Positions 1-64,000 of a DNA stretch of 64,000 nt are shown one piece after another (position 1 is the first letter of the stretch; each line of letters begins with the position of its first letter). The position numbers and the translations under genes were made by a program. The DNA is from Luteimonas rhizosphaericola (GTDB lineage Bacteria > Pseudomonadota > Gammaproteobacteria > Xanthomonadales > Xanthomonadaceae), in assembly GCF_029888045.1 (NCBI RefSeq), contig NZ_JARXRN010000028.1, positions 701,678 through 765,677 of the forward strand. Direction: 5' to 3'. The notes beneath the pieces are model-generated. The model made no database searches. It was not told where the DNA came from and saw only the letters and a list, made by a program, of their open reading frames with translations.

Positions 1-1127
1 CCGTGCAGCCAGTCGTAAAAGTCCTGCGAACCAAGATAGAACGCGCCGTGCAGGAACTGGCCGTCACGGTCGAGCAGGTCGAGGTCGAGCGGGCTGGCGC
101 TGCCGTCGTTCACGCGCCGCATCAGCGGCGCCTTGTCCACCACCTTGCGCCGCAGGACGCCCGCGTCCACCAGGCGGCGGAAGCCCTCGTTGATCATTTC
201 GCTGCAGCCGTACAGCCCCTGCCCGAACGGCTCCAGCCCGCCGCTCGCGCGTACGGCCGGATGCGCTTGCAGCGTGGGATCGAGCGCGTGCAGCACGCGC
301 CGGTAGGCGGCGTTGTCGGTGTGCCGCAGCGCGAGCGCGTGGCACAGCGCGTCGGCCAGTGCGCCGATGCCGATCTGCAGCGTGCCGCCGTCGCGCACCA
401 GCGCGCTCGCGTACAGGCCGATCGCGTGTTGGGCATCGCCCACCGGCTGGCGCGGCAGCGCGAACAGCTTCGGGTGCGGCGCCGGCGGCGCGATCACCAG
501 GTCGAACCAGTCCGCGTCCACCACCGCCGTGCCGTCCAGCCACGGCAGGTGCGGGTCGATCTCGGCCACCAGCAGCGGGCGCGGGTGGCCGGCGGCGACG
601 ATCGCGTCGACCGCGTCGAAGGTCAGGTCGGTGTTGGACGACAGCGACAGCCGCGTCGCGTCGGCATTCGCCGCCACCTTCTGCACGATGCAGTTGACGC
701 CGCGGTCGGCCAGCGCCCGAGCGACATGGGTGTAGTTGAGGCTGGCGTAGCGCCGCTGCGCCTGCGCCGAGCCGAGCATCGCGCCGGACTGCAGGTAGAA
801 CTCCTCCACCGACACGTGCGCCGGCAGGGCGTCTCGACGCAGCGCCTCCACGTAGGCCAGGCGCGGGAAGTCCGCGCCGAACTGGCGCTCGGCGAACGGG
901 CCCATGAACCGGCGCGCCAGCCCGGGCGGCGCGGGCGGCGGGTCGAGCGAGAGCGCGGTGTAGAGCGTCATCGGCCGCGCGGGGTCGGCGGCCACGCGGG
1001 CGTACAGGGCGTTGAGCAGCCGGTGCGGTTTGCCCAGCCCCAGCGGCGCGCCGATGTGCAGCGCGGGCGGGAGCCGGGCCAGCATCGCGGCGACCGCCGT
1101 GTCGAGGTCTTCGAACCGCAGCGTCAT
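1..1127 (-). CDS. Acetyl-CoA hydrolase/CoA-transferase family protein, C-terminus cut by window edge
   Basis: The 375 visible residues match the acetyl-CoA hydrolase/4-hydroxybutyrate CoA-transferase fold, which moves or hydrolyses acyl-CoA thioesters in the cytoplasm. Visible family signatures are an N-terminal HIGAPLGLGKPHRLLNALY segment, a central QIGIGALADAL stretch and a C-terminal GLYGCSEMINEGFRRLVDAG block followed by LHGAFYLGSQDFYDWL. The ATG is preceded by a good ribosome site (GAGGGGAG). It starts 13 bp after the flavin reductase stop, so the two are probably one transcript downstream of the molybdate genes. Whether it hydrolyses or transfers, and its substrate, cannot be read from sequence. 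The 3' end lies beyond base 1. Confidence 0.75.
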   Translation of the reverse strand, partial: MTLRFEDLDTAVAAMLARLPPALHIGAPLGLGKPHRLLNALYARVAADPARPMTLYTALSLDPPPAPPGLARRFMGPFAERQFGADFPRLAYVEALRRDALPAHVSVEEFYLQSGAMLGSAQAQRRYASLNYTHVARALADRGVNCIVQKVAANADATRLSLSSNTDLTFDAVDAIVAAGHPRPLLVAEIDPHLPWLDGTAVVDADWFDLVIAPPAPHPKLFALPRQPVGDAQHAIGLYASALVRDGGTLQIGIGALADALCHALALRHTDNAAYRRVLHALDPTLQAHPAVRASGGLEPFGQGLYGCSEMINEGFRRLVDAGVLRRKVVDKAPLMRRVNDGSASPLDLDLLDRDGQFLHGAFYLGSQDFYDWLH

Positions 1128-1140
1128 CGGCACGCTCCCC

Positions 1141-1731
1141 TCACTGCTCGAGCATCTCGGGGCGGAACAGGCGCCGGCGCGAGACTTCCCGTCCGGACAC
1201 CATGAACCGGCCTTCGCCGCGGTAGTGGATCGTGCGCGGATGCGCCGGCGTCGTCGCCGCGCGCGCCCGCAGCACGCGCCAGACGAACAGCGGGTAGTCG
1301 CGCGTGATGCGGGTCTCGTGCAGCGCGCACTCGAAGGTGGCATGGCACTGCGCGATGCCGGGCGCCGCCACCTGTCGCGACGGGACCGCGCGCAGCCCGA
1401 ACCGTTCGAACTTGTCCACCTCGCGGCTGGAGCAGTTGCCGATGCCGACCACCGCATCGAGCAGCGGCTCGGTAGGCAGGTTCAGCGTGCACTCGCGGCT
1501 GCGCCGCGCCAGCGCATGGCTGTGGTTCGCGTCCCAGAGGTAGGTGCCGACCAGGTCGTAGCCCAGCATCATGTGCCAGCCCAGGGTCATGATCGCGCGC
1601 TCGTCCTTCCACTGAGCGCACAGCAGCAGCACCGGGCCGGGTTCGAGGAAGCGTCGCGTGCGCTCGACCGGGAACGGGCGCTTGCGGACGGACGGAAGGG
1701 TGGATTCGACGCGGCTCACGTGCGCCAGCAT
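1141..1731 (-). CDS. Flavin reductase family (DIM6/NTAB-like) FMN-binding protein
   Basis: A 196-residue cytoplasmic protein of the FMN-binding flavin-reductase-like split-barrel family. Members reduce free flavin with NAD(P)H or act as small flavin oxidoreductases. Family-like features are the N-terminal MTLGWHMMLG segment, the acidic/aromatic ANHSHALARRSRECTLNLPT stretch expected to contact flavin, and IGNCSSREVDKFERFGL, where these proteins carry a conserved 'cotGr..gKfe..gl' region. It sits 24 bp after modC and 13 bp before the CoA-transferase, on the same strand. The molybdenum link is only positional. Substrate unknown. Confidence 0.75.
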   Translation of the reverse strand: MLAHVSRVESTLPSVRKRPFPVERTRRFLEPGPVLLLCAQWKDERAIMTLGWHMMLGYDLVGTYLWDANHSHALARRSRECTLNLPTEPLLDAVVGIGNCSSREVDKFERFGLRAVPSRQVAAPGIAQCHATFECALHETRITRDYPLFVWRVLRARAATTPAHPRTIHYRGEGRFMVSGREVSRRRLFRPEMLEQ

Positions 1732-1755
1732 GCAGGCCGGCGTGCGAACGTGGTG

Positions 1756-2376
1756 TCATGCCAGCACGTGGACGGCGTCGGCCAGGCGGCGCACGTCGTC
1801 CTGGGTGTGGCTGACGTAGACCATCGGCAGGCGCACCTCGTCGCGCACCTTCTGCAGCCAGGGAATCAGCTCCTCGCGCCGCGCCTGGTCGAGCGCGGAC
1901 AGCGGCTCGTCGAACAGCAGGATCGCCGGCTGCGACAGCAGCGCGCGCCCGATCGCCACCCGTTGCGCCTCGCCGCCGGACAGATGCTCCGGCCTCCGAG
2001 CCAGCAGGTGGCCGATGCCGAGCAGCGCGACCACCGGGTCGAGTTCGAACGCGGTCGATCCGGCGCGCGCGCCGTGGCGGCCGTAGCTCAGGTTCGCGCG
2101 CACGTCGCGGTCGGGGAACAGGCGCGGCTCCTGGAACACGTAGCCGATGCGGCGGCGATGCGTCGGCACGTCGATGCGCGCCGCGCTGTCGAACAGGACG
2201 CGTTCGTCGATGGCGATCCGGCCACGGGCCGGCCGCGCCAGCCCGGCGATGGCGTTGAGCACCGAGGTCTTGCCGGCGCCGGAAGGCCCGGTCAGCGCGA
2301 GCACGCGCGCGTCCTCGACGATCCGCACCTCGCGTTCGAACCGGCCGAGCCGCAGCTGGATGTCGATGTCCAGCAT
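1756..2376 (-). CDS. modC: Molybdate ABC transporter ATP-binding protein ModC (short form)
   Basis: ATPase of the molybdate importer. Walker A GPSGAGKTS (about residues 29-37), Q-loop FQEPRLFPD, signature LSGGEAQRVAIGRALL, Walker B AILLFDEPLSALD and the switch histidine in YVSHTQDD are all present. At 206 residues it ends soon after the ATPase core. Classical ModC (about 350 residues) has a C-terminal Mop/TOBE molybdate-binding domain, which is absent here. The ATG overlaps the modB stop by one base (TGATG), so translation is probably coupled. A much longer open frame runs upstream, but it crosses modB and modA in the wrong frame. Confidence 0.9.
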   Translation of the reverse strand: MLDIDIQLRLGRFEREVRIVEDARVLALTGPSGAGKTSVLNAIAGLARPARGRIAIDERVLFDSAARIDVPTHRRRIGYVFQEPRLFPDRDVRANLSYGRHGARAGSTAFELDPVVALLGIGHLLARRPEHLSGGEAQRVAIGRALLSQPAILLFDEPLSALDQARREELIPWLQKVRDEVRLPMVYVSHTQDDVRRLADAVHVLA

Positions 2377-3062
2377 CAGTCGCGCGCCTCGCGTCGCTGG
2401 CGCCGCACCAGCCATTCCGAGGCCATCAGCGCGGCCAGCGAGATCGCCAGCGCCACCAGCGCCAGCCGCCAGATGCCGCCTTCGCCGCCGGGCGCCTGCA
2501 TCAGGCCATAGATGGCCGACGACAGCGTGCGCGTCTCGCCCGGGATGCTGGACACGAAGGTGATCGTGGCGCCGAACTCGCCCAGCGCCTTGGCGAACGC
2601 CAGCACGCCGCCGGCCACGATGCCCGGCCAGGCCAGCGGCACCGTGACCGTGAAGAACACCCGCAGCGGCGAGGCCCCCAGGGTGGCGGCGGCCTGTTCC
2701 AGGCGCCGGTCCACCGCCTCGATCGACAGCCGGATCGCACGCACCATCAGCGGGAAGCCCATGATCGCGCTCGCCAGCGCCGCGCCGGTCCAGCGGAACG
2801 CGAGCGAGATGCCGAAATGGTCCGCCAGCACGCGCCCGATGGCGCCGTTGTGGCCCAGGGCCACCAGCAGCGCGTAGCCCACCACCACGGGCGGCAGCAC
2901 CAGCGGCAGGTGCACCAGTGCATCGAGCAGCGACTTGCCGAAGAAGCGGCGCCGCGCCAGCAGCCACGCCACCGCGATTCCGGGCGGCAGGCTGGCAAGC
3001 GAAGCGGCCACCGCCACCTTCAGGCTGAGCGCGATCGCGGTGGTTTCCTCGGGCGTGAACAC
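2376..3062 (-). CDS. modB: Molybdate ABC transporter permease ModB
   Basis: A 228-residue inner-membrane permease with about five hydrophobic segments. It carries the binding-protein-dependent transport loop that docks onto ModC: EQAAATLGASPLRVFFTVTV followed by PLAWPGIVAGG. The FAKALGEFGATITFVSSIPG stretch is characteristic of ModB/CysT-type permeases. It starts 12 bp after the modA stop and overlaps modC by one base. Function is assigned from both motifs and the modA-modB-modC order. Confidence 0.93.
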   Translation of the reverse strand: MFTPEETTAIALSLKVAVAASLASLPPGIAVAWLLARRRFFGKSLLDALVHLPLVLPPVVVGYALLVALGHNGAIGRVLADHFGISLAFRWTGAALASAIMGFPLMVRAIRLSIEAVDRRLEQAAATLGASPLRVFFTVTVPLAWPGIVAGGVLAFAKALGEFGATITFVSSIPGETRTLSSAIYGLMQAPGGEGGIWRLALVALAISLAALMASEWLVRRQRREARD

Positions 3063-3074
3063 GTGCGGCCGGCC

Positions 3075-3908
3075 TCAGCGCAGGACGAAGCCATGACGGC
3101 GGAAGATGGCGCCGGCCTCGGGCGACTGCAGCCAGTCGATGAAGGCCTGTGCCTGCGGATGCGCGCTGGCACGGATGCGGGCCACGGGGTAGGCGATGTC
3201 CGGATGACTGCCGGCGGGAAAGGTCGCGAGCACCTTCACCCGCGGTTCGGCGCGCGCGTCGCTCGCGTAGACCACGCCCAGCGGCGCTTCGCCGCGGGCG
3301 ACCAGCAGCAGCGCCGCGCGCACGTTCTCGGTCTCGGTCACACGCGGCTGCAGCGTCTTCCAGAGCCCCAGTGATTCGAAGCCGGCGCGGGCGTACTTCC
3401 CGGCCGGGACGCTGTCGGTCAACGCCAGTGCGAGCCGGCCGTCTTCGCCGAGCAGCGGCTGCAGGTCGACGCGTCGCGTGAGCTCCAGCGCCTGCGCACC
3501 GCTTCCGCCGGGCGCGACCAGCACCAGCGTGTTGCCGAGCAGGTCCACGCGCGTGGCCGGATCGACCAGTGCCCGTGCCTGCAGCCAGTCCATCCACTCG
3601 CGGTCGGCGGACACGAACACGTCCGCGGGCGCGCGCTGGTCGATCTGCCGCGCCAGTGCGGAACTGCCGGCATACGACACCCGCACCGCCTGCCCGCTGT
3701 GGTCTTCGAATGCGGCAGCGGCCGCGTCCATCGCCCCGGCGAGGCTGGCGGCTGCGAACACCAGCAGCGGCGGGGACGGCGCCCCGGCGACCGCGGCGGG
3801 TCCGGCGTCGCGGCCGCAGGCGGCGAGCGTCGCGCACAGCAGGGACGCGGCGAGCAACGCCCGGACCATGGCCGCGACCGGCGCGCGCGCCTCGTCGCGC
3901 CGGCTCAT
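3075..3908 (-). CDS. modA: Molybdate ABC transporter substrate-binding lipoprotein ModA
   Basis: Periplasmic molybdate-binding protein, 277 residues from the start used. After a hydrophobic segment ending LCATLAAC (lipobox Cys about residue 31) the mature protein begins LLVFAAASLAGAMDAAA, the classic ModA opening, and continues with YAGSSALARQI, ADVFVSADREWMD and DSVPAGKYA, all typical ligand-loop regions. The chosen ATG overlaps the upstream stop as ATGA. An internal ATG at residue 14 would give a more usual signal-peptide length and is a real alternative start. It supplies molybdate to ModBC. Confidence 0.92.
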   Translation of the reverse strand: MSRRDEARAPVAAMVRALLAASLLCATLAACGRDAGPAAVAGAPSPPLLVFAAASLAGAMDAAAAAFEDHSGQAVRVSYAGSSALARQIDQRAPADVFVSADREWMDWLQARALVDPATRVDLLGNTLVLVAPGGSGAQALELTRRVDLQPLLGEDGRLALALTDSVPAGKYARAGFESLGLWKTLQPRVTETENVRAALLLVARGEAPLGVVYASDARAEPRVKVLATFPAGSHPDIAYPVARIRASAHPQAQAFIDWLQSPEAGAIFRRHGFVLR

Positions 3909-4435
3909 GGCGCCAACACCACGGTGATCGCATCGAGCTGGCGCACGCCGCGCACCGCAAGGGCGTCGCCGGGCACCGGCAGGCGCAGTGGCCCGGTATC
4001 CGGGTCCAGTGCCCTGCCGTCGCAGCGATCCACCACGTAGGCGGCGCGTCCGCCGGTGCCCGGATCGAGTTCGGCCAGCGAGAACAGCGCCCGGCTGCCG
4101 TCGCGCGCGTCCGCCAGCACGTAGCGCAGCAGGTGCGCACCTGCGAGCGGCCCTTCCGGAACGGCGCCGGTGGCGCGCAGCAGCGCCATCAGCGGGACGC
4201 CTTCGCATCGCAGCGTGGTGCCGTCCACCCGCGCCGCCACGGGCTCGCGCGGCAGCGCGGCCATGACGTCCGCATCGAGCGGGACCGAGACCGGTGAAGC
4301 GATCTCTCCCGGCCGCGGCAGCGAGGCGCGCAGCGCTGGATCCTGCGACTGTGCGTGCGCCACGGCCGCCAGCAGGGACACGGCCACGCAAGCGACCGCC
4401 GGCAGGCGTCGGGGCGGATGGACAGGTCGATCCAT
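3905..4435 (-). CDS. Exported molybdopterin-dependent oxidoreductase-domain protein, first gene of the molybdate operon
   Basis: A 176-residue protein with an N-terminal signal peptide (hydrophobic core ACVAVSLLAAVAHAQ). The rest resembles the small periplasmic proteins related to the sulfite-oxidase molybdopterin-binding domain: LRCEGVPLMALLRATGAVPE and a distal RGVRQLDAITV. I see no clear cofactor-binding cysteine in the canonical position; the two Cys are in TLRCEGVP and VVDRCDGRA. Its stop overlaps the modA start by 4 bp, so it is translated together with the importer. That fits a job in using or sensing molybdenum cofactor, which is inference. It could equally be a domain that has lost the cofactor. 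Confidence 0.55.
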   Translation of the reverse strand: MDRPVHPPRRLPAVACVAVSLLAAVAHAQSQDPALRASLPRPGEIASPVSVPLDADVMAALPREPVAARVDGTTLRCEGVPLMALLRATGAVPEGPLAGAHLLRYVLADARDGSRALFSLAELDPGTGGRAAYVVDRCDGRALDPDTGPLRLPVPGDALAVRGVRQLDAITVVLAP

Positions 4436-4466
4436 GCGGCAGGCGGGCGTGGGAGCGATGGGCGGC

Positions 4467-4472
4467 ACTATA
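4467..4472 (-). promoter_or_regulatory. Candidate -10 box for the molybdate operon
   Basis: Read on the minus strand the hexamer is TATAGT, about 31 bases before the first ATG of the operon. No good -35 element stands 16-18 bp upstream. No clear ModE-type operator or molybdenum-cofactor riboswitch is visible, and the leader of about 25 bases is too short for a riboswitch. Confidence 0.35.
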
Positions 4473-4654
4473 GCGGTCGACGTCACGGCGCAGAGGCAGG
4501 GCGCGGCCTCGCCGGAGCGCTTCGTGGTGTCGCTGCGGCCGCCCGTTCGCGATGCGTCCCCGTGGACGCAGCGAGGCCGCGGGCTCCGGCCGGACGTCGC
4601 GACGTGCGGTCGAAGCAGGCGTAGAGTGTGGGAAGCAATCCCGGGAGAACTGCC

Positions 4655-5236
4655 ATGCGTGGTCGGATCGTTCGGCACCGTGTCGGGTGCGCCCTCGGGC
4701 TGCTCGCCGCCGCCCTGCTGGCCGGTGGCGCGGCATCGGCGCATGAACCCGCCGAGGTGTCGCGCCTGTCGATGGCGTCCGGGCCGGCGGTCCCGGGGCT
4801 GCGGACGCCGCGGCCGGGACTGCTGACCGCCGGCCAGCCCGACGCCGCCGCATGGCGCGCGCTGGCGGACGAGGGCGTGGTGGCCGTGATCAATCTCAGG
4901 CCCGGGACGGAGGTGCCGAATCGGGACCTGGCGGCGGAAGTCGGCGAAGCCGGGCTCGCCTACCACGCGATTCCGGTGGCCGGCGCGGACGGCCTCACGG
5001 ACGCCAATGCGGATCGCCTGTGGAGGCTCGTGCACGACGCACCGGGCACGGTGCTGGTGCACTGCGCCACGGCCAACCGGGCCGGCGCGCTGCTCGCCCT
5101 GGGTGCGGCCCGCGCGGGCGGCATGTCGCCCGCGGATGCGCTGGCCTTCGGTCGTGCCGCCGGGCTGGCCAGTCCGGCCCTGGAAGCGCGGGTGCGGGAA
5201 CGGCTCGGTCTGCCGGCGGACGCGCAGGCCGACTGA
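4655..5236 (+). CDS. Exported DUF442/TIGR01244-type phosphatase-like protein
   Basis: A 193-residue protein with a signal peptide (ALGLLAAALLAGGAASA). The mature part has the dual-specificity-phosphatase-like fold of the DUF442 family, the domain also fused to MBL proteins in Blh: LLTAGQPDAAAWRALADEGV, then VVAVINLRPGTEVPN, then the catalytic-loop region VLVHCATANRAGALLALGAA. The loop is Cys-x4-Arg, as in this family, not the Cys-x5-Arg of classical tyrosine phosphatases. Export of such a protein suggests a periplasmic substrate, unknown. The ATG at 4655 was chosen over an upstream GTG because GGGAGA lies 8 bases before it. It diverges from the molybdate operon. Confidence 0.65.
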   Translation: MRGRIVRHRVGCALGLLAAALLAGGAASAHEPAEVSRLSMASGPAVPGLRTPRPGLLTAGQPDAAAWRALADEGVVAVINLRPGTEVPNRDLAAEVGEAGLAYHAIPVAGADGLTDANADRLWRLVHDAPGTVLVHCATANRAGALLALGAARAGGMSPADALAFGRAAGLASPALEARVRERLGLPADAQAD

Positions 5237-5653
5237 GCGCGTCGTCCGCGCGGCTGGTCGCTGCGCGCTCGGCCTCGCGCGTGGCGGAGGCCGGCCGGAT
5301 CCCGGGCGCCGCACCGGTCGATGGAAGCGCCGACGACATGACCCGATCGTGGCGGGCGCTGGCCGAGCCGCCCGAATGCGACCGCCGCAACGACACCCGA
5401 TCGCGGCATCACGACGCAGCGCAGGACGTTCAAGCCGGCGTCCGCGCAGCGGGACAGGCCCATTGATGCGCATGTCGGACTTTTCCTACACGCGCGGGCG
5501 TCGCCGTCCGATGGTGGCCGCGGTCGGTCGCGGGCACGCTGTGTCTGCCCCGGCAGCGCGCGAGGACGATGGAACGACGCTGCACGGATGCCGGTCGCGA
5601 CCGACAGGATCGCCGGTCGTGCCGGGGCACCTGTCTTCCCTGGGTGTCCGTGC
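5237..5653. other. Intergenic stretch with no recognisable gene
   Basis: About 417 bp between two plus-strand genes. Open frames here show no family features and no ribosome sites. I see no strong hairpin, promoter or repeat. Confidence 0.5.
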
Positions 5654-5863
5654 ATGGTTCGCGAACTGATCGAGATCGAGGCTGCCGGCGACGGCTGGCT
5701 GGTGCGCAGCGGCGGCACCTGCCTGGTGTGCGTGACCAAGCTGCAGGCGATCGAACGCGCGCATGCGCTGGCCGAGCGGCGCTACGCCGAGACCGGATGC
5801 CCTACCGGCGTCCGCGTCCCCGTGGCCGGCGACGTCCGCCTGATCCTCGGCACCTGCGGCTGA
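5654..5863 (+). CDS. Small conserved-type protein, possibly DUF2188-like
   Basis: A 69-residue soluble protein starting MVRELIEIEAAGDGWLV. The pattern of a short beta strand, GWLVRSGG, then an Ala-rich helix (AIERAHALAERRYAETG) resembles small DUF2188-like proteins, but I cannot confirm that. The start is uncertain: no clear ribosome site precedes 5654, and an in-frame ATG at 5588 would add 22 residues of less protein-like sequence. It is convergent with the FAD protein. Function unknown. Confidence 0.45.
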   Translation: MVRELIEIEAAGDGWLVRSGGTCLVCVTKLQAIERAHALAERRYAETGCPTGVRVPVAGDVRLILGTCG

Positions 5864-5935
5864 AGGCGCTCGCGTCGACGCGGCGTGCCTGCGCGATCCC
5901 AGGCCAGGTTCCACCCTCGCGGCGGATTCCGCTGC

Positions 5936-7312
5936 TCAACCCGGATGGATGGCGGCCGCTATCCCGCGTGCCTGTTCGCGCAGCTCGGGGATCGCGATGC
6001 TTTCCCACAGCTCGCCGATGCGCAGCGCGCCGATCACGTGCAGGTGCGGATCGGGGCGACCGCGGGCATCCACCACCTGCCCATCGGCCGTGCTCGCGAT
6101 CCCGATGCCGAGCGGCCCGGGCAGCACCGTGCCGCGCGCGCGCAGCGCCTGCAGCAGCGTGCCGGGACGCAGATCGATATTGGTTTCCACCCCGGTCGCG
6201 TTGACGATCCAGTCGGCGTGGCGCATATGCTCGCGCCCCGCGTGGCGGGGCTTGAAGTGGACGCAGCTGCCGCCGGCGGGATCCGCGGTGACGGCGCGCA
6301 GGCGTCCGGCGGCGATCTCCAGCCGGCCATCGGCGCGCAGAACCTCGAGCGTGGCGGCGACCTCGGGCGCGATGCGGTGGCGGTGGATGTCCCAGTAGCG
6401 CACGGCATGGCGCAGGAAGCGTCGGCGCTCGACGGCATCCAGCGAGCGCCAGAGCCGCTGCCCGTGCGGACGCAGCCGGTCCAGGCTCCACTGCCACGGC
6501 TCTCCCGCGGCCACCGCCGTGTCGATGCGCTGGCGCAGCAGCTGCCAGCGTGCGCGCACGCCCAGCGGCAGCCACTCGTCCACGCCCGCGTCGGCGTGCG
6601 GCCCCGGCGCCGCGTGCGGAAGCGGGGCGAGGCCGTGCCGCGACAGCACCAGGACGCGGCCGCGATGTCCTGCGGCGGCGAGCGTGAGTACGGCATCGAC
6701 CATGCTCAGCCCGGAGCCGAGGATGCATACGTCGGCATCCGGGGGAACGGTCGCCACCGCGGAGTCGTCCCAGGCCTCGGCGATGCGTACGCCAGGGTGC
6801 AGCAGGTACGCCGGCAGCGGGCGCGGTGCGTTGCCGACGGCGAGCACGACATGCGGGGCGGCCAGTGGTGCGCCCGCATCGAGGTGTACGCGATAGCCAC
6901 GTCCGCTGCGCTCGATGTCGACCGCATGCGCGCGCACATGGACGATGGCCTCGCCAGACGCCAGCGACGACAGCGTGTCGCGCAGGTAGCGCGCGTAGTC
7001 GCGGCGCGGCATGAACCGGGGTGCGAGTTCGTCGGCCGAGCCGGCGCCGGCGCGTTCGAGGAATTGCAGGAAGTGGTCGGGCTGCTCCGCGATCGCGCTC
7101 ATGCGCGCGGCGACGACGTTGAGCAGGTGCTCCGGCTGCCGGGTCGCGTAGGCCGCGCCGCGGGCCAGCTCCGCGTCGGGCTCGACGATCGCGATCCGCG
7201 CACCGGCTACGCCCTGCATCAGCAAGCGGATCGCGACCAGCACGCCCGCCGCGCCGCCGCCGACGATCACCGCATCGAACATGTCCTCATCGGGACCGGG
7301 ATCTGGCGTCAT
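5936..7312 (-). CDS. FAD/NAD(P)-binding protein of the YdhS/hydroxyacylglutathione-associated type
   Basis: A 458-residue flavoprotein of the FAD-NAD(P)-binding family (Pfam PF13454 type). The FAD dinucleotide-binding motif VIVGGGAAGVLVAI is at the N-terminus. The family-typical ARGAAYATRQPEHLLNVVA follows, then a second Rossmann motif VCILGSGLSMVDAVLTLAA for NAD(P), and a late WIVNATGVETNIDL. These proteins are presumed oxidoreductases; no substrate is established. The start is taken at the ATG at 7312; another ATG at 7282 begins directly at the FAD motif and has a purine-rich GATGAGG too close to it. It is divergent from the lipoprotein at 7468. Confidence 0.75.
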   Translation of the reverse strand: MTPDPGPDEDMFDAVIVGGGAAGVLVAIRLLMQGVAGARIAIVEPDAELARGAAYATRQPEHLLNVVAARMSAIAEQPDHFLQFLERAGAGSADELAPRFMPRRDYARYLRDTLSSLASGEAIVHVRAHAVDIERSGRGYRVHLDAGAPLAAPHVVLAVGNAPRPLPAYLLHPGVRIAEAWDDSAVATVPPDADVCILGSGLSMVDAVLTLAAAGHRGRVLVLSRHGLAPLPHAAPGPHADAGVDEWLPLGVRARWQLLRQRIDTAVAAGEPWQWSLDRLRPHGQRLWRSLDAVERRRFLRHAVRYWDIHRHRIAPEVAATLEVLRADGRLEIAAGRLRAVTADPAGGSCVHFKPRHAGREHMRHADWIVNATGVETNIDLRPGTLLQALRARGTVLPGPLGIGIASTADGQVVDARGRPDPHLHVIGALRIGELWESIAIPELREQARGIAAAIHPG

Positions 7313-7467
7313 GCAGGCGGACAGGCGGGCACATGGCCGGCATTGTCGCATCCGCTCCGCCGCCGCGGACGCCGACCGGTCGCTGAACCATCCGGCTGTG
7401 GTCGCCCGGATGGGGCCGTGGCAGGCGCATCATGCGGGCCATCCGACGGCCACACGGAGCGACGACG

Positions 7468-7926
7468 ATGACAGCCCGACCGATCATTGCCACCCTGCTG
7501 GCGACGCTGCTGCTGGCGGGCTGCGCCACCGACACCGGCCTGCGTGACGCCGAGCGGCTCGCGCTCTACCAGACCCACGCCGGCGAGCCGGTGAGCGCCT
7601 TCAGCTATTTCGGCAGCCTCAACGGCTGGACCCCGCTCGGCGACCGTGCGCTCGCAGTGTGGACGCGTCCGTCCGAAGCATGGCTGCTGGAATTGAGCGG
7701 CCCCTGCCAGGATCTCGCGTTCACCCCGACCATCGGGCTGACCAGCCAGATGAACCGGGTGCACGCGCGGTTCGACAAGGTCATCGTGGGCAGCGGCGGC
7801 GGCATCCGCATTCCCTGCCACATCGCCCAGATCCGCCCGCTCGACGTCAAGGCGCTACGCGCGTCCGAACGCGAGCTGCGCGAGGCGCGCGTGCAGCAGC
7901 GCGAGGGAGCCGAAGCGACGCCCTGA
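7468..7926 (+). CDS. Lipoprotein of the DUF6491 type
   Basis: A 152-residue protein with a clean lipoprotein signal (LLATLLLAGC; Cys about residue 18). The mature part (SAFSYFGSLNGWTPLGD, LAVWTRPSEAWLLELSGPC, and PCHIAQIRPLDVKAL) matches the xanthomonad lipoprotein group annotated as DUF6491. Function unknown; probably membrane-anchored in the periplasm. The two Cys in ELSGPC and RIPC could form a disulfide. The ATG was preferred to one 36 bases upstream because GGAG stands 10 bases before it. Confidence 0.6.
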   Translation: MTARPIIATLLATLLLAGCATDTGLRDAERLALYQTHAGEPVSAFSYFGSLNGWTPLGDRALAVWTRPSEAWLLELSGPCQDLAFTPTIGLTSQMNRVHARFDKVIVGSGGGIRIPCHIAQIRPLDVKALRASERELREARVQQREGAEATP

Positions 7927-7990
7927 TGCGCGCTGTTCGCGGCATCGCCGAGCGTTGCTCCCGAGGGTATCCCGGGACAGTGGTGGAGGG

Positions 7991-8282
7991 CCCCGGGTGC
8001 GCTTCGCTTACCCGGGCTACGGACTGGCTTCGCGTAGCCCGGATAAGGCCGGAGGCCGCATCCGGGGTCGCCGCGAGCTGTCGGCTGCGACTTTCGAGTG
8101 TGTCTCGGGACGGAGATCGAGAACCCCGGGTGCGCTTCGCTTACCCGGGCTACGGACTGGCTCGCGTAGCCCGGATAAGGCCAAAGGCCGCATCCGGGTT
8201 CATCGCACGCGTTCGTCTGCGACTCCCGAGGGTATCCCAGGACGGTGGTAGAAGCCCCGGGTGCGCTTCGCTTACCCGGGCC
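7991..8282. repeat. Cluster of REP-like palindromic repeats, three units
   Basis: Three near-identical ~30-bp palindromes of the form CCCCGGGTGCGCTTCGC followed by TTACCCGGGCTAC occur at 7991-8020, 8124-8153 and 8255-8282. The first two are each followed, 12-13 bp on, by a second palindrome starting GTAGCCCGGATAAGGCC (8034-8066 and 8166-8198). The spacers are also similar, so the larger unit is about 130 bp. This is the REP/BIME architecture often spread by REP-associated transposases in this group; none is encoded in the window. Single copies recur at 23571 and 23802. Confidence 0.85.
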
Positions 8283-8331
8283 AGGAGGAGCGCGCGTGCG
8301 TCGCCGGCCGTCCACGCACGCGTGGAGCGGC

Positions 8332-8610
8332 TCAGGACTCGCCGTCGTGCGGCACGTAGCCTGCGGGTTTTTCGGCCCCACCGCCGAACAGGAACTTCTG
8401 CATCTCGCCCTCGAGGAAGGCGCGATGCTGCGGATCGAGCGGCGAGAGCCGGTTCTCGTTGATCAGCATGGTCTGGTGCGCCAGCCAGGCCGCCCAGCCC
8501 GGCTTGCCGACGTGTTCGAACACGCGCTTGCCCAGTTCGCCGGGCCACGGCACGAAGTCCAGCCCTTCGGCGTCACGTTGTTCATACTGGCAGAAGACGG
8601 TGCGTGACAT
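8332..8610 (-). CDS. yggX: Fe(2+)-trafficking/oxidative damage protection protein YggX
   Basis: 92 residues, the usual family length. The protein starts [10 protein letters not shown] with the conserved Cys7, then [36 protein letters not shown] and [15 protein letters not shown], all diagnostic. YggX helps protect iron-sulfur enzymes and move ferrous iron in the cytoplasm. It lies downstream of mutY on the same strand, as in E. coli. The 158-bp gap to mutY holds no gene. Confidence 0.95.
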
Positions 8611-8768
8611 GGCCTGCGTTTCCGGTTGAACGGGAGCCCATTGTAGAAGCGATGCGGCCAGCGGCACTCGCCGGCCGCGCGCCGTGTACGCGAGCACGCT
8701 CTGGATCCGGTCGATGCTGCCGGCTCCGCCGCGGGGCATGCGCAGGCGCCAGGTGCTTTCCGACGCGG

Positions 8769-9836
8769 CTATTGCTGCAGGATCCGCTCGAGCAGGGTGC
8801 GCACCGGCGCCGGAATCCCCAGCGCCGGCAGCTCGGCGCGCGCGACCCAGCGCAGGTCGGCATCGTCGCGCACCGCGGCGGCCAACGACACGTCGCACCA
8901 GGCCAGCGGACGCAGCGTGAGCCGGTAGTGGGTGAATGCATGCGTGATCGGGTCGAGCGCGTCGGCCGCCTCGTATCCGCCGCCCACGTGTCGCTGGAAC
9001 CACTCGCGCGCCTGCACTGCGTCGGCATGCTCGGGCAGCGACCACAGCGCCGCCCAGATGCCGGTGGGCGGCCTGCGCAGCAGCAGCACGCGTCCGGCGC
9101 CGTCGTGCAGCAGCAGCGCCAGCGCTTCGCGTTCGGGCAGCGGCTTGCCGGGACGTGGCGTGGGCAGCTCGCCGACGCGCCCGGCGCGCAGCGCGGCACA
9201 GTCGTGCTGTAGCGGACACGGCACGCAGGCCGGATCGTGCCGGGTGCACAGGGTCGCGCCGAAATCCATCTGCGCCTGGGTGTAGTCGGCCATGCGGCCT
9301 TCGGGGACGCCGGCCAGGTGCGCCTCGGCGAGCGTCCACAGCCGCTTCTCGACCGCCGGCGTGCCCGGCCAGCCGTCCACCGCGTGCACGCGGCACAGCA
9401 CGCGCTTGACGTTGCCGTCGAGGATCGCCACCCGGTCGCCCCATGCCTGCGACAGGATCGCGCCGGCGGTGCTGCGGCCGATGCCGGGCAGTGCGAGCAG
9501 GGCATCGAAGTCGTGCGGCAGCTCGCCGTCGTGATGCTCCACGCACTGCCGCGCGGCGGCGTGCAGGTTGCGGGCGCGCGCGTAGTAGCCGAGCCCGGAC
9601 CACAGCGCGAGCACCTCGTCCAGCGGTGCCGCGGCCAGCGCGCGCACGTCCGGCAGGGCGGCGACGAAGCGTTCGAAGTAGGGCAGCACCACGCGTACCT
9701 GGGTCTGCTGCAGCATGATCTCCGACAGCCACACCCGGTAGGGCGAGCGCGGGTGCTGCCAGGGCAGGTCGTGCCGCCCGGAGACGTCGAACCACTGCAG
9801 CAGCTGCGTGGCGAAGCGGTCTGCGGGTCCGGTCAT
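8769..9836 (-). CDS. mutY: Adenine DNA glycosylase MutY
   Basis: 355 residues. It removes adenine mispaired with 8-oxoguanine. Catalytic Glu39 is in [12 protein letters not shown], the helix-hairpin-helix is [13 protein letters not shown] (116-128), catalytic Asp140 is in [13 protein letters not shown], and the iron-sulfur ligands are Cys197, Cys204, Cys207 and Cys213 in the expected C-x6-C-x2-C-x5-C spacing. The C-terminal NUDIX-like domain that reads 8-oxoG starts around residue 235. Its ATG overlaps the asmA-like stop as ATGA. Confidence 0.97.
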
Positions 9837-11134
9837 GGGGCAGGCGCAGTGGCGGCGGGGGCAGGGTCGTCTTCGAACTCGAGCACCACGCCTTCGAGTT
9901 CGGCGCCCGAGATATCGATGCGCGCCGCCTGCAGCCGCCCCTGCAGCGGCGGCAGCGGCGAATCGCGCGTCGGGGCCGTGGCCCAGTCGATCAGCGCGGG
10001 CACGTCGAGGCGGCCATCGAAACGCAGGTCGTCGCGCGTCGCCTGCAGCGACAGCGGCGCCGACAGGTCCGGCGCGCCGCGGTAGGCGAGCGAGAGCGCC
10101 AGCGGCGCGCGCGACGCGCCGAGCGGCGGCGGCAGCGTCGGCCAGGCCGACGGCCAGGTCGCGATCCGCCCGTCGACCTCGAACAGCAGTCGTCGCCCGT
10201 AGGCGATGCGGCCGCGCGCATCCAGCGTCGGCACCAGGCCGTCGCCGCGCAGGGCGATGCCCGCCGGCACCAGGGTCCAGGCATCGGCATGCAAGCGCAG
10301 CGGGCCGTGCAGGCCCAGGGAGAACGGCGCGACGGTGTCGCCGGCGAGCAGGCGTCCGCGCGCGCCGAAGCGCGCGGGCAGCAGCCGCAGTCCATCCTCC
10401 CAGTGCAGCGCGCCGGACAGCAGGATCCAGGCCGGCACCTGCCAGCCGTCGCCCTGCGGCGCGACCGGGCCAGCCAGCGCGAAGCCGTGTCCGCTCGCCG
10501 GCCGCACGAGGCTCGCGGCGAGCGCGAACGGCGCGCGCCGCGCGGCATCGACATAGCGTCCGGACACCTGCGCCTGCAGCGGCCGTCCGGGATCCAGCCG
10601 CGGAAGCGCCAGCCGCAATGCGTCCACGCGCCAGCCGTCGCCGTCGACGCGGCCGCCGGTCACCTGCAGCCCGTCGCGGATGAGCGGAAGGCGGCCATCG
10701 CCCGGTGGGCGCGTCGAGAGCCAGTGCTGCAGCGCCGGAAGATCGAGCACCGCGCCGTCGAGTTCCACGCGTACGAGTTCGAGCGGATCACCGAGCGCGC
10801 GGATGGTGCGCCAGGGCAGCGCCACGAGCACCCGGCGCGCCCGCAGCAGCGGGCGGGCAGCGCCGGGTTCGCGCGCGACCAGGTGGCGCACCACGAACGT
10901 CGGCCGCGCACCGAAGCGGGAGGCGGCATCGCCCTCGGCGCTGATCTCCAGCCCCATCGACGTGCCGACGCGCGCAAGCACCAGGGGCACGATGCGTTCG
11001 GGCGGGAACGCCAGCCAGAGCACGAGCCACAGCAGCAGCGCCAGCGCGACCGGCACCGCGCACAGCACGATCGCGATCCGCGCCCAGCGCCGGCGCGCCC
11101 GCGGCGTCGCGGACTGCGCGCGGCCGGCGTTCAC
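9833..11134 (-). CDS. AsmA-family-like inner-membrane-anchored protein
   Basis: 433 residues from a GTG start that overlaps the ftsY stop (GTGA). One N-terminal transmembrane segment (about 18-42, [18 protein letters not shown]) anchors a long periplasmic domain rich in beta-strand repeats. Typical AsmA wording includes [20 protein letters not shown] near the N-terminus, [23 protein letters not shown] and the C-terminal [19 protein letters not shown]. AsmA-like proteins are bridge-like lipid-transport or outer-membrane homeostasis factors. This one is shorter than E. coli AsmA (617), so a specific role is not claimed. It ends in an Ala/Pro tail. Confidence 0.65.
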
Positions 11135-12624
11135 CCGCCGAGGCGTTCGGGCAGCAGCGCGTCGACGAAAGCCTCGGCGTCGAACACGCGCAGGTCCTCC
11201 GGGCGCTCGCCGATGCCGGCGAAGCGGATCGGGATGCCGAACTCGCGCGCCAGCGCGAACACCACGCCGCCCTTGGCGGTGCCGTCGAGCTTGGTCACCA
11301 CCAGTCCGGTGACCTTCACCGCGGCATTGAACTGGCGCAGCTGCGACAGCGCGTTCTGGCCGGTGGTGCCGTCGATCACCATCAGCACTTCGTGCGGCGC
11401 GGACGGGTCGAGCTTGCCGAGCACGCGCCGGATCTTGCCCAGCTCGGCCATCAGGCCCTGCTGCGTGTGCAGGCGGCCGGCGGTGTCGGCGATCAGCACG
11501 CCGGTGCCGCGCGACTTCGCCGCCTGCAGCGCGTCGAACGCGACCGAGGCGGGGTCGGCGTCCTGGCCCTGCGCGATCACCGCCACGCCGTTGCGTTCGC
11601 CCCAGGCCTGCAGCTGCGCCACGGCGGCGGCGCGGAAGGTGTCGCCGGCGGCCAGCATCAGCGCGTGGCCCTCGTCCTTGAAGCGCCGCGCGAGCTTGCC
11701 GATGGTGGTGGTCTTGCCGACGCCGTTCACGCCGACGGTCAGGATCACGAAGGGCTTCGCGCCCGCGTCGACCCGCAGCGGGATGGCGATCGGGCGCAGC
11801 ATCGCGACCAGGTCTGCGCGCAGCGCCGCGAGCAGGGCGTTCGCGTCGGCGAATTCGCGCGCCTTCATCCGCTTGCGCAGGTCCTCGACCAGCTGCGTGG
11901 TGGCGGTGACGCCGACGTCGGCGGTGAGCAGGGCGCTCTCGATCTCGTCGAGCAGGTCGTCGTCGAGTTTCGGATTGCGCGAGAACAGGCCGCCGAGCCC
12001 GCGTGTGAGCGCGCTGCCGCGCAGGCGCTCGCGCCAGCCGCGCCTGCCTTCCGCGGCAGGCGCCGCCTGACTGCCGGAACCGTCCACCGCATCGGCCGCG
12101 GGAATCGACGGTGGCGCCGTGACAGGTGCGGGTGCCGGCGCCGCGGCGGTGGCTGCGGGCGAGGACGTTGGCGGCGCAACCGTGGCAGGCGCGGCGGGCC
12201 CCCGTCCGGAAGTGGACGCGGGCGACGCATTCGATGCGGGTGCGGCCGCGTCACGCTGCCCCGGTACTGCGGGCGCGTGGACGGGCGCAGGCGAGGGCAG
12301 TGCTGCAGGCGCTGCCACGGGTACCGATGGCGCGGAAGCAGGCGCAGGCGCGGCAGGCGCGTCGGGAACGGTGGTTCGGGCGTGCGTTTCGGACGCAGAC
12401 GCCTCCGGAGCCGCCGGAGTGGCGGGCGTGGTGTCGGACGGTTCGCTGGCGGGCGCAGGTCGCGGAGCGTCGGCGGACGGCGCGGGTTCGGCGCGCGCGG
12501 CATCGGGGAACGCCTCAGCCAGTTCCTCGATGCTGTAGCCGCCCTTGCGCTCCGGGGCGCGTCCGTCCTCCCGCTCGCCGGCGGCGTCGGAGGCGGGCTT
12601 CTTGCGGCCAAACAGTCGGATCAT
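11131..12624 (-). CDS. ftsY: Signal recognition particle receptor FtsY with long Ala/Pro linker
   Basis: 497 residues. The GTPase NG domain occupies about 205-497: P-loop GVNGVGKTT (298-306), DTFRAAAVAQLQAW, DTAGRLHTQQ (G3), TKLDGTAKGG (G4), and the closing GIGERPEDLRVFDAEAFVDA. It receives SRP-bound ribosomes at the membrane. The N-terminal targeting part is MIRLFGRKK plus GGYSIEELAEAF. Residues about 45-190 are almost pure Ala/Pro/Ser, a low-complexity linker. It heads the ftsY-asmA-mutY-yggX direction and diverges from the DUF885 gene. Confidence 0.97.
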   Translation of the reverse strand: MIRLFGRKKPASDAAGEREDGRAPERKGGYSIEELAEAFPDAARAEPAPSADAPRPAPASEPSDTTPATPAAPEASASETHARTTVPDAPAAPAPASAPSVPVAAPAALPSPAPVHAPAVPGQRDAAAPASNASPASTSGRGPAAPATVAPPTSSPAATAAAPAPAPVTAPPSIPAADAVDGSGSQAAPAAEGRRGWRERLRGSALTRGLGGLFSRNPKLDDDLLDEIESALLTADVGVTATTQLVEDLRKRMKAREFADANALLAALRADLVAMLRPIAIPLRVDAGAKPFVILTVGVNGVGKTTTIGKLARRFKDEGHALMLAAGDTFRAAAVAQLQAWGERNGVAVIAQGQDADPASVAFDALQAAKSRGTGVLIADTAGRLHTQQGLMAELGKIRRVLGKLDPSAPHEVLMVIDGTTGQNALSQLRQFNAAVKVTGLVVTKLDGTAKGGVVFALAREFGIPIRFAGIGERPEDLRVFDAEAFVDALLPERLGG

Positions 12625-12770
12625 CGGACGACGCGCGGACCGGTGGGGGAGGTCCGAAGGCCGGACATGCTACCACCGGGGCACGGGGCGACCCGTGACT
12701 GCGGACCCTTGTGCAGGCGCGTCCGGATGCGGTTCTATCGCATGTTTCCACCGCCCGCAGGTCCGACCCG

Positions 12771-15687
<2,917 letters not shown>

Positions 15688-15725
15688 TACCGTCCACCCC
15701 ACACACTGACCCACGGAGTCCCACG

Positions 15726-16205
15726 ATGAAACTCATGAACACCCTGGCGCTGGCCGCGTGCCTGGTGCTGCCGCTGGCGGCGTGCAAGAAGGAAGAGGCC
15801 GCTCCGGTCGAGGCGGCCCCGGTCGCTGCCCCCACCACCGACGACAAGGCCGCGTGGCAGGCCTACCTGAGCGACCAGGTGCCGCGCCACATGGATGGCA
15901 TCACCAACCAGCCCTACGTGTACCGCGTGCCCGCCAATGCGACCGACCCGGAGGAATACAACCGCCTGCTCGACAAGGCCAAGATGGACGTGGCCCGCGG
16001 CATCGTGAAGGGCAACATCCTGGCCTACGCCGGCCTGGATCCGACCAAGACCGCCGACCTGGTGGTCGCCGCGTTCGAGCAGGTCACCCCGAACACGATG
16101 AAGGGCGTGCGCGTGGTCTACATCGGCGATCAGGCCAACAGCGAGCGCGTCCGCGCCGCGGTCGAGCCGGCCGGCGTCGAATACGTCTTCGCCGAAGCCA
16201 AGTGA
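15726..16205 (+). CDS. Putative lipoprotein of unknown function
   Basis: 159 residues with a lipoprotein signal (CLVLPLAAC; Cys about residue 20), a Lys/Glu then Ala/Pro linker, and a folded part including QVPRHMDGITNQPYVYRVP and a C-terminal GVRVVYIGDQANSERV. The late strand-helix pattern hints at a small alpha/beta domain, but I do not recognise a family. A clear ribosome site is lacking; the ATG is the only reasonable start for the signal peptide. It ends at a strong hairpin. Confidence 0.65.
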   Translation: MKLMNTLALAACLVLPLAACKKEEAAPVEAAPVAAPTTDDKAAWQAYLSDQVPRHMDGITNQPYVYRVPANATDPEEYNRLLDKAKMDVARGIVKGNILAYAGLDPTKTADLVVAAFEQVTPNTMKGVRVVYIGDQANSERVRAAVEPAGVEYVFAEAK

Positions 16206-18448
<2,243 letters not shown>

Positions 18449-18506
18449 CGACGACGGCCGCGGGGCCGCCGCGACCTGCCATCTCCCCGCCGCAAGGAGG
18501 ACCGCC

Positions 18507-19408
<902 letters not shown>

Positions 19409-19412
<4 letters not shown>

Positions 19413-19810
19413 TGCCGCGCATCACCCTGCTGGTCGCGTCGCTGCACGTGCTGCTGTACGTGGTGCTGGCCCTGCGGGTGGTCCTGCACCGGCGCGCGAG
19501 CCGGATCGGGGTCGGCACCGGTGGCGATGCGGCCATGGCCCTGCGCGTGCGGGTGCACGGCAACTTCGCCGAGTACGTGCCGCTGGCGCTGCTGATGCTG
19601 GCGCTGCTGGAACTCTCGGCGATGCCCGCCGCGCTGCTGTGGACCTGCGGCGTGGCGCTGCTGCTGGCGCGGGTGCTGCATGCGGTCGGGCTCGGCCGGT
19701 CGCCGGGCTACTCGTTCGGCCGCTTCGCCGGCACCCTGCTGACCTTCCTGGTGCTGCTGGCGATGGCGCTGGCGGGGCTGTGGCGCTTTCTGGTGGTGTA
19801 TACGCTCTGA
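19409..19810 (+). CDS. MAPEG family membrane protein
   Basis: 133 residues, four predicted transmembrane segments ([20 protein letters not shown] first). The signature of the membrane-associated eicosanoid/glutathione family is [20 protein letters not shown]. Eukaryotic members conjugate or isomerise with glutathione; bacterial functions are largely unknown. It is coupled to the MBL gene and lies one gene from ggt, so a shared glutathione-linked role is possible but inferred. Followed by an imperfect inverted repeat (GACCCG...CGGGTC) before the convergent regulator. Confidence 0.85.
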
Positions 19811-19840
19811 CCCGGGGGCGCGTGCCGGCAGGCGCGGGTC

Positions 19841-20221
19841 TTAGCCCGGGCGCTGGCGCCGCGGCCGCTGGGGAGACTGGGCCTCCACCACCGTCAGGAT
19901 CGCCTGCCGGAACTGCTCGCTGCAGGCGCGGAAACCCTCCAGCAGGCGACGCTCCACCGGATCGTCCACGAACTCCGCGTCCGCGGCGGGGATGCCGTCG
20001 CTCGGCGCCTGCGGCGTGCCGCGGCCGGTGGCGAGCCACTCGTAGGACACGCTGGTGGCGAGGGCCAGCTCCGACAGGCGCTCGGTGGACGGAAACACGC
20101 GCCCCTTGGCGCTTTCCCAGTTGCCCACGGCGCTGCGGCTGACCCCCAGCGCGGTGGCCAGGTCCGCCTGCGACATGCCGGCGCGCACGCGCGCGGTGCG
20201 GATGCGGGTACTGAGCTTCAT
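19841..20221 (-). CDS. XRE-family transcriptional regulator
   Basis: 126 residues. The helix-turn-helix is at 4-60: TRIRTARVRAGMSQADLATA, then LGVSRSAVGNWESAKGRVFP, where GVSRSAVGNWE is the recognition helix. The C-terminal half is a helix (VERRLLEGFRACSEQFRQA) probably for dimerisation, without a peptidase or ligand domain. The gene lies behind an AT-rich region full of inverted repeats, so autoregulation is likely. The target genes may include the divergent transcript toward the GH9 cellulase. Not part of any recognisable phage remnant. Confidence 0.85.
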   Translation of the reverse strand: MKLSTRIRTARVRAGMSQADLATALGVSRSAVGNWESAKGRVFPSTERLSELALATSVSYEWLATGRGTPQAPSDGIPAADAEFVDDPVERRLLEGFRACSEQFRQAILTVVEAQSPQRPRRQRPG

Positions 20222-20279
20222 CGGCTGGCTCCTGCGGCGCGGGCGCCCGCCCGCGTGACGGGCCGATACTACAGCAATA

Positions 20280-20383
20280 CTGACTGGTCAGAGATATTGA
20301 CAACGCTTGTCCACCATCGTTGTCAATATTTGGCAAGCCACTGAGACTGCAATACATATTTTGAACACGTCAGCGATACTGAC
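20280..20383. promoter_or_regulatory. AT-rich operator/promoter region of the XRE regulator with three inverted repeats
   Basis: Three inverted repeats stand here: CTGACTGGTCAG (20280-20291), a perfect 12-bp arm pair ATATTGACAACG / CGTTGTCAATAT (20294-20305 and 20318-20329, spacer 12), and GTCAGCGATACTGAC (20369-20383). On the minus strand TTGTCA with an 18-bp spacer to TATTGC could drive the regulator, placing the first palindrome between -35 and -10. On the plus strand TTGGCA (20330-20335) and TACATA (20353-20358) with a 17-bp spacer could drive a divergent transcript, with the third palindrome just past its start. Confidence 0.6.
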
Positions 20384-20635
20384 GCGCTTTGGGTCCCCCG
20401 ACCCATTGCGTGGGCGGTGGCCATGGGCCAAGTTTGCTCCCGTGTGGTCGCGTCGGCTCCAAGGATGGACGCCATAGGAGCAACTCCGCAGGGAAAAGCT
20501 GGAAGCTAGCGCAGGTTTGGTTGGGCCGACGGTCTCCGTCGGCCCAACCGGACCGGTCCTTCCCCCCGTCGGGTCCCTCCCGACATGCGTCCGGCTCCGC
20601 TTGCACGTGGCGCCGGATGCCCCGAGGATCGGGGC
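20384..20635 (+). other. Structured leader or small-RNA candidate upstream of the GH9 gene
   Basis: No protein is recognisable here. The stretch holds successive hairpins on the plus strand: GGGTC/GACCC (20391-20404), TGGCC/GGCCA (20418-20430), and a 14-bp perfect stem at 20519-20549, followed by the palindrome GGACCGGTCC. It could be a 5' leader for the cellulase or a separate ~185-nt RNA. Confidence 0.35.
20519..20549 (+). terminator. 14-bp perfect hairpin, terminator-like
   Basis: GGTTGGGCCGACGG, loop TCT, then the exact complement. It lacks a T-run directly after, so either Rho-assisted termination or an attenuator in the leader of the GH9 gene is possible. Confidence 0.5.
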
Positions 20636-22417
20636 ATGATGCCCACCGCCTCGCTCCGCACCCTCGCGCTTCCACTGATGCTCCTGGTCGCCGTGCCGCC
20701 GGGTACCCTGGCCGCGGCCGCTGACGCCGCTGACGCCGCCGGCGCCGCTGTCGCGACGTCCCCGCCCGCCATCCGCGTCAACCAGCTCGGCTTTCTCCCC
20801 GGTTCGGCCAAGCTCGCGCTGGTCGAAAGCGTGGACGGCGGCCGGTTCGAGGTGCTGCGCGATGGGGACGGCTCGGTGGCCCGGGCAGGGAGGCTGTCAC
20901 CGGCCGCCGAATGGGCGCCTGCCGGACGCCGCGCGTCCGTGGCCGACCTCGGCGCGCTCGCGGCCGGCCGCTACCGGCTGCGGGTGGACGGCGTCGAGGC
21001 ACCGGAGCCGTTCGCGGTGGGTCCCGACGCGTATGCCGCCCTGTCCGATGCCGCGCTCAAGGGCTTCTACTTCAATCGCGCCGGCACCGCGCTGGCGCCG
21101 GAACACGCCGGGCCGTACGCGCGCGCGGCGGGCCATCCCGACACCGAGGTCGAGATCCATCCGTCGGCGGCCTCGCCGGGCCGGCCGGCCGGCAGCACGA
21201 TCTCCGCGCCGGGCGGCTGGTACGACGCCGGCGACTACAACAAGTACGTGGTGAACTCGGGCATCACCATGCACACCCTGCTGGCGGCCTGGGAGGACTT
21301 CCCGGACTTCTTCCGCGGCCGCAACATCGGCATTCCCGAAAGCGGCAATGCGGTGCCCGACCTGCTCGACGAAGCCTGGTGGAACCTGCGCTGGATACTG
21401 GCGATGCAGGACCCCGCCGACGGCGGCGTCTATCACAAGCTCACCAACCTGCGCTTCGACGGCGCGGTGATGCCCGACGCCGCGCGCGAGCGGCGCTACG
21501 TGGTGCAGAAGGGCACGGCGGCCACGCTCGACTTCGCCGCGGTGATGGCGCAGGCCGCGCGCGTGTACGCCGGGTTCGAACCGCAGTTCCCCGGCGTGGC
21601 GGCGCGGATGCGCGAAGCGGCGGAACACGCTTGGCGCTGGGCGCAGGCGCATCCGGACGCGGTCTATCGCCAGCCCGACGACGTGGTCACCGGCGCCTAT
21701 GGCGACCAGGCGTTCGACGACGAGTTCGCCTGGGCCGCGGCCGAGCTGTTCGTGCTGACCGGCGATGCGGGCTACCTGCGCGCGTTCGACCGCCATGCGC
21801 GCGACCCGGACGTGCCGTCCTGGGCGAGCGTCGGCGCGCTGGGCTGGGGCGCGCTGGCGCGCCATCGCGAGCGTCTGCCCGACGACGCGACGCGCGCGCG
21901 GGTGGAGGCGGCGATCGACGCCCTGGCCGCGCGGCTGGCGTCGCAGGCGCGCGATTCGGCCTGGCGCATCGCGATGCAGCCGGAGGATTTCGTCTGGGGC
22001 AGCAGCGCACAGGCGCTGAACCAGGCGCTGATGCTGGTGCAGGGGTATCGCCTGTCCGGCGAACGGACGTACCTCGACGCCGCGCAATCGCAGCTCGACT
22101 ACGTGCTGGGGCGCAATCCGCTGGGCGTGTCGTTCGTGACCGGGCACGGCGCGCGGACGCCGATGCGCATCCACCATTGTCCATCGCAGGCCGACGGCAT
22201 CGACGCACCGGTGCCCGGGCTGCTGTCGGGCGGGCCGAATCCGCGCCAGCAGGACCGCGAGGAGTGCGCCCCGGCCGGCGGCTATCCGTCGACGCTGCCG
22301 GCGCTGTCGTGGATCGACCACGACTGCAGCTACGCCAGCAACGAGATCGCGATCAACTGGAACGCGCCGCTGGTGTACGTCGCGGCGGCGATCCAGGCGC
22401 TGACGCCGGCGGAGTAG
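20636..22417 (+). CDS. Glycoside hydrolase family 9 (endoglucanase-type) exported enzyme
   Basis: 593 residues. A signal peptide (LALPLMLLVAVPPGTLAAA) is followed by an N-terminal Ig-like CelD domain (IRVNQLGFLPGSAKLALVES, about 45-130) and a GH9 (alpha/alpha)6 barrel. Catalytic regions: SAPGGWYDAGDYNKYVVNSG with the Asp pair, LGRNPLGVSFVTGHG, HHCPSQADG, and the acid Glu in YASNEIAINWNAPLVY. It hydrolyses beta-1,4-glucans, probably cellulose or mixed-linkage glucan, outside the inner membrane. Two adjacent ATGs (20636, 20639) are equally possible. Convergent with upp. Confidence 0.93.
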   Translation: MMPTASLRTLALPLMLLVAVPPGTLAAAADAADAAGAAVATSPPAIRVNQLGFLPGSAKLALVESVDGGRFEVLRDGDGSVARAGRLSPAAEWAPAGRRASVADLGALAAGRYRLRVDGVEAPEPFAVGPDAYAALSDAALKGFYFNRAGTALAPEHAGPYARAAGHPDTEVEIHPSAASPGRPAGSTISAPGGWYDAGDYNKYVVNSGITMHTLLAAWEDFPDFFRGRNIGIPESGNAVPDLLDEAWWNLRWILAMQDPADGGVYHKLTNLRFDGAVMPDAARERRYVVQKGTAATLDFAAVMAQAARVYAGFEPQFPGVAARMREAAEHAWRWAQAHPDAVYRQPDDVVTGAYGDQAFDDEFAWAAAELFVLTGDAGYLRAFDRHARDPDVPSWASVGALGWGALARHRERLPDDATRARVEAAIDALAARLASQARDSAWRIAMQPEDFVWGSSAQALNQALMLVQGYRLSGERTYLDAAQSQLDYVLGRNPLGVSFVTGHGARTPMRIHHCPSQADGIDAPVPGLLSGGPNPRQQDREECAPAGGYPSTLPALSWIDHDCSYASNEIAINWNAPLVYVAAAIQALTPAE

Positions 22418-22439
22418 GGCGACGCCTCACGGCGGAGGC

Positions 22440-23072
22440 TCAGTCCAGCCGGGTGCCGAAGATGCGGTCGCCGGCGTCGCCCAGGCCGGGCAGGATGTAG
22501 CCTTTCTCGTTGAGGCGTTCGTCGATGGCGGCGGTGTAGACCTCCACGTCCGGATGCGCCGCCTCGAGCGCGCGCAGGCCTTCCGGCGCGGCCACCAGGA
22601 AGATGCCCTTGATGCGCCGCGCGCCGGCGCGCTTGAGCATCCCGATGGTCGCGATCAGGGTGCCGCCGGTCGCCAGCATCGGGTCGAGGATCAGTGCGTC
22701 GCGCTCGTCGAGCCGGCCGGTGAGCCGCTCGAAGTAGGGCACCGGCTGCAGGGTCTGTTCGTCGCGCTGCAGCCCGACCACGCTCACCTTCGCCGCCGGG
22801 ATCAGCGCCAGCACGCCGGGCAGCATGCCCAGGCCCGCACGCAGGATCGGCACCAGGGTGATCTTGGCGCCGGCGATTCGGCGCACGGCGACCTCGCCGG
22901 CCCAGCCCGGCATCGTCGCGGGTTCGGTCTCGAGGTCGGCGGTCGCCTCGTACGCCAGCAGGGTGCCGAGTTCGGTCACCAGTTCGCGGAAGGCCTTGGT
23001 GCTGAGCGAGGCGTCGCGCAGCAGGCCGATCTTGTGCTGGACGAGCGGGTGCTGGACTTCGACGGTTTTCAT
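22440..23072 (-). CDS. upp: Uracil phosphoribosyltransferase
   Basis: 210 residues, the usual family length. It salvages uracil to UMP using PRPP. Signatures: [17 protein letters not shown] at the N-terminus, [20 protein letters not shown], the PRPP loop [18 protein letters not shown] and the uracil-binding [17 protein letters not shown] at the C-terminus. It appears monocistronic. Confidence 0.97.
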
Positions 23073-23299
23073 GGCGGCGGTAGCGGGGAACGGCTGCGGG
23101 CAGTCTGCATCAATCGATGCGCCTGGACAAAAGCGTGCGTCTCGTGAACCCATCCACTGCGATCGGGTATCTGGCGGCGCAGGCCAGCGCCAGCGCTGCT
23201 CGAACGACGGTGGGGGCTTCCGCTGGACGGCGCGTCCGGCACAACGTCGTTTCAGGAGCGATGCCGAGATCGGGGCCTCGGGTGGACGGCGCGCTCTGT

Positions 23300-23389
23300 C
23301 GACCGGGGGTCGCTCTTCCCTCGGTCGGGGCTTCCTGCCCCGACTCGGGCGCGCGCCATCCATGGCGCGCTCGACGCGACCCCCGGTCG
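23300..23389. repeat. Nested palindrome: two hairpins inside a 14-bp inverted repeat
   Basis: Outer arms CGACCGGGGGTCGC (23300-23313) and its exact complement (23376-23389). Between them sit two further perfect inverted repeats: GTCGGGGC/GCCCCGAC (23324-23344) and GCGCGCCAT/ATGGCGCGC (23351-23370). As single-stranded nucleic acid it would fold into a three-way cloverleaf. Confidence 0.7.
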
Positions 23390-23570
23390 CCAAGGCGCGC
23401 CTCCGCGTCACCGGTCACGCGACGCTTCCTTGAGGTGACGCTGCTTGGGGAAGCGGATGCACCCTCTCGATCCGCTGCGGCCTTCCGGAGACGCGTAGTG
23501 ACGCCGCAAAAGGCGTTGAAATGTTCCGGAACGGGCACCCGGAGCGATTGTCGATCAAACCGGTCCCCTT

Positions 23571-23599
23571 CCCGGGTGCGCTTCGCTTACCCGGGCTAC
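23571..23599. repeat. Single REP-like palindrome
   Basis: Same unit as at 7991 (CCCGGGTGCGCTTCGC then TTACCCGGGCTAC). It is not followed by the second palindrome. Confidence 0.75.
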
Positions 23600-23801
23600 T
23601 CGCTGGGAATGCAGGCCGCTCTGGACTTGCCAGCGCGACGCGGTCGCACAGATGCGAAGCGACGTGATGTGAAGCCGCCACGCAGCAGCGCGCCGGGCGG
23701 GGACCGCGCAAGCGGCACACGGATGTGCCGCGTCGGGCATGGGCGCTGAAGAAGGTTTCGGAGCCGGGTGCGCGGAACCGGAGTCGATCGACCTGGCCCT
23801 G

Positions 23802-23829
23802 CCCCGGGTGCGCTTCGCTTGCCCGGGCG
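23802..23829. repeat. Single REP-like palindrome, variant
   Basis: As the unit at 7991 with one change (TTGCCCGGGC for TTACCCGGGC). It ends 53 bp before the receptor stop codon. Confidence 0.7.
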
Positions 23830-23882
23830 ACGCGCGGGAGGTTCGGGGCGGATCGATCCGCCCCGATGCCCCCGCGACCGCG

Positions 23883-26213
23883 TCAGAACGCCCAGCGCAT
23901 GACCAGCTGGTAGCTGGGGCCGGCGTCCTCGGTTTCCAGTTCGTACTCGTCGTAGTCGCGGTCGATCTGGTCGCCGAGGGTGTCGAACTTGTGGAAGAAC
24001 TCGTCCTTGGACGCGTCGAGCAGGTTCGAGGCCGACAGGCGCACCGAGACGCTGTCGCCGAAGCGCTTCTCCACGAACGCCTCCAGGTCGGCGCCGTAGC
24101 GGATCGTCACCTCCTCGGCCAGGATGCGCGTGTAGGCGTCGCCCTGCTTGCGGTAGGACAGGCCGAAGCTCGCATCGACCGTGGGCAGGTCCTGGATGAA
24201 GCCGACGTTGAAGGTCGAGCGCGCCTGGTCGTTGAAGCGGCGCTCGCCGAGGAAGTCGTCCACCTTCGACTTCACCCATGCGTAGTTCATGAACACGCCG
24301 GTGTGCTCCATGCCGAATGCGGTCAACGGCGTGGACAGGTCGAACTCGACCCCGTACACCTTGCCGTCGCCGACGTTGCCGGAGGAGAACACGAAGCTGT
24401 CGGCCGGCTCGGCGGCCATCGCCTCCTCGATGCTGGCGTACTCGCCGTCCTCCGCCAGTTCCTCCCACGTGGCGACCGCTTCCTCGCTCGGCGCGCCGGT
24501 GTTGACCAGCTCGATCAGGTCGGACACGTCGCGGTAGAACAGGTTGACGCCGAACACGCCGCGGCGGCCCAGGCGGCGCTCGTAGCCGAAGTCCAGCCCG
24601 TTCGCGGTCTCCGCGTCGAGCTGCGGATTGCCGATGTAGTCGTTGTCGCCGAACTCGCCGTCCAGCAGCGCCGGCACCAGTTCGTTGAAGTTCGGGCGCT
24701 TCACGCTGCGCGCCAGCGACAGGCTCAGCCGGTCGGCATCGGTGAGGTCCCACTTCAGGTGCAGCGAGGGCAGCAGCTCGTCGTAGTCCTTGCGCGATTC
24801 GCCTTCGCTCTCGCCGTCCTCCACGTAACGGATCTCCGACTCGGTGGTCTCCAGGCGCAGGCCCGCTTCCCACGCCAGCACGCCCGCCCGGCCCGAGAAC
24901 ATCAGGTAGGGATCGAGCCGGGTCTCCTCGATCACGCTCTCGACCGTGCCGTCGATTTCGTAGACCACCGGATCGCCCTCGGACTCGGCCTCCCATTCGT
25001 AGAAGGTGTGGTCGATGTCGCGCTCCTTGCGGCGATAGTCGATGCCGAATTCCATCTCCGTCGCGGCGCCCAGATCGCGCTTGTGGGCGATCTCGAAGCG
25101 GGTCTCGGCATCCTTGGCGTCGATCGCGAGCGACTCGCCTTCGGCTTCGTCCCACTCGCCGTCGACGTAGGCGTACGACTCCTCGCTTTCGACGCTGTCG
25201 TCCTCGAAGCGCGCGTGGTCGACGCCGAGCTCGGTGGTGCCGCCGGCCATGTCGAAGCGGTATTCCACGCCCAGCCCCCAGTTCCTCTGGTCGACTGTCG
25301 AGCGGCCGGGCACGTCGGCGGTGATCACTTCGCCGTCGTCGTACTCCTCCTCGAACGAGACCTCGGTGATGTCGCGGTCGGTCTTGACGTAGAAGCCGTC
25401 GACGCCCAGGCGCCCGGTCTCGCCCACGTCGACGGTGTAGGACACGTTGCCGGAATAGTCGCGGCCGTCCTTGACCTCGACCTGGTCCTCGAAGCTGACC
25501 AGCTCGTCCATCGACGGGTCGGAGAAGCGGTCGGAGCGCTTGTTCTTGGCCCGGTAGCGGTCCTGCACATTGACTCCCGCCAGCACGCGCCCGCCCAGCG
25601 CCTCGCCGCTGGTGACCGCGCCGAAGGTCGGGTTCACCTCGCCGTCGAAGGCGCGGTTCACGCCCACGCGCAGGTAGCTGCCGTCGAACGCGTAGGCATC
25701 GCGCAGGACGATGTTGATCGCGCCGGCCATCGCGTCGCCGGAGCGGTTGGCGCTGTTGCTGCGCAGGATCTCGATCCGGTCCACCATCTCGGCGGGGATG
25801 CGGTCGACCCAGAACGAGCGGTCGTCGCCGGCACCCGGCACCTGCTTGCCGTTGATCAGCACCTGGGTGTAGCCGCCGCCCAGGCCGCGCAGCTGCACCC
25901 CGTCGTACTCGCCGATGTCCGAGCCGACGAAGGCCGCGCCGGGTAGCCGCTTGACCATGTCGCCGACGGTGTTGGGTTCGAAGCGCTGGAAATATTCCAG
26001 GTCGTAGCTGAGCACCGGCGCGGTGTCGTCGGTGCGGTTGCGGTAGGCGATCTCGCCCTGCACGACCACCGCGTCGAGGTCCTTGGGATCGCCTGCGATC
26101 GCAGTCGCGGCATCGGTGGTGGTGTCGGGCGCGGCGAGCGCGACGCCGGCCGGCAGCAGCAGGGCGCAGGCGAGAGCGCGTGACAGGCCGATGGCCAGTG
26201 CGTGACGTGTCAT
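23883..26213 (-). CDS. TonB-dependent outer-membrane receptor with acidic loops
   Basis: 776 residues with a signal peptide (ALACALLLPAGVALA). A TonB-box-like DAVVVQGE follows near residue 47. The plug domain shows VGDMVKRLPGAAFVG, VQLRGLGGGYTQVLINGKQV, and the RIEILRSNSANRSGDAMAGA region. The barrel ends with SYQLVMRWAF, a C-terminal Phe as needed for outer-membrane insertion. Several putative extracellular loops are very acidic (for example SFEEEYDDGEVI, YVDGEWDEAEGESLA, EDGESEGESRKDYDE). It diverges from a phytase operon, so uptake of phytate or a metal-phytate complex is a plausible inference. Ligand unproven. Confidence 0.88.
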   Translation of the reverse strand: MTRHALAIGLSRALACALLLPAGVALAAPDTTTDAATAIAGDPKDLDAVVVQGEIAYRNRTDDTAPVLSYDLEYFQRFEPNTVGDMVKRLPGAAFVGSDIGEYDGVQLRGLGGGYTQVLINGKQVPGAGDDRSFWVDRIPAEMVDRIEILRSNSANRSGDAMAGAINIVLRDAYAFDGSYLRVGVNRAFDGEVNPTFGAVTSGEALGGRVLAGVNVQDRYRAKNKRSDRFSDPSMDELVSFEDQVEVKDGRDYSGNVSYTVDVGETGRLGVDGFYVKTDRDITEVSFEEEYDDGEVITADVPGRSTVDQRNWGLGVEYRFDMAGGTTELGVDHARFEDDSVESEESYAYVDGEWDEAEGESLAIDAKDAETRFEIAHKRDLGAATEMEFGIDYRRKERDIDHTFYEWEAESEGDPVVYEIDGTVESVIEETRLDPYLMFSGRAGVLAWEAGLRLETTESEIRYVEDGESEGESRKDYDELLPSLHLKWDLTDADRLSLSLARSVKRPNFNELVPALLDGEFGDNDYIGNPQLDAETANGLDFGYERRLGRRGVFGVNLFYRDVSDLIELVNTGAPSEEAVATWEELAEDGEYASIEEAMAAEPADSFVFSSGNVGDGKVYGVEFDLSTPLTAFGMEHTGVFMNYAWVKSKVDDFLGERRFNDQARSTFNVGFIQDLPTVDASFGLSYRKQGDAYTRILAEEVTIRYGADLEAFVEKRFGDSVSVRLSASNLLDASKDEFFHKFDTLGDQIDRDYDEYELETEDAGPSYQLVMRWAF

Positions 26214-26391
26214 GTGTGGGGTCTGCGGGGTGGGAAATGAACAAAACTTTCACCCCGCCATATGTCGCTGCGATGACAGCTCCGCGGCCACGTCACCGTT
26301 TCAGCGGCGCGACGCGCGCAATCCCGTCTCGGGAATGTCACATTTGCTTCATACGATCCACCGCCACATGCAGACCGTTCCGAAGGCTTCC
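26214..26391. promoter_or_regulatory. Divergent control region of the receptor and phytase operon
   Basis: Possible Pho-box-like half-sites are present. On the minus strand a perfect CTGTCAT (26279-26273) is followed 11 bp on by a weaker GCGACAT. On the plus strand ATGTCAC (26335-26341) is followed 11 bp on by a weaker GCTTCAT (26346-26352). Each has only one strong half, so PhoB control is only a suggestion. Confidence 0.25.
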
Positions 26392-27564
26392 ATGACCATC
26401 GACTTCCGCAGCGTGCCGCTGGCGCTCGCGCTCCTGTCCCTTGCCGCGTGTACGACTTCGCCCCGCGCCGGCGCGCCTGCCGCCGACGCATCCGCGACCC
26501 CGACGGCCGCAGCCGACCGCGAACCGGACGAGTACGAGGACGACGATGTCCTGCTGCGCGACCACGACGTGCCGCACGTGGTGGTGGGCGAAGCCTTCGT
26601 CACCGTATCCACGCCCGACGACAACATCGATTCGCCGGCCAGCTGGATCGAGGGCGGCCGCCGCATGCTGGTGGCCACCGCCAAGGCGACCGACCAGCTG
26701 GTGGTGTACGACGGCGCCACCGGTAAGCGCCTGCGCGCGATCGGCGGCACCGGCGACGGCCCCGGCCAGCTGCGCCGGCCGAACGGCGTGGCGACCATCG
26801 ACGACCGGGTGCTGTTCGTGGTCGAGCGCGACAACCGGCGCGTGCAGGCGTTCTCGTTGCCGGCACTCGAGCCGCTGGTCTCGTTCGGCCAGGACGGGCT
26901 GCGCCAGCCCTACGGCCTGTGGGTGCGCCCACACGACGGCGGCTACGAAGTGCTGGTGAGCGATGCCTACATGGACGGCGAGGACGCGCAGGGCGAGGAC
27001 ATCGTGCCGCCGCTGGCGCGCCTGGACCAGCGGTTCCGCCGCTACCAGGTCGAGGAGCGCGACGGCGCCTGGCGCGCGCGCGAGACCGGAACCTTCGGCG
27101 ACACCACCGCGGCCGGCGCGATCCGCGTGCCCGAATCGCTGTTCGGCGACGCCGCGAACGACCGCCTGCTGGTGGCCGAGGAAGACGTGCCCACCGGCAC
27201 CCGCCTGCGCGAGTACGACCTGCAGGGCCGTTATCGCGGGCGCGACGTCGGCGCCGGCCAGTACGTGGCCCAGGCCGAGGGCATCGCCCTGATGCAGTGT
27301 GCGGACGGCAGCGGTTGGTGGGTGGCGAGCGACCAGTTCGCCGACCGCACCGTGTTCCACCTCTTCGACCGCACCCGCCTGACGCACGTGGGCTCGTTCG
27401 CCGGCAAGGTGACCGGGCTGACCGATGGCGTCTGGCTGGACGCGCGCGGTGACGCGCGGTTCCCCGAGGGCGTGTTCTACGCCTCGCACCTGGACGAGGC
27501 GGTTGCGGCGTTCGACTGGCGCGACATCGCCGCTGCGCTGAAGCTCCCCGCATGCGCGCGCTAA
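26392..27564 (+). CDS. Beta-propeller phytase (3-phytase type), lipoprotein
   Basis: 390 residues. Lipoprotein signal ends SLAAC (Cys20). Repeated beta-blade sequence such as LVVYDGATGKRLRAIGGTGD, LFVVERDNRRVQAFSLPAL, VLVSDAYMDGED, AAGAIRVPESLFGD, LREYDLQGRYRG, AEGIALMQCADGSGWWV and DRTVFHLFDRT matches xanthomonad phytases, which release phosphate from inositol hexakisphosphate with calcium. Acidic residues suitable for calcium are frequent. The start at 26392 is supported by GAAGG 5 bases upstream; an in-frame ATG lies at 26368. First gene of an operon with the phosphatase and pyrophosphatase below. Confidence 0.75.
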   Translation: MTIDFRSVPLALALLSLAACTTSPRAGAPAADASATPTAAADREPDEYEDDDVLLRDHDVPHVVVGEAFVTVSTPDDNIDSPASWIEGGRRMLVATAKATDQLVVYDGATGKRLRAIGGTGDGPGQLRRPNGVATIDDRVLFVVERDNRRVQAFSLPALEPLVSFGQDGLRQPYGLWVRPHDGGYEVLVSDAYMDGEDAQGEDIVPPLARLDQRFRRYQVEERDGAWRARETGTFGDTTAAGAIRVPESLFGDAANDRLLVAEEDVPTGTRLREYDLQGRYRGRDVGAGQYVAQAEGIALMQCADGSGWWVASDQFADRTVFHLFDRTRLTHVGSFAGKVTGLTDGVWLDARGDARFPEGVFYASHLDEAVAAFDWRDIAAALKLPACAR

Positions 27565-28943
27565 TCACGCGCAGGAGTGGGGCGCTGCTGGCGGCCGCGC
27601 TGCTCGCGGCGGCTGCCGCGGCACCGTCGGCCGCGCGCGAGGATGCGCGCACGCCCGAACCGAATACGCGCGTGCCTGCCGGCGTGCACCTGTACCGGCC
27701 GTCGGTGTTTCCCGACCGCATCGTCGCCTCGCCGCTGCAGGACGCGGGCGAAGGCCTTGCGTTCGCCTGGCGCACCGATGCGTCGGTGCAGGCGCCGCTG
27801 CTCGAGATCGTCCAAGCGGGTGATTCGCCGGACATGGGCCAGCCGCGCCGGATCGCCTCGACGATGCGCGAACTGCGCACCGAGAACGGCGCCGCGCACC
27901 ACCACCTGGCCCAGGTCGACGGCCTGCGTGCCGACACCCTGTACGCCTGGCGCGTGCAGGGCGGGGGCACCTGGAGCGCCTGGCACCACACCCGTACCGC
28001 GGCGGCCGCTGACGCGCCGCTGACCCTGCTCTACTTCGGCGACACCCAGAACAAGAACGTGAGCCTGACCACGCGCGTGGTGCGCGAAGCGATGCGGCAC
28101 GCGCCCGATGCGCGGCTTGCGCTGTTCGCCGGCGACCTGGTGAGCGGCGGCGATGGCGAGGACGACACCGAGTGGGGCGAGTGGTTCGAAGCCACTGGCG
28201 CGCTGCCGACCTCGATGGCGGTGGCGCCTGCGGCGGGCAACCACGAGCATTTCGAGGAGTTCGAGGACACCCCGCGCGAGCGTCGCGTGCTGGGTGCGCA
28301 CTGGCCGCTGCAGTTCGCGCTGCCTGGCAACGGCGCGCGGGGCGCGGAGCGCACCACGTACTGGTTCGACTACCACGACGTGCGCATCGCGGTGCTCGAC
28401 GGCACCTCGGCGCTGGACCTCGGCACCGCGCAGGCGCAGGCGCGCTGGCTTGACGGCGTGCTCGCCGGCAGTCCCCGGCGCTGGAGCATCGTCATGATCC
28501 ACCAGCCGTTCTATTCGCCGCGCGCCGGGCGCGACAATGCCGAACTGCGCGAGTACCTGCTGCCGGTGATCCGGCGCCATGGCGTGGACCTGGTGCTGCA
28601 GGGACACGACCACGTCTACGGCCGCCGCCTCGACGAGGGCGGGCGGTTGCCGGTATTCGCCGTCTCGGTGACGGGCGCCAAGCAGTACCGGCTTTCGCCC
28701 GGCGCGCGCGACACGATGGCGCCGGTGGCCGAGGACACCCAGCTGTTCCAGGTCATCCGTGTCGACGGCGACCGCCTGCGCTACGAGGCGCGCACGGCGA
28801 CCGGGCGCCTGTACGACGCGTTCGAGCTGGCGGGGCCGCGCGGAGGGCGTCGGCTGGTCGAACAGGCGGACGGGCGCATCGACCAGCGCCTGTGTTCGCG
28901 TGCCCGGACGCTCAAGGGACGCAGCGACCGCTGCTGGGAGTGA
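27552..28943 (+). CDS. Exported purple-acid-phosphatase-like metallophosphoesterase
   Basis: 463 residues with a signal peptide (LLAAALLAAAAAAPSAA). An N-terminal fibronectin-III-like domain (about 40-150, VQAPLLEIVQAGD to YAWRVQGGGTWS) precedes a calcineurin-like catalytic domain. All metal-binding motifs are present: YFGDTQ (161-166), FAGDLVSGG (192-200), AAGNHEHFEEF (227-237), IHQPF (His317) and QGHDHVYGR (350-358). It hydrolyses phosphomonoesters, expected in the periplasm. It overlaps the phytase stop by 13 bp in another frame, so the two are translationally coupled. Confidence 0.9.
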   Translation: MRALITRRSGALLAAALLAAAAAAPSAAREDARTPEPNTRVPAGVHLYRPSVFPDRIVASPLQDAGEGLAFAWRTDASVQAPLLEIVQAGDSPDMGQPRRIASTMRELRTENGAAHHHLAQVDGLRADTLYAWRVQGGGTWSAWHHTRTAAAADAPLTLLYFGDTQNKNVSLTTRVVREAMRHAPDARLALFAGDLVSGGDGEDDTEWGEWFEATGALPTSMAVAPAAGNHEHFEEFEDTPRERRVLGAHWPLQFALPGNGARGAERTTYWFDYHDVRIAVLDGTSALDLGTAQAQARWLDGVLAGSPRRWSIVMIHQPFYSPRAGRDNAELREYLLPVIRRHGVDLVLQGHDHVYGRRLDEGGRLPVFAVSVTGAKQYRLSPGARDTMAPVAEDTQLFQVIRVDGDRLRYEARTATGRLYDAFELAGPRGGRRLVEQADGRIDQRLCSRARTLKGRSDRCWE

Positions 28944-28948
28944 ACGCC

Positions 28949-29635
28949 GTGCGCTGGAATGCCCGGCGGTGCCGCCGTCGTCCCGCTGCGGGACGCACGC
29001 ACGCGCGTCGTTCCGCGGCACTCGCGTGCGCGCTGCTGGCGCTGGCGCTGCCGCTGGCGGCGATCGCGAAACCGCCGCCCGAGGCCCAGGTGCGCCACCC
29101 GTTCCTGGCCGCGCAGCCGGATGAGGTGCCGGCGTCCGCGGTGATGGCGGTGGAGATCCCCGCCGGCGGCGCGATCAAGTACGAGATCGGCAGCGACGGC
29201 CTGGTATTCGTCGACCGCTTCCTGCCGATGCCGGTCGCCTATCCGGCCAACTACGGTTCACTGCCGCGCACGCTGGCCGGCGACGGCGATCCGCTCGACG
29301 CGCTGGTGCTCACGCGCACGCCGCTCCCGCCGGGGGTGCTGGTCCGTTTCCGCCCGATCGGCGTGTTGCGCATGGTCGACGCCGGCGAACGCGACGAGAA
29401 GATCATCGGCGTGCCGGTCGACGCGGTGGATGCCGCCTACGCCGACATCCGCGACATCGACGACGTACCGGCCACCGAGCGCGCGCGCATCGAAGCGTTC
29501 TTCCGCCTCTACAAGGACACGGGCAACAGTACGAACCCGGTGCAGCTGTCGGGCTTCGGCGACGCGGCCGAAGCCCGGGCGCTGCTGCGCGAGGCGATCG
29601 CGCGTTTCGCGGCGCGGGACGCCGCCCCGCCCTGA
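28949..29635 (+). CDS. ppa: Inorganic pyrophosphatase with a signal peptide
   Basis: 228 residues. The family I pyrophosphatase core starts about residue 60: AIKYEIGSDGLVFVDRFLPM, AYPANYGSLPRTLAGDGDPL with Asp112/Asp114/Asp117, then DEKIIGVPVDAVDA and FFRLYKDTG. All metal and phosphate ligands expected from E. coli Ppa appear present. Unlike usual cytosolic Ppa, it has an N-terminal Arg-rich stretch and hydrophobic segment (ALACALLALALPLAAIA), so it should be exported. GTG start at 28949 with GGGAG upstream, 5 bp after the phosphatase stop. Third gene of the phytase operon. Confidence 0.9.
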   Translation: MRWNARRCRRRPAAGRTHARRSAALACALLALALPLAAIAKPPPEAQVRHPFLAAQPDEVPASAVMAVEIPAGGAIKYEIGSDGLVFVDRFLPMPVAYPANYGSLPRTLAGDGDPLDALVLTRTPLPPGVLVRFRPIGVLRMVDAGERDEKIIGVPVDAVDAAYADIRDIDDVPATERARIEAFFRLYKDTGNSTNPVQLSGFGDAAEARALLREAIARFAARDAAPP

Positions 29636-29683
29636 CCGGCCCGTCAAGCGCGGTGCGCGTGGCGTTGCCGGTGGCTCGCTCCG

Positions 29684-31180
29684 TCAGGCCGCCTGCGCCG
29701 TCGACTGGCGCGGCCCTTCGCGCAGCGCCTTGCCCACCATCGAGACCAGCAGCTCCAGTTCGTCGGCCGTGGTCTCGAAGCGCGGGGTGAAGCGCAGCGA
29801 GTTGGCGCCGCCGTGGATCACGCCGATGCCGTGCTCGCGCAGCCACTCCTCGGTCGAGCCGGCGCCGTAGCACTTGAACTGCGGCGCGAGTTCGCACGAG
29901 AACAGCAGGCCGGTGCCCTGGACCTTCGTGATCAGGCCGCCGAGTTCGGCCTTCAGCGCTTCCAGCCGCGCCACCGCCTCGCGGCCGCGCGTGCGGATGT
30001 TCTCGCGCAGTCCGGGCGTGATCGCCTCCAGCACCACGCAGGCCACGTCCAGCGCGCGCGGGTTGGTGGTCATGGTGTTGCCGTACACGCCGCTGCGGTA
30101 GAGCGCCGCGGTCGCTTCGGTCACCGCCAGCACCGACAGCGGGTACTGGCCGGCGTTGAGCGCCTTGGAATAGGTTTCCATGTCCGGCGGCTCGCAGCCT
30201 TCGAACCCCGGGTAGTCGACGATCGACAGCACGCCGTGCGCGCGCAGGCCGGCCTGGATCGAGTCCACCAGCAGCAGCGAGCCGTGCGCGCGGGTGAGTT
30301 CGCGCGCCACGTCGTAGAACGCGCGCGGCAGGGCGCGGCCGGGATCGCCTTCGCCCATCACCGGTTCCAGGAACACCGCCTCGACGAACCAGCCGTTGGC
30401 CTCGGCCTCGGCGAACGCGCGGCGCAGCGCGTCGGCGTCGTAGGGCTCGACCGCGATCAGCGAATCCTCGCCGCGGAAGCTGGCCAGGTGCCGCTGGTAG
30501 GTCTTGCGCGTCGAGTCCGAATACAGCGCCGGGCGCTCGGTGCGGCCGTGGAAGCTGCCCTTGACCACGATGCGCTTGACCTTGGCGCCGGCATGGCGGC
30601 CGCCGGGGTCGGTCATCTGCAGGGTGTTGACGTCGGCGATGCGCGCCGCGAGTCCTACGGCTTCCGAACCCGAGTTCAGGCACAGGAAGCGCGCGAACGG
30701 GCAGCCGCCGCGGGTATGGCCGATCTCGCGCCGCAGCGCGCGGTCGAAACGCAGCTGCGAGAGGTTCGGCGTCATCACGTTGGCCATCGCCTGCGGCCGC
30801 GCCATCGCTTCGAGCACCGCCGGCGGCGCATGGCCGAAGCCGAGCATGCCGTAGCCGCCCGAATCGTGGACCACTGCGCCCTTCAGGGTCACGATCCACG
30901 GCCCGCGCGCGGTCAGCGCCACGTAGGGGTTCACCGCGTCGGTGGCGTAGAAGTTCACGTAGCCGGCCTGCACCGCCTCGATCTGCGCGGCCTCGTCGAG
31001 GTCGAGCAGGTCGGCGGCATCCTCGCGCAGGCGCGCGTACTCTGCCGCCGCGGCGTCGATCGCCTGGCGCAGCTCCGGGTGGGTGGCGGCCATGCGCTCG
31101 ATGGTGGCGTCGTCGAGTCCGGCGGTGCGGCGCTGGCCGCCATGGGCGCGCAGCGGGGCGAGGGCGTCGGTCAGGGGCAT
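29684..31180 (-). CDS. Class III (fold type I) PLP-dependent aminotransferase
   Basis: 498 residues, longer than ArgD. The PLP lysine is in ETYSKALNAGQYPLSVLAV. Other fold-type I signatures: FLCLNSGSEAVGLAARIADV, IVVKGSFHGRTERPALYS, EAVFLEPVMGEGDPG, LLVDSIQAGLRAHG, GNTMTTNPRAL and a C-terminal RFTPRFETTADEL. The family includes acetylornithine, lysine 6- and omega-amino-acid aminotransferases. The divergent Lrp/AsnC gene supports an amino-acid substrate, lysine being one candidate by family only. AGGAG precedes the ATG. No coupled downstream gene. Confidence 0.82.
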   Translation of the reverse strand: MPLTDALAPLRAHGGQRRTAGLDDATIERMAATHPELRQAIDAAAAEYARLREDAADLLDLDEAAQIEAVQAGYVNFYATDAVNPYVALTARGPWIVTLKGAVVHDSGGYGMLGFGHAPPAVLEAMARPQAMANVMTPNLSQLRFDRALRREIGHTRGGCPFARFLCLNSGSEAVGLAARIADVNTLQMTDPGGRHAGAKVKRIVVKGSFHGRTERPALYSDSTRKTYQRHLASFRGEDSLIAVEPYDADALRRAFAEAEANGWFVEAVFLEPVMGEGDPGRALPRAFYDVARELTRAHGSLLLVDSIQAGLRAHGVLSIVDYPGFEGCEPPDMETYSKALNAGQYPLSVLAVTEATAALYRSGVYGNTMTTNPRALDVACVVLEAITPGLRENIRTRGREAVARLEALKAELGGLITKVQGTGLLFSCELAPQFKCYGAGSTEEWLREHGIGVIHGGANSLRFTPRFETTADELELLVSMVGKALREGPRQSTAQAA

Positions 31181-31282
31181 CGGGCGTCTCCTGCGGTCGG
31201 AGGACCCGTGACCCGGGGCGGCGGGCGCGGGTCGCATGGGTGGCGCCGGAGGCATTGCGCGCCCGGCGAAGTGCCTATTATC

Positions 31283-31311
31283 TCGATCCTGTCGGCACAA
31301 GACAGGGTCGA
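31283..31311. promoter_or_regulatory. Imperfect inverted repeat in the aminotransferase/lrp control region
   Basis: TCGATCCTGTC and GACAGGGTCGA (one mismatch) with a 7-base spacer, in the 185-bp divergent region. It may be a second regulator site. Confidence 0.4.
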
Positions 31312-31332
31312 TCTGCGCAATTTCCAGTACGA

Positions 31333-31351
31333 TTTCGTCGAATCGACGAAA
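31333..31351. promoter_or_regulatory. Perfect 19-bp palindrome, probable Lrp/AsnC operator
   Basis: TTTCGTCGA-A-TCGACGAAA lies 14 bp before the regulator's ATG. Lrp/AsnC proteins bind such ~15-19-bp palindromes, so autoregulation and control of the divergent aminotransferase are likely. Confidence 0.6.
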
Positions 31352-31365
31352 GGTTTGCGCATTTC

Positions 31366-31797
31366 ATGAAGATCACCCCGGCCGACGCCCAGCTGCTGTC
31401 CGCCCTGCGCGAGAACGCCCGCGCCTCGACCGCCGAGATCGCGCGCCGGCTCGGCCTGTCGCGCACCACGGTGCAGAGCCGGATCGACCGGCTCGAGCGC
31501 GAGGACGTGATCCGCGGCTACACCGTGCGCGTGAACGAGGAGGTCGAGCGCGGCCACGTCCGCGCCCACATCCTGATCACCGTGCTGCCCAAGCAGATGC
31601 CCGCGGTGGTGGAGGCGCTGCACGCCATGCCCGAGGTGCGCAGCCTGCATTCGGTGAGCGGCGCGCACGACCTGGTCGCGATGGGCGTGGTGCCCGGCGT
31701 GGCCGACATGGACGACCTGACCGATCGCATCGGCGCGGTGCCGGGCGTGGAACGCACCACCTCGGCGGTGATCCTGTCGACCAAGTTCGAACGCTAG
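31366..31797 (+). CDS. Lrp/AsnC-family transcriptional regulator
   Basis: 143 residues. The helix-turn-helix occupies about 4-55 (DAQLLSALRENARASTAEIA, RRLGLSRTTVQSRIDRLERE). The RAM ligand-binding domain (about 65-140) shows VRAHILITVLPKQMPAVVEA, VRSLHSVSGAHDLVAMGVV and GVERTTSAVILSTKFER. It is an amino-acid-responsive DNA-binding oligomer. It reads away from the aminotransferase, which is the usual regulator-target layout. The start was chosen as the ATG directly before the HTH; a frame upstream extends but crosses the palindromes. Confidence 0.92.
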   Translation: MKITPADAQLLSALRENARASTAEIARRLGLSRTTVQSRIDRLEREDVIRGYTVRVNEEVERGHVRAHILITVLPKQMPAVVEALHAMPEVRSLHSVSGAHDLVAMGVVPGVADMDDLTDRIGAVPGVERTTSAVILSTKFER

Positions 31798-31941
31798 GCC
31801 CCCGACTGCGGGACAGCGTGGCGGCGCCTGTCCATAGCAGGCGGGCAGGGCGCCGTCCGCCTGCACGTGCCGCAACGCCGGCGCCGGCGTCGCCGTGGCG
31901 TTCCGGCCGCCGCCACCGTCTGCCGCCATCGCCGCGGCACC

Positions 31942-31947
31942 TACAAT
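31942..31947 (+). promoter_or_regulatory. -10 box of queA, positioned for a leaderless transcript
   Basis: TACAAT with six bases to the ATG at 31954; no ribosome site between. Same arrangement as yfhL and trmJ. Confidence 0.5.
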
Positions 31948-31953
31948 TGGCCG

Positions 31954-32994
31954 ATGAAGAAATCCGACTTCCACTACCACCTTCCGTCCGAACTGATCGC
32001 GCAGGAACCGCTGCCCGAGCGCTCCGCGAGCCGGATGCTGGTGGTGCCGCCGGACGATGCGCCGCTGGTCGATGCGCATGTGCGCGGGCTCGGCGACTGG
32101 CTGCGTCCGGGCGACCTGCTGGTGTTCAACGACACCCGGGTGATCCCCGCGCGCCTGTTCGGGCAGAAAGCCACCGGCGGGCGGGTGGAGATCCTGATCG
32201 AGCGCCTGCTCGCCAACAACGAGGCGCGCGCGCAGGTCGGCGCCAGCAAGCCGCCGAAGGCCGGCGGCCGGATCGCGCTCGACGCCGGCGGCACGGCCGA
32301 GGTGCTCGGGCGCGAGGGCGAGTTCTACCACCTGCGGTTCGAGGTCGAGGGCGCGCTCGAGGCCTGGCTGCTGGAGGCCGGGCGCCTGCCGCTGCCGCCC
32401 TATATCCGCCGCGAGCCCGGGCGCGACGATGCCGAGCGCTACCAGACCGTGTTCGCGCGCGAAGTGGGCGCGGTGGCGGCCCCGACCGCGGGGCTGCATT
32501 TCGACGACGCGCTGCTGGCGGACCTGCGTGCGCGCGGGATCGCCTTCGGCCACGTCACCCTGCACGTGGGCGCGGGCACGTTCCAGCCGGTGCGCGAGGA
32601 CGATGTGCGCGCGCACCACATGCACAGCGAATGGCTGAACGTGGGCGCCGAACTCGTGGCCCAGGTACGGCGCACGCGCGAGGCGGGCGGACGCGTGGTG
32701 GCGGTGGGCACGACCGTGGTCCGGGCGCTGGAGAGCGCGATGCGCGACGGGGAGCTGCAACCGCTCGCAGGCGAGACCCGGATCTTCATCTTCCCCGGCT
32801 ACCGCATCCGCAGCGTCGACGCCCTGCTGACCAACTTCCACCTGCCCGAGTCGACCCTGCTGATGCTGGTGTCCGCCTTCGCCGGACGCGAGCGGATCCT
32901 GGGCGCGTATGCGCACGCGGTGCAGGCGCGCTACCGGTTCTTCTCCTACGGCGACGCGATGCTGCTGTTTCCGCGGCAGGCCGGCGCCGGCTGA
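31954..32994 (+). CDS. queA: S-adenosylmethionine:tRNA ribosyltransferase-isomerase QueA
   Basis: 346 residues. It makes epoxyqueuosine in tRNA from preQ1-modified tRNA using SAM. Diagnostic text: [82 protein letters not shown] and [20 protein letters not shown]. In many bacteria tgt directly follows; here an iron transporter lies between. Confidence 0.97.
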
Positions 32995-33023
32995 TCCGCC
33001 AGCGCTGGCGGGCGTCGGCGCCA

Positions 33024-33042
33024 AATGAGTACAATTCTCATT
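33024..33042. promoter_or_regulatory. Fur box over the -10 of the iron ABC transporter
   Basis: AATGAG-TACAATT-CTCATT, a 19-bp inverted repeat matching the Fur consensus type. The centre contains TACAAT (33030-33035), so Fur bound with iron would block the -10. About 60 bases upstream of the binding-protein ATG. Confidence 0.75.
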
Positions 33043-33101
33043 CCGCCATCGTGCCGGGGTGGTCGTGGCTGCGCCGCCACCCCCGATCCAGAGGAACGCC
33101 C

Positions 33102-34187
33102 ATGCGCCTGCACTCCCGAATCGCCCGCCTGTTCACGCTGCCCGCCGCGGCCCTGCTGCTCGCCGCCTGTGGCGGCGCGCCCGCCCCGGACACAGGGGAC
33201 GAGACCAGCGCCCGGGCCGGGTCCGCGCCCGGCGAAGTCAACCTTTACACCACCCGCGAGCCCGGCCTGATCCAGCCGCTGCTGGACGCCTTCACCCAGC
33301 GCACCGGCACCCGCGTCAACACGGTGTTCGTGCGCGACGGCCTGCTCGAGCGCGTGCGCGCCGAAGGCGAGCGTTCGCCGGCGGACGTGCTGATGACGGT
33401 CGACACCGGCAACCTGCTCGACCTGGTCGATGCCGGCATCACCCAGCCGGTGCAGTCGGCCGTGCTGGCCGAGGCGATCCCTGCGCACCTGCGCGGCCCC
33501 GGCGGCGAGTGGTTCGCGCTGTCGCTGCGCGACCGCGTGCTGTACGCCGACAAGGACCTCGCGCTGGAGGCTTTCAGCTACGAGGAGCTCGCCGACCCGC
33601 TGTGGAAGGGCAAGGTGTGCATCCGCTCGGGCCAGCACCCGTACAACACCAGCCTGATCGCGGCGATGATCGCCCACCGCGGCGTCGAGGCCACCGAAGC
33701 GTGGCTGCGCGGGGTCAAGGCGAACCTGGCGCGCAAGGCCGCCGGCGGCGACCGCGACGTGGCGCGCGACATCCTGGCCGGCATCTGCGAGATCGGCATC
33801 GCCAACGCCTACTACGTGGGCCGCATGAAGAACGCCGAGCCGGGCAGCGAGCAGCACCAGTGGGGCGAAGCGATCAAGGTCATCCGGCCCATCTTCGCCA
33901 GCGTCGAGGGCGGCGGCACCCACGTCAACATCAGCGGCGCCGCCGTGGCCGCGCACGCGCCCAACCGCGACCACGCCGTCGCGCTTCTCGAATACCTGGT
34001 CTCCGACGAGGCGCAGAGCCTGTACGCCCGCGCGAACTACGAGTATCCGGTCAAGGCCGGCGTCGAACTGGATCCGGTGGTCGCCAGCTTCGGGGAGATG
34101 CGCGTGGATGCGCTGCCGCTGGCGGACATCGCACGGCACCGCCGCGAGGCGAGCGAACTGGTCGATCGGATCGGGTTCGACAACTGA
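33102..34187 (+). CDS. Ferric iron ABC transporter substrate-binding lipoprotein (FutA/FbpA type)
   Basis: 361 residues with a lipoprotein signal (AAALLLAAC; Cys about 23). The mature protein opens VNLYTTREPGLIQPLLDAFT and shows VLMTVDTGNLLDLVDAGIT, RDRVLYADKDLALEAFSYEE, LADPLWKGKVCIRSG, ANAYYVGRM and YARANYEYPVKAGV, all typical of iron-binding family FutA/AfuA. It binds ferric iron in the periplasm for the permease below. AGAGGA precedes the ATG. Fur control is indicated by the upstream box. Confidence 0.93.
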   Translation: MRLHSRIARLFTLPAAALLLAACGGAPAPDTGDETSARAGSAPGEVNLYTTREPGLIQPLLDAFTQRTGTRVNTVFVRDGLLERVRAEGERSPADVLMTVDTGNLLDLVDAGITQPVQSAVLAEAIPAHLRGPGGEWFALSLRDRVLYADKDLALEAFSYEELADPLWKGKVCIRSGQHPYNTSLIAAMIAHRGVEATEAWLRGVKANLARKAAGGDRDVARDILAGICEIGIANAYYVGRMKNAEPGSEQHQWGEAIKVIRPIFASVEGGGTHVNISGAAVAAHAPNRDHAVALLEYLVSDEAQSLYARANYEYPVKAGVELDPVVASFGEMRVDALPLADIARHRREASELVDRIGFDN

Positions 34188-34299
34188 ATGCGGCTTGCGC
34201 GATCTCCAACCCGCGCGCTGGGCCGCGGTCGCGCGAGACGGCCGTGTCACGCATGACCCGCGGCCCGGCGCCGCGTCGGATCCGCCGGACGGGCCGGCC

Positions 34300-35990
34300 A
34301 TGAACGCTGCCGCGCCGCCCCTGCCGGTGGGCGCGATGCCTCTGCGACGGCGGCCGGACGGCTGGCTGCTGTCCGCGTGCGGCATTGCCGCCATCGCGCT
34401 GTTGCCGCTGCTGGCGCTGGCGTGGACCGCGGTGCAGGGCAGCGATGCCTGGCCGCACGTGGCGGCCCACGTGCTGCCGCAGGCCGCGCGCAACACACTG
34501 TGGCTGCTGCTCGGCGTCGGCGCGCTGACGGTCGCGATCGGCACCGGCAGCGCATGGCTGGTGACCGCGTACGAGTTCCCGGGGCGCGGCATCCTGGCCT
34601 GGGCGCTGCTGCTGCCGCTGGCGGTGCCGACCTACATCGTCGCCTACGCCTATCTCGACCTGCTGCATCCGCTCGGTCCGCTGCAGTCGGGCGTGCGCAC
34701 GCTGCTGGGCGTCGACAGCCCGCGCGATTTCCGGTTGCCCGACATCCGCGGCCTCGCCGGCTGCATCGTGCTGCTGGGGCTGGTGCTGTACCCGTACGTG
34801 TACATCACCACCCGGGCGATGTTCATGACCCAGGCCGCCGGGCTGCTGGACGCGGCGCGTTCGCTCGGCGCCGGTCGCGCGGCCCTGTTCACCCGGGTCG
34901 CGCTGCCGCTGGCGCGCCCGGCGATCGCGGTGGGCGCGGCGCTGGCGCTGCTGGAAACGCTGGGCGACATCGGCGCTTCGGAATTCCTCGGCGTGCAGAC
35001 GCTCACCGTCTCGGTCTACACCACCTGGATCACCCGCAGCGACCTGCCAGGCGCGGCGCAGATCGCGCTGTCGATGCTGGTGCTGGTGGTGGCGCTCCTG
35101 GCGCTGGAGCGCCATGGGCGCCGGAGCGAGCGCTATGCCGCGACGATCCGCCCGCGGCCGATGCAGCCGCTGGCGCTGCGCGGCCTGGCGCGCTGGGGCG
35201 CGCTGGCGCTGGGCGCGCTGCCGGTGCTGCTGGGGTTCCTGGCGCCCTTCGCCTATCTCGCGATCGAAAGTCTCCAGCGCCTGGCCGACGGTGGCGGGGG
35301 ATCGCCGATGCTCTGGCGCAGCGCCTGGAATACGGTGCGCGTGGCCGGACTCGCGACGGCGCTCACGCTCGCCGCCGGGCTGGTGCTGGCCTGGACGCTG
35401 CGGCTCGCGCAGGCGCGCCGGCGCACCGTCGTCGCCACCGCGGCGCTGCGCGTCGGTGGCCTGGGCTACGCGTTGCCGGGCACCGTGCTGGCGATCGGCC
35501 TGCTACTACCGCTGGCCTGGTTCGACGATGCGGCGAACGTGCTGCTCCGCGCGGCCGGGCAGGAGCCGCGGATGCTGCTGATGGGATCGGTCGGCGCCCT
35601 GGTGCTCGCGTACGTGCTGCGGTTCCTGGTGATCGCCGCCGGCGGGGTCGAGGCCGGCTTCGCGCGCATCGCGCCCGCGCTCGACCAGGCCGCGCGCAGC
35701 CTGGGCGCCGCGCCGCGGCGGGTGCTGGTGCGCGTGCACCTGCCGCTGCTGCGGCCGGCGCTGGCCGCAGCAGCGCTGCTGGTGTTCGTGGACACCATGA
35801 AGGAACTGCCGGCCACGTTGCTGCTGCGGCCGCTCAACTTCGAGACGCTCGCCACCTGGCTCTATGCCGACGCTGCGCGCGGGGCCTACGAGGACGGCGC
35901 GATCGCGGCGCTGCTGATCGTGCTCGCCGGGCTGCTGCCGGTGATCCTGCTCGCGCGCACCGGCCTGCGCTACGGGCGCGAGGTGCCGCG

Positions 35991-35994
<4 letters not shown>
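34300..35994 (+). CDS. Ferric iron ABC transporter permease (FbpB/FutB type, fused double domain)
   Basis: 564 residues with about 12 hydrophobic segments, a duplicated permease as usual in the FbpB family. The two ATPase-docking loops are LLDAARSLGAGRAALFTRVA and LDQAARSLGAAPRRVLVRVH. Other family text: YEFPGRGILAWALLLPLAVP, ETLGDIGASEFLGVQTLT and FVDTMKELPATLLLRPLNF. It starts 112 bp after the binding protein and overlaps the ATPase by GTGA. Confidence 0.93.
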
Positions 35995-38456
<2,462 letters not shown>

Positions 38457-38533
38457 GGGCCCGACGGGCCGCCAGAACCCGCCCGAGCCGCCGCCGCAGG
38501 GCCGCCCCGTCCGGGGCCGGCCCGCCGGCGTGG

Positions 38534-38539
38534 CATAAT
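38534..38539 (+). promoter_or_regulatory. Candidate -10 for yajC
   Basis: CATAAT in TGGCATAATTC, 34 bases before the yajC ATG. -35 unclear. The operon could also be read through from tgt, 117 bp upstream. Confidence 0.4.
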
Positions 38540-38573
38540 TCACGGCTGTTTTCCGCCAGATGGATCCGATCCG

Positions 38574-38915
38574 ATGAACCTGCTCGACCTGCTGATCGCC
38601 CCGGCCCACGCCCAGGCCGCCGGCGCCGCCCCCCAGGGAGGCGGACTGAGTTTCCTGATCATGCCGATCGTGCTGATCGCGATCATGTACTTCCTGATGA
38701 TCCGCCCGCAGATGAAGCGGCAGAAGGAACACCGGGGCATGCTCGAGAAGCTGGCCGTGGGCGACGAGGTGATCACCAGCGGCGGGATCGCCGGCGTGGT
38801 GCGCGCGCTGGGCGAGAGCTTCGTGACCGTCGAGATCGCCGACCGGGTCGAGATCCGGGTGCAGAAGGGCGCGATCGCCAACGTGCTGCCCAAGGGCTCG
38901 CTCAAGGCCGCCTGA
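38574..38915 (+). CDS. yajC: Preprotein translocase subunit YajC
   Basis: 113 residues with one transmembrane segment (LSFLIMPIVLIAIMYFLMI) followed by RPQMKRQKEHRGMLEKLAVG, the core signature, and EVITSGGIAGVV and VTVEIADRVEIRVQKGAI. It associates with SecDF near the Sec translocon. A longer than usual Ala/Pro/Gln N-terminal start (APAHAQAAGAAPQGGG) precedes the membrane segment. Confidence 0.96.
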   Translation: MNLLDLLIAPAHAQAAGAAPQGGGLSFLIMPIVLIAIMYFLMIRPQMKRQKEHRGMLEKLAVGDEVITSGGIAGVVRALGESFVTVEIADRVEIRVQKGAIANVLPKGSLKAA

Positions 38916-39047
38916 TCCGGCGGACCCGCGGCGGCGCCGGCCGGTCGCCGGCCGCGCGCCGCGACCGCACCCAACGTTCCGCCCGCCTCCGGGCGGGCAC
39001 GGGGCCGGCCGGAAGGGCCGCGCCTCCCTCCGCAAGCGAAGCCCGCA

Positions 39048-40934
39048 ATGCTCGACTTTCCCCGCTGGAAATACGCCCTCATCCTGGTCGTGGTGCTGCT
39101 CAGCGCGCTGTACGCCGCGCCGAACCTGTTCCAGAAGGACCCGTCGGTCCAGGTCACCAGGAACCGCCCGGCCGCGGTGGTCGACGCCGCGCTGGTCGAG
39201 CGCGTGCGCTCGATCCTCGACGAGGCGGGCGTGTCCGGCGGCGAGATCTCGCTCGAGGGCGACCAGGTGCTGGTGCGCCTGCCCGACGCCACCACCCAGA
39301 CCCGCGCCGCCGACGCCCTGCGCCCGGCGCTGGGCGAGGAATACTCGGCCGCGCTGAACCTGGTGCCGACCACGCCGGCGTGGCTGGAGTCGTTCGGCGC
39401 CCGGCCCATGTCGCTGGGCCTGGACCTGCAGGGCGGCGTGCATTTCATGATGCAGGTCGACCAGCAGGCGGCGCTGGAAAAGCGCGTCGACGCCTACGCC
39501 GACGCGATCCGTTCAGCGCTGCGCGAGGCGCGCATCGGCTACACCGGCGCCGAGCGCCGGCCCGACAACAGCGTGCTGGTCACGCTGACCGAAGGCGCCG
39601 ACGTGGCCGCCGCGCGCGCCGCGGTCGCCACCGCGCTGGAAGGGCTGGGCGCCTCGACCGCGATGGGCACCGGCGGTCCCGTGATCGAGGTCGAGGGCAG
39701 CCGCATCCACGTGCGCCTGTCGGAGGGCGAGATCAACCGCATCGCCACCGACGCGATCGAGCAGAACCGCAACGTCATCGCGAACCGCATCAACGCCATC
39801 GGCGTGGCTGAGCCGGTGCTGCAGCGGCAGGGCGAGGACCGGCTGGTGATCCAGCTGCCCGGCCTGCAGGACACCGCCGAGGCCAAGCGCCTGATCGGCG
39901 CCACCGCCACGCTCGAATTCCGCGCCGTCACCGGCGACGAATCGCAGGCGGCCGCCGCCCTGGCCGACAACAGCGTGCCCGCCGGATCGCGCATCTACTA
40001 CGACCAGAACGGCCAGCCGCTGCTGCTCTCGCGCCGGCTGCTGGTTTCGGGCGACGAACTGGTCAACGCCCAGCCGCAGACCGACCCGCAGACCGGCCTG
40101 CCGGCGGTGTCGATCACGCTGAACGCCGCCGGCGGAAAGCGCATGCTCGACCACACGCTGGAGAACGTGGGCAACCGTCTGGGCATCGTCTACGTGGAGC
40201 GGATCCCGACGGTGACCGTGGTCAACGGCGAGGAGGTGCGCTCGGCGCGCACGGTCGAGCGGGTGATCAGCTCGTCCACCATCCGCGGCGTGTTCGGCAA
40301 GGACTTCCAGACCACCGGCCTGAGCCGCGAGGAAGCCGCCGCCCTGGCCAAGCAGCTCAAGGCCGGCGCGCTGGCCGCGCCGATGGACTTCGTCGAGGAG
40401 AACGTGATCGGCCCGACCCTGGGCGCCGAGAACGTCGCCCGCGGCACCCAGGCGGTGATGTACGCGTTCGTCTTCACCCTGCTGTTCTTTGCCATCTACT
40501 ACCGGATGTTCGGCCTGATCACTTGCATGGCGCTGCTGCTGAACCTGCTGATGGTGGTCGCGGTGATGAGCCTGTTCGGCGCCACCATGACCCTGCCTGG
40601 CTTCGCCGGCCTGGCGCTGTCGATCGGCATGTCGGTCGACGCGAACGTGCTGATCAACGAGCGCATCCGCGAGGAACTGCGGGCTGGCCTGCCACCGCGA
40701 ACGGCCATCGCCAGCGGCTACGAAAAGGCCTCTGGCACCATCTTCGACTCCAACATGACCGCGCTGCTGGCGGGCATCGCGCTGTACGCCTTCGGCACCG
40801 GCCCGCTGCGCGGCTTCGCGGTCACGATGGTGATCGGCATCCTGACCTCGGTGTTCACCGCGGTGACGGTCTCGCGCGGCGTGGCCACGCTGATCTACGG
40901 CGGCCGCCGCAAACTCAAGTCGATCGCGATCTGA
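39048..40934 (+). CDS. secD: Protein translocase subunit SecD
   Basis: 628 residues. It uses proton flow to help pull proteins through SecYEG. First membrane span WKYALILVVVLLSALYAAPN; a large periplasmic domain with RPMSLGLDLQGGVHFMMQVD; and the RND-type C-terminal membrane block with PGFAGLALSIGMSVDANVLI, ERIREELRAG and FDSNMTALLAGIALYAFGTG. A GCCCGCC/GGCGGGC hairpin at 38981-38998 stands between yajC and this ATG and may tune expression. Confidence 0.97.
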   Translation: MLDFPRWKYALILVVVLLSALYAAPNLFQKDPSVQVTRNRPAAVVDAALVERVRSILDEAGVSGGEISLEGDQVLVRLPDATTQTRAADALRPALGEEYSAALNLVPTTPAWLESFGARPMSLGLDLQGGVHFMMQVDQQAALEKRVDAYADAIRSALREARIGYTGAERRPDNSVLVTLTEGADVAAARAAVATALEGLGASTAMGTGGPVIEVEGSRIHVRLSEGEINRIATDAIEQNRNVIANRINAIGVAEPVLQRQGEDRLVIQLPGLQDTAEAKRLIGATATLEFRAVTGDESQAAAALADNSVPAGSRIYYDQNGQPLLLSRRLLVSGDELVNAQPQTDPQTGLPAVSITLNAAGGKRMLDHTLENVGNRLGIVYVERIPTVTVVNGEEVRSARTVERVISSSTIRGVFGKDFQTTGLSREEAAALAKQLKAGALAAPMDFVEENVIGPTLGAENVARGTQAVMYAFVFTLLFFAIYYRMFGLITCMALLLNLLMVVAVMSLFGATMTLPGFAGLALSIGMSVDANVLINERIREELRAGLPPRTAIASGYEKASGTIFDSNMTALLAGIALYAFGTGPLRGFAVTMVIGILTSVFTAVTVSRGVATLIYGGRRKLKSIAI

Positions 40935-40952
40935 TCGGCAGCAGGAAGACAC

Positions 40953-41918
40953 ATGGCACTTTTCCCGTTGAAACTCATCCCCGCCGAGACCCGCATCGAC
41001 TTCATGCGCTGGCGGGTGGTCACGGTGGTCTTCATGCTGGCGATGATGATCGCGTCCATCGCGCTCATCGCCACGCGGGGCTTCAACTACGCGCTCGACT
41101 TCACCGGCGGCACCTCGGTGGAACTGCTGTTCGAGCGCCCGGTCGACGTGGACCAGCTGCGCCAGCGGCTCGAGTCAGCCGGCTACCCCGGCGCCCAGGT
41201 GCAGACCATGGGCACCGCGACCGACCTGATGATCCGCCTGCAGCCCAAGGACGGCGGCAGCGACGCCGAGGCGATCAACCGGACCGCGGACGACGTGCTG
41301 GCCGCGGCCTCGAGCGACGGCAACGCCGCCACGATCAAGGGTCGCTCGTTCGTCGGTCCGCAGGTCGGCCAGGACCTGGCGCGCAAGGGCATCTATGCGA
41401 TCGTGTTCGTGGTGCTGGGCTTCCTGATCTACATCGCCTTCCGCTTCGAATGGAAGTTCGCGGTCTCGGCCATCATCACCACCCTGGGCGACGTGGTGAT
41501 CGTGGCCGGCTGGTTCTCGCTGTCCGGGCGCGAGTTCGACCTCACCCTGCTGGCGGGCCTGCTGACGGTGATGGGCTTCTCGATCAACGACACGATCGTG
41601 GTCTTCGACCGCGTGCGCGAGAACTTCCGCACCATGCGCGCCGGGCCGCTGGAGGTGCTGAATACCTCCATCAATCAGACCCTATCCCGCACCATCATCA
41701 CCTCGTTCGTCGCGTTCCTGACCGTGCTGGCGCTGTACATCTACGGCGGCGGTTCGCTCGAGGGGATGTCCGAGGCGATGATGATCGGCATCGCGATCGG
41801 CACCGCGTCCTCGATCCTGGTCGCGTGCCCGCTGCTGACCATGGGCCCGCTGCGCGTGACCAAGCAGGACCTGCTGCCGAAGGCCCGCGACGAAGAGGCG
41901 CTGGCGCGCCGGCCCTGA
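40953..41918 (+). CDS. secF: Protein translocase subunit SecF
   Basis: 321 residues, partner of SecD. Signatures: FMRWRVVTVVFMLAMMIASI, FNYALDFTGGTSVELLFERP, TLLAGLLTVMGFSINDTIVV, VFDRVRENFRTMR, NQTLSRTIITSFVAFLTVLA and GIAIGTASSILVACPLL. Starts 18 bp after secD. Ends just before a strong terminator. Confidence 0.97.
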   Translation: MALFPLKLIPAETRIDFMRWRVVTVVFMLAMMIASIALIATRGFNYALDFTGGTSVELLFERPVDVDQLRQRLESAGYPGAQVQTMGTATDLMIRLQPKDGGSDAEAINRTADDVLAAASSDGNAATIKGRSFVGPQVGQDLARKGIYAIVFVVLGFLIYIAFRFEWKFAVSAIITTLGDVVIVAGWFSLSGREFDLTLLAGLLTVMGFSINDTIVVFDRVRENFRTMRAGPLEVLNTSINQTLSRTIITSFVAFLTVLALYIYGGGSLEGMSEAMMIGIAIGTASSILVACPLLTMGPLRVTKQDLLPKARDEEALARRP

Positions 41919-41953
41919 GCGCCGGCGCCGGGCGCGATGACCGGATCCAGCAA

Positions 41954-41985
41954 GAAAAAAGCCGCGCACTGCGCGGCCTTTTTTT
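41954..41985. terminator. Strong bidirectional intrinsic terminator
   Basis: A-run, GCCGCGC-ACT-GCGCGGC stem (41961-41977), then seven T. It ends the sec operon on the plus strand and suhB on the minus strand. Confidence 0.92.
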
Positions 41986-42054
41986 CGTCGTGTGGGGCGT
42001 GGTGCCGGCGAGCCGGCTAACGGGGCGGCGCAATCGCGCGCCCGGCGAGCGCCC

Positions 42055-42885
42055 TCAGCCGAACTCCTTCGCGTAGCCGCTGGCCACGATCGCCTTCTGC
42101 AGCGCGTCGGTGACCTTGAGGTTGCCCGCGATCAGCGGGCGGCCCTGGCCCATGGCGATGTGCATCGGGCCGGTGGCCGCGCCCTTGAAGTCGGTGACCC
42201 GGCCACCGGCCTCGCGCACCAGCAGCACGCCGGCGGCGATGTCCCAGGGCTGCACGCCGGCCTCGAAATAGGCGTCGCAGCGGCCCGCGGCCACCCAGGC
42301 CAGGTCGAGCGCGGCCGAACCGGTGCGGCGCACGTCCTCGGCGTCCTTGAGCAGCAGCTTGATGCAGTCCAGGTGGGCGTCGACGCGGGCGCGCTCGCGC
42401 GGCGGGAAGCCGGTGGCGAGCATGGTGCCGGACAGGTCCTTGCGCTCGGCCACGCGGATGCGCTTGTCGTTGAGCTGCGCGCCGCCGCCGCGGCTGGCGA
42501 TGAACAGTTCGTTGCGCAGCGGGTCGAACACCACGCCGTGCAGCGGCTCGGGCCCCTCGCACAGCGCGATCGACACGCACCAGTGCGGGATGCCGTGCAG
42601 GTAGTTGCTGGTGCCGTCGAGCGGATCGATCACCCAGGTGTAGCGGCTGGGGCCGCGGTTGCCCTTCTGCGCGCCGCCTTCCTCGCCGAGGATGGCGTAG
42701 TCGGGGTTGGCCCGCCGCAGCTCCCTGACGATCGCCTCTTCGGCCAGCCCGTCGACCTCGCTGGCGTAGTCCAGGCGGTCCTTTTCCACCACGTTCAGCG
42801 CGTCCAGCCGGTGCATGTGCCGCAGCAGGATGTTGCCTCCCGCGCGTGCGGCCTTGACCATGATGTTGACGGCAGGGGCGAGCAT
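42055..42885 (-). CDS. suhB: Inositol-1-monophosphatase family protein SuhB
   Basis: 276 residues. Metal-binding motifs of the family: [27 protein letters not shown] and, near the C-terminus, [21 protein letters not shown]. coli SuhB both hydrolyses inositol phosphates and joins rRNA antitermination complexes; which applies here is unknown. The ATG at 42885 has GGAGTC upstream; an earlier in-frame ATG would add a Pro-rich stretch. It diverges from trmJ with 88 bp between starts. Confidence 0.93.
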
Positions 42886-42961
42886 TGCGGACTCCGTGGG
42901 CGCGGGCGGGACGGGCGGCGGGTGGAAAGAGCGGTCCGGCGCCATGGCCGGGTGCGCAGTT

Positions 42962-42967
42962 TACCAT
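42962..42967 (+). promoter_or_regulatory. -10 box of trmJ, positioned for a leaderless transcript
   Basis: TACCAT with six bases to the ATG at 42974; no ribosome site between. Confidence 0.45.
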
Positions 42968-42973
42968 CGCGCC

Positions 42974-43759
42974 ATGAGCGAACTCCTGCACGCCGCCGAC
43001 CGCATCCGCATCGTCCTGGTCGGCACCCAGCATCCCGGCAACATCGGCTCGGCCGCGCGGGCCATGAAGACCATGGGCCTGCAGCGGCTGGTGCTGGTCG
43101 CGCCCGAACGCTTCCCGCACGCCGATGCGGTGGCCATGGCCGCCGGCGCGGGCGACGTGCTGGACGCCGCGCCGCGCGTGGCGTCGCTGGCCGAAGCGGT
43201 GGCCGACTGCCGGCTGGTGCTGGGCTGCACCGCGCGCAGCCGCCGCATCGCGCTGGACGAACTGCTGCCGGGCGACGCCGCGGCGCGCGCCGTCGCCACG
43301 GCCGCCGGCTCCGCCGATACGCCGGTGGCGCTGGTGTTCGGTCGCGAGCGCACCGGCCTGGACAACGACGAGCTGCAGCTGTGCCACGCCGCGGTGACGA
43401 TCCCGGCCGATCCCGGCTACAGCTCGCTCAACCTCGCCGCCGCGGTCCAGGTGCTGTGCTACGAACTGCGCCTGGCGATGCTGGGGCTGCGCGCGGCCGC
43501 GCCCGCCGCGGCGCCGGTGCCGGCGCCCGACGGCGACGTGCCCGCCAGCCATGCCGAACTCGAGGGCTTCTTCGCCCAGCTGGGCGAGACGCTCGATGCG
43601 ATCGACTTCCACAAGGGCCGCGCGCCGGAATCGGCGATGCGCAAACTGCGCCGGATCTTCCTGCGCGCCGCACTCGACGACCGCGACGTGCGCCTGCTGC
43701 GAGGCGTGCTGGCCGACGCCCAGCGCATGGCGCGGCTGGCCGGCGAACGCGGCGGCTGA
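42974..43759 (+). CDS. trmJ: tRNA (cytidine/uridine-2'-O)-methyltransferase TrmJ
   Basis: 261 residues. A SPOUT-class enzyme that 2'-O-methylates position 32 of tRNAs. Knot motifs: IRIVLVGTQHPGNIGSAARA, MKTMGLQRLVLVAP, ALVFGRERTGLDNDELQLC and IPADPGYSSLNLAAAVQVLC. The C-terminal part (AMRKLRRIFLRAALDDRDVR) is the usual helical extension. An Ala/Pro linker separates the two. Confidence 0.94.
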   Translation: MSELLHAADRIRIVLVGTQHPGNIGSAARAMKTMGLQRLVLVAPERFPHADAVAMAAGAGDVLDAAPRVASLAEAVADCRLVLGCTARSRRIALDELLPGDAAARAVATAAGSADTPVALVFGRERTGLDNDELQLCHAAVTIPADPGYSSLNLAAAVQVLCYELRLAMLGLRAAAPAAAPVPAPDGDVPASHAELEGFFAQLGETLDAIDFHKGRAPESAMRKLRRIFLRAALDDRDVRLLRGVLADAQRMARLAGERGG

Positions 43760-43848
43760 GCACGCGTCCCGAGGGCCGCCGCCCGGCGCTGCCGCCGGCG
43801 CCCGCAACGCGCTACCGGGTCACCGGGTTTTCCGCTAGGCTCGCGGCC

Positions 43849-44799
43849 GTGCCCGCCCTGAACCGGATCCGTCCCTTGCCCGCGTCGTCCCCCGGTTCCG
43901 GTCGTCTCTGGTGGCTGCTGGCGCTGTGGCTCGCGTTGGCGGCGCCGGTGCGCGCTGACGACGGCGTCCTGGTGCTGGGCCGCATCAGCGACGATCCCAA
44001 GGCGCACTACGAACAGCTCAAGCCGCTGCTGGACTACGTGGTGCCGCGGATGGCCGACGTCGGCATCCGCGAGGGCCGGGTGCTGATGGCGCGCGACGCC
44101 CAGCAGATGCAGAGCTACATGCGCCGCGGCCGGGTGGACTGGGTGACCGAGACCGCCGGTACCGCGATGATCCTGGCCGACCGCGGCGGCGCGCAGCCGC
44201 TGCTGATGACCGAGCGCGACGGCGTCGCCGGCTACCGAACGCTGTACTTCGTGCGCGCCGACAGCCCGGTGCGCGAGATCGACGACCTGCGCGGGCGCAG
44301 CATCGCGTTCCAGAACCGGTTCTCCACCAGTTCCTACTACGTGCCGGCGATCGAGCTGCTCGACCGCGGCCTGCGGCTGGAGGTGCTGCTCTCGCCGATG
44401 GACCGCCCGGCGCCGGACTCGGTCGGCTACGTGTTCGGCCGCTCCGAGCTCAACGTCTCGGCCTGGGTGCACAAGGGCCTGGTGGACGCCGGGGCGATGA
44501 GCAACCTGGACTGGATCAACCCGCAGCGGGTGCCGCCCTCGTACCGGCGCGACTTCCGCATCGTGCGCGAGACGCCCGAGTTCCCGCGCGCGCTGGAGAT
44601 GGTGCGCGGCGACCTCGAGCCGCGCGTGCGCGAGCGCCTGCGCGAGGTGCTGCTCGGCGCGGCCGACGATCCGGATGCGCGCGAGGCGCTGCTGCGCTTC
44701 TTCAAGACCACCCGTTTCGTGCCGATCGACGCGCAGACCGCGCGCGCGCTCGACGGCCTGCGCCGCGGGGTGGCGCGCGTGTCGCGGGAGGTCGAATGA
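43849..44799 (+). CDS. PhnD-like periplasmic substrate-binding protein coupled to a GGDEF-EAL protein
   Basis: 316 residues from a GTG. An N-terminal hydrophobic signal (WWLLALWLALAAPVRA) is followed by a mature domain like the phosphate/phosphite/phosphonate-binding family: VLVLGRISDDPKAHYEQLKP, LLDYVVPRMADVGI, VTETAGTAMILADRGGAQPL, GYRTLYFVRADSPVREIDDL, GRSIAFQNRFSTSSYYVPAI and AMSNLDWINPQRVP. No permease or ATPase follows; instead the stop overlaps the next ATG (ATGA). It therefore probably reports a ligand to the signalling protein rather than feeding a transporter. TAGGCT at 43836-43841 is a candidate -10 only 7 bases before the start. Confidence 0.8.
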   Translation: MPALNRIRPLPASSPGSGRLWWLLALWLALAAPVRADDGVLVLGRISDDPKAHYEQLKPLLDYVVPRMADVGIREGRVLMARDAQQMQSYMRRGRVDWVTETAGTAMILADRGGAQPLLMTERDGVAGYRTLYFVRADSPVREIDDLRGRSIAFQNRFSTSSYYVPAIELLDRGLRLEVLLSPMDRPAPDSVGYVFGRSELNVSAWVHKGLVDAGAMSNLDWINPQRVPPSYRRDFRIVRETPEFPRALEMVRGDLEPRVRERLREVLLGAADDPDAREALLRFFKTTRFVPIDAQTARALDGLRRGVARVSREVE

Positions 44800-46925
44800 G
44801 GCCGCGCCTGGGCCTGCGCGGACGGTTCGCGCTGCTGGCGGCGGTGGTGCTGCTGGCGGTGCTGGCGATGGTGGCGCTGGTCTGGCACCGCCAGGACGCG
44901 ATGCACCGCGACACCCAGCAGCTGGGGCTGCAGTCGATCCAGGACTTCTCCTCGCGGCGCCTGCTCTCGCACGGGCGCGCGGCGACGCTGCAGCTGGCCG
45001 ATGCGCTGGTCAACCCGCTGTACTACTTCGACCTCGACGCGATCGGCGCCGCGGCGCGCGGCATGCTGCGCCAGCCCGACGTGAGCTACGTGATCGTCTA
45101 CGACAACGAAGGCCAGGTGATCCACGACGGCAGTCCGGACATCTCCACCTACGGCCAGGCGATGTCGGACCCGTTCGCCTATGAAGTGCTGGCGCTGGAC
45201 GGCGCGCACGTGCAGTCCAGCGACACCCTGGTGGACATCGCCGCGCCGATCCGCATCGGCGACCAGCGCCTGGGCGGGGTGCGCGTGGGCTATTCGCTGG
45301 CCGCGACCCGCGCCGACGAGCGCCAGGTCGGCGGCATCATGGCCGGGCGCCTGGCCGAGATCGGGCGCAGCCAGCTGCTGTGGCTGGGCCTGCTGCTCGC
45401 GGGCATGGTCGCGCTGCTGGCGGCGATCGTGGTGGTGCTGCAGCGGGCGCTGGTCTCGCCGGTGCGCCAGCTCGCCGATGCCGCGCGCGCGATCGAAGCC
45501 GGGCGCCTGGACGCCGAGGTGCCCGCCAGCCGCCGCGACGACGAGGTCGGCGACCTGATGCGCGCGTTCGCGCACATGCGCGACAGCCTGGTGCGGCACG
45601 ACCGCGACATCCGCCGCATGGCCTACACCGACGCGCTGACCGGGCTGTCGAACCGGCTCGCGTTCCGCGAGCTGCTCGACCAGCGCGTCGCCCAGGGACA
45701 CGGCTCGGCGCGCCAGCTGGCGCTGCTGTTCGCCGACATCGACGATTTCAAGCGGGTCAACGACACCATCGGCCACGACGCCGGCGATGAAGTGCTGATG
45801 CAGTTCTCCGGCCGCATCCGCGACGTCATCGACCAGGTCGGCGGCCCGGGCGCGGAACTGGCGCGCTTCGGCGGCGACGAGTTCGTGATCCTGCTGCAGG
45901 GCGCGGTGGTCGAGGACGACATCCGCGCCCGCGCCGAGCGCCTGGCCGAGGCGCTGGTGCGCGAGCTCGGGCGGCCGATCACCGTGCACGGGCGCCAGGT
46001 GTTCCTGGGCATCTCGATCGGCATCGCGCTGTTCCCGGACGACGCGGGCGACGTGTCGGCGCTGATGAAGAACGGCGACATCGCGATGTATCAGGCCAAG
46101 GTGGCAGGCAAGAACTGCCACCGGTTCTACAGCCGGGTGATGGACCAGGCGGTCGAGCGCCGGGTGCGGATGGAGCAGGACCTGCGCGGAGCGTGGGAAC
46201 GCGGCGAGCTGAGCCTGGCCTACCAGCCGGTGTACCGGCTCGAGGACGGCCGCCTGGCCGGCGCCGAGGCGCTGCTGCGCTGGCGCCATCCCGAGCACGG
46301 GCCGGTGTCGCCGTCGCTGTTCATCGACGTGGCCGAGCAGAGCGGCCTGATCGAGGTGATCGGGCCGCAGGTGCTGCGCGCGGCGTGCATGGACGCGCGC
46401 GGGTGGCAGCGCGATTTCCCGGCCGCGCGCGGGCTGTTCGTCTCGGTCAACGTCTCCGCCCGCCAGCTGCGCGCCAGCGACCTGGCCAACCAGGTCGAGG
46501 CGGTGCTGCGCGAGACCGGGCTGGCGCCGCAGCAATTGCACATCGAGCTGACCGAGACCGCGGTGATCGGCGACGAGGCGCGCGTGAGCAGCCTGCTCGC
46601 GCGCCTGCGCAGCGCCGGGGTCAAGGTGTGGCTGGACGACTTCGGTACCGGCTTCTCGGGACTGAGCCACCTGCGCCGGGTGCCGGTGGACGGGGTCAAG
46701 ATCGACCGCAGTTTCATCGCCGACGTCTTGCGCGATCCGGACGATCTCGCGCTCACCACCGCGATCATCGCGATGGCGCATTCGCTCGGGATCCACGTGG
46801 TCGCGGAGGGCGTCGAGAAGGAAGGCCAGTACGCGATCCTGCGCGAGCGCGGCTGCGACATGGCCCAGGGTTTCTGGCTTGGCCACCCGGTGAGCAACCA
46901 GGAATTCACGCGCCTGCTGGTCTAG
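44796..46925 (+). CDS. Membrane GGDEF-EAL protein (c-di-GMP turnover) with periplasmic sensor and HAMP
   Basis: 709 residues. First span FALLAAVVLLAVLAMVALVW, a periplasmic domain (about 32-190), second span LLWLGLLLAGMVALLAAIVV, a HAMP region (SPVRQLADAARAIEAGRLDA), then GGDEF and EAL domains. The synthase motif is intact (ELARFGGDEFVILLQ) and so is the phosphodiesterase one (LAGAEALLRWRHPEHG, KVWLDDFGTGFSGL, VAEGVEKEGQYAIL). So it could make or degrade c-di-GMP, with direction set by the periplasmic signal. Coupled to the binding protein upstream by a 4-bp overlap. Confidence 0.93.
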   Translation: MRPRLGLRGRFALLAAVVLLAVLAMVALVWHRQDAMHRDTQQLGLQSIQDFSSRRLLSHGRAATLQLADALVNPLYYFDLDAIGAAARGMLRQPDVSYVIVYDNEGQVIHDGSPDISTYGQAMSDPFAYEVLALDGAHVQSSDTLVDIAAPIRIGDQRLGGVRVGYSLAATRADERQVGGIMAGRLAEIGRSQLLWLGLLLAGMVALLAAIVVVLQRALVSPVRQLADAARAIEAGRLDAEVPASRRDDEVGDLMRAFAHMRDSLVRHDRDIRRMAYTDALTGLSNRLAFRELLDQRVAQGHGSARQLALLFADIDDFKRVNDTIGHDAGDEVLMQFSGRIRDVIDQVGGPGAELARFGGDEFVILLQGAVVEDDIRARAERLAEALVRELGRPITVHGRQVFLGISIGIALFPDDAGDVSALMKNGDIAMYQAKVAGKNCHRFYSRVMDQAVERRVRMEQDLRGAWERGELSLAYQPVYRLEDGRLAGAEALLRWRHPEHGPVSPSLFIDVAEQSGLIEVIGPQVLRAACMDARGWQRDFPAARGLFVSVNVSARQLRASDLANQVEAVLRETGLAPQQLHIELTETAVIGDEARVSSLLARLRSAGVKVWLDDFGTGFSGLSHLRRVPVDGVKIDRSFIADVLRDPDDLALTTAIIAMAHSLGIHVVAEGVEKEGQYAILRERGCDMAQGFWLGHPVSNQEFTRLLV

Positions 46926-47066
46926 GCGTGGCTCTTTTCCGGAGATTGTTCTGCCCGCGCGGCCGCCCTGGTGGCGACGGCAGTCCCGCATTTCCGGCCG
47001 TGCGACGTGCGGCGACGGGTGTTCCGCGGCGACTTGCGTGCGGCCTGCTACGGGCCGGCCGGGCGC

Positions 47067-47720
47067 CTATGCGAACAGTCCGCCGATCCACTGCGTGGCG
47101 GCGCTGGCCAGCGCGCCGCTGAGCACGCCGAACACCACGATCGCCGCGATCCCGACCGCCCAGCACACCAGCATCAGGCCGCCGTCGCGCTCGAGCAGGG
47201 CGAAGGCGTAGACCAGCAGCAGGATGCCGAACGGGTAGTTGGTGAACGGGATCGGCAGCGCCAGCAGGATTCCCAGCAGCACCAGCAGCAGGCCGGTGAA
47301 CATCGCCGCCGCGCGGTGCTCGATGATTGCGGTCAGGCGCGGCTTGACCACCCGCTCCAGGCGCGTGAGCCAGGGCCCGATCGTGCGCTGGAACGCCTGC
47401 AGGCTCGCCCGCCGCGGCCCGCGCCGGGCGATGAAGCGCGGCAGCCACAGCTTGCGCATGCCGACCAGCAGGTGCACCCCAACCAGCACCGTGAGCGGGC
47501 CGCCGATCGCGCCGCCCACGCCCGGGATCGGGATGAAGGCGGGCACGGTGGACACGAACAGCAGCATCCCGAACACCTGCCGGCTGAGCCCGGCGAGGAT
47601 CTCCTCCAGCCGCAGGTGGTCTTCCGGGTCGCCGGTGGCCAGCGCATCGAACAGCTCGCGCGTGCCGAGCGGATGCGGGTGCGGACGGTCGCCGGCGTCC
47701 GCCGGATCGTCAGCGCGCAT
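47067..47720 (-). CDS. ExoD-family membrane protein
   Basis: 217 residues. Three to four membrane spans, with family text VFGMLLFVSTVPAFIPIPGV, GGAIGGPLTVLVGVHLLVGM and FTGLLLVLLGILLALPIPFT. ExoD was named from rhizobial exopolysaccharide mutants; the molecular role is unknown. It overlaps the upstream CBS-domain gene by 11 bp, so they are co-translated. Confidence 0.85.
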   Translation of the reverse strand: MRADDPADAGDRPHPHPLGTRELFDALATGDPEDHLRLEEILAGLSRQVFGMLLFVSTVPAFIPIPGVGGAIGGPLTVLVGVHLLVGMRKLWLPRFIARRGPRRASLQAFQRTIGPWLTRLERVVKPRLTAIIEHRAAAMFTGLLLVLLGILLALPIPFTNYPFGILLLVYAFALLERDGGLMLVCWAVGIAAIVVFGVLSGALASAATQWIGGLFA

Positions 47721-49017
47721 CGTCCGCCGCTTCGGGCAGGCGCTGCAGCAGCAGCTTGTCGATGCGCGGGCCGTCCAGGTCGACCACCTCGATCCGCCAG
47801 CCGGCCCAGTCGAAGTGCTCGCCCACGTGCGGAATGCGGCCGAACTGCGCGATCACCATGCCGGCGGCGGTGTGGTAGTCGTGCTGGTCTTCCGACGGCA
47901 GCGCGCCGCCGCCGAGCAGTTCGCGCGCGGTTTCCACCGAAATCCCGCCGTCCACCAGCAGCGAGCCGTCGTCGCGGGTGGTGATCTGCGGGATCGAGTC
48001 GGGGCCTTCGCCGGTCTGGTTGCGGCCGATCACCGCCTCCATCACGTCGTTGGTCGTCACCAGGCCGGTGACGTCGCCGTACTCGTCGACCACCAGCGCC
48101 AGCGAATGCTGCTCCTCGCGCAGGATCTCGAGCAGCTTCAGCGCCGGGGTCGATTCGGACACGAACAGCGGCTCGCGCATGTACTTGAACAGGTCGAACT
48201 CGCGTTCCTCGAGCCGGTCGATCAGCGACTTGATCTCCAGGATGCCGGCCACGTCGGCATCGCTGCCGCGATACACCGGGTAGCGCGAGAACGGCGTCGC
48301 GCGCATCAGCGCCAGGTTCTCCTCGAACCCTTCGGCGATGTCCAACCATGCGATGCGCGTGCGCGGCGTCATCAGGCTGGCCGCGGTGCGGTCGCCCAGG
48401 CGCAGCACGCGGTTCATCATGTTGCGCTCGTCGGCGTCGATCACGCCCTGCTCGTGGCTCTCGCTCACCAGCAGGCGGATCTCCTCTTCGGTCACGTGCG
48501 CGGCCTGGGTGTCGTTGAGCCGCAGCAGCCGCAGCATCCCGCGCACCGACGCGCTGAGCAGCCACACCGCCGGGGTCGCCACCTTCGACAGGCCGTTCAT
48601 CGGCAGCGCCACGAACGCGGCCAGGCGTTCGGGCGCCAGCAGGGCCAGCCGCTTGGGCAGCAGTTCGCCAAGCACGATGGTGAGGAAGGTGATCAGACCG
48701 ACCGCGATCACCACGCCGATGGTGCCGGCATAGCTGCCGACCACGGGGATGTGTGCCGCGAGCCAGGCGCCGATCGCCGCGCCGATCGCGTCGCCGCCGA
48801 ACATGCCGGTGAGGATGCCGATGAGGGTGATGCCCACCTGCACGGTGGACAGGAAACGCTCGGGGTGCTCGGCCAGCTCGAGCGCCTTGCGCGCGCCGCG
48901 ATGGCTGCCGGCGAGCTGCTTGAGCCGGCCCTTGCGCGAGGTGACGACCGACATCTCCGACAGCGCGAAGAACGCGTTGCAGGCGATCAGGACCAGGACG
49001 ATGAACAGCTCAAGCAC
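47710..49017 (-). CDS. CNNM/CBS/CorC-HlyC domain membrane protein (hemolysin-family transporter-like)
   Basis: 435 residues. An N-terminal CNNM membrane domain (LELFIVLVLIACNAFFALSE, MFGGDAIGAAIGAWLAAHIP, VVLGELLPKRLALLAPERLA) is followed by two CBS domains (MTPRTRIAWLDIAEGFEENL, REEQHSLALVVDEYGDVTGL) and a C-terminal CorC/HlyC domain (LLVDGGISVETARELLGG). Family members export or sense magnesium and other divalent ions. The GTG at 49017 is preferred because GGAGG lies 7 bases before it; a GTG at 49023 is immediately adjacent to that site. Confidence 0.9.
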   Translation of the reverse strand: MLELFIVLVLIACNAFFALSEMSVVTSRKGRLKQLAGSHRGARKALELAEHPERFLSTVQVGITLIGILTGMFGGDAIGAAIGAWLAAHIPVVGSYAGTIGVVIAVGLITFLTIVLGELLPKRLALLAPERLAAFVALPMNGLSKVATPAVWLLSASVRGMLRLLRLNDTQAAHVTEEEIRLLVSESHEQGVIDADERNMMNRVLRLGDRTAASLMTPRTRIAWLDIAEGFEENLALMRATPFSRYPVYRGSDADVAGILEIKSLIDRLEEREFDLFKYMREPLFVSESTPALKLLEILREEQHSLALVVDEYGDVTGLVTTNDVMEAVIGRNQTGEGPDSIPQITTRDDGSLLVDGGISVETARELLGGGALPSEDQHDYHTAAGMVIAQFGRIPHVGEHFDWAGWRIEVVDLDGPRIDKLLLQRLPEAADDAR

Positions 49018-49207
49018 GCGCACGCCTCCGGGGGGCGGCCGTGGCCGGGATCGGGCGGAAACGGCGGCCGCGGGCGGGGCGGCGTGGGGGCGGTCTAGGG
49101 TCGTCGTCCATGGAGCGGCGGCGCGTCACTGGCGCGGCAGGCCATCATAACACCCGGTTCCGCAAGGGCTTTGCCGGGCAGGGCCGCGAGCGGGGGGTTG
49201 GCGGTGG

Positions 49208-49225
49208 CCGTCATACAACGGTCAT
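49208..49225 (+). promoter_or_regulatory. Pho-box-like direct repeat overlapping the -10 of the phoU-like/pit operon
   Basis: CCGTCAT-ACAA-CGGTCAT: two 7-bp halves at the 11-bp period of PhoB sites, each 6 of 7 to CTGTCAT. The second half overlaps CATAAT (49223-49228), a candidate -10. About 48 bases before the ATG. Confidence 0.6.
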
Positions 49226-49273
49226 AATTCCGCCCCGAAGGCCGTCCACTCCGCGACGGCGGGACCCCCCGCG

Positions 49274-49900
49274 ATGTTTTCCTTGCAGACCATGTTCGGC
49301 CAGGGCAATCAGTTCTACACCCTGCTGGAGGAGGCCGCGGTGGCGGCCCACGATGCGGCCAAGGCCCTGCACGCCATGCTGCGGGAGGCCGACCGCCAGC
49401 CGGCGCTGGACGCCTTCAAGCTGGCCCGCCTGCGCGAGCGCGAGGCCTCGGACAAGATCAGCCAGGCGCTGGTGGACAGCTTCATCACCCCGATCGAGCG
49501 CGAGGACATCGAGGCCCTGGGCTCGGCGCTGTACAAGATCCCCAAGCAGATCGAGAAGTTCGCCGACCGCTATTCGCTGGCCACCCAGCACCTGGAGCAC
49601 ATCGACTTCGCGCCGCGCGCGGCGATGCTCGAGCAGTCCGCCGAGGTGGTGGTGCAGATGGTGCGGCAGCTGCGGCACATGAAGCTCGAGCCGATGAAGG
49701 CGCTGAGCGACCGGCTGCGTTCGATCGAGAACGAGGCCGACCGGCTGATGCTCGAGCTCTACCGCGACATCTATTCGGGCAAGCTCGATCCGCTGCAGAT
49801 GTTCCTGCTCAAGGAGTTCTTCGAGATCCTGGAAAAGGCGATCGACCGCTGCCGCGGCGCGGGCGTGGTGGCCTACGAAATCGTGCTCAAGAACTCCTGA
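49274..49900 (+). CDS. PhoU-like DUF47 protein, partner of Pit
   Basis: 208 residues, all helical. DUF47/PhoU-like family: FYTLLEEAAVAAHDAAKALH, REREASDKISQALVDSFITP, EREDIEALGSALYKIPKQIE, IENEADRLMLELYRDIYSGK and LKEFFEILEKAIDRC. These proteins commonly sit before pit and modulate phosphate uptake. It is 13 bp before pit. Pho-box control suspected. Confidence 0.93.
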   Translation: MFSLQTMFGQGNQFYTLLEEAAVAAHDAAKALHAMLREADRQPALDAFKLARLREREASDKISQALVDSFITPIEREDIEALGSALYKIPKQIEKFADRYSLATQHLEHIDFAPRAAMLEQSAEVVVQMVRQLRHMKLEPMKALSDRLRSIENEADRLMLELYRDIYSGKLDPLQMFLLKEFFEILEKAIDRCRGAGVVAYEIVLKNS

Positions 49901-49913
49901 CCGGGCCGCGACG

Positions 49914-51041
49914 ATGCTGACCCTGGTCCTGGTGGTGGTCCTGACCGCGCTCGTGTTCGAGTACATCAACGGCTTCCACGACACCGCCAATTCGATCGCC
50001 ACCGTGGTCGCCACCAAGGTCCTCTCGCCGATGCAGGCGGTGGGGCTGGCGGCGGGCATGAACCTGATCGGCGCGCTGGCCGGCACCGCGGTGGCCAAGA
50101 CGATCTCCTCGGGCCTGATCGACGCGGGTGTGATCGAGGTCGGCTCCCAGTTGATCCTGTGCGCGCTGCTGGGCGGCATCACCTGGAACCTGATCACCTG
50201 GTGGTTCGGGCTGCCGTCCTCGTCCTCGCACGCGCTGATCGGCGGCCTGCTGGGCGCCGCGCTGGCGGCGGCCTACGGCGACTTCGGCGTGGTGATCTGG
50301 TCCGAGCCGACCGAGCCGCTGTACCGCAGCGCGGGCGTGCTGTGGAAGGTGATCGTGCCGATGGTGTCCTCGCCGGTGCTGGGCTTCGCGGCCGGCTTCC
50401 TGATGATGGGCGTGCTGTTCTTCGTGATCTCGATGATGAGCCGCAGCGGCGGGATCCTGGCGCGGATCGCGCGGCCGCGCTGGGTCAACGGCTTCTTCGG
50501 CAAGGCGCAGATCATCAGCGCGGCGGGCATGGGCTTCGCCCACGGCATGAACGACGCCCAGAAGACGATGGGCATCGTCGCGCTCACCCTGGCCAGCGCG
50601 CAGGCCGCGGGCACGCTCGACGTGCTGCCGGCGTGGCTGGCGTTCCTGCATCCGTCCGAGGGCGCGCTCGCCGACGGCGACATCGACACCTGGATCAAGA
50701 TCACCTGCGCGCTGGTGATGGCGGCCGGCACCGCCGCCGGCGGCTGGCGCATCATCAAGACGCTCGGTCACAAACTGGTGAAGCTGCACCCCATCCACGG
50801 CTTCGCGGCGGAAACCAGCGCCGCGTCCGTGATCCTGGCCGCGTCGTCGCTCGGCATCCCGGTGTCCACCACCCACAACATCTCGTCGGCGATCATGGGG
50901 GTGGGCACCGCCAAGCGCCTGAACGCGATCAAGTGGACCGTCGTGCACAAGATGATCTGGGCGTGGATCCTGACCATCCCGATGTCGGGCGGGATCGCCT
51001 ACCTGCTGTTCCGCCTGCTGCAGAACATGGGCTGGGCGTAA
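49914..51041 (+). CDS. pit: Low-affinity inorganic phosphate transporter Pit
   Basis: 375 residues with about ten membrane spans. The two PiT signature repeats are EYINGFHDTANSIATVVATK and GFAHGMNDAQKTMGIVALTL, with the conserved GLPSSSSHALIGGLLGA and IPVSTTHNISSAIMGVGTAK substrate loops. It moves metal phosphate by proton symport in the inner membrane. Read with the PhoU-like protein. Confidence 0.95.
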   Translation: MLTLVLVVVLTALVFEYINGFHDTANSIATVVATKVLSPMQAVGLAAGMNLIGALAGTAVAKTISSGLIDAGVIEVGSQLILCALLGGITWNLITWWFGLPSSSSHALIGGLLGAALAAAYGDFGVVIWSEPTEPLYRSAGVLWKVIVPMVSSPVLGFAAGFLMMGVLFFVISMMSRSGGILARIARPRWVNGFFGKAQIISAAGMGFAHGMNDAQKTMGIVALTLASAQAAGTLDVLPAWLAFLHPSEGALADGDIDTWIKITCALVMAAGTAAGGWRIIKTLGHKLVKLHPIHGFAAETSAASVILAASSLGIPVSTTHNISSAIMGVGTAKRLNAIKWTVVHKMIWAWILTIPMSGGIAYLLFRLLQNMGWA

Positions 51042-51080
51042 GGGCGGGGGAGTGGCAATCCGGGATCAGGGGCGGGGCTA

Positions 51081-51196
51081 GGGAAAGAGGGGTCAGACTC
51101 CCTTTTCGCGCGAGCATGCAGGTCTCGATGCGCCACACGGCGAAAAGGGACTCTGACTCCTGTTTCCCAGAAAAGGGAGTCCGACCCCTGTTCCCC
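51081..51196. repeat. Mini-element with three copies of a 27-bp repeat, two inverted
   Basis: Copies at 51081-51107 (forward), 51142-51168 (reverse) and 51170-51196 (reverse) share the core GGGTCAGACTCCCTTTTC with one or two changes. The outer copies point inward, so the whole 116 bp has inverted ends. Such GGGTCAGAGTCCCTTTT repeats often flank REP-associated tyrosine transposase genes in this bacterial group; no transposase remains here. Confidence 0.7.
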
Positions 51197-51231
51197 GCGG
51201 ATTTGATCCTCGACGCGTTCCGGTCACGCGC

Positions 51232-51642
51232 TCACAGCAGATCGCCGTCGGCGGAAAGGGCGCGCTCGAGGCGATCGCCCATGCCGCCGATCTCCAGCAC
51301 CACGCGGCTGATCTCGCCGGCGCTGAGGCCGTCGTAGGGGCGGTTTTCGCACAGCTGCAGGTAGGGCACGCCGTCGAGCTCGCCGATCGCCAGGTAGCCC
51401 ACGCGCGTGTTCCAGTTGAACGCCAGCGCGCGGCGGGCGTCGATGCCGGTGATCGGCGCGATCACGGTGCTGGTGCGCAGGTAGTTGCGGCCGTCGTCGT
51501 CCTGCAGCTCGGCCAGGAAGATCGCCTGGTGCCGTCGCCCGCCGTCGAGCGAGAGCTCCACGCACACCACGTACGGCTCCTGCATCGTCACCCGGAAGTC
51601 GCCGCCGAGGAGGTGGCGGCGGATCTGTTCGAAGTTCTGCAT
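51232..51642 (-). CDS. Conserved-type hypothetical protein
   Basis: 136 residues, soluble, no signal. The alternation of beta strands (YVVCVELSLDGGRRHQAIFL, YLAIGELDGVPYLQLCENRP) and a final helix resembles small chaperone- or YbjN-like alpha/beta folds, but I do not recognise the family. It diverges from the alkyltransferase-like gene with 45 bp between them. Function unknown. Confidence 0.6.
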   Translation of the reverse strand: MQNFEQIRRHLLGGDFRVTMQEPYVVCVELSLDGGRRHQAIFLAELQDDDGRNYLRTSTVIAPITGIDARRALAFNWNTRVGYLAIGELDGVPYLQLCENRPYDGLSAGEISRVVLEIGGMGDRLERALSADGDLL

Positions 51643-51687
51643 GGCGCGGGCATCGGACGGCGGGACGGACGGCTATCCTAATGGCCG

Positions 51688-52038
51688 ATGGCCGCCCTGT
51701 CTGCCGATCCTTCTGCCCGGACGCGGATCCTGGATGCGATCCGAGACGTTCCGCACGGGTCCGTGGCCGGCTACGGCCAGATCGCCCGGCGCGCCGGCCT
51801 GCCGGGGCGGGCGCGGCTCGTCGCGCGCCTGCTCGCGGACAACGAGGATCCGTCGCTGCCCTGGCACCGGATCCTGCGCCACGACGGACGCATCGCGTTT
51901 CCCGCCGGCTCGAAGCCGCACCGCGAACAGGCGCGGCGCCTGCGCGCGGAGGGCGTGGCCGTGGTGGCCGGACGCGTGCGCATGCCGCGCGCGGACGACC
52001 TCGACGCCGCGTTGTGGGGACCGGTGCCGCACCGCTGA
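51688..52038 (+). CDS. Alkyltransferase-like protein (ATL), MGMT family without the reactive cysteine
   Basis: 116 residues. The MGMT fold is clear: ILDAIRDVPHGSVAGYGQIA, GLPGRARLVARLLAD and DPSLPWHRILRHDGRIAFP. The active-site motif is PWHR with Trp59 in place of the methyl-accepting Cys of PCHR. ATL proteins bind O6-alkylguanine without removing it and feed nucleotide-excision repair. So it should be a damage sensor. The -10-like TATCCT/CCTAAT lies 5-8 bases before the ATG, another near-leaderless layout. Confidence 0.88.
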   Translation: MAALSADPSARTRILDAIRDVPHGSVAGYGQIARRAGLPGRARLVARLLADNEDPSLPWHRILRHDGRIAFPAGSKPHREQARRLRAEGVAVVAGRVRMPRADDLDAALWGPVPHR

Positions 52039-52100
52039 ACGCAGGACGCGGAACGTGCGCACCGTGACCTCGGCCGGCCGGCGTACCGGGCTTCCACCGT

Positions 52101-52106
52101 TATCAT
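52101..52106 (+). promoter_or_regulatory. Candidate -10 of the rhomboid gene
   Basis: TATCAT, 21 bases before the ATG, with AGGAG 9 bases before the ATG as a ribosome site. Confidence 0.4.
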
Positions 52107-52127
52107 GGGCGCAGTGCAGGAGCGCCG

Positions 52128-52781
52128 ATGTTCACCAATCTTCCCCCCGTCACCAAGGCTTTGCTGATCGCCAACTGCGGCGTGTTCGTGCTGCAGCTGC
52201 TGCTCGGTCCGGCGCTGGACGCGCTGATGCTGTGGCCGTGGCTGCCGCCGGAAGTGGCCCCGTACGCGCCGCACGGCTTCATGCCGTGGCAGCTGCTCAC
52301 CCACGGCTTCATGCACAGCCCGAGCAACATCGCGCACCTGCTGTTCAACATGCTGGCGCTGCTGATGTTCGGCGCCCAGCTCGAGTACGCGTGGGGGCAG
52401 AAGCGGTTCCTGACCTATTTCCTGGTATGCGTGGTCGGCGCCGGGCTGTGCCAGCTGCTGGTGGTGTCCTGGAGCGTGCGCAACGGCGGCGGCTACTACC
52501 CGACGGTGGGCGCGTCGGGCGGCGTGTTCGGCCTGCTGCTGGCCTACGGCATGCTGTTCCCGAACCAGCGGGTGATGCTGCTGATCCCGCCGGTGCCGAT
52601 GAAGGCGCGTACGCTGGTGATCGTCTACGGGCTGATCGAGCTGGTGCTCGGCATCACCGGCACCCAGTCCGGCGTGGCCCACTTCGCGCACCTGGGCGGG
52701 ATGCTGTTCGGCTGGCTGCTGATCCGCCACTGGCGCGGCCAGCCGCCCTTCGGCGGGCGGCGGGTGCGCCGGGTGGTCTGA
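52128..52781 (+). CDS. Rhomboid-family intramembrane serine protease
   Basis: 217 residues with about six membrane spans. Catalytic Ser130 is in PTVGASGGVFGLLLAYGM and His188 in VAHFAHLGGMLFGWLL. The conserved HGFMHSPSNIAHLLFNM supplies the oxyanion Asn. It cleaves membrane proteins within the bilayer; substrates unknown. A C-terminal Arg-rich tail follows the last span. Downstream an 18-bp perfect palindrome (CGCCAGCAC and its complement, 52796-52813) may be a terminator-like hairpin. Confidence 0.92.
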   Translation: MFTNLPPVTKALLIANCGVFVLQLLLGPALDALMLWPWLPPEVAPYAPHGFMPWQLLTHGFMHSPSNIAHLLFNMLALLMFGAQLEYAWGQKRFLTYFLVCVVGAGLCQLLVVSWSVRNGGGYYPTVGASGGVFGLLLAYGMLFPNQRVMLLIPPVPMKARTLVIVYGLIELVLGITGTQSGVAHFAHLGGMLFGWLLIRHWRGQPPFGGRRVRRVV

Positions 52782-52900
52782 ACCGCCTCGTCGCGCGCCA
52801 GCACGTGCTGGCGTGAACGAGCGGTTTCCCGCGACGACGTCATGCGCGCTTGACGCAAGTACGCCTAGCGTTGGCTTCCCGCCCGGCGAAGGACACCGCG

Positions 52901-53233
52901 ATGCGCATCATCTTCGTCGGCGGCCCCTGGCACGGCGCCACGGATGCGTGCGCGGACCCCGCACCGGACTGCATTACCGCCGGGCCCGATGCCAGGTACG
53001 TGCCCTGGGCCGACCACGGTGCAACCGCCGGGGTGCTCGGTGGCCCGCTGCAGCATGCGCACCCCTATGTGCTGGAAACCCTGATGCCGCCGCATCTGCT
53101 GGAGCGGGTCCAGGATCTGCTGCTGCACGGGGACCTCGAAAGTCCGGAGCATCCCGACGCCTCGTTGGCGCCGGCGCCAGCGCAGGCTGCGCATGGCGTG
53201 ATCCTGCCGCCGGGAACGCACGAAGCCGCGTGA
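52901..53233 (+). CDS. Hypothetical small protein, VGGPWHG type
   Basis: 110 residues. It opens MRIIFVGGPWHGATDACADP, a short beta-hairpin opening also seen in small phage- and plasmid-borne proteins, and ends in an Ala/Pro tail (SLAPAPAQAAHGVILPPG). No family recognised, no signal, no membrane segment. GAAGGA lies about 8 bases before the ATG. Function unknown. Confidence 0.5.
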   Translation: MRIIFVGGPWHGATDACADPAPDCITAGPDARYVPWADHGATAGVLGGPLQHAHPYVLETLMPPHLLERVQDLLLHGDLESPEHPDASLAPAPAQAAHGVILPPGTHEAA

Positions 53234-53696
53234 CCCATCGCCCGGATCGGGGTGTGCGGCAGAAGGAAACCGGTCGGACGACCCCGGACTGGCGAGGCGG
53301 GAGCACATCCGCCCAAGCGTGAGCCGGTGCACCGGGCGCACACCCGATCACTGGCGCTGGACGGGTGTTCTTCGTGAGTGGCACCCGGACATGCATCGGC
53401 ATCCGTCCTGCCGGCATGCGGGCGGCCGACGTCTGACCCGGCTGGCGACGGCGCACCCGATGCGATCCCGGCCGCAGGCGAACGCGCCTGTTCATGGAGG
53501 TGAGCTCTGCGTGGCGCATTCCGATCGCTTCATGGTCGATCGACATCGTCACGCCAACACTCCCGGATACGCGTCCAGCCACCATGTTTCAAGGGCGGAC
53601 GTCGCGGATTAACGCGTTATCCACGCTCGCTTACGCGCCGCGAGGCCAAGGTGCATGCGGGGGTGGTCCGATCGTTTTTCTTCACAAGGACGCATC
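53234..53696. other. 463-bp stretch without a convincing gene
   Basis: Several short open frames, none with family features. One lone DnaA-box-like TTATCCACG at 53617-53625 is not enough for an origin. Otherwise nothing seen. Confidence 0.5.
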
Positions 53697-54173
53697 ATGA
53701 CGACACCAACACCGGTGCTGCTGCCGGCGGGCTTCACGTGGAAGGACGTGGCCGATGGCTGCGTACTGCTGGCTGGAGGCACGCGGGTGCTCGAGGTCAT
53801 CCGGCAGAACAGTGGATGGGTAGTCCAGGTCGACGTGCCGGACGACGGCTCGCATTCGCGCAGGGTCGTGGTGGGATCGCGCGTGGCAGGCGTGCGCTTC
53901 GGCAACAAGTGGGCACGCGCGCACAAGGAGATGGTTGCGCGTTTCGATCCCGAGGCTGGCCGGCGCATGTCGAGGGGGCGACGCATTCGCGCGTCGGACC
54001 CGGAGACAGCTGCGGTCGTGGCGCGCCCGGGTGATGGCGCGCGCAGTAGCGCGACGTCCGCCATCGGCCCCGAAGCCCTGCGCCACGAGCTCGACGAGGC
54101 GCGTGCGCTGAAGGAGGAACTCAACATCCACCTCGACCGCATCGAACTGATCGTCGAGGAGATGACACGCTGA
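53697..54173 (+). CDS. Hypothetical protein with C-terminal helix
   Basis: 158 residues, soluble. The N-terminal half (LLPAGFTWKDVADGCVLLAG, VLEVIRQNSGWVVQVDVPDD) looks like a small beta domain; a basic linker (RRMSRGRRIRASD) follows, and the end is a charged helix (LRHELDEARALKEELNIHLD) that could coil. AAGGA lies 8 bases before the ATG. Family not recognised. Slightly lower GC than neighbours suggests accessory origin. Confidence 0.5.
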   Translation: MTTPTPVLLPAGFTWKDVADGCVLLAGGTRVLEVIRQNSGWVVQVDVPDDGSHSRRVVVGSRVAGVRFGNKWARAHKEMVARFDPEAGRRMSRGRRIRASDPETAAVVARPGDGARSSATSAIGPEALRHELDEARALKEELNIHLDRIELIVEEMTR

Positions 54174-54370
54174 CGGCGTGCTGCGGCGTGGTCACGCCGC
54201 CACGCGCAGGTTGCGTCTCGCGCGGGCACCTCCGCTGGCGCAGCCCGCGCCCGCGATATGCGGGCCAGTGGTGGTGACATTCGCCGGGGGCCGCATGCGC
54301 AGCCCCGATCGAAGTCCCCCCGATCCGTGCGTGACGACGCGTTGGCGCGCCGGACGGCGCGGTTCCCGGC

Positions 54371-56407
54371 CTACTTCGCCGCTGCTGCGTCCACGGGCTG
54401 GCGCCAGATCGAGACCTGTTCTTCCGGCTTGCGCACCATCGCCGTGCCGGCCTTGCACTTGAAGGTCTCGGCGAAGGCTGGCAGGTTGACCAGCGGACCG
54501 TTCGCGCGCCACTGGCCCGGAGCCTGCACGCGGGTGCGCGCGGCATCGGCGGCGGTCTCGGCAGCCAACTGCTCGCGCCACAGCGCCGCCCAGGCGCGGA
54601 AGAAGGACTCACGACCAGCCGCGTCCAGCTCGGGCTGCGCGCCGGCAAGCGCGGCCGAGGCCAGCTCCAGCGCCGCGAGGTCGGCCATGTTGCCTTCGCT
54701 GGTGAGGGTGCCGTTGACCTTCAGGCCGTTGGCGGCGGGATAGTCGTAGCCGGCGTACTGCACCGCGAGCTGCTTGGCGCGGGTGGAATAGGCGGCCTCG
54801 TCGGTCGGCGTCCACCAGGTGCGCACGCTGCCGGCGGCGTCGACCAGCTGGCCCTTCATGTCGACCGCGCGGCTCAGTTCGTGACCCACCAGGGCGCCGA
54901 AGCTGCCGTACTGCGCCGGGGTGTCCTGTTCCATGTCCAGCACCGGCGCCTGCAGGGCGGCGGCGGAGACGATCAGCCGGTTGTGGGCGATGTCGTAGGC
55001 CAGGACCGGCTGCTGCGGCTGCACGCCCCAGCGGCGCTGCGCGTTGCCGCTGCCGATGCGGCGCATCTCCTCGCGCCGGTGCCAGGTGGAGGCGATCAGC
55101 ATGTTGCTGCCGAAGCTGGTGCGGCCCATCGGCTGCACGCTGAAGTCGTAGTCGCGCTGCGGCGCGCCGATCTCGATCGACAGCTTCTCGAGCTTGGCCG
55201 CCGCTTCGGCGCGCGCGGCGTCCGACATCCAGGTGTTACCTGCGACCGCGCGCACCAGCGCGGCGCGCACGTCGCCGGCGATCGACTCGGCGCGCGAACG
55301 CGTGGTGGCCGGCAGGTAGCGCGCCACGTATTCGCGCGCGAGCATCGGACCGGCGGCGCGGTTGATGGCGTCCAGCACCTGCACGTCGCGCACCTTCGGC
55401 GCGGTCTCGCCGCGCAGCACCCGGCCGTGGAACGAGAAATGCGCGTCGCGGAAGTCCTTGGCCAGGTACGGCGCCATCGCGTTGCCGATCTGGTAGCGCA
55501 GGTAGACCTTCCACTGCGCCGGCTTGAGCGAGCGCACCAGGCCGTCGACCTGGGTGAAATAGTCGGCGTGGGCCATCGACACGTTCGTGTCGGTCACGCC
55601 CTGCGCCGACAGGAATTCGTCCAGCTGCAGGTTGCGGAACTGCTTGCCCAGACCCTCGGTGGGCATCAGGGCGTAGTTCTCGCGCGGATCGCGCAACGAC
55701 GTGAGCGGCTTCGAGATGCGCGCCAGGCGCGTTTCCAGGTCGAGGACCTGCGCCATCTCGTCCTTGAGCTGTTCCTGCGGCGTGCCGGTCAGGGCGAGGA
55801 TCTTCTCGACGTACTCGGTGTAGCGGCCGAGCAGGGCGCGGGTGTCGGCGTCCTCGCGGGTGTAGTAGGCCGGGTCGGGCAGGGCCAGGCCGCCCTGGGA
55901 GAAATAGCCGATGTAGCGGTCGAGGTTGGCCAGGTCCAGGTCGGCGGTGAAGTTGAACACCACCGGGATGCCGACCTGGTGCAGCGCCGCGATCGACGGC
56001 GCGATGTCCTTGCTGCGGCGGATGGCCTCGATGCGCGAGAGCAGGGTGGCGATTGGCTGCGCGCCGTCGCGTTCCACCGCCGCCTCGTCGATGCCGCTGG
56101 CCCAGAAATCGCCGAGCAGCTTCTGCACGTCGTTCTGCGGGTTGAGCACCGCGTCGTCGAGCAGGGCGCGCTGCTGCAGCAGGGCGCGCTGCTGCAGGGT
56201 GCCCAGGGCCGAGACGGTGCCGTTGCCGCTGACCACCGTGTTGGCCGTCAGCCAGTCCTTGTTGACGAAGGTGTAGAAGTCGCTGCAGGCGGTGAGCGCG
56301 GGCTCCGCCGGCGCACGGCGCTTGCGCTGGGCCTCGGCGTGGGGAGCGGCCAGGGCGAGCACGAGGCTGGTGGCGAGGGCGGCGGCGAGCGGCGTGCGGA
56401 TCGGCAT
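54371..56407 (-). CDS. M13 (neprilysin-like) metallopeptidase homologue with degenerate active site
   Basis: 678 residues with a signal peptide (LVLALAAPHAEAQ). The overall M13 layout is present: ACSDFYTFVNKDWLTANT, the long helical domain, then the zinc region. But HExxH reads VGHELSRAVD (His509, Glu510, Arg513), so the second zinc His is Arg. ExxxD reads TSEGNMADLAALE, where the Glu is Gly572 (Asp576 kept). The upstream NAYY motif is VLAYDIAHN. So the protein should not bind zinc normally. The frame is intact over 2 kb, so it is maintained, not a decaying pseudogene. Same strand and 165 bp after an intact M13 gene, with a terminator between. Confidence 0.85.
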   Translation of the reverse strand: MPIRTPLAAALATSLVLALAAPHAEAQRKRRAPAEPALTACSDFYTFVNKDWLTANTVVSGNGTVSALGTLQQRALLQQRALLDDAVLNPQNDVQKLLGDFWASGIDEAAVERDGAQPIATLLSRIEAIRRSKDIAPSIAALHQVGIPVVFNFTADLDLANLDRYIGYFSQGGLALPDPAYYTREDADTRALLGRYTEYVEKILALTGTPQEQLKDEMAQVLDLETRLARISKPLTSLRDPRENYALMPTEGLGKQFRNLQLDEFLSAQGVTDTNVSMAHADYFTQVDGLVRSLKPAQWKVYLRYQIGNAMAPYLAKDFRDAHFSFHGRVLRGETAPKVRDVQVLDAINRAAGPMLAREYVARYLPATTRSRAESIAGDVRAALVRAVAGNTWMSDAARAEAAAKLEKLSIEIGAPQRDYDFSVQPMGRTSFGSNMLIASTWHRREEMRRIGSGNAQRRWGVQPQQPVLAYDIAHNRLIVSAAALQAPVLDMEQDTPAQYGSFGALVGHELSRAVDMKGQLVDAAGSVRTWWTPTDEAAYSTRAKQLAVQYAGYDYPAANGLKVNGTLTSEGNMADLAALELASAALAGAQPELDAAGRESFFRAWAALWREQLAAETAADAARTRVQAPGQWRANGPLVNLPAFAETFKCKAGTAMVRKPEEQVSIWRQPVDAAAAK

Positions 56408-56517
56408 CGAACGGGTCCGGGGCGGAATTCGGGAGCGGCGATTCTAGCAAGCCGCCCGGCCGCGCCCGCATGCCTCCGGCTGCGGGGGCGGTACCGGAGC
56501 GGGGTGGGTTCCTGAAC

Positions 56518-56548
56518 GGAAAACGCCCGGCCATGCCGGGCGTTTTCC
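56518..56548. terminator. 14-bp hairpin between the two M13 genes
   Basis: GGAAAACGCCCGGC, loop CAT, exact complement ending TTTTCC. Positioned 25 bp after the intact M13 stop; it should separate the two transcripts at least partly. Confidence 0.85.
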
Positions 56549-56572
56549 TTCATCACGCGACAGCGCCGGCGC

Positions 56573-58681
56573 TTACCAGATGACGACCTGGTCCTCGCCG
56601 CCGCGCACCATCGGGTCGCCGGGCTTGCACCCGAACGCCGCGGCGAACGCCGGCAGGTTCGACGGCGCACCGATGGCCCGGAACTCGGCCAGTGCGTGCT
56701 CGTCGGTGACCAGGCGCTTGCTCAGCTCCTCGGGGGTGAAGTTGCGGCGCCACACCGTGGCCCAATTCAGGAAGAACCGCTGGTCGCGGGTCAGCCCGTC
56801 GGTCATCGGGTCCGGCGTGCCTTCGGTGGCCTTCTTCATCGCGTCGTAGGCCGTGGCCAGGCCGCCGAGGTCGCCGATGTTTTCACCCAGGGTATGCGTG
56901 CCGTTGAGTGCACGGCCGTCGCTGGTCTTGTAGCCATCGAACTGCGCGACCAGCTTGCCGGTGCGCTCCTTGAACGCGGCGGCGTCCGCTTCGGTCCACC
57001 AGTTCTCGAACTTGCCGGTCGGGCCGAAGCGGCTGCCCTGGTCGTCGTAGCCGTGGCTCATTTCGTGGCCGATCACCGCGCCGATGCCGCCATAGTTCAT
57101 CTCGTCGGTCGCATCCGGATCGAAGAACGGCGGCTGCAGGATCGCGGCCGGGAACACGATCTCGTTCTGCAGCGGGTTGTAGTAGGCATTGACCATCTGC
57201 GGCGGCATCGCCCATTCGGTCTTGTCGACCGGCTCGCCGATCTTGCCGATCTGCCACTTGTAATTGAATTCCTGCGCGGCCAGCACATTGTCCAGGTAGC
57301 TCTCGCGCCCGGTGTCCAGGCCGGTCCACTCCCGCCACTTGTCGGTGTAGCCGATCTTGGTGGTGAAGGCGGCCTGCTTCTCGAGCGCCTTGGCCTTGGT
57401 CTCCGCGCTCATCCATTCCAGGTTCTGGATGCGCGCCTTCAATGCCTCGCCCAGGTTGGCGACGAGCGCTTCCATCTTGGCCTTGGACTCGGGCGGAAAG
57501 GCGACCTTCACGTACAGCTGGCCCATGGCTTCGCCGACCTGGCTGTCGATCGTGCCGAGCACGCGCTTCCAGCGCGGCTCGAGCTCCTTCTGGCCGCTGA
57601 GGGTCTTGTTGTAGAACTCGTAGTTCTGCTGCACGAAGGCGTCGGAGAGGTACGGCGAGGCGCTGTCGACGACGTGGAAGCGCAGGTAGCTCTTCCACTG
57701 CTCCACCGGCACGTCGGCCAGCATCGCGTCGACTTCGCGGAAGTAGTCGGGCACCGAGACCGAGAAGGTCTTCGGCTGTTCGATGCCCTGGGCCTGGAAG
57801 AACTGCGTCCAGGAGAAGTTCGGCGTCAGCTTGTCGGCATCGGCCACGGGCATCGGGTTGTAGTAGAGCGAGACGTCGCGCGAGAACTCCGCGCGCGACT
57901 TCGACGCCGCCGCGAGCCGGGTCTCGAACGCCATGACGTCCTTCGCCTGGGCCGCTGCGTCGGCCGCCGGCACGCCGGAGAGTTCCAGCACCTTGGCGAT
58001 GTGGGCCACGTAGGCGTCGCGGATGGCCTGCTTGTCGGCATCCTTGTAGTAGGGCGTGTCGGGCAGGCCGAGACCGCCCTGGCCGGTGGCGGCGATATTG
58101 ATCGACGAGTCCTTGAAATCCGGCATCGAACCGATGCCGATCAGGAAGACCTGGCCCCTGGCGGCGCTCTCTCGCAGCCAGGCGGCGATCGCGGCGCTGT
58201 CGGCGAGCGCATCGATGCGGGCCAGCTCGTCGCGCAGCGGCTCGATGCCCTGGGCGTTGATCGTCGCCTCGTCCATGCCGGTGGCCCAGAAGTCGCCGAC
58301 CAGCTTCTCCACGCCGCTCGCGCCGGTGTCGGCGGCGGCCTGTTCGGCCAGCTGGCGCTGGATCGCGGTGGAGCGTTCGTCGAGCATCTCGAACGCGCCC
58401 CAGCTGGTGCGGTCGCCCGGGATCGGGTGGGCGGCGAGGAACTTCGCGTTGGCGTAGCCGGCGAAGTCGGTGCAGGCGTTCTTCGAGGTGTCGAGGTCGG
58501 CGAGCTGGAACTGGTTGAACGGGGGCAGCTTGCTCTCGTCCAGGGTCATCTCGCGCGCGGCGGGGGCGTCGGCCGGCGCGGTGGCGGCGGTCGCGGCCGG
58601 GGCGGCCTCGCGCTGGCAGGCGCTCACGGCCAGGGTCACGGCGAGGGACAACAGCAGCAGTCTTGGTGCGGTGGGGCTCAC
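56573..58681 (-). CDS. M13 family metallopeptidase, lipoprotein, intact active site
   Basis: 702 residues from a GTG with GGAGA upstream. A lipoprotein signal ends LAVSAC. Catalytic motifs are complete: NAYYNPLQNEIVFPAAILQP, IGHEMSHGYDDQGSRF (His539, Glu540, His543) and TLGENIGDLGGLATAYDAM (Glu600, Asp604). The N-terminus of the mature part shows ACTDFAGYANAKFLAAHPIP, and the C-terminus ends EDQVVIW. M13 enzymes cleave short peptides at hydrophobic residues; here expected in the periplasm. An ATG 129 bp upstream would give a non-signal Arg-rich start. Confidence 0.94.
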   Translation of the reverse strand: MSPTAPRLLLLSLAVTLAVSACQREAAPAATAATAPADAPAAREMTLDESKLPPFNQFQLADLDTSKNACTDFAGYANAKFLAAHPIPGDRTSWGAFEMLDERSTAIQRQLAEQAAADTGASGVEKLVGDFWATGMDEATINAQGIEPLRDELARIDALADSAAIAAWLRESAARGQVFLIGIGSMPDFKDSSINIAATGQGGLGLPDTPYYKDADKQAIRDAYVAHIAKVLELSGVPAADAAAQAKDVMAFETRLAAASKSRAEFSRDVSLYYNPMPVADADKLTPNFSWTQFFQAQGIEQPKTFSVSVPDYFREVDAMLADVPVEQWKSYLRFHVVDSASPYLSDAFVQQNYEFYNKTLSGQKELEPRWKRVLGTIDSQVGEAMGQLYVKVAFPPESKAKMEALVANLGEALKARIQNLEWMSAETKAKALEKQAAFTTKIGYTDKWREWTGLDTGRESYLDNVLAAQEFNYKWQIGKIGEPVDKTEWAMPPQMVNAYYNPLQNEIVFPAAILQPPFFDPDATDEMNYGGIGAVIGHEMSHGYDDQGSRFGPTGKFENWWTEADAAAFKERTGKLVAQFDGYKTSDGRALNGTHTLGENIGDLGGLATAYDAMKKATEGTPDPMTDGLTRDQRFFLNWATVWRRNFTPEELSKRLVTDEHALAEFRAIGAPSNLPAFAAAFGCKPGDPMVRGGEDQVVIW

Positions 58682-58861
58682 GGGTGGTCTCCGGTGTCGA
58701 TGGAACGGCGACGACGGGAACCGCCGGGGCCGGCTGGGCGGCACTGTACGCCCGCGCATGCGGGGTCGAAGGTGTCGAAGGTCATGCCGGGAGGTCGGGG
58801 CGCCGTTCACGCGCGGGCGCAGATGCGCGCAGAATCGTCATCCTGGCGGCGGGAGAACGGC

Positions 58862-60235
58862 ATGCGGGTTCATTTTCACGGTGCTGCGGGCGAAGTCACC
58901 GGTTCGATGCACCTGGTCGAGGCCGGCGGCCGCCGGATCCTGCTGGACTGCGGCATGATCCAGGGCGGGCGCGGCGCCGAGGCGCGCAACTTCGAGCCGT
59001 TTCCGTTCGAGCCGGCCTCGATCGATGCCCTCGTCGTCAGCCATGCCCACATCGACCACATCGGCCGCATACCGCGTCTGGTGTGGCAGGGCTTCCGCGG
59101 GCCGATCTTAGTGCAGCGCGCGGGCGCGGAGCTGATGCCGGTGATGCTGCTCGACGCCGCCTCGCTGGCCGAGAACGACGCCGACCGCGAGAACCGCCGC
59201 CGCCGCGCCGGCGAACCCGAGGCGATGCCCCTGTTCACCCGCGACGACGTGCAGGGCGTGCTCGAGCGGCTGCGGCCGCTGGACTACGACGCGCGCACGC
59301 AGATCGTGCCGGGGGTGGAGATCGCGCTGCGCGACGCCGGCCACATCCTCGGCTCGGCGATCGTGGAGCTGTGGGCGGACGGGCGCAAGCTCGTGTTCTC
59401 GGGCGACCTCGGCCCGCACGGCACGCCGATCCTGCGCGATCCCACGCCGATCCGTGAGGCCGACCTGGTGTTGATGGAATCGACCTATGGCGACCGCAAC
59501 CACCGCGACCGGATCGACACCATCCACGAGTTCGGCGAACTGCTGGACCAGGCATGGAACGCGCGCGGCAAGGTGCTGATCCCGGCATTCGCGGTCGGGC
59601 GCACCCAGGAACTGCTGTACTGGTTCGCGCGGTACTGGGACGAATGGAAGCTCGCGCGCTGGCGGATCTTCCTCGACAGCCCGATGGCGGCCAAGGTGGT
59701 GGCGATCTACGACCGCCACCAGGCGCTGTTCGACGCCGACGCGCGCCAGGTCTGGAAGGGTCGGCCGGCGCCGTTCAGGCTGCCCAACCTGCACATCACC
59801 GAAACCACCGAGGCGTCGATGGCGATCAACCGCATCGACAACGGCGCGATCGTGATCGCCGGCAGCGGCATGGCCAACGGCGGCCGCATCCTGCACCACT
59901 TCCGCCACAACATCGAGCGCCGCGGCACCCACGTGGTGTTCGTGGGCTACCAGTCCGAAGGCACACTCGGCCGGCGCCTGGTGGATGGCGCGAAATGGGT
60001 GCGCATCCATGGCCACGACCACCGCGTGGCCGCGCGCATCCACACCATCGGCGGGCTGTCGGCGCACACCGACCAGCGCGGGCTGATCGACTGGTACGGC
60101 CACTTCCAGGGCCGTCCCCCGCTGGTGCTGGTGCACGGCGAGGACAAGGCGCGCGAGGCGCTCGCCGGCGAACTGGGCGAACGCGGCGGCGTCGACGTGC
60201 GGCTGGCGCGGCCGGGGAGGGTGGTGGAGGTCTGA
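58862..60235 (+). CDS. Beta-CASP MBL-fold RNA-processing-type metallohydrolase
   Basis: 457 residues. Metal motif VVSHAHIDHIGRIPRLV (HxHxDH), further ligands in AGHILGSAIVELWADGRKLV and FSGDLGPHG, and beta-CASP motifs ESTYGDRNH (A), IPAFAVGRTQELLYW, SGMANGGRILHH (B) and the late HTIGGLSAHTDQRGLIDWYG (C). Related to YsiA/CPSF-type nucleases and RNase J cousins. It probably acts on RNA, not proven here. GGGAGAA precedes the ATG. Convergent with the antiporter gene. Confidence 0.9.
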   Translation: MRVHFHGAAGEVTGSMHLVEAGGRRILLDCGMIQGGRGAEARNFEPFPFEPASIDALVVSHAHIDHIGRIPRLVWQGFRGPILVQRAGAELMPVMLLDAASLAENDADRENRRRRAGEPEAMPLFTRDDVQGVLERLRPLDYDARTQIVPGVEIALRDAGHILGSAIVELWADGRKLVFSGDLGPHGTPILRDPTPIREADLVLMESTYGDRNHRDRIDTIHEFGELLDQAWNARGKVLIPAFAVGRTQELLYWFARYWDEWKLARWRIFLDSPMAAKVVAIYDRHQALFDADARQVWKGRPAPFRLPNLHITETTEASMAINRIDNGAIVIAGSGMANGGRILHHFRHNIERRGTHVVFVGYQSEGTLGRRLVDGAKWVRIHGHDHRVAARIHTIGGLSAHTDQRGLIDWYGHFQGRPPLVLVHGEDKAREALAGELGERGGVDVRLARPGRVVEV

Positions 60236-60247
60236 GGCGGGTGCGCG

Positions 60248-62089
60248 TCAGCCGGCGGTGCTGCCGGCCGTGTCGTCGTTCCCGTCGCTGTCCAGCCGCT
60301 GTCCCTCCCGACGCGGCGGCGTGAACGGCGTCGGCTTGGGCACGTTGCCGGTGTTGTTGAGCAGCTTGGGGATGCCGGCGCGGACGTCGTTGCTGGCGGT
60401 TTCCAGTTCGAACCGCTCGGCATCCAGGCGCCGCACCTGCTCGGCGATGCGCGCCGCCTCGTCCGCATCGACGCCGATCGCGCGCAGCGCGGCCTCGCCG
60501 AAGGCCACCGCCGATTCGAAGGTCTCGCGGATCTGGAAGTCGACTCCGGCGTTGACCAGCTTCAGCGAATGCTCGCGGTCGAACGAGCGCACCAGCAGCT
60601 GCGCCTGCGGGAAGTGCTGGTGCGCCAGCTCCACGACCAGGTCGGCCGCGGCGCGGTCGTCGATGCACACCGCGATCGCGCGCGCGCTGCCGGCGCCGGC
60701 GGCGTGCAGCACATCCAGCCGGCGACCGTCGCCGTAGTAGACCTTGAAGCCGAACTCCGCCGCGCTGGTGATCATCTCGATGTCGGTGTCGATGATGGTC
60801 ACGTCCACGTCGCGCGCCAGCAGCGACTGGCTCATCACCTGGCCGAAGCGGCCGAAGCCGATGATCAGCACGCTGCCGGTCTGGCCGTCGACTTCCTCCA
60901 CCCCGTCGAGCGACGGGCCCTCGCCGCGGGGCATCAGCCGGCGCATGGCCAGCACCGCCAGCGGGGTGAGCACCATCGACAGCACCACGATCGCGGTCAG
61001 GGTGTCGTTGACCGGCGCATCGATCAGGCGTGCGGCTTCGGCCGCGGCGTAGAGCACGAACGCGAACTCGCCGCCCTGGGCCATCAGCGTGGCGCGGTCG
61101 AGCGCGTCGCCGTGGCTGCTGCGCAGCAGGCGCGCCACCAGGTAGATGCACGCGCCCTTGGCCAGCATCATCGCCGGTACCGCGAGCAGGACCAGGCGCC
61201 AGTTCTCCTGCACCACGCCCAGGTCGAGCGACATGCCGACCGCGACGAAGAACAGCCCCAGCAGGATGCCGCGGAACGGTTCGATGTCGGCCTCGATCTG
61301 GTGCCGGAAGGTCGATTCGGACAGCAGCACGCCCGCCAGGAACGCGCCCATCGCCATCGACAGCCCGCCCATCTCCATCAGCACCGCCGCGCCCAGCACC
61401 ACCAGCAGCGCGGCGGCGGTCATCACTTCGCGCGCCTTGGCGGCGGCCAGGATCCGGAACAGCGGATTGAGCAGGTACAGGCCGGCGACGATCAGCGCCG
61501 CGAGCGAGGCCACGGCAATGCCGACGCTGACCAGCCGCGAGGGCGCGTCCGGATCGACGGGGGCCGGCGACATGAAGGCCACCAGCGCCAGCAACGGCAC
61601 GATCAGCAGGTCCTCGAACAGCAGGATCGAGACCATGCGCTGGCCGCGGGGCAGGGCGATGTCGCCGCGTTCGCCCAGCAGCTGCATCACGATCGCGGTC
61701 GAGGTCAGCACGAAGCCGGCCGCGGCGACGAACGCCACCATCGGCGCCAGTCCCAGGGCCAGGCCGACGCCGGTGAGCGCCAGGGTGCAGGCGGTGATCT
61801 GCAGCGTGCCGAGCCCGAAGATCTGCCGCCGCAGGCTCCACAGGTGGCTCGGCCGCATCTCCAGCCCGACTACGAACAGGAACATCACCACGCCCAGCTC
61901 GGCGAAATGCAGGATCGCCTGCGGGTGCGCGAACCAGCCCAGCCCGAACGGCCCGATCACCAGGCCGGCGGCGAGGTAGCCCAGCACCGAGCCGAGCCCG
62001 AGCCTGCGGAACAGCGGCACCGCCACGACCGCCGCGCCCAGCAGCGCGACCGCCCTGAGCAACTGGCCCGGATCGGCTTCGGCGGCCAT
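60248..62089 (-). CDS. CPA2 monovalent cation:proton antiporter with RCK/TrkA-N domain (KefC type)
   Basis: 613 residues. Ten to thirteen membrane spans (first LLRAVALLGAAVVAVPLFRR; later GLFFVAVGMSLDLGVVQENW, TLMAQGGEFAFVLYAAAE). The cytoplasmic RCK domain begins at VLIIGFGRFGQVMSQSLLAR, a Rossmann NAD(H)-binding motif. Family members exchange potassium for protons under electrophile or osmotic stress; glutathione gating applies to KefC itself. A disordered tail ends the protein. The next gene upstream starts 1 bp away. Confidence 0.92.
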   Translation of the reverse strand: MAAEADPGQLLRAVALLGAAVVAVPLFRRLGLGSVLGYLAAGLVIGPFGLGWFAHPQAILHFAELGVVMFLFVVGLEMRPSHLWSLRRQIFGLGTLQITACTLALTGVGLALGLAPMVAFVAAAGFVLTSTAIVMQLLGERGDIALPRGQRMVSILLFEDLLIVPLLALVAFMSPAPVDPDAPSRLVSVGIAVASLAALIVAGLYLLNPLFRILAAAKAREVMTAAALLVVLGAAVLMEMGGLSMAMGAFLAGVLLSESTFRHQIEADIEPFRGILLGLFFVAVGMSLDLGVVQENWRLVLLAVPAMMLAKGACIYLVARLLRSSHGDALDRATLMAQGGEFAFVLYAAAEAARLIDAPVNDTLTAIVVLSMVLTPLAVLAMRRLMPRGEGPSLDGVEEVDGQTGSVLIIGFGRFGQVMSQSLLARDVDVTIIDTDIEMITSAAEFGFKVYYGDGRRLDVLHAAGAGSARAIAVCIDDRAAADLVVELAHQHFPQAQLLVRSFDREHSLKLVNAGVDFQIRETFESAVAFGEAALRAIGVDADEAARIAEQVRRLDAERFELETASNDVRAGIPKLLNNTGNVPKPTPFTPPRREGQRLDSDGNDDTAGSTAG

Positions 62090-62090
62090 C

Positions 62091-62459
62091 TCAGCGCCTG
62101 CGCGCCGGAGCGGTGAGCGCGAGCAGCAGGAACCCGCCCACGATCGCCATGTTTTTCATGAAGTGGAGCATCTGCGCGCTGCGCGCCGGTTCCCCCAGCG
62201 CCCAGAACGGATGCGAGAGCACCGCGTCGGCGACCAGCAGCGCCGCCGAGGCGAGCGCCACCAGGCGCAGCTTCCAGCCGGCGGCCACCAGCAGGCCGAG
62301 CACCAGTTCGGCGGCGCTGAAACTGAGCGTCGCGCCACTGAACGAAGCGCCTTCGTAGGCCTGCCACAGGCGCCAGGCCCCCATGACGATGAACACGCTG
62401 GCCAGCAGCAGGCGGGCGAGGGTGGTGCCGGGGCTCGAAGGCGACGGTCGGAAGGACAT
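62091..62459 (-). CDS. DoxX-family membrane protein
   Basis: 122 residues with four membrane spans; LLLASVFIVMGAWRLWQAYE, AELVLGLLVAAGWKLRLVAL and HFMKNMAIVGGFLLLAL match small DoxX-like proteins. Function not known; some relate to sulfur or oxidative stress. It is the first gene of a pair with the antiporter (1 bp between). Confidence 0.8.
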   Translation of the reverse strand: MSFRPSPSSPGTTLARLLLASVFIVMGAWRLWQAYEGASFSGATLSFSAAELVLGLLVAAGWKLRLVALASAALLVADAVLSHPFWALGEPARSAQMLHFMKNMAIVGGFLLLALTAPARRR

Positions 62460-62623
62460 GCGGCGCTCGCTGTAGGGACCCGCGCAAGGGTGTCACAGCC
62501 GCCGGGCGGCTTTCCACCGTGGGTCGCGGCGCCAGCGGGCGTGCGGGCCGGTCGCGGGCCTGCCTGCATCCCGCTGCTGCCCGGGCCAGGCAGGTCCAGC
62601 TGGCGCGAACGCCGCGCGGCCGC

Positions 62624-62629
62624 TACACT
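62624..62629 (+). promoter_or_regulatory. Candidate -10 for the rhlE leader
   Basis: TACACT, giving a transcript with a leader of about 260 bases before the helicase ATG. Confidence 0.4.
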
Positions 62630-62832
62630 GGCGGCGTTTGCAGCACGGCTGCCCGCCGCGTCCCCTCGCGGCCACGATCCTGGCAGGCCGGCCGCGGGCC
62701 CCCACCCGCGGCGTCCTCTCCCGCACGTCTTTCGTCGCGCAGACAACGGCCCGGACCCTCCGGACGCCGTCACACCTTTGCCCGCAACGCGGATCTGGAT
62801 GGTTCCGGGCAAGACAGTCGTAGCGTTCCGTC

Positions 62833-62887
62833 GCTCCGTGGCCACGTCGTGGCCGCGTGCGCATGGCCGCGGCGACTGCCACGGAGC
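62833..62887 (+). promoter_or_regulatory. Hairpin covering the rhlE ribosome-binding site
   Basis: GCTCCGTGGC (62833-62842) pairs perfectly with GCCACGGAGC (62878-62887); an inner GCCGCG/CGCGGC stem (62852-62857, 62868-62873) lies in the loop. The GGAG within the 3' arm is the only Shine-Dalgarno, 9 bases before the ATG. The remaining leader back to 62630 shows no gene. Confidence 0.65.
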
Positions 62888-62895
62888 ACTTTCCG

Positions 62896-64000
<1,105 letters not shown>

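Follow-up and report, generated by a model that had tools for sequence, protein, structure and literature searches.

Two genes for M13-family proteins lie one after the other on the reverse strand of a 64,000-nucleotide stretch of the Luteimonas rhizosphaericola genome (the window). The upstream gene, B, encodes what appears by sequence to be an intact metallopeptidase, and the downstream gene, A, encodes a homolog in which two of the three zinc ligands have been replaced. This arrangement raises the question of whether A is an enzyme, a decaying gene copy, a partner of B or a protein with a function of its own. The original prediction gave B the motifs HEMSH and GENIGD and gave A, in an otherwise complete frame, HELSR, EGNMAD and a broken NAYY. 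We found all of these: in B, HEMSH and GENIGD begin at residues 539 and 599 and VNAYY is at 497, and the complete frame of A (678 aa) carries R513, G572 and PVLAYD (Table 1). It had also proposed that the His-to-Arg change took a single base, CAC to CGC. This route is possible since the second His codon of B is CAC; the Arg513 codon is CGC (54869-54871), and the Gly572 codon is located at 54692-54694.

Table 1. Features of the two M13 genes and the gap between them (window coordinates)
Feature	Coordinates	Strand	Basis
A, predicted exported M13-fold pseudopeptidase, 678 aa, ATG start	54371..56407	(-)	complete frame, sequence, Pfam, model
A residues 1-26, putative Sec-type signal peptide, ends AEA before Gln27	56330..56407	(-)	read by eye
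A residues 27-40, basic N-terminal tail of the mature protein ahead of Cys41	56288..56329	(-)	net charge count
A residues 142-149, LHQVGIPV, within A-only conserved signature	55961..55984	(-)	alignment
A PVLAYD (467-472) where B has VNAYY; Asn place is Val468	54992..55009	(-)	alignment
A HELSR (509-513): H509, E510, L, S, R513; second zinc His replaced by Arg513	54869..54883	(-)	sequence, alignment
A EGNMAD (571-576); third zinc ligand replaced by Gly572; Asp576 present	54680..54697	(-)	alignment
A Gln628, at the neprilysin His711 place	54524..54526	(-)	alignment
A Arg634, presumed place of neprilysin Arg717	54506..54508	(-)	alignment
B, apparently intact M13 peptidase, 702 aa, GTG start, lipobox-like VSAC at residues 19-22	56573..58681	(-)	complete frame, sequence, Pfam
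B HEMSH (539-543)	57053..57067	(-)	sequence
B GENIGD (599-604)	56870..56887	(-)	sequence
Terminator-like hairpin AAAACGCCCGGC-ATG-GCCGGGCGTTTT in the 165-nt B-A gap	56520..56546	(-)	own hairpin rule

A and B share ~31% identity, and both pass the curated Pfam cut-offs. A scores 283 bits for Peptidase_M13_N (cut-off 32) and 130.5 bits for Peptidase_M13 (cut-off 24.5), with the domains in order; B scores 395.8 and 228 bits, respectively. Both remain below the curated cut-off (1000 bits) of the NCBIfam endopeptidase PepO equivalog NF052391 (A 192, B 335.1). A genome search detected three M13 genes, and the third one, on contig C8, reads HEIIH and GENIGD. A fails the HExxH motif (HELSR), the Glu of ENxxD (Gly572) and the VNAxx or NAY(F)Y motif (PVLAYD), whose Asn is presumably Asn542 in neprilysin. 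Gln628 at the neprilysin His711 place is a further difference, absent from the original prediction. The place of Arg634 we take to be that of neprilysin Arg717, and Arg660 of PepS was matched to Arg634 by its distance from the His711 counterpart.

A is predicted to retain the M13 fold. The best of five AlphaFold2 models has a pLDDT of 83.6 and a pTM of 0.81 (mean pLDDT of the five, 69.7 to 83.6), with TM scores of 0.87 against the open form of Zmp1 (6xly) and 0.85 against TfPepO (9eyg); superposition on 9eyg gave a Z score of 36.9 and an rmsd of 3.1 over 631 residues. The A model has an rmsd of 2.5 to 6xly versus 7.1 to the Zmp1 inhibitor complex 3zuk, and the corresponding values for the B model are 3.6 and 3.9. 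A preference of A for the open form is only a hint, because it comes from one model built from a 17-row alignment.

Next, we examined how A and its zinc site are distributed. A clade of A-type proteins (SH-aLRT 95 in the tree) is present in at least 154 of 198 Lysobacteraceae genomes searched. The lack of an A-type match in the other 44 is not firm, because no more than the best five candidates per genome were scored and some genomes are incomplete. Outside Lysobacteraceae, the genomes searched gave one doubtful A match. All four catalytic residues (HExxH and the third ligand) are found in 129/129 B-type rows versus 45/155 A-type rows of the same alignment. Over 160 A rows, 45 keep all four and 115 have lost at least one; in ten rows all three zinc ligands are absent. 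Thirty-nine distinct states of the four residues were counted. Their per-residue Fitch minimum is 11 + 4 + 7 + 20 = 42 changes; for the combined state, equal costs give 7 changes and a non-intact root, which does not fix the direction in which that state changed. The Asn of the NAYY motif is missing in 159/160 rows, and Asp576 and Arg634, located under the site, are present in 160/160. Repeated changes of the catalytic residues, in differing combinations, are seen in A orthologs that are under purifying selection. The suggestion that the Arg/Gly state might be conserved among relatives held for Arg513, found in 7/7 distinct close rows (at least 78% identity; L004-L007, L034, L035, L043), but not for Gly572, which occurs in 4/7, the other three having Glu. 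Since 45 of the 160 A rows, beyond this close set, keep all four residues, the Arg/Gly combination of A in the window is just one among the 39 states seen. We also asked whether Arg513 and the third-ligand Glu form a compensating pair and found no sign of it: Glu is present in 41/64 rows with Arg and in 47/79 rows with His.

Such a scatter of catalytic residues would be expected if A were functionless and decaying under relaxed selection, and the 44 genomes without a match, infirm as that count is, point the same way. We regard this as extremely improbable, and three lines of evidence led us to reject it. Firstly, the match spans at least 560 residues of P0001 in 160/162 A frames and the other two are cut by a stretch or contig end, with the caveat that a frameshift-split gene could be absent among the matches listed. 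Secondly, NG86 dN/dS, a crude estimator for GC-rich codons, was 0.14-0.38 in the Luteimonas A pairs tried, and the median of 39 pairs with both zinc sites broken (0.177, or 0.18 rounded) was not higher in any meaningful way than that of 16 intact pairs (0.163, p = 0.64); where B was measured as well (42 pairs), dN/dS was 0.160 for A and 0.194 for B. All these values are far below the 1 named by the original prediction as the mark of decay, and A does not appear to be decaying because its broken pairs resemble both the intact A pairs and B. Thirdly, 26 columns are invariant over 156 A rows plus 24 B-type or outside rows. The A-only signature is retained in broken and intact members alike: over 50 A-only columns, picked for a conservation of at least 95% across the whole A set, mean identity is 0.97 in the 115 broken rows versus 0.99 in the 45 intact rows, and L142, H143 and P148 are invariant in 156/156. 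We concluded that the part of the original prediction in which an exported M13 homolog without a normal zinc site is kept by selection is supported.

It is improbable, if less so than decay, that A is inactive in looks only and still cuts peptides, using a different metal geometry or no metal at all. In 143/160 rows the Glu of HExxH is present, and 45 rows have all four residues; loss of the motif Asn alone need not end activity; and in the A protein of the window E571, next to G572, might conceivably move in to coordinate the metal. The ten rows without any zinc ligand argue against this possibility, as do Ala, Thr, Met, Ile and Gly among the replacements, the loss of the His711 counterpart in 74/160 rows (it is present in 39 of the 45 intact rows) and the nearly universal loss of the motif Asn. 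Slightly better placed, though still quite unlikely, is the idea that the losses mark several differently specialized proteins, one per sub-clade, with no single function. The 39 states follow genera (rows are exclusively broken in 28 of the 40 genus codes, exclusively intact in 8 and of both kinds in 4), but all A proteins fall in a single well-supported clade, share one signature and are mostly encoded downstream of B.

The original prediction further proposed that A serves the active neighbor B as binder, inhibitor or chaperone. By analogy with M16 peptidases, A could regulate or structurally support the adjoining lipoprotein, as an inhibitor, chaperone or non-catalytic subunit; a review describes prokaryotic MPP (M16) homologs from a two-gene operon (PMC11266112). 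B is found upstream on the same strand in 132/157 A loci with at least 700 nt of flank; the distance is no more than 617 nt in 127 of these, and the median gap is 185 nt (165 nt in the window). The linkers before the Cys (Cys41 in A) differ in charge: the net charge of the 15 preceding residues has a median of +4 in 155 A rows versus -1 in 97 B rows. However, a terminator-like hairpin (perfect stem of at least 7, 60% G+C, loop of 3-8, 4 T in 6) occurs ~27 nt past the B stop in 94/124 gaps, compared to 0, 0, 2, 0 and 0 of 124 in five shuffles, and co-transcription is doubtful because it lies between the genes in most gaps. A stricter terminator scan (5 T in 8 bases) did not report the hairpin in the window's B-A gap, and the promoter scan run with it found none. 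In 21 A loci whose upstream flank reaches ~3 kb or more, no B is present there, and the low A/B identity also speaks against a partnership. In independent-pair tests limited to six contrasts each, zinc-site state could be linked neither to B adjacency nor to the basic tail. Service to B is not supported so far, and we consider it unlikely.

The explanation that we favor, and hold to be probable, is that A is a Sec-exported M13-fold pseudopeptidase whose function is independent of the zinc site and whose cavity holds a ligand instead of cutting it. Action by binding rather than cutting is suggested because parts of the site were lost many times while selection preserved the rest. The clamshell cavity would still bind a peptide or envelope ligand and hold it, as a carrier, sink or sensor, and the basic N-terminal tail, at the place of the lipid anchor in B, may dock A on an anionic envelope surface; dependence on B would not be needed. 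We propose that drift of the zinc ligands and of the transition-state His reflects a function that has ceased to use them, and that Asp576 and Arg634 are preserved for the sake of the fold. In view of the 45 rows with all four residues, zinc binding or cleavage may persist in part of the clade, and function may vary among its members. A wider version is held tentatively: A would be a family-wide bacterial M13 pseudopeptidase that serves, without zinc, as a receptor or sink for peptides in the cell envelope. It would descend from an active ancestor that lost the substrate-motif Asn early, with dozens of separate zinc-site changes afterwards. The proposed order of events is substrate motif first and metal site later. 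If the envelope-receptor reading is true, the clade is a natural experiment on an enzyme turning into a receptor. Pseudoenzymes are usually viewed as a single frozen loss; the A orthologs range from members with an intact zinc site to members with a partial one and others with none, and at most loci an intact B-type M13 next to A serves as internal control, so that event order and remaining function are directly testable. On the practical side, a domain-only annotation as M13 metallopeptidase in Lysobacteraceae can label proteins that probably cannot cut.

Among the matches listed in the open-license PMC literature, no bacterial M13 pseudopeptidase clade was found; we also drew on PMC2259306, PMC8223033, and PMC4701951. 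The closest analogy may be the Drosophila Neprilysin-like (Nepl) proteins such as Nepl15 and Gone early, with an M13 fold and predicted inactivity. Nepl15 is described as having Arg in place of two of its three zinc ligands and as keeping the Asp residues of the Asp-His-zinc triads, and peptide binding and sequestering are proposed (PMC7822871). Unlike Nepl proteins, the A group is bacterial, is confined to a single family among the genomes searched (apart from the doubtful outside match) and shows many separate losses inside one ortholog group. A resembles the bacterial peptidases PepO, Zmp1 and PepS in predicted fold, length and both Pfam domains, and none of the catalytic motifs checked is missing from B; A differs from these peptidases in lacking two zinc ligands, the VNAxx Asn and the His711 counterpart. 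As in the M16 two-gene peptidases, an apparently inactive homolog is encoded beside an active one, whereas A and B belong to another peptidase family and are separated by a terminator-like hairpin in most loci.

The prediction that the exported M13 homologue A (P0001) lacks two zinc ligands and has an altered NAYY substrate motif beside an intact M13 metallopeptidase, B (P0002), was confirmed by sequence alignment: the motifs are HELSR, EGNMAD and PVLAYD in A, with Gln at the place of His711 (neprilysin numbering), vs HEMSH, GENIGD and VNAYY in B. The genome is Luteimonas-like (Lysobacteraceae); among named records the nearest, Luteimonas kalidii, shows 94% identity over A. A carries a predicted signal peptide (read by eye) followed by a basic mature N-terminus, and this start is basic across the family rows (median charge +4 vs -1 in B); it is absent in 6/7 rows of one intact A sub-clade (L066, L073, L129, L152, L134, L137, L140). 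Pattern matching marks B as a lipoprotein, along with 73 of the 77 B rows that extend to the protein start. The pattern also matched in 9/160 A loci, probably by chance, since all nine matches lie upstream of a likely AxA cleavage site. Near A and B (window 51688-52781) are two further genes, one encoding an O6-methylguanine transferase DNA-binding domain and the other a rhomboid domain; no link between these two genes and A/B was seen.

Features of the A/B region (window positions unless stated)
Feature	Position	Strand	Description or basis
A	54371-56407	-	complete M13 protein
B	56573-58681	-	complete M13 protein
Basic mature start of A	residues 27-40 in window protein		charge comparison of A and B rows
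Terminator-like hairpin in B-A gap	56520-56546	-	hairpin scan

P0001 was queried against 198 Lysobacteraceae genomes, with up to five top candidates scored per genome. Matches of at least 44% identity, one per genome, were found in at least 150 genomes, and matches at 42-43% identity in 4 further genomes were placed by the tree inside the A clade (the orthologue group of A), which thus spans at least 154/198 genomes. An order-wide search of 151 genomes found matches with E-values of 1e-100 or lower in 54 of them (25 Lysobacteraceae, 29 other families); the non-family matches are 32-35% identical, bar one at 58%. That exception (L169 in genome G249, 77% complete) is a single A-type gene outside Lysobacteraceae and may reflect contamination or transfer.

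For residue counts, 120 additional loci were retrieved and 155 distinct A rows retained, leaving out L001 and L003 (which repeat the window gene or cover part of it), L158 (cut by a contig end) and four duplicates; L169 raised the total to 156 and L195-L198 to 160. B-type rows are distinct frames of at least 250 aa in the same loci, matching P0002 better than P0001. The four scored residues (H, E, H of HExxH and the third-ligand Glu of ENxxD) are all kept in 129/129 B-type rows. Conservation of the Arg/Gly state among orthologues was only partly borne out: loss is widespread in the A rows, yet 45/160 keep all four residues. Three zinc ligands are retained in 45 rows, two in 68, one in 37 and none in 10. 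By position, the first His is kept in 129/160, the catalytic Glu in 143, the second His in 79, the third-ligand Glu in 100 and the His711-place His in 86. Asn at the place of Asn542, which we take to be the neprilysin number of the substrate-motif Asn, is absent in 159/160; the sole exception, L195, has other losses. Asp576 and Arg634 (A numbering) are each kept in 160/160. An M13 from another family of the order (L187) reads GENIAGL, with Gly replacing the Asp kept by every A row. In PepS, a salt bridge from Arg660 is described as holding the Asp of ENxxD, and activity as requiring the His711 counterpart (PMC4701951). We paired PepS Arg660 with Arg634 of A by its spacing from the His711 counterpart.

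Simple decay of A was weighed by NG86 on 56 disjoint near pairs, one of which was discarded for too few synonymous changes. Median dN/dS was 0.177 (maximum 0.53) in 39 pairs of broken rows (at least one of the four residues lost) and 0.163 in 16 intact pairs (Mann-Whitney p = 0.64); in the 42 pairs with B measurable, A gave 0.160 vs 0.194 for B. These values, far from 1 and alike in broken and intact pairs, argue against a decaying gene. An A-only signature (50 columns at least 95% conserved over all A rows, with a residue unlike the B majority) has a mean identity of 0.97 across the 115 broken rows and of 0.99 across the 45 intact ones; because the columns were selected from all A rows, it informs only on the likeness of the two groups.

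The tree (IQ-TREE quick mode, four ligand columns excluded) supports the A clade with SH-aLRT 95. Minimum changes number 11 for the first His, 4 for Glu, 7 for the second His and 20 for the third ligand (sum 42), and under irreversible loss the intact state was lost 14 times. If costs are set equal, just 7 changes from a non-intact root suffice for the combined state, a scenario we consider less likely because exact ligands would have to be regained. Just outside the clade (node supports 95 and 83), L201 has HExxH and Glu intact and Asn lost, and L199 has HELMH, ENIAD and NAYY all intact, so that an intact M13 is placed near the root. The other two neighbours, L184 (HELMR, third ligand Ser, NAYY retained) and L200 (HELMR, NVFY), from genomes G040 and G088, represent further zinc-site loss beyond the clade. 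Since the second His was lost there while Asn was present, loss of Asn before the metal site describes the A clade alone. Among 40 genus codes (named rows counted separately), 28 are all broken, 8 all intact and 4 mixed.

The original suggestion that A serves its neighbour B was weakened. Among 159 A loci surveyed (4 being second records of one gene), B lies upstream on the same strand in 132 and is missing from 25, and the remaining 2 loci have less than 700 nt of flank; of the 25, 4 have just 1.15-1.5 kb of flank and 21 about 3 kb or more. Adjacency would favor a partnership, and the 21 loci lacking B speak against it, as does the gap itself (median 185 nt): of 124 distinct gaps measuring 20-700 nt, 94 contain a GC-rich hairpin plus T run, whose median start lies 27 nt past the B stop (0, 0, 2, 0 and 0 hairpins in five shuffled-gap rounds). 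From this hairpin the genes look adjacent yet separately terminated. We take the adjacency as old linkage, which makes A less likely to be a partner of B, though it may still be one. Family-wide, a terminator-like hairpin separates two M13 genes despite the operon-like look of the pair. In two active-type B frames, one in L040 (at 4200-6275) and one in L010 from Luteimonas sp. 4-12, the match to relatives ends at about residue 606, just past GENIAD, with A whole at both loci; a frameshift or assembly error in B would explain this.

An AlphaFold2 model of A (17-row alignment, best of five models, pLDDT 83.6, pTM 0.81) retrieved 19 chains with E-values of at most 0.001, every one an M13 entry, so the M13 fold is predicted to persist without metal ligands. 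It matched TfPepO (TM 0.85, Z 36.9) and the open Zmp1 (6xly; TM 0.87), the latter likeness being a weak hint. The near-universal loss in the A clade is the substrate-motif Asn, and the scattered losses are metal ligands and the transition-state His. The simplest account would be that A moved from cutting to holding, through clamshell binding without zinc. We infer a ligand for the clamshell, and the basic tail may set the place of A in the envelope.

In Drosophila, 21 Nepl genes are reported as predicted inactive (PMC8223033); in Nepl15 two zinc ligands are turned to Arg and peptide sequestering has been proposed (PMC7822871). Gone early is another inactive insect M13 homologue, and the sole M13 example in the passages found of a 2024 metallopseudopeptidase review (PMC11266112). 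No bacterial M13 pseudopeptidase clade of this kind was found in the open-licence papers searched. Inactive M13 homologues are thus already known from insects as Nepl proteins, whereas the A group is bacterial and, as a clade, appears new.
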